A DNA stretch of 64,000 nt from NCBI GenBank assembly GCA_025558075.1, contig JAHLKF010000013.1:372001-436000 (forward strand), given 5' to 3'. The notes beneath the pieces are model-generated. The model saw nothing but the letters and a program-made list of their open reading frames with translations, did no database searches and was not told the origin of the DNA. Positions 1 through 64,000 of the stretch are shown piece after piece (within the stretch, counting starts at the first letter, position 1; each line of letters opens with the position of its first letter). Origin of the DNA: Gaertneriomyces semiglobifer (taxonomy: Eukaryota > Chytridiomycota > Chytridiomycetes > Spizellomycetales > Spizellomycetaceae). Made by a program: the position numbers and the translations under genes.

Positions 1-148
1 TGTCTTCGGTGTACAGTTGGAAGGTGTTCAGGCCAAGTAAGGCGCATGTACGTAGTAAGAACAAGACAGCCTCCGTCGTTAGTGTGGCGCTTCGACTATT
101 ATCTGTCATTGCCCTAAAATGACGCTTAGGCTCAGGCACACAGCACCT

Positions 149-956
149 CTAGCAGAATGGCACTAACCCGAGACTCTCAAATTGTGCAGTTTCATCCCAA
201 GTCATCATGGCAGATAGATCTTCAACGTCCTCTATGTCAAACAATACACCTAACATCCTGCCAACCGCTCTGAATGCTGAACAAAAGTCAGTAGGCGGAG
301 AAAGAAAAGTCCCTGAAGTGCTGCTGTCTCGTACCTTCCGTCTGCCTTCGATATGAGACATGGACCGCATACTTTTCATCAGATGGTACATCTCTCAAGC
401 TGTAGTGTGAAGGTCGCACACTGACAGATCGTTCCGGTAATTGTTCATCGTAATGAAACTTGACAGCAATCCGTTCCATGTTCTCCTCGTCCAGCATCAT
501 CATTGATTCGATCGTTCTGAAATTCTTGTGAAGGCAGTGTCTGGCAATCTCCTGCAGCCCAGCTACAAGATCTTGTGGACACTCCTCCACAACAAGCAGG
601 AGTGGAAGTAGACTTCGTTGTCCTGTACCGTTGAGCCCCAGGCTGTCTGCGGCTTTGTCGCTGTCCATCCGGTCCAAAGCATCGGTCGACATGTTGGTTA
701 TCTGCTCAAAGTTAAGTGATGGTACCACCACCTCTGGAGTGTGACCGCAGTGCTCACTGCCCACAACAGTTCCGGTCGTGAGAAGAGGGTTGCTTAACGC
801 ATGCGCATCAGAGGCGAGCTCAAGCTCTGTAGGCATGCTATCAGGTTCGTCCAGTTGGGCACTTGGGATGCTAATGGACATTCTGTCGGATGATTCTTCA
901 CGTTCCTTTGGCCGCTCCGGAAACAAAAGTGAGTTGATGGTCGGTTGATCCACCAT
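149..956 (-). CDS. Unrecognised protein, two exons, 249 aa
   Basis: I do not recognise this protein. Exon 1 is 956-335 and exon 2 is 276-149; the intron 334-277 starts GTACGA, has CTACTGAC as branch site and ends TTCAG. Splicing joins ...RRQTE to AFRAVGRML in frame and ends at a TAG. The ATG at 956 is the first after an in-frame stop at 981-983. The N-terminal half is acidic, polar and probably disordered. The C-terminal half (about residues 110-249) is a mix of acidic helices and looks folded, with no Cys or His cluster, membrane segment or signal peptide. Readable frame on both sides of a consensus intron supports a real gene, but the function is unknown. A role cannot be inferred from the neighbours. 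Confidence 0.6.
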
Positions 957-1469
957 TGACGTGATACGGCGTTTTCGATTTCAACGGCTGAAGTTCGCTG
1001 CGTAATGTTTCTGCTCGCTAATGTGGCGCCAAACCAGTGCAGCGGGGGATGCTTGTGGTGCGGAGCTTTTATGAAGAGATTCCACGTCGTAGTTTGCTGC
1101 AGTGGCTGGCACGCTGAAGTGTGGAGATGAGTGGAGGATCATCGGCTGTGCACAACCGCGGTAACACACGTGTAAAGAATCAACGAGGCGCTTTGTAGAA
1201 CTGCAGCGAAACGTTCTACTTTGGCAGCGGAGTAGATCTACGCTGTCGGGAGCCACTGTAAAAGAGATGCGGCCATTGGCCTATCTGATGTGTGATGCAC
1301 TGACACCATACTGCGGTAGAACGGATGCTATACTGCTAAAGAAGGTTTGGAACTGCGCCACTTCAGGTCGTCATAAAAATGGCAGCACGACGAATATTAA
1401 ATTCATAACCAAGAGCTAACGGTGCTCGCCGCATTCGTCAAGTGAAGGAGCGGTTACGTAAAGTACTGG

Positions 1470-2030
1470 TCATGGTTCTCTGAGATCCTCAAAACCCACA
1501 AGCCCATCAAACAGGCCGTTCTTCCATGCCCAAGGGTAGTCTTCCGAAATGTCAGGCGGTCGTTTCGTGGACAAGTAAGACTAAGGAAGATGCAGGTGAG
1601 CCATTTGCCTTCGATATTCTCCAACGAACAGCAGTTCTCGCGCGCAGCAGGAACCCGATTTCCAATTTTTTATTGTTACACCAGGTAACCAGCTTCGGAT
1701 TGTGCCTTCCTCAAAGCCAGCAAGATTTTGCCACATCTTCCATAGCAATGTCGGTAGGCCGTGTGATTGCTCTCGATTGCATTTGAGCTGACGGTTGGAT
1801 TCGTCAAACGTATCTCATATGTTGCAACTAACGTCGTTCATATCGGCTATGAGGTTCATCGCGCCTAGACGTACGCACTGAGCTATGTGACAAGATCATC
1901 AGGCGCTTGCTAGTCCGTTGAGAGGGTCAGGATATCGAGTGATGTGCTTGACGCAATATCCTAGAGAAACTGTGGCAATTCCGCTGACGCTTTCACCGCC
2001 CCAGCAGGTCCCATCGGCTGTATTGAGCAT
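1470..2030 (-). CDS. Unassigned coding fragments, structure unresolved
   Basis: Three open segments on the minus strand look protein-like but do not assemble into a clean model. Segment 2030-1899 starts with ATG and contains TCWGGESVSG and LGYCVKHITRYPDP before a TGA. Segment 1736-1690 starts with ATG (MWQNLAGFEEGTIRSWLPG). Segment 1580-1470 follows a good acceptor (CCTTAG) and encodes PPDISEDYPWAWKNGLFDG and GFEDLREP before a TGA. The last two would join in frame if GTAACA at about 1690 is a donor. I do not recognise the family. It may be a short spliced gene whose middle I cannot read, or a decaying copy. The rest of 957-2259 shows no gene I can support. Confidence 0.3.
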
Positions 2031-2259
2031 GCTAATGCAAACGCATGTAGCCACGAAATATTAAGAAGGTGCAGTCGTTGCTGACCGACCTACGATAGTT
2101 CTTCTGGTTTTGATACGAGAACAATCGCTTTCGCACTGCATATCCAGCAATGCTCTGCCAGTGACTGTGCCACTTACGCGATCCGACGCTTCAATAATCT
2201 TCGAATTCCAGCGCGTTTTGTCGTTTTGTCGCTTCTTTGCGCAAACGCAACGAACCACA

Positions 2260-3425
2260 ATGCGCAGAAATGAGCATCTTGACCATATACAGACCCTCCG
2301 AACAGAAGCCCGGAGACTATTGAAGGGATTACAAAAAGCGCGTAGAGATCCAGGAGGTGACGATGGCACCGCGCCAGTCGTGGATTTTGAGCTGCCGTTA
2401 CCAAACATCACCATCCGTTCACGTCCGCATACTGCCACTCATCGCCCCTATTCGCCTACCAAGAGCGTGAGAAGCGATACCCGTCGTATACGTGAGAGTC
2501 CCGGTAAATCCAGCCGCGCAGCTTCTAGTCCTCGGAAAAGAAGTCCTACTCGACGTTCATGGATACCACCCGGCATAGAACTTGGGCCAAGCACACCCGA
2601 TGAACATCCGCAGCCAACTGTGAGGGCTAGGTTACGCGATGAGTACGAAAAACATGAGCGAGCTGCGAGAGATGCCCTGTCTCATGATAATCAGTGGTAC
2701 GAAGATCTACAGGACTTTCGCAGTTTGTATAAGAATGCTTTTATGCACGACTCATATCCGTATGTAATTGTAATTCATATTTACCATACCATGCATGATT
2801 TCTCAAGTTTGTTTTGAGGCAGCATTGTGAGCGTAGTGGGACGAAAGCAGCGGGAAGAGTCACCTGACCTCCCGCCAGCTCTGTCCCGGCAAGACCGTGA
2901 GACGTATTATTGTCCGTAAGCTATGGAATGGCAGCTCATGCAGGCATATTGAGTAACATTATCTGTTGACAGACAGTGGAAGCTTTCGCGTTAACAAACG
3001 CTTACAGTTGGAGAAAGTGGAAACTGTGCTCGTGAACACAGGCCTTCCTGGCGCTGACACTGACTCACCTGTAAAGTGAGCACCCGGAAAGTGTTTGTCA
3101 CGACAGCGTACTTTGGACTGACCCTACTGGTAGAGTTAGCATTCCCAAAGCGGTTCAGTCAAGCCAGCCGTTAACCTACAGTTCGCATCGGCGATCATCG
3201 TTCGACCCACAGGGATCTTTCAATATTGGTGACGTGAGTGCGATCGTGTTACTTTTCTCATCTCATACAGTGATTGATTTCATATTGGTATAATATAGCA
3301 TCTATTAGCAGGCGCAGATTTATATCTCTCCGGGTTGCGTGATCAGAAGACCATCCCGCCATCGACATCTTCCAGCATGTCATTACGTCGAGCGTGTGGG
3401 ATCCCCATACGCTCACTTTCCCTAG
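2260..3425 (+). CDS. MIIP-like protein, five exons, 299 aa
   Basis: This resembles animal migration and invasion-inhibitory protein (MIIP). Exons: 2260-2759, 2823-2915, 2977-3075, 3134-3233 and 3318-3425; phases agree and give 900 coding bases. The order of conserved pieces matches MIIP as I recall it: an N-terminal Leu/Arg helix (LRTEARRLLKGLQKA), a basic Ser/Pro linker leading to RRSW (about residue 97), a WYEDLQDFRSLYKNAF segment (MIIP has a similar FF.L.EFR..NKEEC), then FRVNKRL (MIIP YRVNRRL), VKVSIP (MIIP VRVSIP), SSHRRSSFD (MIIP IHRRKSFD) and a short tail. The ATG at 2260 is preferred because the upstream frame opens only with TTG. The last exon boundary is the least certain. Human MIIP binds IGFBP2 and HDAC6; the role in a fungus is unknown. 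The stop codon ends six bases from the stop of NPHP4 on the other strand. Confidence 0.72.
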
Positions 3426-3431
3426 AGCGCT

Positions 3432-6400
3432 TTAACACGTATACCTCACTCTGATACATAAACACTCTTCAGTTCTATCCTGCTCGTCATTCAAAAATAT
3501 CAGAATATCGGCAATATCTTCTCTAGTGTGTGGGAGGAACCGAATGTGAATGTAGTCGGTGGACCCTCCTTCCAAGTTCAATGCAGACGACTTGAACTCT
3601 ATCAAATCCGTACAGTTGGTAGCGAGCCGGAAGAGTTTGCGCGACGGGTACGGATTGGTGTATGATATGCGCTGCGAAGATATTGCGATTAATTTAGACG
3701 GTGACGGTGTTAGTATCGCGTGCGCATGCGTACCTTGTTCAGTGATTTCCCTCTGGGCACAGTGATTTCAAATGCTTTGGTGACGGTCGGTAAGGTACAA
3801 TGTGGAACAATGTACCAACTGCTGACGGGGTACCGTTGGTCCACGTCTGAAGATGCATTCGAGTGTGAGACGGCGGCGACCATAAAGCACTGAAGTGACT
3901 CGTATGCACTTACCAACGACATTCAGCACAATCGACTTATTTGTTCCGCCCCGCGGTCTGAGGAAAAGCGGAATTTCGTTGAGGGCATTGGCAGTCAAAG
4001 TAAAGGATGCGTTGCGCATTATCTGAAGGCGCCAAGCATCAACACCGAATTGTTTACAAATTCAAGCAGCATGAAACAACTCACTAGTAGCTCATTTGGC
4101 CTGTTGACATAGCATTGTACGCTACGTGAGAACGTCGAGCCTTTCAGAATCAAGGATGCTGCATTCGTTTGCCCCAGCACGCAGTTGATGTCCAGCCTAC
4201 CCATCAGCGGGTTAACATAGGTCTCTCACGAGCAACAAGGAAGAGACACTCATACCTGTTGAGGGAATGGATAGTACATCGCCAAATTTCCAGTAGGGAT
4301 GTATGATATGGATCGTCATACACCAAGAAGTAAATAGCTCGTGTTTCCGGTGCAGGATTGCAGCGGTACTTGAATACGAGCTCTTTGACATTGCTGTTCT
4401 GTTTTGAGACATATGAGAGTGTGAAAATGTCACATGTTGACTCGCAAATACCAACCGTTACGTCGCCGACGGAGCAGATAACCTCTGGGGTGTTACATCT
4501 AACATATTTCTTTCCGGGATTCTCCGTTTCATACTGCGTTGTCAACTTTTTGCCAGCATGTTCGGATTCTCTTAATTTGCCCGCATTGGGAAGGAAAAAC
4601 CTCACTGAATGTCGTAACTGTTCATTCTCGGGGGCAAACAGTCTCAGGCTGCGATCAACATAGTAGGGAGTAGGAACCACTACTACGTCCAGTAACGATA
4701 CGGCGATTTTTCGCGGATTCATAAACGAAACCGTGATTGTCCTTCCTACCACTCCTTCTTCATCCGTCTCCCACCCAACACGTCCTCTGGCGTTGTTGCC
4801 ACCGTCCTGCAGCCACATTCGTGGTTCACCCCCTCCTCTTACTCCACTCAGAAATGTTTGAAAAACAAAGGGAACAGCGACGGTTTCGTTTGCATCCAAA
4901 TAAATTTTTGCCTCTCCCTTTCCGAGCAGCTCGACGAATTTTGATTCTACATGTGCCGGGATATCATAAACTCGCCGAAGATATGTCCATTCTTTCGGTG
5001 ACGTGACTAAGCGTAACTCGTCATCTGACCAATGAATCAGGAAAGTAGACGGCACAGCATAAGGATTACGAAAGAGGTGTTCGAAAAAGAAACATTGTCC
5101 GAAGGACGCGTGGACAGTGTGCGTTGTTGTGAGCGAATTTGTCAATGCTTTCCGTATTGTCGCCGGTCGGCGTCGTTCTCGGAAAACGGAAATGGTTTGT
5201 AGGTCACGCTGCCGGTCTCTTCTGTCCATTTGATATGCAAATTGCTCATATGAATGTGAGTCAATGTTTGAGGCGCCGGAGGACAACCCGGCCGTCTGTC
5301 TAGCCTCTTTGACTCTTTCCAGTTTCCTCTGCGTGTCATGCAAATGCTTTAGTTCGCCATCCCGTCCCTCGCGCGCCTGTTGTAAACTCAAGCGTTCCTC
5401 ATGAGCAGCTTTTAAAAGTGCTTGTAGTTCAGAGTCCACATCCGGCAACTTGAAAACGAGAGGATGAGATGTCTGAACAATACCCGCGTGCGAATACGTC
5501 ACATTACCTTGAAAGGATTGAATACGGTCTCTTCCGTGTATCCCTTCTGCATCCACCTTGCCGGAAAGAGAACTTTTTCGGCTCGGTACGGATTACGGAT
5601 ATTGTTTACCCGCAGTGCCAGCCCGGGTTGGTTCTTATGTATCGTTCTAGAGATGTTGCTAAGGCGCAGATGGAGTTGACCGACTACCAATCCTGGTACT
5701 GGCGGCTCAACAGGCGCGGCGAGCTCCGGTACGTCCAATGTTATGTTGTTCATCTGTCCCAACATGACGCCGATTAGAATGCATCTCTCTCTCTCGGACC
5801 CTGTGACTGAGACACGATTGTACCTGATAATCGACCACGTCAACATCAACGTCCATCGCAACAGCCTTCAGTCCTTGCCTCAACACATCCTTCAGCTTAA
5901 CGTTCGCCGTCCCAATGTGTAACAATGAGTCGCCATCCCATACGTCGATTGTAAGTTCCTTCTCGGCCATATAGTACGCAAATGCGGACTGGTTCTCGCG
6001 GTAGACGCCAATTGCCAAAGGCTGATCCAGCACGGGGTCCGTGAAATGCGACAATGTCAAACCCGGCGGCTTGTCAACTGAGGATGGCGAATTAGCAACT
6101 GCACCTGTGAGAAAATCTTTGCAACAACGTACGACGTGGGCGCCGGTCCTGTCCTAAACGATAGAAAATAGCCGGCCACAGGAGGGTCTCCGTCTTTTCG
6201 GCCCCATTTCCAGAGTCATCAACATCCATTACACTATCCTTATCAATGGATCCTCGTCGCTTTCGAACTTCCTCGGAGGCGGAAGGATGCTGATGACTTG
6301 ATTGGTTGGGCAGTGGACCGGTGTGAACAGCCACTAAATCAGTAGTTAAAACAGGAAAATTGTAGAACTGGTAGGTGAAGAAGATCGCCTTTGGCGGTGG

Positions 6401-8440
6401 GCGGTCTAAGGAATAAGATGAGCTTCTCGTGTAAGGTATATTTACAAGACAATGGCATACCCGCGCCATCAAAGGTGGCACCGAGGAAACCGATAGTTAC
6501 ATCGTTTCCACGCAAATCCCTTGATTCGAGCTCTAAATCAGCCTTCCATACTCCTCGCATTGGAGGCGCCGGTACTTTATGCCCGTCCTCATCTAGTACC
6601 GGCATATATCCAGCATCGTACAGTCGCGCTTTCTCTATACGTGATAACGCAGAGCGTGGACGGTCTGGGGCAGTCGGCGAGTAATAGGAGGTTATGTGTA
6701 GTTGCTTTGAGGAAGGAGCGGTTGCTGGGTCCAACAGCGAATGGTTATGCGCGAGTTGATCTGATTGCACGTGGTAGTAAGGCGCATTGTCATGAGGTGC
6801 CTCATTGTCAGACTCCAATGGAGAGGTGACGGCATCGACAAGGCGTTTGGTGGAAGCTTGCTGGGCGACCGGCGAAATTGGTTGCACGCTCTGAGTCGCA
6901 ATCGCGGACTGCACCTTTGTTGATTGGGTCGATTCCTGTACTTTCTCAATTCCATTCAACGTAAACAACACCGTCGGTTTGTTACCAACTTCCATATCTT
7001 CATCATCTTCAGAATCATCATGCTCATCCATCAACGGTCGATACATTGGCTTTCCAAACGGATTCGGACCAAGTTCATTGAACATGGTCAGATATTGCTC
7101 AGTGCCATCAGGCGCATCTGGTATCCATGCGACCCATCCTATCCAAACATCCACTATCTCTCCTTCATCCCTTTCTTCGCGGCCACGACTTCTGCTACGG
7201 GAGCGTAACCGTTGCACCCATCCTTCTTTCTGCGGCTGGCCACGCCGGACAATTTGACACCTGTACTCGACCCCTATACATAATGCTGCACCTCCAATGG
7301 CTTTTAAATCCAATCGTCCGTTGAAAGTCAATCCAGCCTCATCTGGCTCAAGGGTGAGAATGGTTTGATTGATAAACGTATGAGTGTTGTGGAAACCAAT
7401 GTGCAATCTACGTTCCAAAATCTGTGGGATTGAAGTAAGGGGTGCATTATGAGCAGACAAGGATGTGATGAGAGAGTCTTCAAAGACGCGACGAGGATGG
7501 GGCAGTTTGACGCTGATCTACAACTACCATTAAAACGGCATTTACGAGGAGAGAAGTAGAAGCCATACGCACCTTAGACACTACCGCTGGTAGCAATTGC
7601 GGCCGTTTCTTCTTTGTTTTTCCTGGTATATGGGCGACGAAGACGTTTTCAGGCCACAGAAAGCAGAACGGTCTTATGTCCGGGCGAGGAAAGAAGCGAT
7701 ATGAGATGCTGGCGCCAGGAATGGTTGTCAATGCTGCCATTTGCTGAGGATTCTTGATAAACGCAAGTATTCGAGGGGAGCCGGCGTAGATGGGAACACT
7801 GTGGAGCAGACCAATATTTGATATGAGAGGTGAAGAATTAGCGTAAATGGTCGCCTTACCTGTGAAAATCATATTCAGCCGTCTCTGATGTGTCATTCCA
7901 TGCACTAGCAAAGCTCAGCCCGTTCCTTCCCGGATCGAAAAGATGTAGGAATGCCCAACCGGCCGTAACATACTCGTGTTCGTCAGGCGTCCCCACTGAG
8001 TGCCTCAGTTAATGTCCGCGTGTAAGACTTTTCGAAAATAAATACCTCTACCTTGGAAGCAAACTTCAATAACAGCGCCGACGGCCGAAGACGAAGCTCT
8101 GGAATGTACGTATAATGTCTCCATTACTAATGTTAGGATCCACGGCAATTGTGACGACCAGCCAGTAGGAGCATACCGCATCGTCAGAACCCTTCCATGT
8201 CTTTCCGAACCATCCGGCACCTTCGCCTGAGCTATCTCCCCATGCATAAAAAGTGCATCTGGCGGCTCTGCCGTTTACTACCACGCCAGGGCGAGGAGCT
8301 GTGTTCTTCAACGCATCGACGCGAATCGTCAAGTTGTATGGGTAGTATTCCCCTGGCTTGGCAACTTCTACATGGGAAGGCGTCGGAATCACCGATGCAT
8401 TCTCCACAAATGGTGCAAACCAAGATTTAGCGGATTGCAT
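3432..8440 (-). CDS. NPHP4: Nephrocystin-4 (ciliary transition zone), 13 exons, 1440 aa
   Basis: NPHP4 is a scaffold of the ciliary transition zone, acting with NPHP1 and RPGRIP1L. Exons in coding order: 8440-8177, 8118-8052, 7995-7860, 7798-7573, 7517-6461, 6405-6160, 6104-5824, 5786-5508, 5448-4256, 4196-4085, 4022-3914, 3846-3734 and 3671-3432. They total 4323 bases in one frame; human NPHP4 is 1426 aa. Diagnostic matches along the whole length include ILERRLHIGFHN, FFTYQFYNFP, LTIDVWDGDSLL, LRQGLKAV, DVDSELQALL, VRCNTPEVIC, LDINCVLGQ, KAFEITVPRG and SYTNPYPSRK. The start at 8440 fits the family N-terminus and has ACC before ATG; an upstream in-frame ATG at 8512 is possible. The intron 5823-5787 would be only 37 bases, so that junction is uncertain. 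The intron 6159-6105 uses a weak GTTTAG donor. The presence of this gene implies a flagellum. Confidence 0.93.
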
Positions 8441-9238
8441 GGTGGGTTTCCCTCGCGTAGCTGAGAAGACTGAAATTGACGCGTGCTGGTTGATCGCCTC
8501 TGCGCGCACCATCCTTTGTTTGTGGCACTTTGTGGCGTTAGAGTTACTCTATCTATAAGCATGGCTGTGTCAGCATCGGCCCTCGGGTCACGTGGAATCT
8601 TATCTGCGGATCTGTTTTGGGCGAAGCAGCGTCTCCGAAATTGGAACATCCTCCGCGCGCGTCTCTGCTGCCGACACCAATCGGAATGAGTCTGTCGACT
8701 TATTGTGGCTGTGCCATCTGCTTACGGCGGCCAATTGGAAATGGGCAGTCCGATTTGTGAGGACCTCACCGGCCATCGGAATGTCACACTTTTTGGCAGA
8801 AATGTTCCTTTTCAAGTAAACACGTACGCACACACACACACAGCATATTACATATACACATCAGCAGATAGGACATAGGCATATTAGTGCGTAGGCTTAG
8901 GCTTAGAAGAAAGAAGGAAGAGATTATTTTGCGCGCATTCCCGGCGGAAGCGGGTTCCCTCTGGCAAGAAGCACACAGTATTATATAGCTACTGCGTTAT
9001 TTGCGACACACGTCTTTGATCGAACAAACCCACCCGGAAGACGGCATCTACCACCAACGCGGATCAAGCAAAAAGTGCTCGGTTCCTAATACGTTGAAGA
9101 GCCACACTTGTATAAATGCACTTTGCCTGTTGTCGGTCCCTCGACTTGCTCACACCATCGTCTACATCTCATCACATTGACAGCCTTGCTACCAAGGCTT
9201 TGACATCCGCCGTTCAACTCTCTTGTCGCAGACACATC
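8441..9238. other. Region between NPHP4 and phytochelatin synthase
   Basis: I see no gene in about 800 bases. It holds the divergent promoters of NPHP4 and the phytochelatin synthase gene, a CA microsatellite at 8828-8843, and a TATAAAT box at about 9112-9118. That box overlaps the first in-frame ATG (9116) of the synthase frame, which argues against using that ATG as the start. Confidence 0.5.
8828..8843. repeat. CA dinucleotide microsatellite
   Basis: A short run of CA repeats directly upstream of the NPHP4 5' end. No function is implied. Confidence 0.8.
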
Positions 9239-10801
9239 ATGATCCCCAGAGCCATAACACCCCTCCGCGCGTGCGTCAAGCTCGTCTCGCAGTCATCACC
9301 GCGGTCAATTTGCATCTGCCTTCCTCTACACCGTGTTGTCTGCACGTCGACATGTAATCGTACCCACTCGTCAACTCCGTCGTTAAAAGCGTCCCTCACA
9401 TCCCTTCCCGGCGCCACAACAATGTCGCCAGAACTCCCTTTCGCACATCCGCAACCGTTCATATCACCACCACCGCTGCCGCCGACGATTGTACCCGAGA
9501 AAAAACCAGAAGACAAACCAGATGATATCTTGGCCAAAACATTCTACCGGCGAGAATTACCATCCAGTCTTCATTCCTTCACTTCTCCAGCCGGGCGGAC
9601 ACTCTTCAGAGAGTCTTTGGAAGCTGGTTTTGCGGAAATATACTTCAGCTTGAGCGGAAACTTCACCATGCAGAGCGAGCCGGCATTTTGCGGACTGGGA
9701 TCTTTGGCAATGGTGTTGAACGCTTTGGCTGTGGATCCTGGGAAGCGATGGAAAGGTGTATGGAGATGGTACTCTGACGACATGTTAGAGTGCTGTGCGC
9801 CACTGTCTCAAATCAAGGAGAAGGGCATGACATTTCGGGAGTTGGCGTGTTTAGCGAGATGCAATGGGTTACGTGTCGTGGCCAAGCGTGCGGACCAGAT
9901 TACGTACGAAGAGTTCATTGATGATTTGAAGAAAGTAACCTCAAGTCAGGATATGCACATAGTTGTGTCCTTCTCGCGGAAGACGCTGAATCAGACGGGT
10001 GATGGACACTTCAGTCCCATTGGGGCGTATCACCCCGGCAAGAATCAGGCGCTTGTCCTCGATACAGCGCGCTTCAAATACCCATCCTACTTTTGCGATG
10101 CCAAAATGCTGTATGAAGCGATGAAGCCTCTGGATAAGGAGACTGGTCTTCCACGAGGATATTTCATACTCACCAAAGGAGAGACGAAACCGATTGCGTT
10201 GTGCAAGTTGAACGGGGAAAACTACAACTGGCCATCGCTGACAAAGTTGTTTTGTAACGATCTGCCGCAAGCATTCAAGCTCATGCAAGATCAAATTACC
10301 CTTCCCGACATCGTACGCCACGTTATCCTCGCTCTTCCGCAAGAATATAACTTTCTCATTTCACTTCAAGAACCTGGTGTTGACCTTGCGGGTCCAGCCG
10401 GAGAAATCGAGACCAACCATGAACATGAAATTCAACGACTTTTGGCCGAGGCCATGGACAATCCAATGTTCGCGAATGTCAAGCAAGCCATGGAGGCGTC
10501 TCCGCAACTGCAATCCATGTTCCGCTCATCAACGTCTGCGGACGGACCGATATCAGATGGGACGATCGCGCTAGCCACCATCTTCATGCTATCAGCACCT
10601 CGCGAAATCTTTGTCACCCTTCCCGACGATCTACGCAAGGAGATTGGCCGTGCGCGAGATCGTCATCATATGGGCAAACGTCTCGCGGATGAGGTTGGTC
10701 GCATCAGTGAACAAATTGAGCTGATGTTGAACACATACTGTTCGTGCGGCAAACGCCATGCAGCGTGCCGCAACATTGTGCCAAAGTTGGGCAAGCTGTA
10801 A
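9239..10801 (+). CDS. Phytochelatin synthase, intronless, 520 aa
   Basis: A glutathione gamma-glutamylcysteinyltransferase of the papain-like clan. It joins gamma-Glu-Cys units from glutathione into metal-binding phytochelatins, so it serves Cd, Zn or As tolerance. The catalytic domain (about residues 95-310) carries SEPAFCGLGSL, CCAPLSQIKEKG, GDGHFSPIGAYH and LDTARFKYP. Catalytic Cys151, His257 and Asp275 are spaced 106 and 18 residues apart, the same as C56/H162/D180 in Arabidopsis PCS1. The C-terminal half is divergent and ends in a small Cys cluster (CSCGKRHAAC), as expected for a metal-sensing tail. The start is uncertain. ATG 9116 lies within a TATAAAT box, so I take 9239, which gives a basic, Ser/Cys-rich N-terminus that could be an organelle signal. 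ATG 9422 would remove it. No intron is seen, unlike most neighbours. Confidence 0.92.
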   Translation: MIPRAITPLRACVKLVSQSSPRSICICLPLHRVVCTSTCNRTHSSTPSLKASLTSLPGATTMSPELPFAHPQPFISPPPLPPTIVPEKKPEDKPDDILAKTFYRRELPSSLHSFTSPAGRTLFRESLEAGFAEIYFSLSGNFTMQSEPAFCGLGSLAMVLNALAVDPGKRWKGVWRWYSDDMLECCAPLSQIKEKGMTFRELACLARCNGLRVVAKRADQITYEEFIDDLKKVTSSQDMHIVVSFSRKTLNQTGDGHFSPIGAYHPGKNQALVLDTARFKYPSYFCDAKMLYEAMKPLDKETGLPRGYFILTKGETKPIALCKLNGENYNWPSLTKLFCNDLPQAFKLMQDQITLPDIVRHVILALPQEYNFLISLQEPGVDLAGPAGEIETNHEHEIQRLLAEAMDNPMFANVKQAMEASPQLQSMFRSSTSADGPISDGTIALATIFMLSAPREIFVTLPDDLRKEIGRARDRHHMGKRLADEVGRISEQIELMLNTYCSCGKRHAACRNIVPKLGKL

Positions 10802-11284
10802 GGCCTTGATGGAGAAAGCGCTCCTTAAACTTATTTTCAAACTCTCGCCAATGCGTGAGGCTTTCTTAGACATATTTGACTTGTATCCTAGTGTGTATAT
10901 ATTGGTAAAGGTTTTGATAATATAAATATGACATGATACTCCACATTCAGAATGGGCATCTTGGCCGACCTTCACTGTGATGAGAAAAAGGTTTCAGACG
11001 CCGCTATCAAGAAAACCTCGATTTGTAGATGCACGGTTTTTAAGGTCCAGCCACGCGTCTGTTCTAAATTATTAGCCTGGCGTTTTAATTTCTTCCAGAT
11101 CCAACCATCTCGCGCCCACGGCTGAAGATTGCGCGGGCAAGCAACGAAGTCTGAGTAAATGAGGGTACCTACTACCCAGGCCATGTCTCCGCCCAACGGG
11201 GGAGCGAGAACTATATAAGCATGCCCTACTCGCCATGCCTCTCTCTCCTGCATCTTTCACCGTCTCGCATCTGAACCACCAACC
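10802..11284. other. Intergenic region, no gene seen
   Basis: No coding region can be supported here. It contains the 3' end of the phytochelatin synthase gene and the promoter of the following secreted-protein gene. Confidence 0.6.
11212..11219 (+). promoter_or_regulatory. TATA box of secreted-protein gene
   Basis: TATATAAG lies 73 bases before the ATG at 11285, a typical distance for fungal TATA promoters. It suggests a regulated or strongly expressed gene. Confidence 0.7.
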
Positions 11285-11764
11285 ATGAAGTTCAACGTCA
11301 CCCTTCTACTCGCCACACTCTTGGCATTCCTTCGCCCCGTACTCGCGTGGGAAGATAGCTATGGCCCTATCTCTCCAGGGTACTTTTCTATCATCATAGC
11401 TCCGTCGTCCGGCAGTCTCTACGTCTGGATTATGACGGAGGGCAACCCAAAACCTAATGCGTCAAACCTTAAGTACGCCTCTTGCCGGAACTTCGGGAAC
11501 GAGTGGACGTCGTTGACTAGCGAGCTGCCTTGGACTGTGGATATTCATCCGTATGTGTTTGCTGCCACTGACGGCGCCCGCTGTCCCGCTGACGCTCGTG
11601 ATGTTTGTAGGGGCAACATGTGTAACACATCGAATGAAGATAACCTTTGGATCAAGTACTCCAACCAGTTCTTGAACATCCCTACTGACAGCCGATGCGC
11701 CGTGTATAGAGGGTTTCTCGGCTTGACCCGAGACGTCCGGTGCATCATTCCAGAGCGGCCATAG
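11285..11764 (+). CDS. Small secreted six-cysteine protein, 159 aa
   Basis: I do not recognise the family. Residues 1-21 form a clear signal peptide (Lys-Phe start, long Leu/Ala core, probable cleavage after PVLA). The mature protein of about 138 residues has six Cys spread over its length (SCRNF, ARCPAD, DVCRG, MCNTS, SRCAV, VRCII), enough for three disulfides, and one or two N-glycosylation sites (NAS, NTS). It is intronless with a good TATA box. The composition fits an extracellular or wall-associated protein; an effector-type role is possible but not shown. Confidence 0.75.
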   Translation: MKFNVTLLLATLLAFLRPVLAWEDSYGPISPGYFSIIIAPSSGSLYVWIMTEGNPKPNASNLKYASCRNFGNEWTSLTSELPWTVDIHPYVFAATDGARCPADARDVCRGNMCNTSNEDNLWIKYSNQFLNIPTDSRCAVYRGFLGLTRDVRCIIPERP

Positions 11765-11918
11765 AGGTGTCAAAGATGCAAACGCTTCCGCCCATTACTG
11801 CTCGATTTCATCCGCTTAGCCTATACCCAAAGTGTAACATTTTCAGACATGTAGTAGTTGTAAATGGTACATTCAATTCAAAAGTGTCATTCAGTTGAAA
11901 GTCGACAACAAAATGCGT

Positions 11919-13651
11919 TTATTTAAATTCAGGAACCTGAATAAGCTGCATCTTCGTCGTTGTCCCTTCCAGGAAACCAATGTGCTGTCCAGAAGTCACA
12001 ACGGCAACTTGACCGGGTTGGCAAAGACCCAGCTCCACCGCGTATTCTAAAGATTTAAGCGTTAAGACAAGCGCGTGCGGCATTTTCGCATTGAGGTACT
12101 TACTCAGTGTGTCCTGGATAACTGTCTCACCGGTTCCAGGATGCCAATACGGCACCAAACCAAAGTTGATGTTTAGCTGCCTAGCGGTTTGTTGAACCAT
12201 TGTGGTAGCAACAACTGGAACAGGCGGACGGTACTTGGCCACCAAACGCGCGGTGCCTCCCAACTCGGTAATGCATACAATGATAGCGGCATTGACCTGT
12301 CTTGCAGACATCACTGCCGAACTGGCAATAGACTCTGAAATTGGAACGGGCTTGGGAACTGAACGCATAGTTTTGGCTTGATATTCAAGGTAGTTGTTGT
12401 TTTTTTCCGCCGTGTGGGCAATACGACGTGCGGTTTCCACAGCATTGAGAACGTAGGAGCCCACAGCAGTCTCACCGGAAAGGATGACACCGTCTACACC
12501 GTCCATGACAGCGTTCGCAACGTCCGCGGCTTCAGATCGTGTGGGACGGGGATTTGTCCGCATCGACTCGAGAATCTGGTTTGCGACGAGGATCGGCTTT
12601 CCAGCCAAGTTGGCCTGTGAAAAAATTCTCGTCAATAAGCATACAACCTCCTTCGTCAAGTAAGCAACGTACCTCGCGGATCATCTTCTTCTGCGCTATA
12701 GTCACGTCCTCAACGTCCACTTCTGCGCCAAGGTATCCACGGTCGATCACAATACCATCCGCCATCTTCAAAATGCTCTCGTAGTTATCCATTCCGCGTC
12801 TGTTTTCAATCTTGGCCAACAGCTTGACCTTGTTATTTCCCAACATAAGGCGAACCTCTACAACGTCATCAATGTTCCGGATACAGGAGATGGAAATAAA
12901 ATCGACATCATTGTCGAGGGCGAACAGGATATCAGCTCTATCCTTGTCCGACACAGCGGGCAAATCGGAGATGACGTGCGATGGGAAGTTGATTCCCTTG
13001 TTCTCCCCCAAAACACCTGACAATCCAAACAAATTCATTAACGATGGAACGCACCAATTGCCGTCCAGTCCTAGACACTCACCAGAATTATCAACAGTAC
13101 ACCTGATAGAGTTTTCCAACCGTTCCACAACGGTAAAACTCAAAAGACCGTCATCAATGTACATCTTGTCCCCAACCTTGACCAACTCCTTGGTATATGT
13201 GGTAGAAACGCGGGTTTCATCGCCCACCAGGTTCTCATCGTTGACAAAGAAAAACTCCTGCCCCTTCTCCAACTCTACAGCTTGACCACCTTTCAGCTTA
13301 CCGGAACGCACTTTGGGTCCATTGATATCAAGCCATATGGCAACCTCAACGGTAGAGTTGGTCTCCCGCTGATATGATCGAATGTGGGATATGACCTCCT
13401 TGGCAAACTCGTGGGTGCAGTGGGAGAGGTTCAGTCGGGCAACGTTCATACCGCCTTCAATGAGGCGTGCGATCACGTCCTTGGAGCATGATGCTATGAC
13501 CACGAGGAAAGCGCTGTCAGATGGTGTTCACGCCGCGCAGGTGGACGCGACACTCACCTGGTCCAATAGTGCAAATGATCTTTGTCTTCAGAATTTCATT
13601 GGAATTCTTGTCCAGATGCGCAGGGTGGGACCGTCTTGTAGCAGCGACCAT
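11919..13651 (-). CDS. Pyruvate kinase-like protein with altered active site, 514 aa
   Basis: The protein has the full pyruvate kinase fold by sequence: IICTIGPAS start, RLNLSH (51-56), B-domain, LLAKIEN (234-240), [25 protein letters not shown] and a C-terminal allosteric-type domain. Exons: 13651-13558, 13493-13083, 13016-12673 and 12614-11919. The intron 13082-13017 is 66 bases with no in-frame stop, so it is easy to miss. Several residues that are near-invariant in active enzymes differ. The metal-binding Asp in ARGDLG is Tyr263 (DRGYLG). The Thr of ATQMLESM is Asn295 (ANQILESM). DTKGP reads DINGP. Lys237, Glu239, Arg51 and Asn53 remain. It may be inactive or have another role. An ATG at 13729 in frame would add 26 residues with an amphipathic, basic character; 13651 has the better context. 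Confidence 0.88.
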
Positions 13652-14110
13652 GTTTTCACTGCTCCTATGTTCGTGATGGAAAGGGTGTCGAACCGCGTTC
13701 AGGAACTTGCGCAAGGAATTAGATCTCATGAACCAGCCTGCGACAAAAACAAGCTCTCGAAAGAAGCAGAGGATATGTGTATTCTAATAAACGGCAGAAG
13801 CCACGATTCCGACAGCAGAAAGCGACGTTGCCTTTCTCTTCATGCAGGTCTGGTCCACTTACTGGCCAGAGGCTACGTTGATCGATACCTTGCTTGCGTT
13901 TAATGGCGTTTACACACATCGATGTCCTGCCCTAACACCATTTCTCCGACGCGTTTGGGCCCAACACCGTGAATTGTCACTGCTACTGTAATCGGGCTAT
14001 AGTGCAATGACTGTACAGATTGCCGTAGCCTTTCACTTAATTTCCTTCAGCTTAAGTTGCTAATCTAGATATACTAGCTACATAAATCGCGCAAAAGCGG
14101 ATCGAAACCT
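13652..14110. other. Region between pyruvate kinase-like and caprin-like genes
   Basis: About 460 bases with the pyruvate kinase-like promoter and the 3' end of the caprin-like gene. I see no further gene. Confidence 0.5.
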
Positions 14111-15718
14111 CTACTGCTGGTTCTGCGGTTGAGGTCTCTGACCTTGATGCTGCTGGCCGCCTCGACCACGGTATCCACCCCGGTAGTGGCCTCCTTGATG
14201 TTGTCCACCATAGCCAGCACCACGGCCACGTCCCCCGCGGTACCCGCCGCGGCCTCGGCCTCGGTGCTGCCGTGGTTGGTGCTGTCCTTCGCCTTGTTGT
14301 TGGGATCGAGATTGCTGTCTACCTTCGGTGGATGCCTCTGGGGTTTCCTGAGGTTGCTCGACGCTTGCTGGTTCAGCAGCTATGTCCTCTGCCTCGTCAG
14401 GCCCCTCCGGAACAGATTCTATCACAACATGCTCAACTGTGAGGTGCGTAGTCACGCCCTCGAGATCGGTGGTTACTACCTCTGTGTGTTCAGTTTGGAT
14501 GTCTGTGAAAGAAGTGGCCATATCAGTAAATCAAATCCTTCGAAATCCAATCTGTGTTATAAGTAGCCATAAGCTGCATCTCCCAGACCGGTTTTAGGCC
14601 GATAGTAGCCAATTCCACGAATGGTTTCACTGTAGCTCCATAACTCAAACTGAAAACAATAGCCACAACACTCACCAAGTACTTCACTTGGGTTGAAAAA
14701 GCTGATGCCCCCCGTTATGTTTCGTGGCTTATGGTCGGTCTCCACTTCGGTTGGCTCTACGTCCTGTTCAGTAGACAGCTCCTCGGCAGCTTCAGAGCGG
14801 AACTGTGGAGGCGCCGGCGGATTGCGGATGTTGACAATCCAATCTGCAAGCTGGGCGTATGTCACGCCATTCATGAACTCTGAGCTGTCTCGAGTCAAAT
14901 ATTTATCCACGTGCGCTTGCGCTAGCTCCAGATGCGCTTTAGGGGTGTCGACTTGTTCGAGGCCAAAGCCCGTAATGAACATACGGAAGTAGGCGAGCGT
15001 GTTGTACTGGTCGTCGGTTAAACCGACGCTTATGGAAGCGATATTTGGCAAGACATAGTCGAGCACATACATAAGCTCAAGGATTGCCTTAACGTTCTGC
15101 GCACCTTCTGCCTACAGATTCATTCGGAGTGGTGTCAAACGTTGCCACCAGAGCTCCAAAATGCATTCTGTTCACCTACTTTGGCTGCATTGACCGCGTC
15201 CTGAACTCTCTTTTGCGTATCTTGTTCTGTTTGTCGCATCATTTGCGCTGTTAACTTGGCCTCGTCATTATCAGCTGCAGCGATACCCTTCGCCACTTCC
15301 TCAAGCTCCTTTACTGCAAAGACTAGCTCCGGCTTCTTTTGAAGGGTTTGAAGTTGGTCGGCGTTGAGGGCGTTTCTATCCAGTTGTTCGTACTTTTCAA
15401 TTTTTGTCTACAGACAGAATGTGACCCGTCAGCACTGGTATCTCTACAGAATCGCATGGAAGATGCAGAAGGTAGTCGTACCAGCTTTTTGCGCAAAGCA
15501 CGCATCTTCTTGTTAATCACTTCTGGATACGGCGATACGCGTTCACCGTTGTCGGTCACCGGAGGGGTCTGAGGTGCGGACTCGGGAACGGATGCAGCAT
15601 CTTCAGATTTGGAGGCTTCAACGGAATCACCTCGCGCTAAAGCCCTTCGCTGTTTCCGAGAGAGCTTGTTTTCCGACGCTGAGAGGGATTCCGTGCTGGG
15701 TGCGCTGTGAGAAAGCAT
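14111..15718 (-). CDS. Caprin-like RNA-binding protein with RGG tail, 430 aa
   Basis: Caprins are cytoplasmic RNA-binding proteins of stress granules that control translation. Exons: 15718-15482, 15407-15180, 15111-14676 and 14502-14111, with phases consistent over 1293 bases. The N-terminus is polar with a basic KLSRKQRRALARG stretch. Residues about 70-150 are a coiled helix like the caprin HR1 start (VINKKMRALRKKL, KYEQLDRNALNADQLQ). A helical region with LDYVLPNIAS and GLTDDQYNTLAYF follows. A short GISFFNPSEVL motif resembles the caprin FDF-like linear motifs. The tail is Gln/Gly/Arg-rich with RGRGRGGYRGGRGRG and closely spaced RGG boxes, as in caprin-1. The intron 14675-14503 (173 bases) is long for this locus and could hide a small exon. 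The gene diverges from the TM9 gene. Confidence 0.75.
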
Positions 15719-16066
15719 TCTGTGAGGATCTTGAATATGATGATCTCGGTGTAGATGATGTATTGTGTCGGCGCAAATTATCGGAATCGCTAGACTATTA
15801 CAAGGCTGCAATCGCAACGCAACGTAGCTCTGCTTGAGGACACGGCCGATTTCGTTCTTTAAAGTGTCGTCGTTGTTTCCTTTGCGAAGGAATAGATGAC
15901 TTTTGTTGGACATTCGCAAGTCGCTTAATTACAGTCAGGGTGTTAGGGTTTGCGCGTAGTCAGTGCACAGTCATGCAACGCCGTGTTGGCGAGCGGCAGA
16001 GGGAAATAGTTAAGTTTGGAGGTTTCGCATGGCCGATTAGCGCAACCAGCCTGTGGAGCAGGTCGA
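15719..16066. promoter_or_regulatory. Divergent promoter, caprin-like and TM9 genes
   Basis: A 348-base interval between two start codons facing away from each other must hold both promoters. I see no clear TATA box, which would fit two housekeeping genes. Confidence 0.45.
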
Positions 16067-18404
16067 ATGAATATGAACGGACGAGGAGTGGCAGGGCGAA
16101 CGAGGCGTTTGCTCGCTTGCTGGATAGCTGTGCTATGTGCCCAGCTGGTTCGCGCAGATGAGCATTCCCATAGGGTGCGTATGGTCTTGATAGGCATAGA
16201 TTGTTTCTCACTCATAGCTGATGCAATCGCTTGTTTCAAACAGTATAAAGATGGAGAACAGGTTACAGTATGGATGGATACAGTGGGACCATTTGACAAT
16301 ATGCAGGAACGATATTCGTTTCTATCGCTGCCCTTCTGTGTGGGCAGCAAAGATGTTGAGCATCATCACGAAACGCTTGGCGAGGCGTTATTGGGAGTGA
16401 AACTCGTGAACTACGGCATTGACATCAAGTTCAAGGAGAATGTCGAATCAAGAGAAGTTTGCAGAAGGTCCGTTGCTGCATCGCCTATCAATAAGTTCCG
16501 GTCCGCCATAAAGGAGAACTACTGGTACCAAATGTTCATCGATGATCTTCCGGCACACGGTGGGACCATCTTTTGTGCGTGGTTTTTGATGTTTAAGAGA
16601 TTGAGAAATTGTTCCTGTTACAGCTTTTGTGGGTGGCGTCAACGAGAAGACGGGGGATGTGTACCTTTACACGCACAAACGATTCTCTTTCTCATACAAC
16701 GGTGACCGAGTACGTGGCATTATACGAGACAGCTACCATGTGTTTCATTGACGCTCAGATGTTGTTCAGATTATTGAGGTCAACGTGACCAGTGACACTG
16801 ACAGCGGAAGGGTCCCCCTTCCTGAGAATGGGCCGCTGAATACCATCTACTTCACATATTCTGTCGAGTGGAAACCAACAACCGCCTCTTTTGCCAACCG
16901 ATACAATAAATACCTTGATACGGAGTTCTTTGAACAAAACGTGAGTTGTTACCCTGAAGATGTCATGCACCACAGCCAGCTTACCGTTGTCGCGCGCAGA
17001 TCCACTGGTTCTCCATATTGAACTCGTTCATGATGGTGTTGTTCCTTGCTGGGATTGTTAGCATTATCCTTTATAGAACATTGCGAAGGGATTTGGCTCG
17101 CTATGATCGCGAAGTCGGCCTGCTTGACCTGGTAGGGGTTAGGGCGTGTCTGTTGTGTATATCGGCGACCCTTTCTAACATGGAAACCGATAGGATCGCG
17201 ACTTAGGAGACGAGTATGGTTGGAAGCAGGTTCATGGTGATGTCTTCCGTACTCCGCCACGCTTGACATTGCTCAGTGCCTACGTCGGAATTGGTGTCCA
17301 GTTGATGGCCTTGGCATTTGTCCTCATTCTATACGTTATTGCTCGCGACCTTTACATCGAGCGAGCGTCTGTTCTCACCAGCGGCATCTTCTTGTACGCG
17401 GTTACTTCTTTTATTGCTGGATATACGGCCGGAAAGTTCTATCACAAGTATGGCGGGAAGAACTGGGTGAAGACGGCGTTGGTAACAACCGCGCTGTTAC
17501 CGACTGCTGTGGCGGTGGTAGCTTGCGTGGTCAACTTTGGTGCCATTGGCATCAGCAGTACCCGCGCCATCCCCTTTGGTTCGATGGTGGGTCGCGGCGA
17601 ATGCTATGATGAACGAACCCGACGAAAGCTGATCGTACTCGACTTTAGGTTGCTGTTCTCGGCATCTTCCTTTTGACAGTAGTGCCTCTTTCTCTCCTCG
17701 GGTACATTGCGGCGAGGAACTTTTCCGCGCCGCCGAATTGGCCGTGTCGCGTGAATCCGATCCCACGACCGATTCCGGATAAACCATGGTATGCGGAACC
17801 ATGGGTGCTTGTATCCGTTGCGGCATTGCTACCCTTCGGAAGTATCTTTGTCGAGATGTATTACGTCTGGCAGAGCTTCTGGTCGTACAGAGTCTACTAC
17901 GTGGTAAGTGTGCTATTTTCTATATACACCTGGTTTCCCAGTTCTGATGACTGCTTTGTAGTATGGCTTCTTGCTGTTGATGTTCATCATGCTCCTCATT
18001 GTCTCGGCGTGCACCGCCGTCGTGTCGACATGTATGTTTGCTGATTTAGACCTTATCTCACGTCGTGAAGTAACTGAACGTCTTTTGTAGATTTCTTGCT
18101 GAATTCTGAGGATCACCGCTGGCATTGGCACTCTTTCCAATCAAGCGGTTGTGCGGCTGGGTACATTTTCCTCTATTCGCTGTACTACTACAGCAAGACG
18201 ACGTGAGTATGTTTTGAGCAGCAGAATTTTCTCAACTTACTGACGTTCGTCCTTCTAAGAATGCACGGCACATTTCAAGCATTGTGGTACTTTTCGTACA
18301 CGGCATTACTCTGTTTCGGTCTCTTCATCATGCTAGGCACGATAGGCCATATTAGCGCCGAAAAGTTCGTGCGCAAGGTGTTCGCAGGGGTCAAGGTGGA
18401 CTGA
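16067..18404 (+). CDS. TM9 superfamily (EMP70) membrane protein, 10 exons, 595 aa
   Basis: A nonaspanin, likely in Golgi or endosome membranes, involved in sorting of membrane proteins and in adhesion. Exons: 16067-16174, 16244-16559, 16624-16709, 16770-16940, 17000-17131, 17194-17586, 17649-17903, 17962-18031, 18091-18202 and 18260-18404, totalling 1788 bases in frame. A signal peptide (about 1-29, cleaved before DEHSH) is followed by a lumenal domain with [32 protein letters not shown] and [15 protein letters not shown] and LDTEFFEQN lead to the first membrane segment ([17 protein letters not shown]), then [17 protein letters not shown] and eight more hydrophobic helices. STRAIPFG and the NSEDHRWHW loop are family signatures. 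The tail is VFAGVKVD. Length matches the family (about 600 aa). Confidence 0.93.
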
Positions 18405-18463
18405 ACAGATCATCTACCCGCATAGTTTTGAACATATTGAATTAATGCTTGTGATCTATTTTA

Positions 18464-19260
18464 TTACACTCGCTGTAATGCTACAGTGCGGTCACTCGTT
18501 GCGACCACCTCTTTGTCATCTCTAATACGCGCAGCATTGCTAAGTGCTGCGATCGTGCTAACTGGCGTTGTAATCATGGCAAGGCAGAATGCATATATCG
18601 CCTTGAAAACCTGAGGTTCTGGCCATCCACTGCCACCCTCACTGCTTGTTACTTCTGGCCACACCGCACAGGCAATGCCCACACCCAGACCCCACATGGG
18701 CAAAATGACCAGCAGGCTCAGCACAAGCCCAGAACGAATTGTGAGCCAAAGACGACGGAGTCTGTACCGTCCAGACGGCGCCGGCCCAAAGTTGTCCAAA
18801 TCCTGGCCCTCTGGAAAGATAAGTCGAAAGATTGAGAAGCGAGGAAGGTAGAATGGAATAGGCTTTGCGATGCCTTTGCGAACGTCGACTGACGTCAGAG
18901 CACCGTCAAGGAGGAAAGTAATGGTTGTTTGAATGAACGCAGTTACTGCTGCGTCTCCCGCAAGATTGTTTGGAAATGTGAACATATGTATAGGCTTGTC
19001 TCTATACTGTAAACGGGAACGTTAGCGTACGTTGGGAATAATGTTACACTCGCTCAAATAGGACCGGCCTCAGCACGAGTTCCGAGTGCAGGCACACCAT
19101 GCATGGCTCCGTCATGCATTCTCCAATTCTCCCAGTAAGTACTCACCATTGGGGTCGCTATTCCGAAGTTAATGGCACCGGAAATGATCGCAGGAATGAG
19201 ACAGTGCATAAAACCGAGATACAGCCATTGGCGACCGGTGATTGGTGGTAACACTGCCAT
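18464..19260 (-). CDS. DUF2456-like fungal membrane protein, 218 aa
   Basis: Resembles the fungal DUF2456 family (yeast YDR090C type, family name from memory), whose function is poorly known. Exon 1 is 19260-19147 and exon 2 is 19006-18464; the 140-base intron has a GTGAGT donor and a TTTACAG acceptor. Shared features are the opening WLYLGFMHCLIPAIISG, INFGIATPM, and FPNNLAGDAAVTAFIQ followed by ITFLLDGAL and PIPFYLPR. There are about four hydrophobic helices (about residues 13-35, 55-80, 125-150 and 170-195). It ends 59 bases from the TM9 gene, converging with it. Confidence 0.7.
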
Positions 19261-20077
19261 TGTAACTGTTCGTACCAAATCGACAGGGTAGTGGGATTCA
19301 ATGTATCAGAGACAACAAGACAACTACGCTCAAAGCGGCTCAAATGACACTGGAGCTCTAAGATCCTCTCCTCTTCGATCAACGAATAAGCCGGATATTA
19401 TACGCCTCGAGTAATAGGTGATCGCTAGAGCTGAGAAACCAGCTATGCGCTCATGACTGTTTTGTTAAAGGATTTTGGTTGCCCTTCGTGTCTTGTCTTC
19501 TTCACAGACGAGATAGGCGAGACGCTCGAAGTTCCACCCAACCGCAGACAAAAGACGAAACCGCGCGCTGATTTTGCTATCTTTATCGGTAACAGCGTAC
19601 CTCCCTGTGGCGCACAACGCCACAATTCTCACAGCCGTCGCCACAGCAGTTGCGAGTCTTCAACTAACGAATTCGACAGCCTGGGCATTTGTTCTCATGG
19701 CATATACGTTTGATGAGAGTAGATTGACACGATGCTAAACTCAGAAGGGCTCAACTGCGCTCATGAGTGGTTACTCCAAGCCACGTCCAAGAGCAAGGCA
19801 GTAGAATGGTGATGGTCGCTTTGGAGGCACGTAGGACAGCCGAGTTCGAGGACAACCGCAATACGTCAAGGGCATACAGAACCTTTTGCCCAGGACTATG
19901 TTCTTAAATATCTCTTGCACGCCGCCGAAATGGCAAGTATCCGGCACATTGCTTAACCGCGTTCAGTGGTGTCCGCGGAGCGCCACAATTCCCATCGAGT
20001 GCCTCATCGCGTGGTGGCATGGCCGTCAGTGAACAGTTGAAGTTAGCCAAACTCATACAGCTTGAGAAGTAGGAGAA
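19261..20077. other. Gene-free region before alpha-mannosidase
   Basis: About 820 bases hold the divergent promoters of the DUF2456-like and mannosidase genes. A short palindrome-rich patch at about 19610-19640 (TGTGGCGCACAA followed by CCACAATTCTCAC) resembles the inverted-repeat element at 59952-60045. I see no convincing gene. Confidence 0.45.
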
Positions 20078-23000
20078 ATGACATCCTCCTATGTTTGCAC
20101 TCCCTTGAATGGGATGCAAAAGGTTAGCTCGTCGTATCTTCTAAGGGGCAAATATGCTGATCTCTAACGCAGTCAAATTGAATAGCACCGCAGCATCACC
20201 ATTGAACGCCTGCAGAAGTTCATTCAGCAAGGCCAATTTGAGGATGTCAACTTGCGATCGGCACTTGTTAGCGAGCGCTCGGAAGGTGCTGTAAGTCTGA
20301 GCGTATATTCAGTTCCGGATGGCAAGCGGATGTAAGCGACCCTAATCCCTTCAATGGACGCTACTCCATTAACCGATGTCACGCATTAGACCTTTTGCAG
20401 AAGCAATCAAAGGAGATTATCAACCAGCGAGAGTTGGCCAGTCATTTGGGCCCAGTAAGCATTCGTTTATCGTATCAGAATCGTCTTTCATCCTAAATTT
20501 TTCCAAAAGCATGGTCAACCCACTGGTTCAAAGTTACAATTGGCATACCTAGTAGCTTTGCTGGCAAAGAAGTTCAGTTGATCTTTGACCCGTCGTGCGA
20601 AGGTTTGGTGTGGTCCACCGATGGCCAGCCACTGATGGGCATCACCGGTGGTGGGAATGGCGACAGGCATGTTGAGTACCTATTGACGAAAAAAGCGAAA
20701 GACGATGAGCATTTCGAACTTTACATTGAAATTGCTTGCAACGGAATGTTTGGAGCTGGAGCTGGTGGAAATGGGTCCATCAATCCTCCAGTAATGAATC
20801 GCCAGTATCGCTTGGAGACCGCAGAGCTTGTAGTGCCTAGTAAGGAGGCGTATCACTTGCTGTGGGACTTCGAAATACTCCTGGGGATTGTTAAGGAAGT
20901 TGGTGAAGGGACACAGTTGTCGTGGGATGCACTGCGTACGGCTGACCAAATTGTTAACACTTTCCGTAATGATACACCCGCCACGATTGCTGAAGCTCGA
21001 CGAATTTCGACCGAATTTTTCAAAAAACGTACAGACTTCGGCTACCAGCAGCATGTTATGACTGCAGTCGGAAACTGCCATATTGACACCGCTTGGCTCT
21101 GGCCCTTTGACGAAACCAAGAGAAAAGCTGCGCGCAGTTTCGCAACGCAATGTGGACTTATAGAAGCGTATCCGGACTACACGTTTGTCGCTTCACAAGC
21201 ACAACAGTTTGCGTGGGTCGAACAATTGTATCCCACGCTGTTTGAGCGCATCAAACGACATGCCAAGACTGGACAGTTTATTCCCATAGGAGGCACCTGG
21301 GTTGAGATGGACTGCAACATCCCTTCTGGAGAAGCTCTCTGCCGTCAGTTTTTGTACGGGCAACGGTATTTTGAAAGTCGGTTTGGCGAGCGGTGCCTAG
21401 TATTCTGGCTCCCGGATACTTTCGGATACTCTGCGCAACTACCACAGATTGTACATGAAGCGGGATTGAAGTACTTCTTCACGCAGAAGTTATCATGGAA
21501 TAATATTAACAAGTTCCCGCATACGACTTTCATGTGGACGGGACTGGATGGGACATCTGTTTTGACGCACTTCTCGCCGTGCGATACGTATACAGCGCAG
21601 GCAACTGTGCGCGATGTGGCGTTCGGGTATGTTCTCGATTTAATTCGATGCGCGTATTTGTTAGATCTCACATCACGATCTACGGTAGCGTGAGCAACAA
21701 TAAAGATAAAGCGTACAGCAATCAGTCTCTACTACTGTATGGAAACGGAGACGGCGGAGGTAAGAAAGGCAATTTTCGGGTGCGCTAAATAATACACTCA
21801 CCTAGGTGCTAGGCGGTCCTCTCATTCCCATGATCGAGAGATTGAAAAGGATGCAGAGCCTGAGCGGCTTGCCAGCGTCAGTGCAGTTTGGTCATCCCAA
21901 TAAGTTCTACGAGACTTTGGAAGCCACAAGCAAGGACCTTGTGCATTGGAAGGGCGAGCTGGTGAGTGGTAAATGCGAAATGTGACAAAACACGATATTT
22001 CTTCTAAGGCTTCCATCTTAGTATTTTGAGCTACACCGCGGGACGGTCAGTGCATATCCACCATGTACTTCCTCCAGCGTATACTAATCTTTCCCGCTGG
22101 GTCAATAGTATACGTCCCAAGCTCAGGTGAAGCGTGGGAACAGATCTTCTGAACTTCTGTTGCGGGTTGTTGAGATCTTGTCATCCCTGTGTGTCGCCAG
22201 ATCCACGACTTTCCAGTGAGTGCGCTTGCCGTTCTTCCTTCGCTACATGGTCAGATTTATAACTGGTCATGAAGGTATCCGAAGGATGAGCTGGATAGGC
22301 TTTGGAAGCTGACATTACTGTAAGCCATTTGCGATGCGATGACGTACTAGCCGCTGTTTTTAACGGGCCTCACTAGCAACCAGTTCCACGATGTTTTGGT
22401 ACGACTCTTGACGCACAATGGGCCGGCGACCATCAATCATCCACTTACCCTCCCACAAATTTTCCCACCCTGCGCAGCCAGGTTCATCCATTGGGATGGT
22501 CTATATCGACGCTTTGAAGGTACGGTGGTAGCGTGCGGACAGAGGATTGGCGGAAAGCACTGATATGGTTAAGCACAGTTCTACGAAGATATCGCGGAAA
22601 GCGGCACCAAATTGGCGACTGCTGCTTTCCAGGAGCTTCTAAAACTAGAAAACCGCTTGAATAAGGCGGCTGATGGTAATGTAGGATTGTCTATTATGTT
22701 TGGGCACCCGGTCTCACGTTACCAATGACCCAAGCTGTTACTGTTTTCAACCCAACAAGCTGGAAGCGGGAAAATTGCGTTGTTGAGGTTGCTCTAACTG
22801 AAGCGGGCGTGACGTCCGACTCCTTCGTGCAACTTGCAAGTGACAGAAGGCATGGTCTCGTGCTGATTGACGAGATTGCTGCGTACGCAACGAGCACGGT
22901 GCGCACGAAGCAAGATCTCAGCGGATTTACCCCTGTCACAGGTGAGAAAAAGACATCATCTCTCAGACATTGTCAACAAGAGTTGGTTGTTAACTATACC

Positions 23001-24589
23001 TGGGAGGAAGCTACTAATACTTCTTACTGCATTTCTGTTGATGACTACATTTCAGGTACGCAACGTGTTATAACCTTGTTGACCTCAACCGGGAGCTAAT
23101 GGGTGTGCAGTGGAGGGCTCTAACTGCGTGTCAGTGCACAACGAATTCCTCGATATTTACTTTGATGAAAGCGGCCGTATTGCCAGCATTTTCGACAAGC
23201 GCATAGAGTATGTGCACTTAATGTGATGCAATCTTGCCTTCGTGCCCTAACTATACTAATAGGCGTGAGGTCATTGCGAAACCGTATTCCGGTAATGTGT
23301 TCAAGATATTTGAAGATATTCCCATATTCTGGGATGCTTGGGATGTACGTGAAGCCTTGATGGGTTGGGTTGCTTGAAGCACATTCACTTCCACCCTCTA
23401 GGTGGAGGTGTACCATTTGGAGAAAGGCTGGGATGCCAGCCTTGGGAAGCTAACTGTCGAAGAATCGGGTCCGTTGCGAGTGGTGCTCAAGGCGGAGCAT
23501 CCCATAACGGACAAAAGCAAGATAATTCAAACCATCATCGTTCATGCGCGAAGCCCCATGATAGAGTTCGACACCTTTGTGGATTGGCACGAAAACCGCA
23601 AATTCTTGGTACGGCATAGTGCTTGGCCATTCACAGTGTATGCAATAGTTTCCGACTAAGTGGTACTCCCACGAGCAGAAAGTGGAGTTTCCGCTCAACA
23701 TTGCGAACGATTTCGCAACGTATGAGACCCAAATTGGCTTCGTGCGACGACCTACTCATTACAACAATAGCTGGTGAGAAACTTGCTGGCCTTTGTCACA
23801 AATGGTCAGCACACTCAACATGAGGTGCTTGCGCAGGGATCTTGCCCGATTTGAGGTTTGCGGTCACAAGTTCGTAGACTACTCTGAGCATGGCTATGGG
23901 GTAGCACTGCTGAATGACTGGTGGGTGGTTTCGTAGTTTCTTTTCAAGTGCCGACACTAAATGTGACTTGATAGCAAATACGGTTTCGCCGTTCACGACA
24001 ACATTGTACGCATGTCTTTGCTTCGATCGCCTAAGGCGCCCGACCAGGACTGTGACATGGGCGAGCACATTTTCCGCTACGCGTTGCTTCCGCATGTCGG
24101 TTCGTTTAGCGAAAGCAACGTCGCTCAGGCTGGTTATGAGTTCAATGTACCATTGTTGGTTAGGTGAGATGTCCTTATTGGTCACTTGATTTGGGCAAGC
24201 TATAACACCCGACTCGTAGCCCGCTCAGCGGCAAGGGCGGTGATGGTTGTCAATATTTCGAGCTCGACTGTCCCAACGTTGTATTGGATACCATCAAACT
24301 CGCAGAAGATTGCAAGGATGAAAGAGTCATTGTGCTCAGACTGTATGAAGCACAGGGTGGGCGTGGGACAGCTCAATTGAAAAGGTGAGTTCCCAACTTT
24401 CAGACGATCCCGCTATCTCCAACCGCCCACCCGCCCTTGTGTCCATGTAGCGCCTTGAAGATCAAGAAAGCCGTTTATGCCAACATCCTCGAAGATGCGA
24501 AGAGTGAGGTCCTCATCAACGCCGATGGTGCACTAATTCTGCCGTACACCCCATTTAAGTTGCTAACCATCATGCTCACTCTCGAGTGA
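20078..24589 (+). CDS. Class II alpha-mannosidase (GH38, AMS1 type), about 1064 aa
   Basis: A vacuolar or cytosolic alpha-mannosidase that trims free oligomannosides. Exons: 20078-20122, 20186-20331, 20390-20454, 20510-21626, 21689-21759, 21813-21961, 22022-22045, 22109-22215, 22275-22319, 22377-22398, 22478-22519, 22579-22675, 22735-22941, 23111-23207, 23263-23344, 23402-23608, 23679-23773, 23837-23920, 23975-24163, 24220-24384 and 24451-24589; every junction keeps frame. Between 22941 and 23111 an additional exon (about 45-74 bases, ending before GTACGC near 23056) is possible. Catalytic signatures: [14 protein letters not shown] (zinc ligands), [10 protein letters not shown] with the nucleophile Asp at about residue 388, GTWVEMD, LNQFHDVLPGS, and VEFPLNI plus RPTHYN in the C-terminal domain. 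No signal peptide is seen, as in AMS1, which reaches the vacuole by the Cvt/autophagy route. Two exons are only 22 and 24 bases. Confidence 0.92.
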
Positions 24590-25089
24590 AATGGAAAATG
24601 TTTCCGTATTGCGCTTAGGCTAGCAAAGATCTCGTAACACTCTTCATCGGTTGATCTCGTTGGGCTCGGATCATTGCTTATTGACTTTCGCGTTGCAATG
24701 GGCCACACAGCAGCCACCCATTTCTTCGCAGAAGTATGCTCTTGAACTATTGTCCTGAGATGCCTTGCTAATCTACAGTCGGTGACGCTGTCTGGCACGC
24801 CTGGGATGTATTAAAGTATAGCCAGCTTAACGCAGGCTGCTACACTACACACATAATGACTCAAAGTCGTAGCATGGATGCACCGGCGGCTGAGCCGAGT
24901 GCAGCTCCGGTCAAACTCCGGCCTAATTCCACCAGAGAAGCTACTTGTTTCCGTGCTACCATCGCTGCCGAGTTGAAGATTAGGTTGTTTCAGTGGCATC
25001 GGACGTGAAGTGTGATTTTCCTTTTGGCGAGTTGGGGAAACAATTAAAAGGCTCAGGGGAACCGACAAGCCTAACACGCGTTCAATCAA

Positions 25090-25119
25090 CTTCCCGAAAC
25101 AACAATTTGAGTCGGGAAG
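25090..25119. promoter_or_regulatory. Inverted repeat, possible operator
   Basis: CTTCCCGA and TCGGGAAG are perfect reverse complements separated by 14 bases, lying about 100 bases before the TATA box. Paired CCG/CGG triplets in this arrangement are the kind of site bound by dimeric Zn2Cys6 regulators; binding here is inference. Confidence 0.4.
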
Positions 25120-25221
25120 GCTGCACAGTTTATGTCCGTCGCCATATGGCAGCCAGTGTTCCAATGGCTCGGTTCGGCCCGCCCTCGCGGGAAACACCAT
25201 CTTAAAATCGTAAAGCTTCCG

Positions 25222-25229
25222 TATATAAA
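25222..25229 (+). promoter_or_regulatory. TATA box
   Basis: TATATAAA lies 98 bases before the ATG at 25320. Confidence 0.65.
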
Positions 25230-25319
25230 CTCGTCGGACGGCATGGCAGTCCCCAAGGATCCGTCGCGGGCAACCTTCCCTCCGCCCTGATATACATCTG
25301 CCCGCCCTGTGAAGTGAAC

Positions 25320-26030
25320 ATGGCTATCCCTGACGCCAGCTACAACGTCTACAGCCTGCCGCCATGTCAATACCCGCATAAGCCGTACGGCGGCTTCACC
25401 ACCTTGCTACATCGGTTTGGCCGGTATGAGAAAATGAAAAGCATGGAGAATGACCAGGCATGGCTGTTACGAGAGAGCCTCGATCTGCAAACGGACCGTC
25501 CTGCCAATCCTGTCAACCTGCCACGACGAAGCAAAAATCCATGGCGGAGAATGAGTGCGGGATCCGAGGAAGAAATTGCGCGAGAACTGCAGAGAATGGA
25601 CGCTGCTCTGGCGGCCTTACGAGATGAGATGGTGAGTGAGCGCACCGTAAACTCTGAGTGGTCTCAAGGCATGTATTCATCTCCTTCATAGAATACCATG
25701 GACTCTCCAGCGCCATCACCAGCTCCTATGGTACCCATCAGCGTTGTTGCGAGCAGCGTTACTTCGAGCAACTCTACGGTCACTGAGAGGCCATCATCCA
25801 GGAGCCGCAAGATGTCTCTGCCGAACATCTTCTCACGCACCAAGAAAACGGTACCACAATTGTCCGGTGACACAAAGATCGACGGAAAAGTACCAAGGCC
25901 ACAGACACTGGACGCATCAGCGAATGTACCGGTCGTTTTTGTCAACAGTCGTAAGATCAGCGGGGCGCACGCTGCGACGCACCCAAACTTCATGGCTTCA
26001 TTCAGAGGATGGAGAAAGCTGCGTGTGTGA
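25320..26030 (+). CDS. Unrecognised basic Ser-rich protein, 216 aa
   Basis: I do not recognise it. Exon 1 is 25320-25631 and exon 2 is 25692-26030; the 60-base intron (GTGAGT...TTCATAG) keeps frame. The N-terminal half has YPHKPYGGFTTLLHRFGRYE, then a basic patch (PRRSKNPWRRM) and a short coiled helix (EEEIARELQRMDAALAALRDEM). The second exon is Ser/Thr/Pro-rich with basic clusters (SRSRKMSLPNIFSRTKK) and ends FRGWRKLRV. There is no signal peptide or membrane segment. The strong TATA box and nearby inverted repeat suggest a regulated gene. It is probably lineage-specific. Confidence 0.65.
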
Positions 26031-26223
26031 ATTTCAAGTGAAGATACTGGCACGCTTTGTTGTATGTATGTATATATGGTTCGTATTCAGTAAACAATAC
26101 CAAACGGCATCTGTACAAACGACCGCAGCTTCACTCCTCGTCCCCTCCTAGCCTTGCAGCCTTTCCTGCCGTGATTCATTTACCATGCGATTATGAGCTC
26201 GTCGACGAATCGACAAGTAGTCG

Positions 26224-28142
26224 TTACGCAGTCAGCCGTTGCTCGCTATCCCGTATTATTTTGCACAACTGCACAGCTTCCTCCTGCTTCCCTGCCCGCA
26301 AACATACAGTTTCTATGCCACGAATATCCTTGCAGAATTTCATCAGGTCACCCTTTGTAACAAACGTTCTCCCATATCTGAACCCTCGCTCCAGGTCTCG
26401 CGATGTTTGTATGAGTGTTCCCAGCGAGTCTCGCGTATCGCGCCCAAGCATGTCAGCGAATATTGAGCGCCAGTACACCTGCATCAGCAGGAAAATGTCG
26501 GTTAGCTCCCACGGAGGCTGATGTGGCAGCATGTTGGGATCCAGGGAGTTCTTTTTGAAAAACGACGGGAGAGCAGCGGACAATGTCGTCAACACCCAAT
26601 AATGAAGGTGTACAGCGACATGTTCTATTGGATCTGAACATGGGGCGGGTGGCTGAAGTGGAAGGTTGTGCAACTTTGGTCCCGTCTTTGCCTGCACTGG
26701 ATGTCCTGGAGGAGCGCTGGCATGCGCCGGTAGAAGATCAATCTCCATCACATCCATACCAACATCTATCGGCATATCCTGTTTGGCATGGAGATGTACT
26801 GGATGGCCTGAACCAGAGTTGGCAGCAGTGTGTGTGGCTCCATTGGCTACCTTCGATTTACCGCCTGAGCTGCCTCGTCTAGGTAAGGAACGCTTTCTCG
26901 GCGGCGGGTCGTTCAGTATCGGATTCAGCTCAAAGCTCTGAGCCTCCGTATCAAGAACTCGCTGTTGATGTACGGGCAGAGGCGCCGGTTTGGCAGCAAT
27001 AGTGTCACATTCTCGCAGAGTGGGCAAACTGACATGATTCTCCAGATGCATATTAGCCCGCGCATCATCGACGAATTGCTGTGGCGTGCATTTGTAATGT
27101 CGGACGTGAAAAATATGATTCACCATGGCCTTCACTCCGAGGTTCTTGTCTATTCCAAAGGGCGACTGTCAGCAACGCAAACGCCCTCAAGGCAACTAAC
27201 CGCCATTCTCACGCAAGTCGCGCACCGTTGGATAATAAAGCAACTTGCGCGCCGTATTTGGCTCGTGCAAATCGACAGCATTCCAGAATCTTGTCATCGT
27301 TACTTAAATCCGCCACAGGTGTTCCAGGCAGGTAGTCATTAATTTGCTGCCCTCGGAGCGTAGGAACCCTTTTGTGAAATGCATCGTAGAGAAAGCTAAT
27401 GGCATCACGCGCTGCATTGCTGAGAGAGTCCTCATTATTCAAGGCAGGCGTATCCGAACCCGGGCTCATTCGATAGCGGACGGCAGATGCATCGCGTCGT
27501 GAGCTTCGCTTATGATAATCCTGATCGCGCAGTTAGGGACGTGACCGGTTGATAAAGATCAATCCTACCAGTGCATACCTTGAGCGCGTCGAGTTCCTTC
27601 AAAACCACGTACGGTACCAGTACAATCATTTGCGGTGCTGGCAAAGCTTTGAGGACTGGTGGATAAAAGTGAGCAAAGTTCTCTACCACGCGACATACAT
27701 CATTGTACACTACCTTGAATGAAGAACTGCAGGTGGCTAATCAAATAGTTGGTGTCTACTACAAAGATAGCAAGTGGATGTTCCGGGTGTGTTGCGTCAA
27801 TGTCCATCTGCTCACGGGGTGGAACACACGGTCAGACAGAGATGACTTATGCCACGGAATACACAAGCAACATACAGGGACCAGCATGCCCGACGGATCA
27901 TAAGCATCCCCTGCACCCTCTCCTGCCTGCATGAGCCGAAAGGCAGAGATCTCATCGCTGACGGCCTGGGAAAAACCAGAACAATATGTGAGTAGCGCAA
28001 GCGCAAGCAAGGTCACAACTGAAAAGCGTACTTGTTGGGCCACCGGGTCATCAAGATCCATCGGCATGACATCGTAAGCCGAGTAATAAGTCATCTCGTA
28101 GTTGTCCCCAATCGTTGCGGTAGGTAGACCACCGGACAACAT
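26224..28142 (-). CDS. SWT1: SWT1-type PIN-domain RNA endonuclease, about 531 aa
   Basis: SWT1 is a nuclear endoribonuclease that clears unexported transcripts at the pore. Exons: 28142-28032, 27965-27876, 27810-27714, 27655-27579, 27520-27226 and 27149-26224, giving 1596 bases in frame. The PIN domain (about residues 70-260) begins FVVDTNYLISHL, with a catalytic Asp, continues with VLVPYVVLKELDALK, then LSNDDKILEC and VALLSNDKNLGVKAM, which carry the other acidic residues. After a low-complexity linker rich in Ser, Gly and His, the C-terminal region (EHVAVHLHYWVLTTLS, PWELTDIFLLMQVYWRSIF) matches the helical domain of SWT1. The start is uncertain: the same frame stays open upstream with an ATG near 28393, and a possible acceptor lies near 28152. 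It converges with the gene at 25320 and diverges from ARL13. Confidence 0.82.
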
Positions 28143-28485
28143 GCCGCACACCTGTGAAACTACAAGAACGTCGTGGAGGATCTCGAAAGGACTGAGTTGA
28201 CTTGAACACACTGAGAAGGCTGTCGAGGAGACGCAGCTACAGAGCGCATCGGTTCCGTAGGCTATGCCATTCTCAGCAATGCATTCGTGAGAGTGGAAAT
28301 TCCCATCTGTTCCTTGTCGCGGAAGGGGTCCTGTCAACCTGTAATTCCATTTATCAATTAAGCAATAGGTCCGCGGACTTCGGCATGATGACATAACCCT
28401 AAGGTTGAAACTCCGCAATCGCGTGAATTTAGCGAGGGCCGCCCAAGGACGGACAGAAGGCGCCTTGCAGCTCTGTGACGACAAC
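28143..28485. promoter_or_regulatory. Divergent interval between SWT1 and ARL13
   Basis: About 340 bases separate the assigned start codons and must serve both genes. Part may instead be 5' coding sequence of SWT1, because the minus frame is open throughout. Confidence 0.4.
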
Positions 28486-30095
<1,610 letters not shown>

Positions 30096-30186
30096 TAAAT
30101 ACTAAAAAAATGTGAAAGGGTGGCAAGACTCGAGTGTTTATCAGTAAATCTCTTATGGAAAATATATACATCGGTAGACAGCTGAA

Positions 30187-31373
30187 TCAGTGGCCGTTGA
30201 CCCCGTTGGATGTGCGATGAGACCTGTTCGCTCTCCGTGCCTTAACACCCTCTCGCAATGTATCCAATACCTTTACTGTCTGTTCCCACGAGATGCACGC
30301 GTCCGTAATGGAAACGCCATATTTCAGGGCAGCCGGACCTTCCTTGGGCATGTTTTGCCGTCCTTCAGACAAATTGCTTTCAATCATGACGCCCATGATG
30401 TGGTCGGCGGTAGAATCCGGTGCAGTAGATGCCAACTGCTTCGAAACATCCTCGGCAACAAGACCTTGTCGGTTGTGATCTTTTTTCGAGTTGCCGTGGG
30501 AACAGTCAATCATGAGATTTGAACGCACACCAGCCTTATTGATTTGCGCAACGTAGTTACGGATATGTTCAGCAGAGTAGTTGGGGCCGTCGTGGCCGCC
30601 GCGTAAAATGATGTGGCAGGAGTCGTTTCCAGTGGTACGAACAATTGCACTGAGACCCTGCTTGGTGACGCTTAAGAAATGGTGTCCAGCCGATGCCGAG
30701 CGCATAGCGTCGATAGCAATTGAGACATTTCCGTCTGTTCCATTCTTGAAACCAACTGGTACGGATAGCCCTGAGGCAAGTTCTCTGTGCACCTGAGACT
30801 CTGTGGTTCTGGCTCCAATAGCTCCCCAAGCGACCAAATCTCCAACGTATTGTGGCGTAATCATATCTAAGAACTCGGATCCAGTCGGTACACCACTTTC
30901 ATTCAGGTCCAAAAGCAAACCACGAGCGATCTTCAATCCTTTGTTGATGTTGAAGGTTCCGTTCAGGTCAGGGTCGTTGATTTTCCCTTTCCATCCAACA
31001 GTTGTTCTCGGCTTTTCAAAGTAGACACGCATAATGATGCAGAGGTCTTCTTTGGCTGTTTCTGCGTAAGCCTTGAGTAGCTTAGCGTACTCTTTTGCAG
31101 CATTTTCGTCGTGAATGGAGCAAGGTCCAACGATGCACAGTAACCGGTCGTCTGTGCCGTTTATGATCTGTTCGGCGCTTTCACGGGCACCCGCAACTGT
31201 GGCTGCTGCTACGTCTGACATGGGATAGTCCTCCTGTGAATGACAAGCTCGAATGAGGAATTGCATGCGAAATATTGGGATGAGGTGGCTCATCTTACCA
31301 TGAGGAGCTGGGGACTGATGAGAGGCTTAATCTCCGCAATGCGTCGATCATCGAGTTCGTTGAGTGCCAACAT
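30187..31373 (-). CDS. DAHP synthase (ARO3/ARO4 type), 373 aa
   Basis: Phospho-2-dehydro-3-deoxyheptonate aldolase joins phosphoenolpyruvate and erythrose-4-phosphate, the first step of the shikimate pathway to aromatic amino acids. Exon 1 is 31373-31299 and exon 2 is 31233-30187, joined in frame (LLISPQLLM-EDYPMSD region). Signatures: IVGPCSIHD, EKPRTTVGWKG, GARTTESQVHRELASGLS, GFKNGTDG, ILRGGHDGPNY, DCSHGNSKKD and a C-terminal GVSITDACISWE. Length and order equal yeast ARO4 (370 aa), and all active-site motifs are intact. Yeast-type feedback inhibition by Tyr or Phe is likely, but which one is not visible. The gene converges with ARL13 91 bases away. Confidence 0.95.
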
Positions 31374-32068
31374 CTTGGGTGGTGTATCGTATATGGGATA
31401 TTAGAGGGTAGGAGTCTACTCAAGAACTTTCAGGGACGGCTGCTTGTCCAGGCCTTAAATATTCTATTGTGGGGGTGAGGACAGGGAGACAACTGGAAAA
31501 AATCCCGACCGCGTCAAAAAAAGTCGCCAGCCAGTCCACGGCGAATGATTCATCGCACTCACCCCGGAATAAAATGGCTGCAAACCGACTTGTTTGTGCT
31601 GTAATAATACTACAAAGGAGATTGTATGATGATGCTGCAAATGGCTTCGTACGTCGTGAGCAGAATAACCAGGTCGATGCTTCCGTTCCCGTTGCCTGTG
31701 GTTATATACGTTGCTGCTTAATTGTCCAATATCCGCCAATGTTCGATCAGCTAACTGATTTTGTTAACGATAAGCGCATGTAACACTGTTCATCATTATC
31801 GATATCACCTCACATTTGATCTTGAAGCAAGCACAACGCGATGATTTGTTGCGGGAAACATGCATGGTGCACAATGTTATTTGAAAAAAATGATGGAAAA
31901 GAACGCAGCGATTGGGCTTGCAACGAAATATATTTTAGGAGTGTGTTAAATAACCAATGTAGACCATCGTCCAAAATAAAATAAAACCACAGCAAAAGGT
32001 GGCTCTTGTCTGTACATGCTTCATGCACAGTGGTGGAAACAGAAAACTATATAATGTCGCTACAGGGT
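31374..32068. other. Gene-free region
   Basis: About 700 bases with the DAHP synthase promoter on one side and the 3' end of acyl-CoA oxidase on the other. No gene is seen; the sequence is AT-rich with short A-runs. Confidence 0.5.
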
Positions 32069-34135
32069 TCATTCTACAAGGAAACTCGCCTGATTGGCGT
32101 GCAAAGCAACGTAGTTCGCCTTGGCAATCGGAGCATAAATCAATCTCTCATCGAATCCGAAGCCATTTACAACCTCCAGGGCCATACGAGATTGGTACAT
32201 CTCACCGCAAATGTTGTTGATCTCGCGACGGACCAACTGGCGCTCTTCCGGACCTAACAATCCAGCCGAAACAAAGTATCCCATGTCCCGCTCCAAACGG
32301 TCAAGTGCGTGAAGCCGGGCGAGCAATTGGATCGCCGGTCGTACGGACGGATCTGCTTCAGTGTTGGACGCATTCAGAATTTCGTCGACGCGGTCTAACA
32401 GTACTTGCTCGACATGAGCAACCGCTACAGATGTCACGAGGTCCAAATTTTGGTTCCATGCTTCGGTGAACGTACGAGCGCGCTTCGACTTGACCGTCCG
32501 CTGTAGCTCGGCGACCAAGGTAACAACGAGATCTCGGAGGCGGTAAGTGTACAACGCCCGCAAGTATGGGAGACTGGTGAGGTCCCGGGGACTGGTAGGT
32601 TCATCCGGCGTCTCCGGCAGCGGTGCGTTCCCAGACTTTGCTGCCTTGCGGAAATCGTTGAGAATAGCCTTTGTCACTTGTAGTAATAGAACTGTGTTAT
32701 CTCCTTCGAATGTGGTATCAATGTCGTTGTCCAACATAAGAGGTGCGATCATGTTGTGGTAAGCGAAACCCTGTCCTCCACAAGCTTCGCGACATACACG
32801 AAGCGTTTCACCTCGGTGCCAAGTAGAGTACGCCTTCAAGCCTGCTGCCAAAACATGCACTTGCTTCATTGTTTCCGGCGTTCTTGCTGCAAAGAGGTTC
32901 TTCAGATGACCAACGCTTAGCCGCGTAATGACGGTTGTTGCGAGAGCAGGGAATAATTTGCGTTGATGCGACAAGTATGACATGATAGAGACTTCTGCTC
33001 CTGACTGCCCATCTGCAGGGAACTGTGTACGGTTGAAGGCATAACGGATGGCGACAAGCAGACCGAGTTGACTGGCGACGCAACCTCCAGTTGCAAGCAA
33101 AACACGGCCTCCAACGAGCGCGCCCAGCATTGTCGCGAAACGTACAGCGGGGTCCGCGATAGGAGACACGTATTTTCCGGTTTTGGCTTCGACTGTGGCG
33201 TACTTGGCCAATAGGTTGAACAATGGCACCCGCACATGCTTGAACCACAGGCGACCGTTGTCGACACCGTTCAATCCCAGCTTTAAGCCGTTATCAGCGG
33301 CAAAGACCCCGGGTAAAAGTTGATCTTTTTCATTCCGAAGCGGAACAACAAAGGCGTGAACACCATAATTCACGCCATCTATCACGAGTTGCGCGAAGCA
33401 CGTGGTTATCCTTGCGTGCAACGCAGCTCCACCAATCCAAGACTTCTGGGCGGCCTCATGCGGTGTGTTAATGATGAATTCGTTTGTTGATTTATCAAAA
33501 GTGGCTGTCGTCTCGATGCCCAACACGTTCGAGCCATGGCCCAGTTCTGTCATGGCGAAGCATCCAGGCAGAGTGAAATCATCCAATTTAGGCGCCCACA
33601 CATCATGTTGTTCTGGTGTGCCTAGCGACATAATGGTACCACCACATAAAGTAAAGTGCACTCCGGCCTTGATGGCAAACGAGGAATCGACGATACCGGC
33701 AGTCTCCAAGAATGCCTGAAATTTCAGAGGATCCGCGAGATAATCGCGCACCGATATCATCTTGTTTTGAACAGCATATTTGACTCGTTCCAGCGTAAGA
33801 TCACGGTGGCCGTGCAAACCCTTGTCCGCGATTGTTTTGCGGAGCAGTCCGGATGAGAACAACGGCTTGGTGAAATGATGCGACTGAAATTCGCGCCGCA
33901 ATTCCTATACAAAAATACGTTAGCACACGAACTGGGTGAAAAAGTCACCTTTTCATTTCAGAAAACCCACCTGATTGTCGTGGTCTAGCAGGTCTGCCAA
34001 CGCATTTTCGTTGAAAGCATATTTTGATTTCTCGACCGACCCCTCACCGTCATAAGCGGGGAGACCAGATATTTCCGTCTTTGCCAGCTGTGACGAAATC
34101 GACTCAATCCTGCGGGCAGCGGCGTTGTCAGGCAT
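32069..34135 (-). CDS. Peroxisomal acyl-CoA oxidase with PTS2-like signal, 666 aa
   Basis: A flavoenzyme for the first step of peroxisomal beta-oxidation, producing 2-enoyl-CoA and H2O2. Exon 1 is 34135-33971 and exon 2 is 33904-32069; the intron has GTGGGT, TGCTAACG and TATAG. Family motifs: LADLLDHDNQELRRE, CFAMTELGHGSNV, TATFDKSTNEFIINTP, WIGGAA, RYAFNRTQF, and CREACGGQGF with the catalytic Glu, then DNDIDTTFEGDNTV. Residues 9-17 read RIESISSQL, which fits the PTS2 consensus R-[LIVQ]-x-x-[LIVH]-[LSGA]-x-[HQ]-[LA]. The C-terminus FLVE is not a PTS1, so import probably depends on PEX7. ATG 34135 is the first in-frame ATG, and a TATATATA lies 74 bases upstream. Confidence 0.93.
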
Positions 34136-35007
34136 TTGTCCTTTGTAAAGTTTGCCGTTTTCAACTTTTACTGATGTGCGTGCGGTGATTCCTCGAGATA
34201 CCAATGAATATATATAATAATTAACTTGTCCCTGGAATACCAAGAGTACTAGTAGTCTGGAGATGAGGTGGGTGTGGTGGTGGTGGTAGTGGGGAGAGGT
34301 GGAGTGCCTTTTTGTTTAAATGCTCCCTACTAAGAATGTGTGTATAACCTGTGAAGGCGTGTGACCTGTGGTGATGCGATTATTATTTCCCGAGATTGAC
34401 CGAGGTGAAAGCAGCAGCGAAAGGTCAAGCAACAGAAGGGGGCGCAAGAAGTATATTTTTATATTCAAGGGCAGCTATTAAGTAAGTGGTTAATTGATAA
34501 ACCGTGGGGGGGGGCATATGTCTATTAATATTGTTAGAGTGATGATGTATGCAGTAAGTGCTTATTATGGGTTAATTGAGGGCACATGCTCCTCATAATA
34601 TCATAACAAACACAAGCATAACAGGCACATGTGTGCATCAATTAATGCTGGCGCCAAGGTCCACGGAATGTGGCGCGTGAGAGACGCGGTTGACACGTGA
34701 TGGCATCTCCTCTCGGGAAAACTTGCATCATTGACACGTGAATCCACTCCGATTGCGGAAGGTCTAAAGGTGCGTCCATCATGACGCATCCGAGGATCGC
34801 AGCCCAGTCTCCGAGGACATGAATCACGTGCTCTGAGCGACTAGGGTTCCAGTCACTTTTAAGTCACTCAATGCTGACTCCACTTGAACTGTCATCGCTT
34901 CGCTCGCTGTTTGGAACAGTTGAAGATAGAGTGTGATATTGAAGTGCGGCTCCATACCAAGAGACGCTTTCCATTGAGTGACCTCCGGCAAGCGCTACGA
35001 GCATACA
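34136..35007. promoter_or_regulatory. Divergent promoter region with CACGTG sites
   Basis: An 870-base region between acyl-CoA oxidase and the metaxin-like gene. TATATATA at about 34209-34216 serves the oxidase. On the metaxin side three CACGTG E-box cores lie at about 34694, 34734 and 34825, two of them in the same extended TTGACACGTGA context. CACGTG is bound by bHLH factors such as Cbf1 or by sterol-type regulators. A run of nine G at about 34506-34514 and ATTAAT-rich sequence lie between. No gene is seen. Confidence 0.5.
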
Positions 35008-36073
35008 ATGGAGCTGTTTGCGTGGGGTCCGGCGTGGAAGGGTTTGCCGTCCTTTGATCCGTTTTGCTTATCCGTCGAGGCATACTTGCAGTTCTCGGGT
35101 GTAGAGTGGGTAGTGCGCGAATGCGACAACCCAAGGGTGTCACCAACAGGTAACCATCAAGTGTTTTTGTGAAGAAAAGCTACTGCCCGGAATGCTCACA
35201 TATTTCAACTCAGGTGAATTGCCCATGTTATGTAATTTGTCCAGCGAACCTGTTGTTGGCGCTACACATATCATGCGACACCTGAGTAAGCAAGGGCACG
35301 ATCTGGATGTTCACCTGTCCCCCCGGCAAAAAGCCCAGTCCATTGCATACACTTCATTAATTGAGGACAAGCTATACGACGCTCTCCTGTACAGCTGGTG
35401 GATGGAACATGCCAATTTCGCCAAGTCCACCAGACCGACACTTTCAAAATCTTTACGAGGCTGGGCAGGCTTACGTGTCCCCACGCAACTGCAAAAGAAA
35501 GCGGAACAACGATTGCGCGCGTATCGCCCAGTTAGGCAGCCGGACGGAACAAAGTCGACTACCGTTTACGACATGGCACGCGATTGTTATCGTGACCTTG
35601 CTCTCCTACTAGGTGACAAACCTTTCATGTTCCCAGGAGATAGTCCCACTTCTCTCGATGCGATCGCGTTCGGTCACCTTGCCCTTCACTCGATACCGTC
35701 ATTAGCTGAGCCGACACTATTCTCCATCCTCACATTCGAGTTCCCTACCCTTCACGCATATTGCGAGCGCATCCGCAGCCAATACTTTGACACGCCGCTG
35801 AATCCGTCACCGTCTATGCGGCCATCTTATCTTATTTCCGACATTGTTCATTCTCCCCTCTCGTACGCCCGCAAATTGTTTGCATCCAATCCATCCAAAA
35901 CCGCTGCTTCGACTGCGCCCACTCCCGAAAAGTTGAAGCAGGAGCGTCAAGAGCGGTTTTACACCATATTATCTGTTATCAGCGCCGTCGGCGTGTTCGC
36001 TAGCTATGTTGTACATAACCAGATCGTGACCATAGAGTTCGATGATAGCGAAGAAGAGCATGTTGAAGACTAA
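35008..36073 (+). CDS. Metaxin/Sam37-like mitochondrial outer-membrane protein, 333 aa
   Basis: Metaxin-type proteins are GST-like subunits of the sorting and assembly machinery (SAM) that inserts beta-barrel proteins. Exon 1 is 35008-35149 and exon 2 is 35214-36073, joined as SPTG-ELPML, the conserved turn of the thioredoxin-like domain. The N-terminal domain opens MELFAWGPAWKGLPSFDPFCL. The C-terminal GST-like helical domain has DKPFMFPGDSPTSLDAIAFGHL and FPTLHAYCERIRSQYF. A hydrophobic helix near residues 300-320 (ILSVISAVGVFASYVV) can anchor the protein, and an acidic tail (DDSEEEHVED) follows. Length fits the family. Confidence 0.82.
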
Positions 36074-36194
36074 TATAATCTACGGAATGCTCTATGGGTA
36101 TATAATGTCTACTGAAGGTTGCTAGTGGTATCTATCTGACTATCTAGAAATCTTACAGGGTAGGTAGCGGGAGAAACACTGCATCGGTAAGTGT

Positions 36195-37083
36195 CTACCG
36201 TGACACCTCTGCGCAGGGATGCCGCGGGCTTTCCAATGGAGTCCAATGAGCAGGTACTTCGCTATGTTCCCCGTCACTATTGTACCCATTCAACTTGGCT
36301 CTAAAGCTTTCGGACGGCTGTTTCGCGAACGCCAAGCACGACGGTTAGACATCTGTCCACATCTAAATCGATACACTCGCTGGTCATTTTCAAATACTTT
36401 ACCTTCAGTTCTAGCTTCCTGAATATGTATATAGCCAATCCGGCACCTACAGCCGCTGCTCCACATCCGCCGGCGATTCCGGCTACTCGTCCAGCGCTGA
36501 CTCCTTCGCTTGTTGATGCCTGTTCCCCTTGCTGCCGCGGCTGGTTGGAATGATCGGTAGGCGTCGCTGTAGGCTTTCGTGTACTGGTAATACGGGTGAC
36601 TGCCATCGTCCCGTCAGTGTAGTAGGTGACAATCACTTCTGTGTAGATATCCGATGTCGGTGCAGGTGGTGATCCTGGACGTTCGGGAACAGGACGGACA
36701 GGAGTTGGCTCTTGCGTCGGTTCGGAAGAGTCAACAAAAGTAGTAGGTCTCGTGGGAGTGGTAGTTGGAGTAATGGATACATCCGAATCATATATTGTGC
36801 TCTGTTGAACTGGAGTGTCGGAAGGGGTAGTTGGCACTACAGTTGTAGGCGATTCTAATACCGTGCTCGGAGTCGCCAGGGTCTCAGAAGGTGGATCAGT
36901 CGTTGGCGATGGCAGACTCGTCACAGGTTCGGTGCTACCATCTCCGATCGTCATAGTGTTATTCTGGCTGCCATCGGGGTTTTGACGCGGGGACAAGTCC
37001 AGTGGAAGTGCTACGCAGGGATGGGAAGTGAGCGCTAGCAACACGGAGCCTAGCAGAACGAAGCACCATGAAACTGCGTGCAT
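36195..37083 (-). CDS. Single-pass mucin-like surface protein, 267 aa
   Basis: It resembles fungal wall-stress-sensor-like surface proteins in layout, not by close homology. Exon 1 is 37083-36403 and exon 2 is 36317-36195; the 85-base intron has GTAAAG, CTAACC and GAAACAG. The signal peptide covers about residues 1-26 (SVLLALTSHPCVA). A Ser/Thr/Pro-rich ectodomain of about 170 residues, with NNT and many TP/TTP clusters, is likely O-glycosylated. A Gly/Ala-rich membrane helix (GRVAGIAGGCGAAAVGAGLAI) is followed by basic FRKLELK. The cytoplasmic tail begins PSESFRAKLNGYNSD, similar to tails common in such fungal proteins. Reading through the intron would give a different tail, so the second exon is inferred. 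Confidence 0.68.
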
Positions 37084-37426
37084 TATGACTGAATAGAGTA
37101 CGTCTACTGCGCTGGCGATGGCCGCAAAAAGAAGAAGGAAAACCGACGCACTTCGGACCTCGGCCGACGCGCGCGCGCTCACAACGCCAACGCTGAGCTT
37201 TGTCCATAACAAAGAGGTTTACCCACAGCCGGTATCATTATTCCTATAACCTCCACAATCTGTGTGGCTTTTTGACGCTCCATTGATTAGATCGAGATCC
37301 TCGCACAGCAGGAGCCGACTGAGCTGACCCTAGCCATTGTGAAGAATTTTTGTGGTAGATGCATTTGTATGTAGGAGGCAACCACGTTTACATTTCTTAC
37401 TTTGCAGAGAGGTTCACAGTTTACTC
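37084..37426. other. Divergent promoter region
   Basis: About 340 bases between the surface-protein gene and the gene at 37427. A possible upstream mini-exon (ATGCATTT near 37360, then GTATGT...TTTGCAG, 41 bases) could add three residues before EVHSLLM. Confidence 0.35.
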
Positions 37427-38668
37427 ATGTCAGCTTCTTTTATAGTAGCGTTTCACCGGCCAACCCATAAGCAGTTACTTGTATACGTAACGTCCGGATA
37501 TACGTGGACTCCGGTTCTGAGTGCATGGAGCCCATTCTCCTCATCCATTGCGGTCGTGTCATGGAAACCGTATGATGGCCAGGTATGTAGCCGCTCAGTT
37601 TCGGCGCGAGAATCAGTGCATAGTGAACACCTTAATGAGAGTCAGAATGTTGCTAGTTCGTTGAAGGTCTTGGATGGGAAAAAGAAAGAAAAGGAGGAGG
37701 AAGGGCATGGACGATTGGAGTTGGATATCAAGGATCCGTGGGTACCGACCGCTTCAGCTAAACAGCCGGCGCAGACGCTGAATTCGAAGGGAGGAACGAA
37801 TGACGCGCCGCCGGTGGGGTTGTTAGGCGGTGGACAACGCCAGAGAGCATGGACTGGACCTTCACTCCCTCCGTATGACTCCTCGCCTTCCCTCGCTCGG
37901 CCGTCACCAACCACAACGCACAATTTAGAAGGACACTCACCTTTACAATCACCACCTTCGCTTGCGAAGAATGTACAAAATGATGCTCTAGCTGACTCAC
38001 TGCAAGAATTACAGAGTTCGTTTCCGGTTGGATGTTTTGATCCTGGTCACGATGATTGTGGAAGTGGGACCGGTTTCTTGGTAACGGGAAAAGGGCTGAC
38101 CGGAACGGGCAAGATATTGGGGCATAAGCCAATAATAGAAGTAGCAACGCCCACAACACTGTTCACGTCCCCGTCATCGGCATCCGGACAAGAATTTCAG
38201 ACCGGTACCTCGGAAATACAACCCAACATGCCTACGTTGCTTCTGCCACCAGATTACCAATCAAATTCGAGACCCAGAAGGCTATCGCCTGCGCATACTT
38301 CCCTCCATCTACGTCGAGCCTCGTCCCCTTCGCTTGCTGCCCTTGCCAAAGGATATTTAGATGTACACACAGACTACCTTACCCAATCTTTTCGCAGCCG
38401 TCGGGCATCCGTCGACAGCTCTTATGGTCGAAGTTCAGATTCGCTTTCCGCCGTTGCTGACGTTGTCGAAAGTCGGAACACCATGGATTCGGGTCCGTGG
38501 AATGCTCAACGCAGACGACCAGATGGCACAAGCAATACATATAGCGTGGCGCCGACGGTAGTGGGGAATTGGGCATCGAGATTTGCGAGCTCGCCAATGA
38601 CGTCTGGAGGAAAAGACAAATTGGGCTGGCACACGCGATCGGTGGGTACTGTGTCCTTGAGCCGGTAG
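37427..38668 (+). CDS. Unrecognised Ser/Pro-rich protein, 413 aa
   Basis: I do not recognise this protein. The first 60 residues look folded and hydrophobic (FIVAFHRPTHKQLLVYV, AWSPFSSSIAVVSW). The rest is disordered, rich in Ser, Pro and Gly, with repeated basic-Ser sites (RRLSPAHTS, RRASSPSLAAL, RRASVDSSYGRSSDS) of the kind used by PKA-like kinases and 14-3-3 proteins. It ends GTVSLSR. No intron is needed after the ATG at 37427. The upstream frame is open to 37352 without another ATG. It could be a scaffold or a kinase substrate, but that is a guess. Confidence 0.55.
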   Translation: MSASFIVAFHRPTHKQLLVYVTSGYTWTPVLSAWSPFSSSIAVVSWKPYDGQVCSRSVSARESVHSEHLNESQNVASSLKVLDGKKKEKEEEGHGRLELDIKDPWVPTASAKQPAQTLNSKGGTNDAPPVGLLGGGQRQRAWTGPSLPPYDSSPSLARPSPTTTHNLEGHSPLQSPPSLAKNVQNDALADSLQELQSSFPVGCFDPGHDDCGSGTGFLVTGKGLTGTGKILGHKPIIEVATPTTLFTSPSSASGQEFQTGTSEIQPNMPTLLLPPDYQSNSRPRRLSPAHTSLHLRRASSPSLAALAKGYLDVHTDYLTQSFRSRRASVDSSYGRSSDSLSAVADVVESRNTMDSGPWNAQRRRPDGTSNTYSVAPTVVGNWASRFASSPMTSGGKDKLGWHTRSVGTVSLSR

Positions 38669-38729
38669 TCTACTTGTTGCAGAAAGTGTGACCAATGGTT
38701 TCTACATGGTGTTCATCTGATAGCCGTCG

Positions 38730-41700
38730 ATGTCTCTAAAAGCCGATATTGTGGTCTTCGATCTCTTGGACGTGTCCCCTAAAGAAACCGCCGTAGGTGT
38801 CGTGCGCATGTCATGTAACTCATGGTTATGGTACCTCCGGTATGACCCATGTCGCATTCATCTCACCGTCATCTGATTCTTCTACAGAGACAACTCACTC
38901 TCATGGACAGTGAAGTTTTCCGTTCCATTAACCGAGACGAACTGGCTTCCATTGCATGGACTGGAGCGTACAAGTATGATCGAACACCAAGTATTGTTGC
39001 GGCAACGCAACATTTCAATAAGGTATTTTCTCTGTGCAAAAGCTCTTGCGTGTTCTGATAGAGTTTACTATGGGTTGATACTAAGCTTGTGGATATGGGT
39101 AGATTACCTTGTGGGTGGCACATGAGATCGTATCGTCGGTAAAAATCAAACGGAGATTGCAGTTATTGTCACATTTCATTAATGTTGCAAAGGTAAGATT
39201 GTGTTCTTTTGGTTGTGGCATAAGGTTATGGACGCTGGTGTTCAATGACTGATACAACCTACATTTCATTGACGCGAATGAATCAGTGCTGTTTAGACTT
39301 AAACAATTTCAATGGGCTACGAAGCATTACTGCAGGCCTTCAGGCAACCCCTGTGCACCGGCTGGAACGGACATGGGCGGTAAGTTGTGATCCGAAACAC
39401 AATAAGGAGCGGACTGATCTAACATCTATACAGATGGTTGGACGACGTGAACGTGCCACATTTGATAAATTGTGCGAGTTGATGTCGCCCCTACGAAATA
39501 GCGAGGCGTATCGCAAGCGGCTTGCTGAAAGCAAACTCCCATGTGTACCATACTTGGGTAGGTTTTTGTTTAGGATATAATCTGATGATCGCCCTTAACA
39601 ATGTATTGTCGTTGCGCCACGCAGGCACATGGCTGAGTGATCTAACGTTCTTAAATGAGTGTTTGAAAAAAGAACGTACGGATCCAACGAGAGGGTCCCA
39701 GGCGGCCGACAGACAAACACAGGTGACTTTGCATTTGTTGAGAGCATCACATTTTTGATGCGCATACTGAAGAGGGTACGATTGTGTTCAACAGATAGAT
39801 GCATTACTAGATGAGATTGCCAGATACCAACATACAAGTGTATATTCGTTTGAACCCATACCTGGCATTCAAGATCTGGTGCTGAGCATGAAGTTCAACC
39901 CCGAAACACGTAAACAAGTGGAAGACGATCAATACCGACAAAGCTGTCTCGTCGAGCCAAAGCGAGTTGAAGCGCCTACAGAGGAGAACGCCAATGTCAG
40001 CAACAAAAAAATGCAAGGGCTACGAAACAGAATACGAGGAAATAGTACATCAGGCAAATTTGAGTCCGTTGTACAGAGTATGGTTTCCATCAATCTTTCC
40101 TTGCCCTCGGGCCAGAAACCTGCCAGTGCCACTTGGGCAGCAAGCAATGATTCGACAGACGTGGGAGCGATTATTGCTATTGGAAGCACGCAATTCTCTG
40201 CACCCCGTGATGCTCGACTCGGGCACAGCGTAGAGTTCTTTCCTGAGGAAACACCGGTAGATGTTGCGCGGCCTGGTTCCAGTGGTTATGCGGAAGATTC
40301 GGAAGATAATCGAACGCGGACGCTTCCATCGCGGTTCCTACGAGAAAAATCCAGAAGTGGTTCAATGCGTGGTGCGACACGATCGAGCCTCCGACCACAC
40401 CATCGACGGAGTAAAAGTGGGTCTGCGGTGACGATTTATGGAAGTGTAGACATGGCCGCATTAGAAAATAATTCCAGAAGGGAGTCAACCGGATCAGCCT
40501 CAGATATCCTAGTTTCACGGCCATGGCATGATTTGCACGAGGCGGACGAGGGGATGGGAGAGAGGTTGTCTTCTGGGAATGCACCGTCGGTGCTTGATAA
40601 CTTGGGTTCTCAGAGTGGAGGCTTGGACAGTATGGTTCGTGGCGGACCAAGTAATGTCTCCAATACGAATTGGGGAAATGCTGTAAACGCCGCTGCGGAC
40701 TCTGATGCACCAGAAGTTACGTTTCTTCTTGGTTCGGACGACGACGATGACCAGAAAAGTTTTTCCACAGACGACAGTAACGATATCCGCGTCATCCGGC
40801 CCTCGGTGGACAAAAACTCTTCCCTTATAAGTCTGGCCTCTGTGTCCATTGATACGCCGAGCGTTGAATCTCTTGGGGTCGGGCGGTCGGCCTCACATTC
40901 TCGTGACACATCCAATGCATCCAACGCGGTTCGTGCGCATGCTCCGGCATCAATAGATAACATGCAGAGCCTATCGCATGCAGAGCCAGTGTTGCAGGGA
41001 CTACTCTATAAAAAGGAGGAGACAAACGAACAAGGGGAGCGCGCTTCCATCAGAAAATGGGTTCGAGTATGGAGCAGCTTATATGTAGACCCTGCGCGAG
41101 TGGAAATTTACAGTATTGACAAGGGGTCTTTACGGCGTACCCGATCACACAAGTCGCAAAGTCCACGATCATCGGTTAGTCGCGCGTCTAGCCCTCGTAC
41201 CAGTACAACCGGGCGATATAGCATGATGAGTGACGACCGTGAGTCCTCTCCATTGGGCACATCTACATCAGATCGACCTGCGACACTGATGAGCACCGAG
41301 GGGAGTTATAGCTCGAACGTCTTTAGTGAACCAGGATTTTCTGGTGAGAGTGCGCCTCCAAAACGCAGCCTCTGGCGAGCAATGGGCTCCGCGGCTTCTT
41401 CGGTCCACTTATTTGGGAGCGGAAAGAAGAAATCAAGCCCGACTACTTCAGCCAAGCCTAATGAATATTTGGAGCAGGTAATGTGGTCGTGGTCTTTTGC
41501 CCATGTGTTAAGGGCATCGTATCATTGAGCGAAATTGCTGACAACTGGTTGTGCAGGCGCTGCAGTTGCCGTTATTACAGACTATCCTTTTAACGACCTC
41601 CGCCAGAGTGATGGTCGCACAGGATTATACCAAAAAACGAGGCGTTTTCCGCCTGTGGCCGTCCGAAAGACGATCAATAATGTTTCGGGCGGACACAGAG

Positions 41701-41781
41701 GAAGCGTCGCATAAATGGTTGGACGCCTTTCAAAGAGTAATTGGCGCACACACAGGTCCACCAGCACAAGACCATCGATGA
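38730..41781 (+). CDS. RALGPS-like RasGEF-PH protein, 8 exons, 836 aa
   Basis: RALGPS proteins activate Ral-type GTPases and are recruited to membranes by a C-terminal PH domain. Exons: 38730-38792, 38888-39022, 39103-39192, 39287-39379, 39434-39557, 39625-39722, 39795-41477 and 41557-41781, totalling 2511 bases. The CDC25-type domain fills residues 1 to about 240: VFDLLDVSPKETARQLTLMD, RDELASIAW, VAATQHFNKITLWVAHEI, LSHFINVAK, LNNFNGLRSITAGLQ, RLERTWA and CVPYLGTWLSDL. This is close to RALGPS (FDVLKVTPEEFASQITLMD). No REM domain precedes it, as in RALGPS. A disordered, Ser-rich middle with acidic DDDDDQK follows. The PH domain starts near residue 598 (LQGLLYKK) and ends KWLDAFQRVIG, with about 115 extra residues inserted after the third strand. 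A decayed partial copy of the last exon lies just downstream. Confidence 0.85.
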
Positions 41782-41861
41782 TGTTTCGCGTGAATACAGA
41801 GGAACGGTTGCATAAATGGCGGGAAGCTTTCTCAAAGCGTAATTGGCGCCATCCAGGTCCC
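41671..41861. repeat. Tandem duplication of the RasGEF-PH 3' end
   Basis: Bases 41671-41763 (coding for the last PH helix) recur diverged at about 41775-41861. Shared blocks include ATGTTTCG, ACAGAGGAA, GCATAAATGG and GTAATTGGCGC, in the same order and spacing apart from a one-base insertion. The second copy lies after the stop codon and is out of use. Confidence 0.75.
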
Positions 41862-42257
41862 TTATAATAGGCTTTTTGGGTCAACGAAACAGAGGGATAT
41901 ATATATTCTGGACCCTCGTTTTGTGATAGTGAATGTAAATGAAATATCGGTGCATTTGATATTTTTGATCGACATGAATGTCGTTGAGATCCCATGAATA
42001 ACTATTTTTAACTTGTTGAATGGCTGGCGCAGACCCACTGGGCGAGGCCCAATGTCCCAAGGACCGCACTGCTTCGGACGATTGGAGATGATCCCACGGT
42101 ATGTTTAGCTAAATAAGATATATATAGTCGGAGAAACGAAGAGAACCTTCAGGACGGGGAAGTTACATACAATTCCCTGGAAACCGATTTCTCATCACAG
42201 GTTGTTAACACGTATAAAGGCCTCCGAAAGGAATAGCGCACTGACCAGGACACGATC
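41862..42257. other. Intergenic region
   Basis: About 400 AT-rich bases holding the 3' flank of the RasGEF-PH gene and the promoter of the next gene. No gene is seen. Confidence 0.5.
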
Positions 42258-43235
42258 ATGTCTGGCAAGACCATAGCATCGTTTTTTCGGATGGGGCGAA
42301 AACGATCAGCCAGCGTTGGTGCTGCCACGAAATCCGAGCCGCGATTTGAAGAGGATAAATCGCCAAACTGGGCTCTCACTCCGCCTAACCGGCGTCGGGT
42401 CCGGTTCTCAGAGGGCGACACCAACACTGTGCATGTGTATCGGTCGGAAGCGGTGTTGAGAAAATTGCGTTGGACGGGCAGAGCCAAGGAGGCACCGTGC
42501 CCGGAAATCCTGTACGAGTACACCTGCACTTTGCAGTTTCTGTCCAATTTAGGACCTACGAAAATCGGTGCGGGGGGATTGACGAGTTTGCGATACCGAC
42601 CGGTTTATATTGAACAAATTGGGGCTATCCGTACGAGGGATGCGATTGCTGGATCGGTCACTGCAACGAGACTGGTCGTTGGTCAACTTGGACAGTTGGT
42701 TTTGGAGTGGTTTGTGGTTGGCTCGACTGAAGGCATTCATTCTGTGATTTTGGCGTCGAACACGGCCATCAAACCAACGACCTTGTTTGCTATTCCGCTT
42801 GTGGATATCATTCACGCAGTGGAAGGTGTATTAGACGTTAAATATAACGCGATGAAGAAAAACCGATATCATGCCGATATAGAAGTAGGTTTAAGGATCC
42901 GATGTGACGTTGAGGGCAGGGCGTCCGTCGTCGACGAGGGACCTGCTGCAGATCGATACTGTGTGATGCTCAGTCTGGACCGCAACGTGGCCACTGGTCC
43001 ACTTTCCCACGACTATATTCCAGACGAGCCCGAAGATATGTCGTCTTGTTCAGTTGCGACTGTCACGAACGCAAGCCCACCACTGGTGGACTCACCTCCA
43101 CTTGCGGAGCTTCCTCCGGTGTTGATGCCAAACATACCTCCCAGAAGGTCGAGTTTTCCCTCGTATGCGGTGCAAAGTGGGCGGAGACGCAGTGTGGACA
43201 TTGTACCTCTGCCTACTGCTCAACCGTGGGATTGA
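42258..43235 (+). CDS. Orphan protein with PP1-docking motif, 325 aa
   Basis: A single-exon gene I do not recognise. Near residue 47 it has RRRVRFSEGD, a textbook RVxF docking site for protein phosphatase 1 with basic residues before and acidic after. A folded-looking domain follows (about 65-240), rich in beta-strand segments: YEYTCTLQFLSNLG, LRYRPVYIEQIGAIRTRD, RLVVGQLGQLVLEWFVVG and ADIEVGLRIRCDV. The C-terminal 90 residues are Pro-rich (SPPLVDSPPLAELPPVL) with a basic end (RRSSFPSY, GRRRSVD). It may be a PP1 regulatory subunit with a novel domain. The motif is seen; the role is inferred. Confidence 0.65.
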   Translation: MSGKTIASFFRMGRKRSASVGAATKSEPRFEEDKSPNWALTPPNRRRVRFSEGDTNTVHVYRSEAVLRKLRWTGRAKEAPCPEILYEYTCTLQFLSNLGPTKIGAGGLTSLRYRPVYIEQIGAIRTRDAIAGSVTATRLVVGQLGQLVLEWFVVGSTEGIHSVILASNTAIKPTTLFAIPLVDIIHAVEGVLDVKYNAMKKNRYHADIEVGLRIRCDVEGRASVVDEGPAADRYCVMLSLDRNVATGPLSHDYIPDEPEDMSSCSVATVTNASPPLVDSPPLAELPPVLMPNIPPRRSSFPSYAVQSGRRRSVDIVPLPTAQPWD

Positions 43236-44376
43236 CTCGGTGCCCCCGGGCTGCCCTGGCAGATGCAAGACCATATTATACCGAGGCAGTGTAACATATT
43301 CTCGGTCGAAGTTTTTGGATTGTACATAATATATAGCACAGCGTAATAAATTAGAGACGGCTCACAACCACTTAAGCTTGTCCCACTGTTTGCACCTTCT
43401 CGTCGGAACTCTTAACACCGGCGCTCGTTATCAACGCTATATCATGTAAACCAACCACGACGAGCGTCGACACTTTTGCCCAGAACACGCAACTTCGCAT
43501 TGCATTCTAGGTCCAAAGCAACGTAGGATTTTAGATTGCACGCTGGCCCTCGGGCGGAACGCTTTCGTCGAACATATAGCCAGGAGTAATACCGTGTGCA
43601 ACTTGCTGTGGATGAGTTCTAAGCAGCGGTGGGTGACTAAGAACGAGGATCAACCAATCATGGATAATCGTACAAGCATTTCGCATGCTTTACTTTGCAT
43701 TAGTCACTCCGACGGTCATGGATATGGAATGCTGTAATTGAGTAGTATCGAATGGCATGAATTTTCGCTATATGGCTGCTGTTTGAAAGGATTATACTGT
43801 GTATGCATGGACGGCGCCCATCATAAGCGCCTCTAATGTTGCATTGCTCACGTCCGAATCGAAGTTCGGTGGGAAAATCCGGCGCGATGACTGTTGACCG
43901 AATCACACGTCGCGGCAGATATCCAGATCACATCGAGGCTTGTATTCTGTTCGGATCGCTCTTAGCCAGCGTAGCCAAGCCTATCCTCGGTGCGTCGATC
44001 AAGAACGATGGCACGGTCGGAGGCTTATCCATCTCACCGGCGCCTCGGCACTTTTCGAAGTGCACTGGAGCAGCTCATCTACATCACACCGTATGGAATC
44101 TGCTATGTAAGAGCTTGCCATTTCTGTCCTGTGCGGGGAAGAGAAACCTCTCTGGTGCGGGTGCGTTTGCCGAAGCCCCGTTATGCAGTCGCGGCTTCAA
44201 CGATCGACAGGGAAACAAGCAAAGCCATGACGTGTGGAACGGAGAAGCGGAAAAGCAGCCTTCCTCTCGAATAACATATAAAGGATGTGCGCACTTGGGC
44301 CTCGGCCTTGCGCGCGGAGATTCGAGGTATAGCACGAGGTTCATAAGTACGCACGCATATTTACAGTTATATAGCA
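43236..44376. other. Gene-free region
   Basis: About 1.1 kb. Open frames here have no recognisable content. A TATAAA at about 44277-44282 lies about 95 bases before the next start codon. Confidence 0.5.
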
Positions 44377-44952
44377 ATGGCATCCACAGCAACTCCTTTT
44401 GACTACGTGCAATTTATGAAGTACGGCGGTGGCGGCCCAAGTTCAGCGCCTGCCAGTCGTGAAGCTAGTACCACCACCACCACCACCAAGAGAGCTACGT
44501 ACCGCAACCAGCTCAGGGCCAACCACATCAAGGTCGACAAAGACGACGTGGAATATGTGGGTTCAGGAACAGAACAGTCCGAGGTACACAGCGAAAAATT
44601 TGAATGGAGTGACACGGACGACGTTTCTTCGCCGCCGCCTAGAAAGCGGACAAAGCGGGAGAGGAATGGCGAGGACTTTGGCTCGAGTGTCCGTGGTACG
44701 AAACCGCAGCCGCAACATCGCAGCAAGGCTCGGCGATGGAATGAAGAGGAAGATCAGCTCTTGCTTGAGGGATACGCCAAGTTCCTCGGAAGTTCCGCAA
44801 TATATGCGGAATTGGCCAGATATATTGCTCAGGAAACCGTGAGAAAACGTGGGGATGTGCGAAGCAGAGCTCGAACACTGGCGAATACGCACCCCGCGTT
44901 GAAGGAGCTGATTAGGGAGCAGTCGAAGAAAGTACGTGGTGGAAGCCGTTAA
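44377..44952 (+). CDS. SANT/Myb-like domain protein, 191 aa
   Basis: A small nuclear-type protein. After a Ser/Thr-rich N-terminus come an acidic stretch (EWSDTDDVSSPPP), a basic nuclear-localisation-like cluster (RKRTKRER) and a C-terminal helical domain beginning SKARRWNEEEDQLLLEGYAK and continuing AIYAELARYI and RSRARTLANTHPALKEL. W.EEED...L.G..K with about 50 residues of helices is the pattern of a Myb/SANT DNA-binding domain, here diverged in the later helices. The tail is basic (KKVRGGSR). It is intronless, with a TATA box upstream. It is probably a DNA- or chromatin-binding protein; the family is not identified. Confidence 0.6.
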   Translation: MASTATPFDYVQFMKYGGGGPSSAPASREASTTTTTTKRATYRNQLRANHIKVDKDDVEYVGSGTEQSEVHSEKFEWSDTDDVSSPPPRKRTKRERNGEDFGSSVRGTKPQPQHRSKARRWNEEEDQLLLEGYAKFLGSSAIYAELARYIAQETVRKRGDVRSRARTLANTHPALKELIREQSKKVRGGSR

Positions 44953-45357
44953 GGGAGCATCCGTAACGAACCTCCATTCAATACATGGCATCTCTATTCA
45001 ATACATTTTTCCTGCCTAACATCGTCTGTCATCGCTGGTATTTGCGGTGAAATGTTCCAAAAGCGGTCCAACGGTTGCAACGCGGTCTTTCCTTTTGACA
45101 TGACACTTTTCCATGCTCGGATTTAACAGACTTACCACTGAATTTTCCGCTGCCGCCAATTGTATCGTACCAACTGCGTATAAGTATCATCATACATAGT
45201 GGCTCTCGTCAGTACTCAGGCGTGTGGCTATACCCATCCATATCTTCGTCTTCAGCCGTGTTACCGGTTCCAACAACGCCGTATTACAGTTGACTTTTAT
45301 CCGAGCCCGGGTGTCAGTCGATTATAGCGCACATGGTCGGCGACCAATCTAGCCATA
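44953..45357. other. Intergenic region
   Basis: About 400 bases without a supported gene; holds the promoter of the RhoGEF gene. Confidence 0.5.
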
Positions 45358-48318
45358 ATGATGCACGACGCTATCTTCAACCTAATGCGACCATCAAGAT
45401 CCGTCGAAATGCCGTAAGTCTTATTCGTTCTAGCCCATTGGGTATTGTCCGTTCTTGGTTGTTGTTGACTGAAGATGTCCTTCATGGCCTCTTCCTCCTC
45501 GCGTGATACAGCATAATGTAGCCTGTCTCCAGCTGCTTTTGTCGTTTGCCGATGAACTGTCGCGGTATAATATTGATGATGTCCGCTGTGCGGATAGCAT
45601 TACCTACTATGACATGGAGGCGGCTTTGAAGAGTGTGCAGCTGGTTGCTACCTTTTGCGCGGCTTTGGAAGTTGCGCTTCGACGGTCAATTAGTCATCAA
45701 GCCAAGGCAAACGAAATTGAGCAAACGATGAATGACACGGTCACGGAAGAGGATGTCAGCTCGAACTCTGGTCTACCTGCGTCACCACCCATACAAATGG
45801 AGGTGCCAGCAGCAGCAGCACCGTTGGAAGTGGTAGAGGAAATACCCATGGATGAAGCTGGGGATAATGTGTTTACCTGTCATCACGAAGTCAAGCATGA
45901 CCCTGATGATGACCTTGCGATCAGTATTCGCGTTGGTGACCGGGTGCGGTTAGAGATCCGCATGGAGGATGGGAAAGGCATAGGAACGAATCTGAATACG
46001 GGGGCGATGGGTTCTTTTCCGCTCACCTGTTTAGAACCACCACCGCCAGCACCAATACCAACACCACCTACATCGGCTGAAAATCCGTTCGGGGATGAGG
46101 AGGCCGATGATGCGGTGGGCATCCTCATTACAGAGGAAAACCGGGAAATGGAGCAAGTTGATGCATCGCTACCGGAAGTAAGCGAGGATTCGGTGGCTGC
46201 AACAGAGACCCAGGTGGAAGAGGACGATGCACATGTCGAGATACCTAATTATGCACAAGCACATGCGCCCTTACGTATTGCGATACCCACCAACCCACGG
46301 CCGGACTCGCTTGCGTCGTCAGATAGCGCACCTGTCGACGCTGTATCTGTTCGAGAACAACTTGTGGCAGAACACCATCGGCCGTTGAGCTGGGAATCCT
46401 TTTCTTCCATGTATCGTGTTCCCCCCGCAAACGAACATGACGGCGATGACAACTCTGATGCGACACAGGACGTGCCAGCGACTCCACCTCCGTCCAAATT
46501 AGCGGGCATGCTGAGTTTCTTTGAGGGTCAAGGCACAGCGTACGGGCAACCGAGTCCCGCAAGTCTTCGCCCTGGAGCTGGCGCGGGCAGTAGTCTGACA
46601 AGGGCCTCAACATGTGCTGCCCGTCCGCCACCTTTACCGCCTAAACCCAAGACCAGACGCGTCGTATCGTCTCCGGTCGTCGAGGTGGCCGCATCGGCTC
46701 CATCACCACAACCGCTATCGGCGCAAGTGATTGAAAAGAGAAAGTATGCACGAAACATTATGAACGAGCTACTAGAGACCGAAGACAGTTTCAAGGAAGG
46801 GATGCAGGTTTTGATTGACCAGTTCATGAAGCCACTCAGTGAGCAGTATCCGAGCGCGGATTCACACGTATCCGAGAGCCCGCACGGAAATGTGATTACA
46901 AAGGTGGAACATACGTCTTTATTCCGCAATGTTCCTGGGCTACTTGAATTCAGTAACAAGATGAGCAACCTCTTGAGAAGTGCGATGCAGCAGGCCGAAA
47001 GTAGTGGGGATGCGGCGTTGGGCGGTGGAGCTGTGGCTGCTGTTGTGAATGTTTTCTTGGTGAATGTCGAGTTTGAAGAGTGGGATAGCTATGTACGATA
47101 TATGGAAGGGTATCCGCAAGCGTGCCAGACGTTGGAAGTGTGTAAGAAACGTCAGGGGTTTGTGGACTTTATTGAGGTGTGTACTCTCATGTTGCGTGCG
47201 TGGGCGTCCCTGTTCACCATGTAACTTAACTTTTTGCATTTTTCCAAAGAATTGTGAAAAAGCCAAACAGTGCAAGCGCCATACGTTTGGGCACTACCTG
47301 AATCTTCCCGTGCAACGTATCTCACGATACCATCTGCTTCTCGGTCGGTTGCGGGCCAACACGGACGAGGCGGATCCGGCATTTCAGGCATTGCAAACAG
47401 CAGAACAGTATATGAAACAGATTGGAGAGGTGGTTGATGGTGTCAAGAGACAGGATGAGGAGATTCGAAGGGTATTTGAAGTCTATGAGGAGATGGAGGG
47501 ATGTCCGGTGAGTGATGGCATTTCTTATTCATACATTTGTCACAAGATACTTACCAGTGTTTTTCTTTTTTCGCAACTAGCCTGACATTATCTCTGCTTC
47601 CCGTCGCCGACTCCTCTCGTCGTTTCAAGTTGAAGAACTCTTTTCCGGACGGAAACTCCACATGCACGTGTTCAGTGACTGCTTGCTGCTTTCAACGCCA
47701 CGCGGTGGAGCATCGGGTACCTGTCCCTCCCCGACATCCAGCTCCCATTCCTCCTCTTCCTCATCGCACTGGCGCCGTCACAAAAACAAGGACAAGGAAA
47801 AGCAGAAACCCAAGTCACTCCACTTTTCGGCCCGCCTGAATCTGTTGGACCTCGAAGTTCAAAGTGTGGGAAAAGTCGACGGGATGATGGCGGGACCGGA
47901 TATGGAAGGGTTGGAAGTGAGCAGTGCCGGTGAGGGACGGGTGATTGTGGTGCGACATGTGATGGGACAAGTTGGAGTGGATCGACCGATGACGCGGGTG
48001 AGGGTGCGGAGTGCGGGGATTGCGGCGGCGAGTGCGTTAGGATCGAGTAGCGATTTGGCGCTCCATGGGAATGGACACGATGCGGTGGTGGTGCTGGAAG
48101 AGAACACGATGAGAGGAGTGATGACGGTGGGTGGGAGTCGGTTTGTGAGTCGCAAGTCGTCGGTCGCGAGCGGGCGGAGTGGGAGGAGTTCGATGGATGT
48201 GGGCAGCCGAACGGGGGAGGATAAGGTTCAGGAACTGTATGCCTTGAGAGTGCCCGATTCGGAACGAATGGCATCGTTGCTCGCGGCGTTGGGATTGGCG
48301 GGTGTTCAGGCGCCGTGA
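45358..48318 (+). CDS. RhoGEF with SH3-like, DH and PH regions, 917 aa
   Basis: A Dbl-family exchange factor for Rho/Rac/Cdc42 GTPases. Exons: 45358-45413, 45475-47176, 47250-47507 and 47581-48318. Exon 1 joins at a phase-2 junction after VEMP (GTAAGT...GTTGACTGAAG, 61 bases). An SH3-like segment lies near residues 150-205 (VFTCHHEVKHDPDDDLAIS, GDRVRLEI, GAMGSFPLTCLEP). An acidic, Pro-rich linker includes RPPPLPPKPKTRR, a class of SH3 ligand. The DH domain starts near residue 438 (KYARNIMNELLETEDSFKEG) and includes KQCKRHTFGHYLNLPVQRISRYHLLL, the conserved CR3 helix. The C-terminal PH-like region (LHMHVFSDCLLLSTP, LNLLDLEVQSVG, YALRVPDSERMASLLAAL) is interrupted by Ser- and Lys-rich loops. 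A Rho target cannot be named from sequence. Confidence 0.85.
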
Positions 48319-48808
48319 GTCGGATATAACCTTTTTTTGGGTGGAGGTTCTCATGCTATGTATATATACTATCTATCTATGTTTTTTACCAGTCAACACG
48401 GAAATTTTTCTGCTGCACAAGCTCGTACTGAACCACGTACTGAACCTGCGCATGTAATCCTGAACTCTTCCACGGCCATCTGGATTGAAAAGATTAACAG
48501 TTTCCCACACACAGAACATTTCCAAAACGAAGCAATGTTATTGCGTTTTCTACCGATACAAATACAAACGTATCGCTACAAAGAGTACAATCGACTATAT
48601 CAAAAAAGGAAAAAAACCCGCTACAGAGAAAAAAAAAAAAAAAGGTACAAGATGGGATAGGTACATGCGGTGTGGTGGGTGATGCAAAGAAAAATGAACA
48701 CTAACTAATCAAAAATGAACCTGTTGATGTACAAAAGAAGAAACAGCTCGAATTGTGGATGGTTGTTACCACGGTCGGTTGGCCATCAGAGAAGAAACAG
48801 TCCCCGGC
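48319..48808. other. Convergent 3' region with A-runs
   Basis: About 490 bases between convergent genes, AT-rich, with a run of about 16 A at 48628-48643. No gene is seen. Confidence 0.5.
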
Positions 48809-50671
48809 TTAAGCGAGGACCTGATCCAATGTCTGCGTTTCCAGAGCGTTTCCAACTGCAATGATATCAGCCTGTTGGGTTCTCATTTCAGCGACCAGCG
48901 CACCGAGAGAAGCTCCCACCGTGGGGACCGTGGCAGTAGCACCTCCAAGTGCCTGAACAACGGTAGTGGCCTGAGCTTCATTGACTGTCACTCCCGAGAC
49001 ACGGAGCATGGCAGCGACAAAGGTCTCAGGGTCGCCGGCTTGTGCTCCTTGGACAGTTAACCCGCTGAACTCTGAGAGAAAGTTGCCGAGTTTGAAGTTT
49101 GGTGAGACTGTTTTCGCGGCATTGGCAAACTGGTCAAACGCAAGGCCTTGAGCGAGGGCAATGAGTTTGGCTTTGTCCTGGACTGGCGCGCCGGTTCCGT
49201 TTCCGCCGCCGGGAGCTGCAGTCGGTGTCGCGGTCTGAGCTGCTGTGGTCGCGGCAGTGGTCGCGGCAGTCGCGGTCTCGGCAGCAGTAGTCGCGGCAGT
49301 GGTTGCGGCAGTGGCAGCGGTGGCAGCGGTCTCAGCAGCAGTAGTCGCGGCAGTCGCGGCCCCAGTGGTCTCTGAGCAAGAGGACACGGTGGTAACCTGA
49401 GTAACAATCACAACCTCTTCGCTGGTCTCAGCAGCAGGTGGATTGGACACTGCTGGAGGTGCAGTAGCAGCAGGCGGTGCCGGCATAGGGTGGGTGGCCG
49501 CTGGAGGAGTAGCTACGGGCGTTTCAACAACAACGGCTTGCGTGGATGTGGTGCATGGCGTTGTTGCGGCTGGTGGAGTGGCAGCAGGCGGTGCAGGCAT
49601 AGGCTGTTGAGGCGTCTCGACAGGAGCAATTTGAGTTGCGGCTGGTGGTGTGGGCATAGGGTGAGGAGCCGCTGGAGGAGTAGCTACCGGGGTTTGCACG
49701 ATCACCGCGGGTGTAGATGTGGTGCATGGCGTGGTCGCCGCTGGTGGTGCAGGCATCGGGTGAGGTGGAGTCGCGGCCGGCTGTTGAGGCGTCTCGACAG
49801 GCGCAATTTGAGTTGCAGCTGGTGGTGTAGGCATGGGATGGGGAGCCGCTGGAGGAGTAGCTACCGGGGTTTGCACGATTACCACGGGCGTAGATGTGGT
49901 GCATGGCGTGGTGGCTCCAACGGGAGTCTCTACAGGAGTCGCTGTCGGGGTAGCAGCCGCTGGAGTAGTGGTGCAGGGAGTGGTCGGCGCGGGTGCTGGC
50001 GGTAGCTGAGGTGTCGCGGTACCGACGGGCGCGTCGACTGTAGTAAAGGTGACAATGGTTTGGCCGGCGCCTGTCGATGGTGCGGCAACAACGACTGTGC
50101 CCTGGTCCACCGTGGTAAAGGTGACAATCGTGGCTCCATCTGCAGGAGGGGTAGCCACAGGAGGAGTAGCAACGGGAGGAGCGGCGGTAGGAGGAGTATC
50201 TTGCTGGACGGTCACGCAAGGACTAGCCGCCGCGGTGACGGTCACGGTGACGGGCGGGGGACAAGAGCATTGAGAAGGAGCTCCCGGTGTAGCAGTTGCT
50301 ACTGGAGGCGCCGCTTCTGTCGTGGTCGTAGCGGCCGTGGCGACGGTTTGCGTAGCGGCAGTTTCTACGGCCACGGAGGTGGAGGCCTGAGTCGGCGGGG
50401 GAACGGTCTCGATAGGTGGAACGGAAGTGACCGACTCCATCGCGATGGTCTCGACACCACCAGTGACCAGCACGGTGTTGGCGACAGTGACCTCTGGCGT
50501 GGGAGCGGCGGTCGGCGTGGGCGCTGCCTGAGTAGCGGCCTGGATGGTAACGTCTCCACCCAGCGGGTAGTCTGCGGGAGGAGCGTTCACCTGAGGCATG
50601 GGGGACGCTGCGACGTACGAGCCCAAGAGGGCGACGTAGGCAGCGACGGTGGACACATGCAGTAACCTCAT
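48809..50671 (-). CDS. Secreted repetitive Ala/Thr/Pro-rich wall protein, 620 aa
   Basis: A mucin-like extracellular protein. The signal peptide covers residues 1-22 (VALLGSYVAAS cleavage region). Residues about 30-480 are low-complexity Ala, Thr, Pro and Val with several copies of a longer unit: TTPCTTST, then VxVxTPVATPPAA, HPMPxPPAA and TQIAPVETPQQP. Each unit has one Cys, suggesting cross-links. Poly-AATT runs follow. A compact C-terminal domain (about 505-620) is different and looks folded: KLIALAQGLAFDQFANAAKT, FKLGNFLSEFSG, ETFVAAMLRVSG and VGASLGALVAEM. No GPI signal or membrane helix ends the protein. It is intronless and GC-rich with a repeat-driven composition, so length may vary between strains. 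It probably coats the wall or an adhesive surface. Confidence 0.72.
   Translation of the reverse strand: MRLLHVSTVAAYVALLGSYVAASPMPQVNAPPADYPLGGDVTIQAATQAAPTPTAAPTPEVTVANTVLVTGGVETIAMESVTSVPPIETVPPPTQASTSVAVETAATQTVATAATTTTEAAPPVATATPGAPSQCSCPPPVTVTVTAAASPCVTVQQDTPPTAAPPVATPPVATPPADGATIVTFTTVDQGTVVVAAPSTGAGQTIVTFTTVDAPVGTATPQLPPAPAPTTPCTTTPAAATPTATPVETPVGATTPCTTSTPVVIVQTPVATPPAAPHPMPTPPAATQIAPVETPQQPAATPPHPMPAPPAATTPCTTSTPAVIVQTPVATPPAAPHPMPTPPAATQIAPVETPQQPMPAPPAATPPAATTPCTTSTQAVVVETPVATPPAATHPMPAPPAATAPPAVSNPPAAETSEEVVIVTQVTTVSSCSETTGAATAATTAAETAATAATAATTAATTAAETATAATTAATTAAQTATPTAAPGGGNGTGAPVQDKAKLIALAQGLAFDQFANAAKTVSPNFKLGNFLSEFSGLTVQGAQAGDPETFVAAMLRVSGVTVNEAQATTVVQALGGATATVPTVGASLGALVAEMRTQQADIIAVGNALETQTLDQVLA
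49499..49955. repeat. In-gene tandem repeats, period about 170-180 bases
   Basis: The plus-strand block CCGCTGGAGGAGTAGCTAC recurs at about 49498, 49670 and 49850, each followed about 45-50 bases later by GTGGTGCATGGCGT. The units encode the repeated Pro/Thr/Ala module of the wall protein. Confidence 0.75.
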
Positions 50672-51808
50672 CGTGGTTTGATTCGTTCTATTCTAACTCT
50701 ATAGGAGAGAGGCCCGTCTATAGCTTGGATAGGATGCCCGTCCTAGCTTTTTTGCGATCCCTCGTAGCAGAGCAGGATGGGTGGTGGTGGTTGTTTGCGA
50801 CAAAGCTTGTTCGTCGTCGTCGATGCAGTAGAACGTAGCGAGAGAGAGTGGTGGAGTGGCGGGAGAGAGACAGGAGTAAGAAGAAAAGAAGGACAGACAC
50901 ACACACCCACGACCTGAACCAGCAGGAATACAAATGGGAATATTAAGGAATGAGTTGATCTGAGAGAGAAGAAGGTGGGCGAGGGGGGCGAGAGCGGTGG
51001 GAATGAGTATATAAGAGTGGAGTGGGGTGGGTTTTGATTAATGCGGTAATTGGGGCGGGCGGGGGCCGGGATGCGGGGATTGAATTGAATTGAATTGAAT
51101 TGGAATGAAAAGGGAAATGGGTTCAAATGGGCGGTCGGGAATGAATTATTAATGATGATGATGATGGGGAATGGTATTTGATGGGATGGGGACACAGGGC
51201 CAAATGGGGGGCAAATGGGGCAAAGAAAGGACGAAAAGCAAAATGGGTCGTAAGGCAAACGAACAACTTCACAGACACACACACATGCACAGACACAGAT
51301 CAGACAGAGACACAAAGACACACAGACAACTCATAAACACAATTTGCAACGAGTGAGTGACTCCTGTCATGTGCGACTCCGTGTCAGTGTCTTTTCCATT
51401 GCGTTTCATCTTTTTGTTGAATCTGTCTCTGTGCTGTGTCGATGTCTGTTATAATGATCTAATACTTTCAGATCAGGGCCATAACGCGCTGGGCGGGGAC
51501 AAGGGATTATGAAACGCTGGGAGACTCTGAAACATGGTGACTGTGCCGCGTTGTGCAGCGTGTGGCGCCAGTTCCCTGCTCTTTCGCCACGGGAATGAGT
51601 GCAGCATCGGAGAAATTGAGGCCGTGCATTTGGTTGGTCGTCTGTCGGATAATTAATGGGACGTACTTTAAATTGACACACGCCGGAAATAGAAGCACTT
51701 TTTGGAGGGCTGGGGGACAATTAACAAATGTTCGAGATCGAAGGCCAGGTCCATCCAGAGAATATGTTGAAACCCAACACCATTGAGACACACACACACA
51801 GTTAAAAG
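50672..51808. other. Low-complexity promoter region, no gene
   Basis: About 1.1 kb upstream of the wall-protein gene and before the gene at 51809. It holds a TATATA on the minus strand near 51006-51012, G-rich and CA-rich simple sequence (51260-51335) and an ATG/GAT run near 51150. Long open frames are products of the skewed composition. Confidence 0.5.
51079..51103. repeat. Pentanucleotide microsatellite (TTGAA)n
   Basis: Four to five tandem copies of a TTGAA unit in the promoter of the wall-protein gene. Confidence 0.8.
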
Positions 51809-52434
51809 ATGGGCAACAAGTCGTCCAAAGCATCGAGAACAAAGGCCAACCCAGATGCGCATACCACGTCGCCGGCGGCTGCTGCTCCAAGTGCTCCACC
51901 TCCGTCGTTCGCCCAATGGTCGCCTGCAAAGATCTTGGCATTGGATGCAGACTCGCTCATCAAGCAGCAACTTGTCAAATGGGTGAAATCCGATCCCAAA
52001 GCAAAAGGAAAACGACTCCATGTTCTCTTGGAGGCCCACGACGAGTGCGTCAAGCGCGCTGTCGTGTACCGAGCTGCCATCAGGTAAATAATAGGAATAC
52101 ACATCCCTGCATGCAAGCATCACTTGAGAGAAAAGGAAGGATCCCAAACCCCTTTTTTTTGTCTTATTCAAAATTATATAGATGTGACGATGATGTCGAG
52201 ACTGCAACCAGTCGACTGGTTGCAGCCGGTGAAATCATTGTTCAAAAGTATCTAGCAGGTGACAAGAACCTGGGTAGCCTCTTGGGCCCGTCGTTTGAAT
52301 GTGGCGACGACGGCCCGTCTGCGTTTGTTGCCGCATTGGATCTGACCAAAGTGGATGCTCTTGATCCGTTCATCCAAGCGCTGGCCGACCGTTTTCAGCG
52401 TGACGCCTTGGAGCTTGTTGCGACCTCGCCTTAA
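51809..52434 (+). CDS. Possibly N-myristoylated helical protein, 175 aa
   Basis: I do not recognise the family with certainty. Exon 1 is 51809-52083 and exon 2 is 52182-52434, joined in frame as AAIR-CDDDV. The start MGNKSSKAS fits the N-myristoylation rule (Gly2, Ser/small at position 6, Lys after), suggesting membrane attachment. After a Pro/Ala linker the rest is helical: WSPAKILALDADSLIKQQLV, LHVLLEAHDECVKRAVVYRAA, TSRLVAAGEIIVQKYLAGD and VDALDPFIQALADRFQRDAL. The spacing of helices and the AxxIxxxYL segment recall RGS domains, but key RGS residues are not clear. A role at the plasma membrane is plausible. Confidence 0.6.
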
Positions 52435-52807
52435 TTCCTAATACATTTACTCACTCTGCATCCTATATCTTGCAATGTGCAATTCGATCCAGATCCAGAT
52501 CTACGGGTGCACACATGCAGTGCTCTACTTCCTTCTTCTCTGCGGTGAATTTGGTGACGTGTTGAATGTCAACGTCACGTCACAACGTCACGCCCACGCA
52601 ACGCAACGCACGTCCTTAGCGCGCGGCCAAAAGGATTCAACTTACAGAAGACAGCGCAGGCTCTCGCTACGTTCGCAGAACCTCTTACACTCTTTTATAA
52701 AACTATATATTTAGCGAGAGAGTGAGCATGGTCTCCGCATAACATAGAAGTATTACTCTGCATTTAAAAAGGTCCTATTTATCAAGAAAACGTCAAGGCC
52801 ATCAAAC
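52435..52807. promoter_or_regulatory. Promoter region of phospholipase D gene
   Basis: A TATAAAA lies at about 52696-52702, roughly 105 bases before the ATG. Further up, three ACGTCAC half-sites occur at about 52572, 52577 and 52585. These resemble CRE/ATF half-sites bound by bZIP factors; binding is inference. Confidence 0.45.
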
Positions 52808-55800
52808 ATGCCACTCAGGAACTGGGTTCACCCGCGCCCAGAAAACACTACTCCTACCACCTCCACCGCTGGTCATCCTCCTCCACCATCCGTATCTACA
52901 ACGACAGCAGCACCTGTAACTTCATCATCCATCCGGTCACATCGAGAGCTCCAAGGCCGTGCCGCTCAGCACTTTTTCCCTCGTCCACCTCCTGTTCATC
53001 GTCACACCACATTTGACGCCAGCGCCGTCTCTGGTCTGGTCACTGAAAAAGTCAAAGCATGGACAGATCGTGCCCGTCAGACCGCCGCACGAACCGTACC
53101 GGGAGGCAGAGGGGGAGCCGAGGAACCTGGGAAAGCGCGGCGTCGCAGCGATGAATCCGACGAATCCGACGTTGGGATCTCCCCAATGCCGGATGTCACC
53201 AAAGAGCGCGAAATTGCCGAAGGCATGTGGATGGGTGGAAGTCGATCGGGCTATCCGGAACCCAAATTCTCAGAACTGGAAATCAAGCTGGTCAAATCCA
53301 CGCCGTATAACAAACAACATTGGTACAGTTGGGATCGCTTACGTCGCGCGTCGTTCAAAGGATCACAGGCCACTACGACTTCCACAACTCCGGCGACCAC
53401 CACGACCACTGCTGTGGGCCCAGCGCCGCCGCTGCCTCATGAAAAGGATCGCTACGAACTCTTATTTACTCATACCCCAACCGGCACTCATTGGACCTTG
53501 TCCATGCGGCCAAAAGATTTTGCGCGGTTTGCAGCCATGCTTAAGGCAGACCCCAAATTCAAAAAGGCACAGCGATGGATCAAACGCAAAGCCGGTCTGG
53601 AGCCGGCCAAACGCGAGCTCGGCGTTTTGACCGATGGATCTCATGGTTCGAATCTAACAGCCACAGACCGGCAGCATGACGGTGATGAAAGAGAAGTACG
53701 TCCGACTCAACTCCCGCGACTCCCGAGAAACACGCTCGATGGTGAAAAACTCGTCGAGTATCTGCGCCAGGTCCTCAATGTCATCATTGAACCGTGGAAT
53801 ATCCCAGGAGACGATTATACTGCGGTGGATGAACGCCGCAAAGGGGTGATTGTGTGTGGGTTTATTGAATTGTCGCGGACGAGTCTTGTGGGTACGTGGG
53901 GCGGGGAGAAGGGGAAAGAGGGATGGGCAAAGAAGCGCCGAGGTGGAAGAAAGAATGATGTTTTCTGCTTTCCCGATATTCTCGTCCCGCGAACAACTCA
54001 AAGAAGGTGGCTAGCGTTGCGGTCGAATTACCTGTTGTATTTTTATACTCCGTCGGATATCACCCCGCAGGAAGTGCTTTTGATCGATGGCTACTTTCAG
54101 GTTCTTCATAAGAATTTGCAAAAGAAGGAACAGGATCTGAGGCCGAAAGATGCGGATCCGACGGGAGATGAAGAGGACAAAGTGTCGACTCGCCCAGGAG
54201 GGAGACATCATCATGACCGGAGGAATGCCATGTTGTTGCGGCCCTTTAACAAAAAGACGAATGAAATTTGGGTTCAGGTAAGATCTGATGCAAAAAAAGT
54301 GTGAATAGACTTTACGTATTAACGCTACGTTCTTCTCTCTTTCCATGGTACCATAGGAGGGACATCACTTGGCAGTATTGAACGGGTTCCGGGATTTGCT
54401 GATCACAGTCTCTGCCGACCTCTCCTTCAGATGCCGTACCCATCTCGCCGAAGAATGGGCCCGACAGTTAGCACAACGCCGCGAAGAGACTTCATGGTTT
54501 CGCCAAGTCCAATTCGACGTAGGCCGATATGACTCTTTTGCACCCGTGCGCCGCGGTCTCCATTCCGAGTGTGTCCGATGGATGGTGGATGGCAGTGCGC
54601 ATTTTGAACAAGTGTTTCATGCGATCAATATCGCGCAAAAGGAGATTTTGATTGCCGATTGGTTCATCACACCTGAATTGTACCTTGTGAGAGGAGCGGA
54701 TGGGATTCATCGTCAGCATTTACCGACACGGCTGGATCGGCTGTTGTTCCGTAAGGCGAATCAGGGTGTACGGATTTACATCCTACTTTACAAAGAGATG
54801 AATTTACCAAACGCGTCGTTACACGCAAAGGACCAGTTCATGGGACGAAGGACGCCGAGCATGTTGGTCGAAGGAGAAGAACAGGCAGAGGATGGTGAAA
54901 TGGAGGGCGAGCATTGGGGATTGACACCTCAAGGTCGGGAACGCATTGTGGTGTTGCGCCATCCGGATCAGGGAAGGGGGTATATTGGACCGGTGTTGGA
55001 TACCGTCATGTGGGCGCATCATGAGAAAGCCATGGTGGTGGACCGCAAATATGCGTTTATTGGAGGAATTGATCTGTGTGTTGGGAGGTATGATACTGCA
55101 GAGCATACACTGCGAGATGATGTGATCTATGATCATAACGGATCGGAAACGAGCTGTGGAGCGTGTCAAGAGGATAGGCAGGATAACTATGCTCCCGGCG
55201 AGGGCAGTGGAGTGGACAGATTGTTCAACAATGAGGGAGGCAATGCGAAAGAAGCCGTGCCGGCAGTCGCGGATGCTACTAAATTGTTTCGGACGGATGA
55301 AGAAGGAGACACGTCGGGTGCACACGGCAACCACGTTCCTGCTGCTGCTGAGCATGCAGAAGTGCCCAGATCGTCGTCGTCTGCATCGGTACACGACACA
55401 ACCACGGGCTCTGCACACCCCGAGAGCCGGTTCACTGCACATCCGGATCCGGAGCTGTTGGCACCCTCCAAGCCGCATAACATTCATAAGCATCAGGAAG
55501 CCCTGGTGGGGTTGACTGAACCCTTGCGGCCAACCGAAGGAGCGCTCACTGCTGAGCAAGGTATGGATGCGGATGCACCCAAGCGCGGGATGAGCAGGTA
55601 TCTCGAGGACCGTGACGCCAGCGATTCCAAGCCAGTCGCCAACGTTTTCCCAGGCCAGGATTACTCCAACCCGCGCATCAAAGATTTTTACAAATTGGGT
55701 GAGAAACCCATGGACACGTTGATTGAGAGGTGTCATACTGCCCGGATGCCGTGGCACGACATTGGTTGTATGTTCTGGAAGCGCGATGGGGAAGAGGACA

Positions 55801-57290
55801 TTGAAGGACCTGTGGACGACCTCGTATGGCATTTCATCCAGCGATGGAATTTTGCCAAGTGGGAAAAGAAAAAGAGAGACTTCAGGATTCCGTGGTTGTA
55901 CCCTAGTCAAGGGCTACGCAAATTGCAGGAGGGCGATCCCAAAGGGACGTTGGAGCTGCAGGTGCTTCGAAGCGCGTCGCAGTGGTCTGCTGGCTCTCCG
56001 CGTGAAAAGTCGATCAATAATGCATATGTGAATCTGATACGACACGCCAAGCATTATGTATACATCGAGAACCAGTTCTTTATCACCCGATTTGCGCCCT
56101 TGGAAACGGACAAGGACCATCACAAGCACCATTGGTTCCACCACCACACACACGGACAAAAATTGCCCATTTCGAAAGTCGATATACATAACCCTATTGC
56201 GGCGGTGTTGATTCAGCGCATTTTGGAGGCCCATCGCAAGGGAGAGACGTTCCGTGCCTTCATTGTCATTCCGCTCCTTCCCGCATTCTATGGGGATGTG
56301 CGAAAGAGCAATGCGGATCCGGCGTTGCCGTATGTACTGAGTGCGCAGACAGAGTGTGTGAGAGGTGTGATAGATGAGCTTGTGCGGGGCGGCGTACCGA
56401 AGGAAAGATTGAGAGACTATGTCATGTTCGTCGGGTTGAGAAAGTGGAGCGTTTTAGGGAAGCGCTTGGTGACGGAGCAAGTGTACGTGCATGCCAAGCT
56501 TTTGATTGTCGATGACACGCACTGTCTCATTGGGAGTGCGAACATCAATGATCGATCGCAAATGGGGTCGAGAGATTCGGAATTGGCGATTTTGATGCAT
56601 GATACAAAGCCAGTGAAGACGGTTATGGGAGGAAAACCGTACGAGGCTTCGCGAGTGGTGCATACTTTGAGAGTGAGATTGATGCATGAACATTTGGGGA
56701 TTCCGTTTCGACAAGGAGTGCGGGACGTGTATGATCCGATCTCGGTAACCAACTTGTCATCTTTGTCGTCCCCAGGGACCGGAGATATGGATGAGGACAT
56801 GTCCCAATTCTCCGACCCGCGGTTATTTGATCCCATTTCGGAGGCGTGCCATCGGTTATGGTTGGACACACTCACCACGAACACTGTTTGTTTCCGCCAT
56901 GTTTTCCATGTTGTGCCGGACGATACTGTAAAGACCTGGCACGACTACACGCGGTTTGTCCAGACATGGGGTGGTGCCGAAGAAGAAAAAGTCGAGGAAG
57001 GCATGGGTGAATTGAGTAAAGAACAAGGAGTGCTCAAAACGCGGACGGTGGATTGGGTCGATACCGACAGTCCGTATGACAGCGATGAAGATATGAGTGA
57101 CGTTCTTGGACGTGCGAAAGAGGATGAGGAACGGGGACAGCGGCCGAAAAAAGTGTCGGCGCTGGAGCTGTTAGAAACTCAGGTGCATGGGCAGGCGGTG
57201 CATTTCCCGATAAAGTTTTTAGAAAAGGAAGAGTTATCGGTATTGTTTCGGGGTTTGACGAAATTGGCACCTCGTAGGGTGTTTACTTGA
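52808..57290 (+). CDS. Phospholipase D (PLD1/2 type), 1467 aa
   Basis: Hydrolyses phosphatidylcholine to phosphatidic acid and choline; fungal forms act in vesicle traffic and sporulation. Exon 1 is 52808-54277 and exon 2 is 54357-57290 (junction IWVQ-EGHHL). The N-terminal third holds a PX-like region (EIKLVKS, RYELLFTHTPTGTHWTL, KDFARFAAMLKAD) and a PH-like region (CFPDILVPRTTQRRWLALRSNYL). PLD core: YDSFAPVRRGL, DWFITPELYL, then HKD1 near residue 712 (AHHEKAMVVDRKYAFIGGID) and HKD2 near 1202 (HAKLLIVDDTHCLIGSANI), both with intact H-x-K-x4-D. ENQFFIT is the conserved motif III. An insertion of about 180 residues after HKD1 is acidic and low in complexity. A C-terminal acidic tail follows. 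Catalytically it looks complete. Confidence 0.93.
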
Positions 57291-57925
57291 AGTCGAGGAC
57301 GAAGTGCAAGGAAAGGTGTGATGGATGTGACAATGGGAAAAGGGTGGTGTATATAGCTTGTATTATGTAAAATCTCCTTATGTAACATAACTGAGTATAT
57401 ACTGCTGTGCATGCAACTGACCGAGCGGTATACCATCTGGAAAGACTTGTGCGATCTGCTGAAGCACAGACTGTACGCGATGCATTTCGATTGCGTGCAA
57501 ATAGGTGAAGTACCGAGCAAATAGCACATCTGCGCAGGAGCTTCTTGCCCAAGACATATGGTGGTGGGACAGGAATTGACTTTCATCGATCCTTCCGGGT
57601 TCCAAAGTGTCTAGATGACAGGCCAAATCAATCATTCATACAGGTCACATTGAACCTCTTGATAAAACAGCAACACTTTTGTTTCCGATTCTTGTTTTAC
57701 GCCAAGAATCATCGGTTGTTTATTCATTGTCCATGTTACTTTTTGGATGTCAGATCGCGTTCAAGCTTCAATTCATTGGGAGCGTTTACTCCTTCAAACG
57801 CCGAGGATATATACGATTTGTGCTGGAAACGCACACCTCATGGTAGTGCCAGAAACAGAGTCTCGTTGAGTGATCAGTGATCAGTGAGCTTATCATACTT
57901 AGTACCGCGCACGGTCCGAAACACC
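57291..57925. other. Intergenic region
   Basis: About 630 bases between phospholipase D and the F-box gene. A tandem TGATCAG pair lies at about 57871-57885, just upstream of the F-box start. No gene is seen. Confidence 0.5.
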
Positions 57926-59626
57926 ATGTCTCTGCCCAGGCTTCCAATCGAACTTCTCGACGATATCTTGTCCTTCTTAGAGCCAGCAAAGGACGGTGCT
58001 ACGCTGTGCTCGTGTGCACTGGTCAGCCGGGATTGGTTTTTAAGTGCTAGTGCGTGTATATGGCGCGATTGCGAGTGGACTGTTAGCGAATGTAAGACCT
58101 CGTCCAGCGATGCTCTGTATTTTCACACCGGATCAGGGTAGAAGGACTATCATAAACACTCATCCTCGATATCACTAATTGTAGATGTAACTAATCACCG
58201 GAGCCTCTTGCGACCCCAAAAGCTCATGCGAGACTACCGTGAATGCATTCAGAAACTCAAAATCATACCGGATGAAGAGGGGGAACCGGCCGGCCGCCTT
58301 CCGTCGCTTGCTCGGTTCCTCAAGTCTTGTCCGTCCATGCGATACCTCTGTGTGGATGTGGTCTGTTTGACCGACGACGACCTGTGGTCGTTGACGACAT
58401 CGTGTCCACAGCTGCGAGTGCTGTCGTTAAAGTTTGGGACAGTGGAAAGCGGATATGCGTTATCGGATGAGGGGTTGATGGCCATTGCGAAGAATTGTGG
58501 GAAGCTCAAGGATTTGAGGTTGACGTTGGGGGAGTGTGTGCTTTCGGATCGCGGCTTAAAGGAACTTGGTGACCGTCTTGCCGGGAAGATGAGAGGGTTT
58601 GGGTTGGAATGCGTGCCTAGGGAGTTTCGGTTTGCGACAGGGATGACGATTGGGAATGTGGGAGGAATGGAGATACGTGAGGGAGACGGGAAACGGCGAT
58701 TGGAGGGGTTAAAATATGTGCTGCAACAGAACCCTCAAATGAAAGTGGTGTCGTTTGGATGGGGCGAGCCGATGGATGATTTCCTGGAGTTTGCATCGGA
58801 ACATTTGCGTTCACTCGAGAGATTGAAACTCACGGGGACGGTGGAATCACCAGTAGCGCTCGGTCGTATGTTGAACGCGAATAAGGATACTCTTACCGCA
58901 CTCTCGCTGGTAGATATACTGTGTCCGTTACCTCTTACCGGTATCTTCCAGCCGCTGCTACACTTGACCCCGCCGCGACTACAAGTCCTAGAGCTGAATG
59001 GTATGGCCCACGTGTATGATATATTATTACTTTTGCCACGCTTTCCCCTCCAACATCTGAAGATCTACGCGTCGAGGCAGAGCGCCAGTATCAGCCATAT
59101 CAATAGCGATCAACGCATTGCGGGTGTGATCAAAGCATGTCCTGACCTACGATCCATCAGCATCCCGATCTATGGTGATCTGCCGATACTAGCCATGGCC
59201 GGTTGTCATCGATTGGAAACTGTCGAAATTAAAGATGGGCGACATGTGACGGATTCTTCAATGATTCACCTTATTCGACGGTGTCCAAATATCACGCGCT
59301 TGGAACTTGGAAGTGCGACATTGTTGACTGATGCAACATGGTCGTTGCTGGCCCAACTGCCTCTTCACACGCTGGGGTTGCCGTTTGGACTCACCAACCA
59401 GACGCACCGGACATTGACGGCCATCACCAGGTGTCGGACCCTACGGGTACTGAGAAATCTGCCGATCACTGTGGGACGCCAGGCGTTGATGGACTGTATA
59501 CCCGCAATGAAATTAAAGTGGTTGGGTGTGTGGGTGGATGGCCGCCTGCCTGCTCGCGAACGTCTTTCGAAGGAAGAGGAGCAGATCATCACGAAGGGTG
59601 GATGTCGAATGCTTCAATACTCTTAG
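57926..59626 (+). CDS. F-box/leucine-rich-repeat protein, 544 aa
   Basis: A substrate receptor of SCF ubiquitin ligases. Exon 1 is 57926-58137 and exon 2 is 58204-59626; the intron GTAGAA...TAACTAATCACCGGAG keeps frame. The F-box is at residues 3-45 (LPIELLDDILSFLEPAKD, LVSRDWFLSASACIW). It is followed by AMN1/FBXL-type leucine-rich repeats: CPSMRYLCVDVVCLTDDDLW, CPQLRVLSLKFG, CGKLKDLRLTLGECVLSDRGL, LRSLERLKLTG, CPDLRSISIPIYG, CHRLETVEIKDGRHVTDSSM and CPNITRLELGSATLLTD. The substrate is not predictable. The ATG has CACC before it. Confidence 0.85.
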
Positions 59627-59951
59627 CTTACAGGGTACTACTCCGGACACCTTTTGTCATTTGACTGTACATAGTTACAACACTGAAGTCAAACTTTTGG
59701 GTTTGGGTCAACCATTTGCCTGTTTCTCAGTTGTAAACCCTTCAGTTCATCGGCAAGCTGATCTGCGTGGTCACCCTTCACGATACTCACCACTCATCGC
59801 ATTGTGGAATTAAGGTCCGTTCTGATTGGCACCATTGATGTCTTTCACGTTGAGGTACTTTCAGACGTCTTTAAATGAGCGTTTCCAATGGCTCGGAGCT
59901 GGTTTTACAACCATAAAAATATGCATGGCCCGACGGAAAGTTAATCCATAG

Positions 59952-60045
59952 AGTTGTGGCGCACAAGCCGCGCGGCGCGTGAGAATTGTGGCACTATTTT
60001 GCCGAGGCACCCTAACTCCGACGCGCAGCAATTGACGCCACAACT
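59952..60045. repeat. Short terminal inverted-repeat element
   Basis: AGTTGTGGCG at 59952-59961 and its reverse complement CGCCACAACT at 60036-60045 bound a 94-base, GC-rich segment; the inner 15 bases of each arm are also partly complementary. AATTGTGGCG recurs inside it, at about 60749, and on the minus strand near 19620-19635. It may be a miniature transposon remnant or a structured regulatory site. Confidence 0.4.
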
Positions 60046-61537
60046 GTTGATTCCCACATGAAAACTTTCTCATTGTCCTTGATATGAGCAATGAATTTTC
60101 GGGCTTTGCTTCAATGATTCAGATGGGATGGACATCCGGGGTGAATTTAGAACTGGGCGATTGCTGGGCCGACCGGAATCATCAATGTGGCTTCACAAAT
60201 GATGATGTAATTCATGCTAAGAAAGCGTTGGAATCTGCCATGACAGGTCAGTGCTGCTGCATTCAGCCTGCGGAGTTCCAGACTCCAGAGCTTGGGACAC
60301 GTGAGTAAGTCCGCATGATTCTGGAATCGGAATCTTCGGTGGGCCTTTGCAGTCTTCGCATCGGACGCCCAGAAAGCGCACAGAAGCGCATGGTGGGTAT
60401 ATTTGCGAAAACTGTGACCTGAATTTGAATAGATGACTGGTATTTTCACATCACAGGCATTCCACAATGAGAAAGCGGTCGAAGCCCATGCCAACATGTG
60501 TGTCGGATATTGTAATACCACGAATGCGGAAATGACAGTCAATTCTACATCGTATCAATTCAATACGGCGGCCGAGTATGCCCTTGATATGAGAAACCTC
60601 ATTATTTGCTGTGTTGTTGTTAGCGATTACCATATGCTGCTATGATATCAACCAATGACGGATTATGTGTTAATTTTAAGCAGCGGGTGGTTGCGACCGG
60701 TTGTGCATGTGTTGCGCAAAAAAGGAACAAGCGCGCAACACGCGAAGAATTGTGGCGGACGCGCAGAATTTTCTGAGCCGGTAAAATTGGGGCGTACCTT
60801 GTGTCACTGTGTCAGCTGAGATACCGCCGATGTCTTTTTTTCCGGTCATTGGCTGGGCAAAAAAGGGCGATTCCCGTTTTTTGCTTGTGACGGTTGTCTC
60901 TCCACCCACCCACACGCATCAATCAAAGAAGGATTTTCAGAATGGCCGAAGGATGGCAAAAGAGCTTTAGTTTACTGTAGCGAGAAGAAAGGTGGCAAGA
61001 AAGATATCGGGAGCAGCCGGGTCTCCACGCTCTGAGCGAAAAGAAGAAAAACGACGGTCTTTTTTGCGCAGTGTGTCGAGAATTGAGGCTCATCCGCGAC
61101 GAATGGCCCGACGATATGAATTTGAACAGCAATCAATGGGATTCTGGTGAAGGAAATGCATGCAACAAGCGAATAGGTGCCGCCTCCCACGGTTGCCGAT
61201 CGTTAAACTTTTAACACTTCCGAGTCCAGCAGTTCGGAGAAGCCAAGCAAACGGCTTGACATTGAAATTGAAGGACGGTGCATAAATAAAACCGCAGGAC
61301 GGGGTCTTGACCGTCTTGTGCTCCACCCCCGTCCCACTTCCACCCGCAATTTCCGTTCGATCCACCCCGACCTGCCGAGGCAGTGACGACGGAATTCGAA
61401 CAACCTTGTGACCTCCTCAGGCGATAATACCCACGATAGCCACAAGTTTTTTTCTTCATCAAGTGGGCAATACGCACACAAACCGTACGGAGGCCTGCGC
61501 AGATCTGTTCTAGGGGATAACCAGCTGCCCGTCCCTC

Positions 61538-61544
61538 ATATATA
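61538..61544 (+). promoter_or_regulatory. TATA box of nucleoside transporter
   Basis: ATATATA lies about 75 bases before the ATG at 61616. A palindromic CCGTACGG at about 61483 lies further upstream. Confidence 0.55.
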
Positions 61545-61615
61545 CCGGCCCCTTCGAACCCCTCCACAACCCTTCGCCCCCTCCTTCCCGCCTCCCGCTT
61601 CCTCATACTAACAAC

Positions 61616-63422
61616 ATGGGTCCTGACACCAAAGCTTCTCCCGCCGACAACTTTGTCGAAGAGGACGGCAAGCGCCGCCTCCCTCCCGACGACTTCTTCG
61701 AGGATCTCAAGGCTGTTCGTGAAGACAAGCCTGCATTCGCCAAGCGCTCTATCAAGTCTTTTGCTATTGACTTTACAATCTGGGCTTTAGTCACCGGTTA
61801 CTCCGCCGTTCTCTGGGCCAAGGGCAAGGGCAAGGATGGTTTCCCAATGTATACCATTATCTGGGTTCTTTTCACCTTGAGAATGCTTGCCAGGCATATC
61901 TCCATGACTCAGCTCGTCTATGAACCACTGGGATGGATCTGGAACGTTACATTCGGTCAGCTCAGACGTCTTCCTAGAAAGATACTGTGGGGCGGCGTAA
62001 TTGTTGCAACCCTCGCCGCCATCATCATAGTGGCCGCCGTGTCTGATAGTGGTTCGGGCTCCACTCGTGGGCAGCGCCTGCAATCTTTCCTCGGTGTCAT
62101 TGTTTTCCTTTTGATCGCTGTCGCTGTATCTCGGGTTCGTATGCAGTAACGAGTACAGTTCATTCGCCAATGATTGAGACTCACCCACTCCTTTTTGTTT
62201 CCAGAAACACAAAGCCATCAATCTCCAAACTGTCGCCGTCGGCCTTTTGATGCAATTCCTTATTGCTCTGTTCGTCCTTCGCACTGACTTGGGAATTGAC
62301 ATTTTCGAGTGGCTGGCCAAATTTGTCACCAATTTTTTGGAGTTCTCCAAAGCTGGTCTGGAGTTTCTTTTCGGTAGCCCAATTGCTGGATCTTTCGCTA
62401 CCGCCGTCTTCCCCGCCGTTGTGTTCTTCTGCTCCTTCATTGCCGTTGTCTACTACTGGGGTGGTATGCAGTATATCGTCGCCAAGATGGCCACCGCTAT
62501 GGTGTTCGTCATGGACACCTCGGGTGCTGAGTCTATTGTCGCCGCCGCCTCTCCTTTTGTGGGTCAAGGTGAATCCGCACTTCTGGTGCAACCGTTCGTG
62601 GAATACATGACAAACTCGGAATTGCACGCCATCATGACATCCGGTTTCGCCACCATCTCCGGTTCCGTCCTTCTCGGTTACGCCAAGATCATCAATGATA
62701 TCTCTCTCTTGCTTACTGCCTGTGTCATGTCAATTCCTTGCTCGTTACTGCTTTCCAAGCTTCGCTATCCTGAAGAAGAAGAATCTCTGACCAAGGGTAG
62801 AGTGCGGATTCCCAAGCAAAAGGAGCGCGAAGCCAATTTCTTACACGCTGCCGGTAATGGTGCCGCTACTGGCGCTCAACTAGTCATTCTGATCGCGGCC
62901 AGTATTCTCGCTCTGGTCTCACTGTACACCGCCGGTAACAACCTTGTCGGTTGGTTGTTCGACATGATCGACATTCACCGTCACGATGTTGAAGTTGACA
63001 ATGAAGGACACGCAGACTGGATTACCGTTTCCTACATCCTGTCCTATGTATTCTGGCCTGTTGCTTATGTCATTGGCATCTCCTCCAATGACGCCCGCTT
63101 GGCTGCCGAGATCATGGCGGAGAAGATGGTGGTCAACGAGTTCTTTGCGTACGATCACTTGAGCAAGTTCGGTGCAGTTTCCGTTCTTCTGCCCGCAGAG
63201 GTTTTGCCCACGCACGGCACGCTTTCGGTGCGCACCACCAAGCTGCTCGCATTCGCGCTGTGTGGTTTTGCCAACATTGGTTCCATCGGTATCCAGGTTG
63301 GATGTCTCGGCGCCATGGCTCCCAGTCGCAAGTCTGATCTTGCCAAACTTGCGGTGTCCGCTATGTTGGTGGGCACCCTCTCTACATGGATGACTGCCGC
63401 CATCGCCGGCACCCTGATGTAG
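61616..63422 (+). CDS. Concentrative nucleoside transporter (CNT/NupC family), 578 aa
   Basis: A cation-coupled nucleoside importer. Exon 1 is 61616-62134 and exon 2 is 62205-63422; the donor is the unusual GTTCGT and the acceptor GTTTCCAG, joining AVSR-KHKAINLQTV in frame. The hydrophilic N-terminus is followed by about ten or more membrane segments. CNT signatures: LLMQFLIALFVLRTDLG, VFFCSFIAVVYYWGGMQYIV, GAESIVAAASPFVGQGESALLV (substrate site GQ.E), MTSGFATISGSVLLGYA, KMVVNEFFAYDHLSKF and FALCGFANIGSIGIQVG. The order and spacing equal human and Candida CNTs. The ATG has AAC before it and a TATA box about 75 bases upstream. Codon use is strongly biased to C-ending codons compared with neighbours, suggesting high expression. 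Confidence 0.93.
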
Positions 63423-64000
63423 ATTATACATTCTACACAAGGCTGGATTTTCAAGGAGTGTAAGCACACAAGCATGTGATGGACTGGTTCCATTCAGGAT
63501 GTAATAGCGGCTCAGTGCGAGCCGTATTGTCTCATAGGAAGCAAATCAGAAAGGTTTAATTGGGTACTGTTTCTGTAGATAGTACTTATGTAGTCTCATA
63601 GAAGAGAGGGGGTTTGATATATGCACTGAAACCTGTGGTTCTAATCCAAATAGAGTTCCACCTACCTCCTGACGTGTTGGACTTGCTGTCGACTTTCGCT
63701 CTGATGTGTGAATTTTGGTATGGACACTTTCAGCACCATGTAGTCACCATCATGGGAGGGTTTGAGTAACTTGGAGAAAGAATACCGCAAAGGTCTTGGG
63801 TTCGCATCACGCGTAATCCTCTGAGTAGAGAGTGGAGGCAGTCTCAGAAGCACGCCCAGTCAGATTATTCACCGTTACTCTAAGGTCCCACGCCGAGGCC
63901 GAAGGTTGCCAATTGGAGGTACACGGGTATTCGGCTCGGCCAGTTGTGCATGCGAAAAACCCTTTCAGATGTGGAAAGCGTACAATCCACCATGCAGGTA
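63423..64000. other. 3' flank and window end, no gene seen
   Basis: About 580 bases downstream of the nucleoside transporter. I find no supported gene or RNA. GGTTCGCATC near 63788 resembles a tRNA T-loop, but the flanking bases do not pair. Confidence 0.5.

Follow-up and report, generated by a model that had tools for sequence, protein, structure and literature searches.

The catalytic Mg2+ of rabbit pyruvate kinase has Glu271 and Asp295 as its ligands. Lys269 and Arg72 deal with the phosphate, Arg119 and Lys206 with the nucleotide, and Met290, Ala292, Thr327 and Met359 line the enol/methyl end of the site. Ser76 is a K+ ligand in this enzyme. A Glu/Asp metal pair at the ends of neighbouring barrel strands is also found in PPDK, malate synthase and HpcH/HpaI. 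Thr327 is presumably the equivalent of yeast Thr298. A work cited by PMC4374775 names the yeast residue a "proton donor" in its title, and an arginine and a lysine contact the PEP phosphate (PMC10338316).

A lysine at position 117 marks K+-independent pyruvate kinases, and E117K-type mutants of the rabbit enzyme are active and K+-independent (PMC8835810, PMC4374775). Leu113, Gln114 and Leu, Ile or Val at position 120 occur together in 77% of the Lys117 enzymes (PMC8835810), and Eukarya are stated to have Glu117 (PMC4374775). At the subunit interface, Arg342 of the Cryptosporidium enzyme reaches the alpha-6' helix of the neighbouring subunit, and its Leishmania counterpart is needed for activity (PMC3467265). 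Drosophila is reported to have six pyruvate kinase genes and, in all, 18 paralogues of carbohydrate enzymes that are predicted or known to be inactive (PMC11836677). Here, we describe a pyruvate-kinase-fold protein of the spizellomycetalean chytrid Gaertneriomyces semiglobifer that, judged from sequence comparison, is very probably a conserved, repurposed paralogue and not an ordinary pyruvate kinase.

The gene and the other pyruvate kinases of the genome

The window, a 64,000-nucleotide stretch of a 20.86-Mb assembly in 66 contigs (contig C13, positions 372001–436000), carries on its minus strand a complete gene of five exons (Table 1). All exons are open, all introns are GT-AG, and the spliced product of 495 amino acids agrees letter for letter with P0001, the NCBI "pyruvate kinase [Gaertneriomyces semiglobifer]", an entry that may stem from the same assembly. 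The preliminary description had located the gene and had numbered Arg51, Asn53, Lys237, Glu239, Tyr263, Asn295 and DINGP (87–91) exactly as we find them. It had also called the splicing clean, overlooking the fourth intron; a 514-residue model that retains this intron fits its reading.

Table 1. Features of the DRGYLG-type gene, in window coordinates. Residues on the right of an equals sign follow rabbit numbering unless stated.
Feature	Position	Strand	Basis
DRGYLG-type pyruvate-kinase paralogue, start to stop codon	11919..13651	-	spliced translation equals P0001
Exon 1	13558..13651	-	spliced translation
Exon 2	13083..13493	-	spliced translation
Exon 3, with K237, E239 and DRGYLG	12673..13016	-	spliced translation
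Exon 4, with ANQILESM and R309	12104..12614	-	spliced translation
Exon 5 and stop codon	11919..12046	-	spliced translation
Intron 4, 57 bp, GT-AG, in frame, no stop	12047..12103	-	its removal yields P0001 exactly
I88-N89-G90-P91-K92 = 113–117; K114 to N, E117 to K (K+-independence signature residue)	13312..13326	-	alignment; PMC8835810
C213 = Phe243 to Cys	12883..12885	-	alignment
K237-I-E239 = kept Lys269 (catalytic) and Glu271 (metal ligand), by the roles assumed for them	12805..12813	-	alignment
D260-R-G-Y263 = Ala292 to Asp, Asp295 to Tyr	12733..12744	-	alignment
N295 = Thr327 to Asn	12579..12581	-	alignment
R309 = kept inter-subunit arginine (human Arg342)	12537..12539	-	alignment; PMC3467265, equivalence to human Arg342 taken from the common numbering

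An in-frame ATG lies 78 bases upstream of the start, at 13729, and would add a basic stretch of 26 residues (window 13652–13729, minus strand) that resembles a mitochondrial presequence by eye. Against a mitochondrial form, the NCBI model has its start at 13651, and of the 42 proteins of the family described below that have a readable start, 26 carry an HP pair in their leader, as does the window protein. A convergent open reading frame of 159 amino acids (window 11285–11764, plus strand) has a start that looks like a signal peptide by eye, and it gave no Pfam match at E <= 0.01.

Both domains of a pyruvate kinase were recognized in P0001, the PF00224 barrel at 345.5 bits (cut-off 30) and the PF02887 C-terminal domain at 85.5 bits (cut-off 28). 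The AlphaFold2 model, built on 20 family sequences, had a mean pLDDT of 84.9 and a pTM of 0.84, with low confidence at residues 1–11 and 475–483. The best 50 of its 480 Foldseek matches at E <= 0.001 were pyruvate kinases (E 5.4e-57 to 3.8e-54), counting one labelled by the gene name PFF1300w alone, which we take to be a pyruvate kinase. Furthermore, the NCBIfam pyruvate kinase equivalog TIGR01064 (cut-off 306) scored five family members at 427 to 449 bits and P0143, the canonical kinase of the same species, at 573 bits. Automatic naming as pyruvate kinase is therefore to be expected; on the sequence pattern set out below, the name is doubtful for this family.

A second, canonical pyruvate kinase had been suggested as something to look for. 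A genome search with the Pfam PK and PK_C profiles found two further genes, both with intact active-site motifs: one on contig C5, from position 121999, encoding 499 amino acids as spliced (LDTKGPEIR, ARGDLG and ATQMLESM), and one on contig C11, at about 7659–9022 (GDLGGPKIR, ARGDMG and ATQMLESM). Because these sites are intact, pyruvate kinase need not come from the window gene in this genome, and the loss of a sole pyruvate kinase is ruled out. The C11 kinase has Lys at position 117, despite the Glu117 given for Eukarya in PMC4374775.

A conserved set of active-site replacements

To characterize the family, three protein searches against sequences clustered at 90% were used, and the best 120 of the 6,439–7,997 matches of each gave 260 different proteins, or 262 with the C5 and C11 products. 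The motif DRGYLG was present in 75 of them and ARGD[LM]G in 186 (the canonical set); one, the partial Rozella allomycis model P0115, had neither, as it lacks this stretch, perhaps through an exon skipped in annotation. Since the family was picked by its motif, the constancy at positions 292–297 in all 75 members holds by construction. What is independent of the selection is the constancy of the other columns and the absence of intermediates: none, such as ARGYLG or DRGDLG, occurred among the 262 proteins, although they may exist further down the search lists.

Six positions have switched in the family: K114N, E117K, F243C, A292D, D295Y and T327N (rabbit numbering, assigned through the alignment of a Lineus sequence with human PKM). 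All six are switched in 56 of the 59 family proteins readable at these positions, and the other three deviate at 327 alone, with Ser. On the other hand, 182 of the 184 canonical proteins readable there have none switched, and two (P0112 and the C11 kinase) have only Lys117. Taken singly, with denominators that vary because many models are partial, Asn114 and Lys117 are each found in 61/61 family proteins and Cys243 in 69/69, Tyr295 in the 75 motif-picked members, and at position 327 Asn in 70/73 and Ser in 3/73 (three Nowakowskiella proteins). Two methionines have changed as well: Met290 is lost in 75/75, with Val or Ile in 73 (Leu in one, Cys in one), and Met359 is Val or Ile in 72/72. Positions 290, 292, 295, 327 and 359 each keep Met, Ala, Asp, Thr and Met, respectively, in 186/186 canonical proteins, both Lys117 sequences included. 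Position 113 is Ile, Val or Leu in 53/61 of the family and position 120 Thr or Ser in 58/60. The Rozella protein, which stands outside these counts, has Cys243, Lys269, Glu271, Asn327 and Val359.

Much of the remaining site is kept: Arg72 (57/57), Asn74 (57/57), His77 (58/59), Asp112 (61/61), Arg119 (60/61), Lys206 (63/66), Ser242 (67/70), Lys269 (72/74), Glu271 (73/74), Ser361 (72/72) and the inter-subunit Arg341 (73/73). The three exceptions at Lys269 and Glu271 are models of 299, 265 and 438 amino acids, the last of which is garbled there. Ser76 is looser, kept in 48/59 family proteins against 181/181 canonical ones. The C-terminal effector region is conserved yet unlike the canonical one (human 436 Gly in 70/72, human 519 Glu in 65/70 and rabbit 522 Thr in 66/67), so regulation has probably changed too.

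These counts bear on several points of the preliminary description. Tyr263 and Asn295, whose conservation in orthologues it had proposed to check, are conserved, and its remark that this is not an obvious pseudogene agrees with the 74 further proteins bearing the same motif. It had regarded the metal aspartate as lost; Asp295 is indeed replaced by Tyr, yet position 292, three residues before it, has gained an Asp that is equally constant. Equally constant, too, are replacements that it missed: Ala292 to Asp (D260), Glu117 to Lys (K92), Phe243 to Cys (C213), Met290 to Val and Met359 to Ile. DINGP, which it listed among the altered motifs, need not be a lesion, since it is part of the switch by which position 117 acquires the Lys typical of K+-independent enzymes (PMC8835810, PMC4374775).

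Could the altered site be a sequencing or annotation artefact, or the local decay of a gene in a single genome? We found no evidence for either, and the intron that had been overlooked leaves the site unaffected. The five open exons, the GT-AG introns, the identical NCBI protein and, decisively, the 74 other motif-bearing proteins leave this explanation a negligible probability.

Could the family, instead, consist of ordinary K+-independent pyruvate kinases that tolerate odd residues, with Asp292 acting for Asp295? The constant Lys117 would fit (PMC8835810), as would the TIGR01064 score of 449 bits, above the cut-off of 306. However, Asp295, Ala292 and Thr327 are unchanged throughout the canonical set, even where Lys117 is present; Met290 and Met359 have been replaced in the family in addition; and a canonical gene is already there. 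Among prokaryotic relatives, the best 80 loci of at least 568 gave 63 ARGDLG, 11 ARGDMG (74 ARGD[LM]G matches together) and one PRGGIG (probably unrelated), with 6 loci without a pattern match, and the family motif occurred in none of the 80. We therefore regard an ordinary K+-independent kinase as improbable. The scan of prokaryotic genome contigs behind these numbers did not use DRGYLG itself but patterns taken elsewhere in the protein, and the absence of DRGYLG from those best 80 relatives also speaks against a bacterial origin.

Distribution, ancestry and constraint

Fifty-two of the 75 DRGYLG proteins come from 48 named organisms, all of them chytrids or monoblepharids among the matches listed; the other 23 are taken as largely metagenomic. 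For Gaertneriomyces, Gonapodya and Hyaloraphidium the lineage was taken from a taxonomy record, Homolaphlyctis was inferred from its JGI code, and the remaining organisms are presumed to belong to these groups. Among the matches listed, a canonical kinase is also present in at least 32 of the 48 organisms, and the other 16 had none under the same name. Conversely, Podochytrium sp. JEL0797 and Mitosporidium daphniae showed a canonical kinase and no DRGYLG protein among these matches. These gaps speak against an even distribution; in Podochytrium and Mitosporidium the family may be absent or lie below the matches listed. No Dikarya, Blastocladiomycota or Neocallimastigomycota appeared among the named DRGYLG matches listed.

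A careful tree of 45 rows, drawn without the C11 kinase, some long rows and the Dikarya kinases, placed 15 DRGYLG proteins and the Rozella protein in one clade (support 100/100), whose stem measures 0.92 changes per column. The chytrid canonical kinases and that of Mitosporidium formed a second clade (100/98), and the two clades were sisters only weakly (84/75). A quick tree of 70 rows recovered both clades and left the relation between them open; the C11 kinase joined P0112 in it, on a long branch. In these trees, the labels "bacteria" and "other eukaryotes" were assigned by the analyst, with P0112 and P0073 among several rows that carry no species name. The Rozella protein groups with three other rows, adjoining chytrid and monoblepharid rows, and the duplication therefore seems older than the divergence between Rozellomycota and chytrids, an age that is approximate because the Dikarya kinases were left out. 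Most likely, then, the sequences reflect an ancient family of single origin, kept through chytrids and monoblepharids and reaching Rozella by the tree. In both trees, P0134 of the glomeromycotan Cetraspora pellucida falls among animal kinases, outside the clade of chytrid canonical kinases, which suggests that the pyruvate kinases of fungi may have two origins.

Of the 32 species with both proteins, 24 were compared, 8 with partial or odd models having been dropped by eye. Over 276 species pairs, the family averaged an identity of 0.650, against 0.779 in the canonical kinase; it was lower in 269 pairs, and its divergence was 1.7-fold faster (median ratio of log identities). Consequently, the fixed site does not come from shared recency, and faster overall change around an altered site held nearly fixed points to selection for that site. 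Within one species, the two proteins share 41–47% identity (24 species).

Eighty columns hold one residue in 98% or more of the canonical kinases. In the family, 62 of these columns keep it as the majority residue (54 at 90% or more, 8 at 70–90%), 15 have a different majority residue (in 7 of them at 90% or more), and only three, columns 113, 329 and 340, have relaxed below 70%. Switched columns were modestly enriched at listed site residues (5/17 vs 5/73, Fisher p 0.019), on a list that was drawn from general background and partly post hoc. By the roles assumed from the rabbit enzyme, the family keeps only the Glu of the acidic pair Glu271 and Asp295, lacks the Thr327 that goes with EC 2.7.1.40, and retains the Lys269 and Arg72 that go with phosphate handling. 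Critical catalytic residues have been lost, as in pseudoenzymes, and the relaxed catalytic centre that is expected, though not obligatory, in pseudoenzymes is not seen (3/80).

Possible functions

Taken together, the residue roles and their conservation suggest that the half of the site that handles nucleotide and phosphate (R72, N74, H77, D112, R119 and K206) is intact, as is the inter-subunit arginine, and that the metal/enol half (positions 290, 292, 295, 327 and 359, with 114, 117 and 243) has been rebuilt, as in a protein that probably has a new job and is not a broken copy. The preliminary description had offered a pseudoenzyme, a regulator of a second kinase, or a form with altered metal or substrate; the pattern favours the last of these, with a regulatory pseudoenzyme second. 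Whether the protein is catalytically active, with metal geometry and substrate changed, seems to us an even question.

How might such an enzyme work? We infer that the residue set was switched on the family's single long stem and was then held. The protein would still bind a nucleotide or phosphate together with a divalent metal, and Asp292 might replace Asp295 as the partner of Glu271, a guess from sequence spacing. Tyr295, Asn327 and the Met-to-Val changes could reshape the pocket so that it accepts neither PEP nor pyruvate but a different substrate, another enol-phosphate or a 2-keto acid being candidates, and Lys117 would provide the charge given by K+ in ordinary enzymes. Standard turnover of PEP and ADP to pyruvate and ATP would then be little or none and would be supplied by the canonical genes. 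The leading reading, at about even odds, is an enzyme that has been neofunctionalised, needs no K+, holds its metal through a relocated ligand and acts on a different substrate; against it, the conserved ligand-binding residues are also compatible with a non-catalytic sensor, and Ser76 is looser than in canonical kinases. The fuller proposal, that this enzyme family branched off from pyruvate kinase early in fungal history, close to the base of Fungi, holds its metal on Glu271 and Asp292 with Tyr at the metal-Asp position and uses a substrate that is not PEP or pyruvate, is offered tentatively, as a little short of an even bet.

On the other hand, the protein could be a dead regulatory subunit, with PEP, ADP/ATP or some effector as its ligand and no turnover, a possibility that we place clearly below even. 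One of the two acidic metal ligands (as assumed above) and the Thr named as proton donor in a title are gone, the inter-subunit Arg341 is invariant, and a canonical kinase accompanies the paralogue in at least 32 of the 48 organisms among the matches listed. Inactive paralogues of carbohydrate enzymes have a precedent in Drosophila (PMC11836677). Such a subunit might sit in mixed tetramers with the canonical kinase and tune cooperativity via the A-A interface; an identity of 41–47% to the partner, low for mixed tetramers, makes this less probable. Furthermore, Lys269 and Glu271, which would be needless in a dead enzyme, are nearly invariant, and only 3 of the 80 columns have relaxed. The near-invariance of these two residues favours the active, relocated-ligand model over a ligand-sensing subunit.

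If the enzyme reading is true, the metabolism of chytrid-type fungi includes, at the PEP node or close to it, a further reaction that is hidden in databases as pyruvate kinase. Because a curated model scores the family as pyruvate kinase, metabolic reconstructions of chytrids may overcount one enzyme and miss one function. The family would be a natural experiment in active-site re-engineering, in which a paralogue swapped its metal Asp, its substrate Thr and a neighbouring Ala together and kept the rest, and it is directly testable because the genomes that carry the gene also encode an ordinary kinase. We found no description of it in the full-text literature on pyruvate kinase in chytrids, Rozella, paralogues and pseudoenzymes, as covered by titles and the opening parts of abstracts among the matches listed, with subscription papers mostly outside.

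Among known systems, the canonical fungal pyruvate kinase (EC 2.7.1.40, for example the C5 product) shares with the family the fold, both Pfam domains and K269, E271, R72, N74, R119, K206 and Arg341; it forms a separate clade, and positions 292, 295, 327, 114, 117, 243, 290 and 359 are changed in the family. The second acid would lie 21 residues past the Glu in the family (E239, D260), compared with 24 in pyruvate kinase. The K+-independent bacterial kinases (PMC8835810, PMC4374775) likewise have Lys117 and a mostly hydrophobic position 113. In contrast to them, the family is eukaryotic, has Asn and not Gln at 114 and Thr or Ser and not Leu, Ile or Val at 120, and has lost Asp295 and Thr327; if counted as pyruvate kinase, it contradicts the statement of Glu117 for eukaryotes (PMC4374775). 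The Drosophila pyruvate-kinase-like genes (PMC11836677) are likewise paralogues of a glycolytic enzyme, and that paper predicts many such paralogues to be inactive from lost active-site residues. They are mostly testis-biased insect genes, whereas the family described here extends through chytrids and, by the tree, to Rozella with one nearly fixed set of residues.
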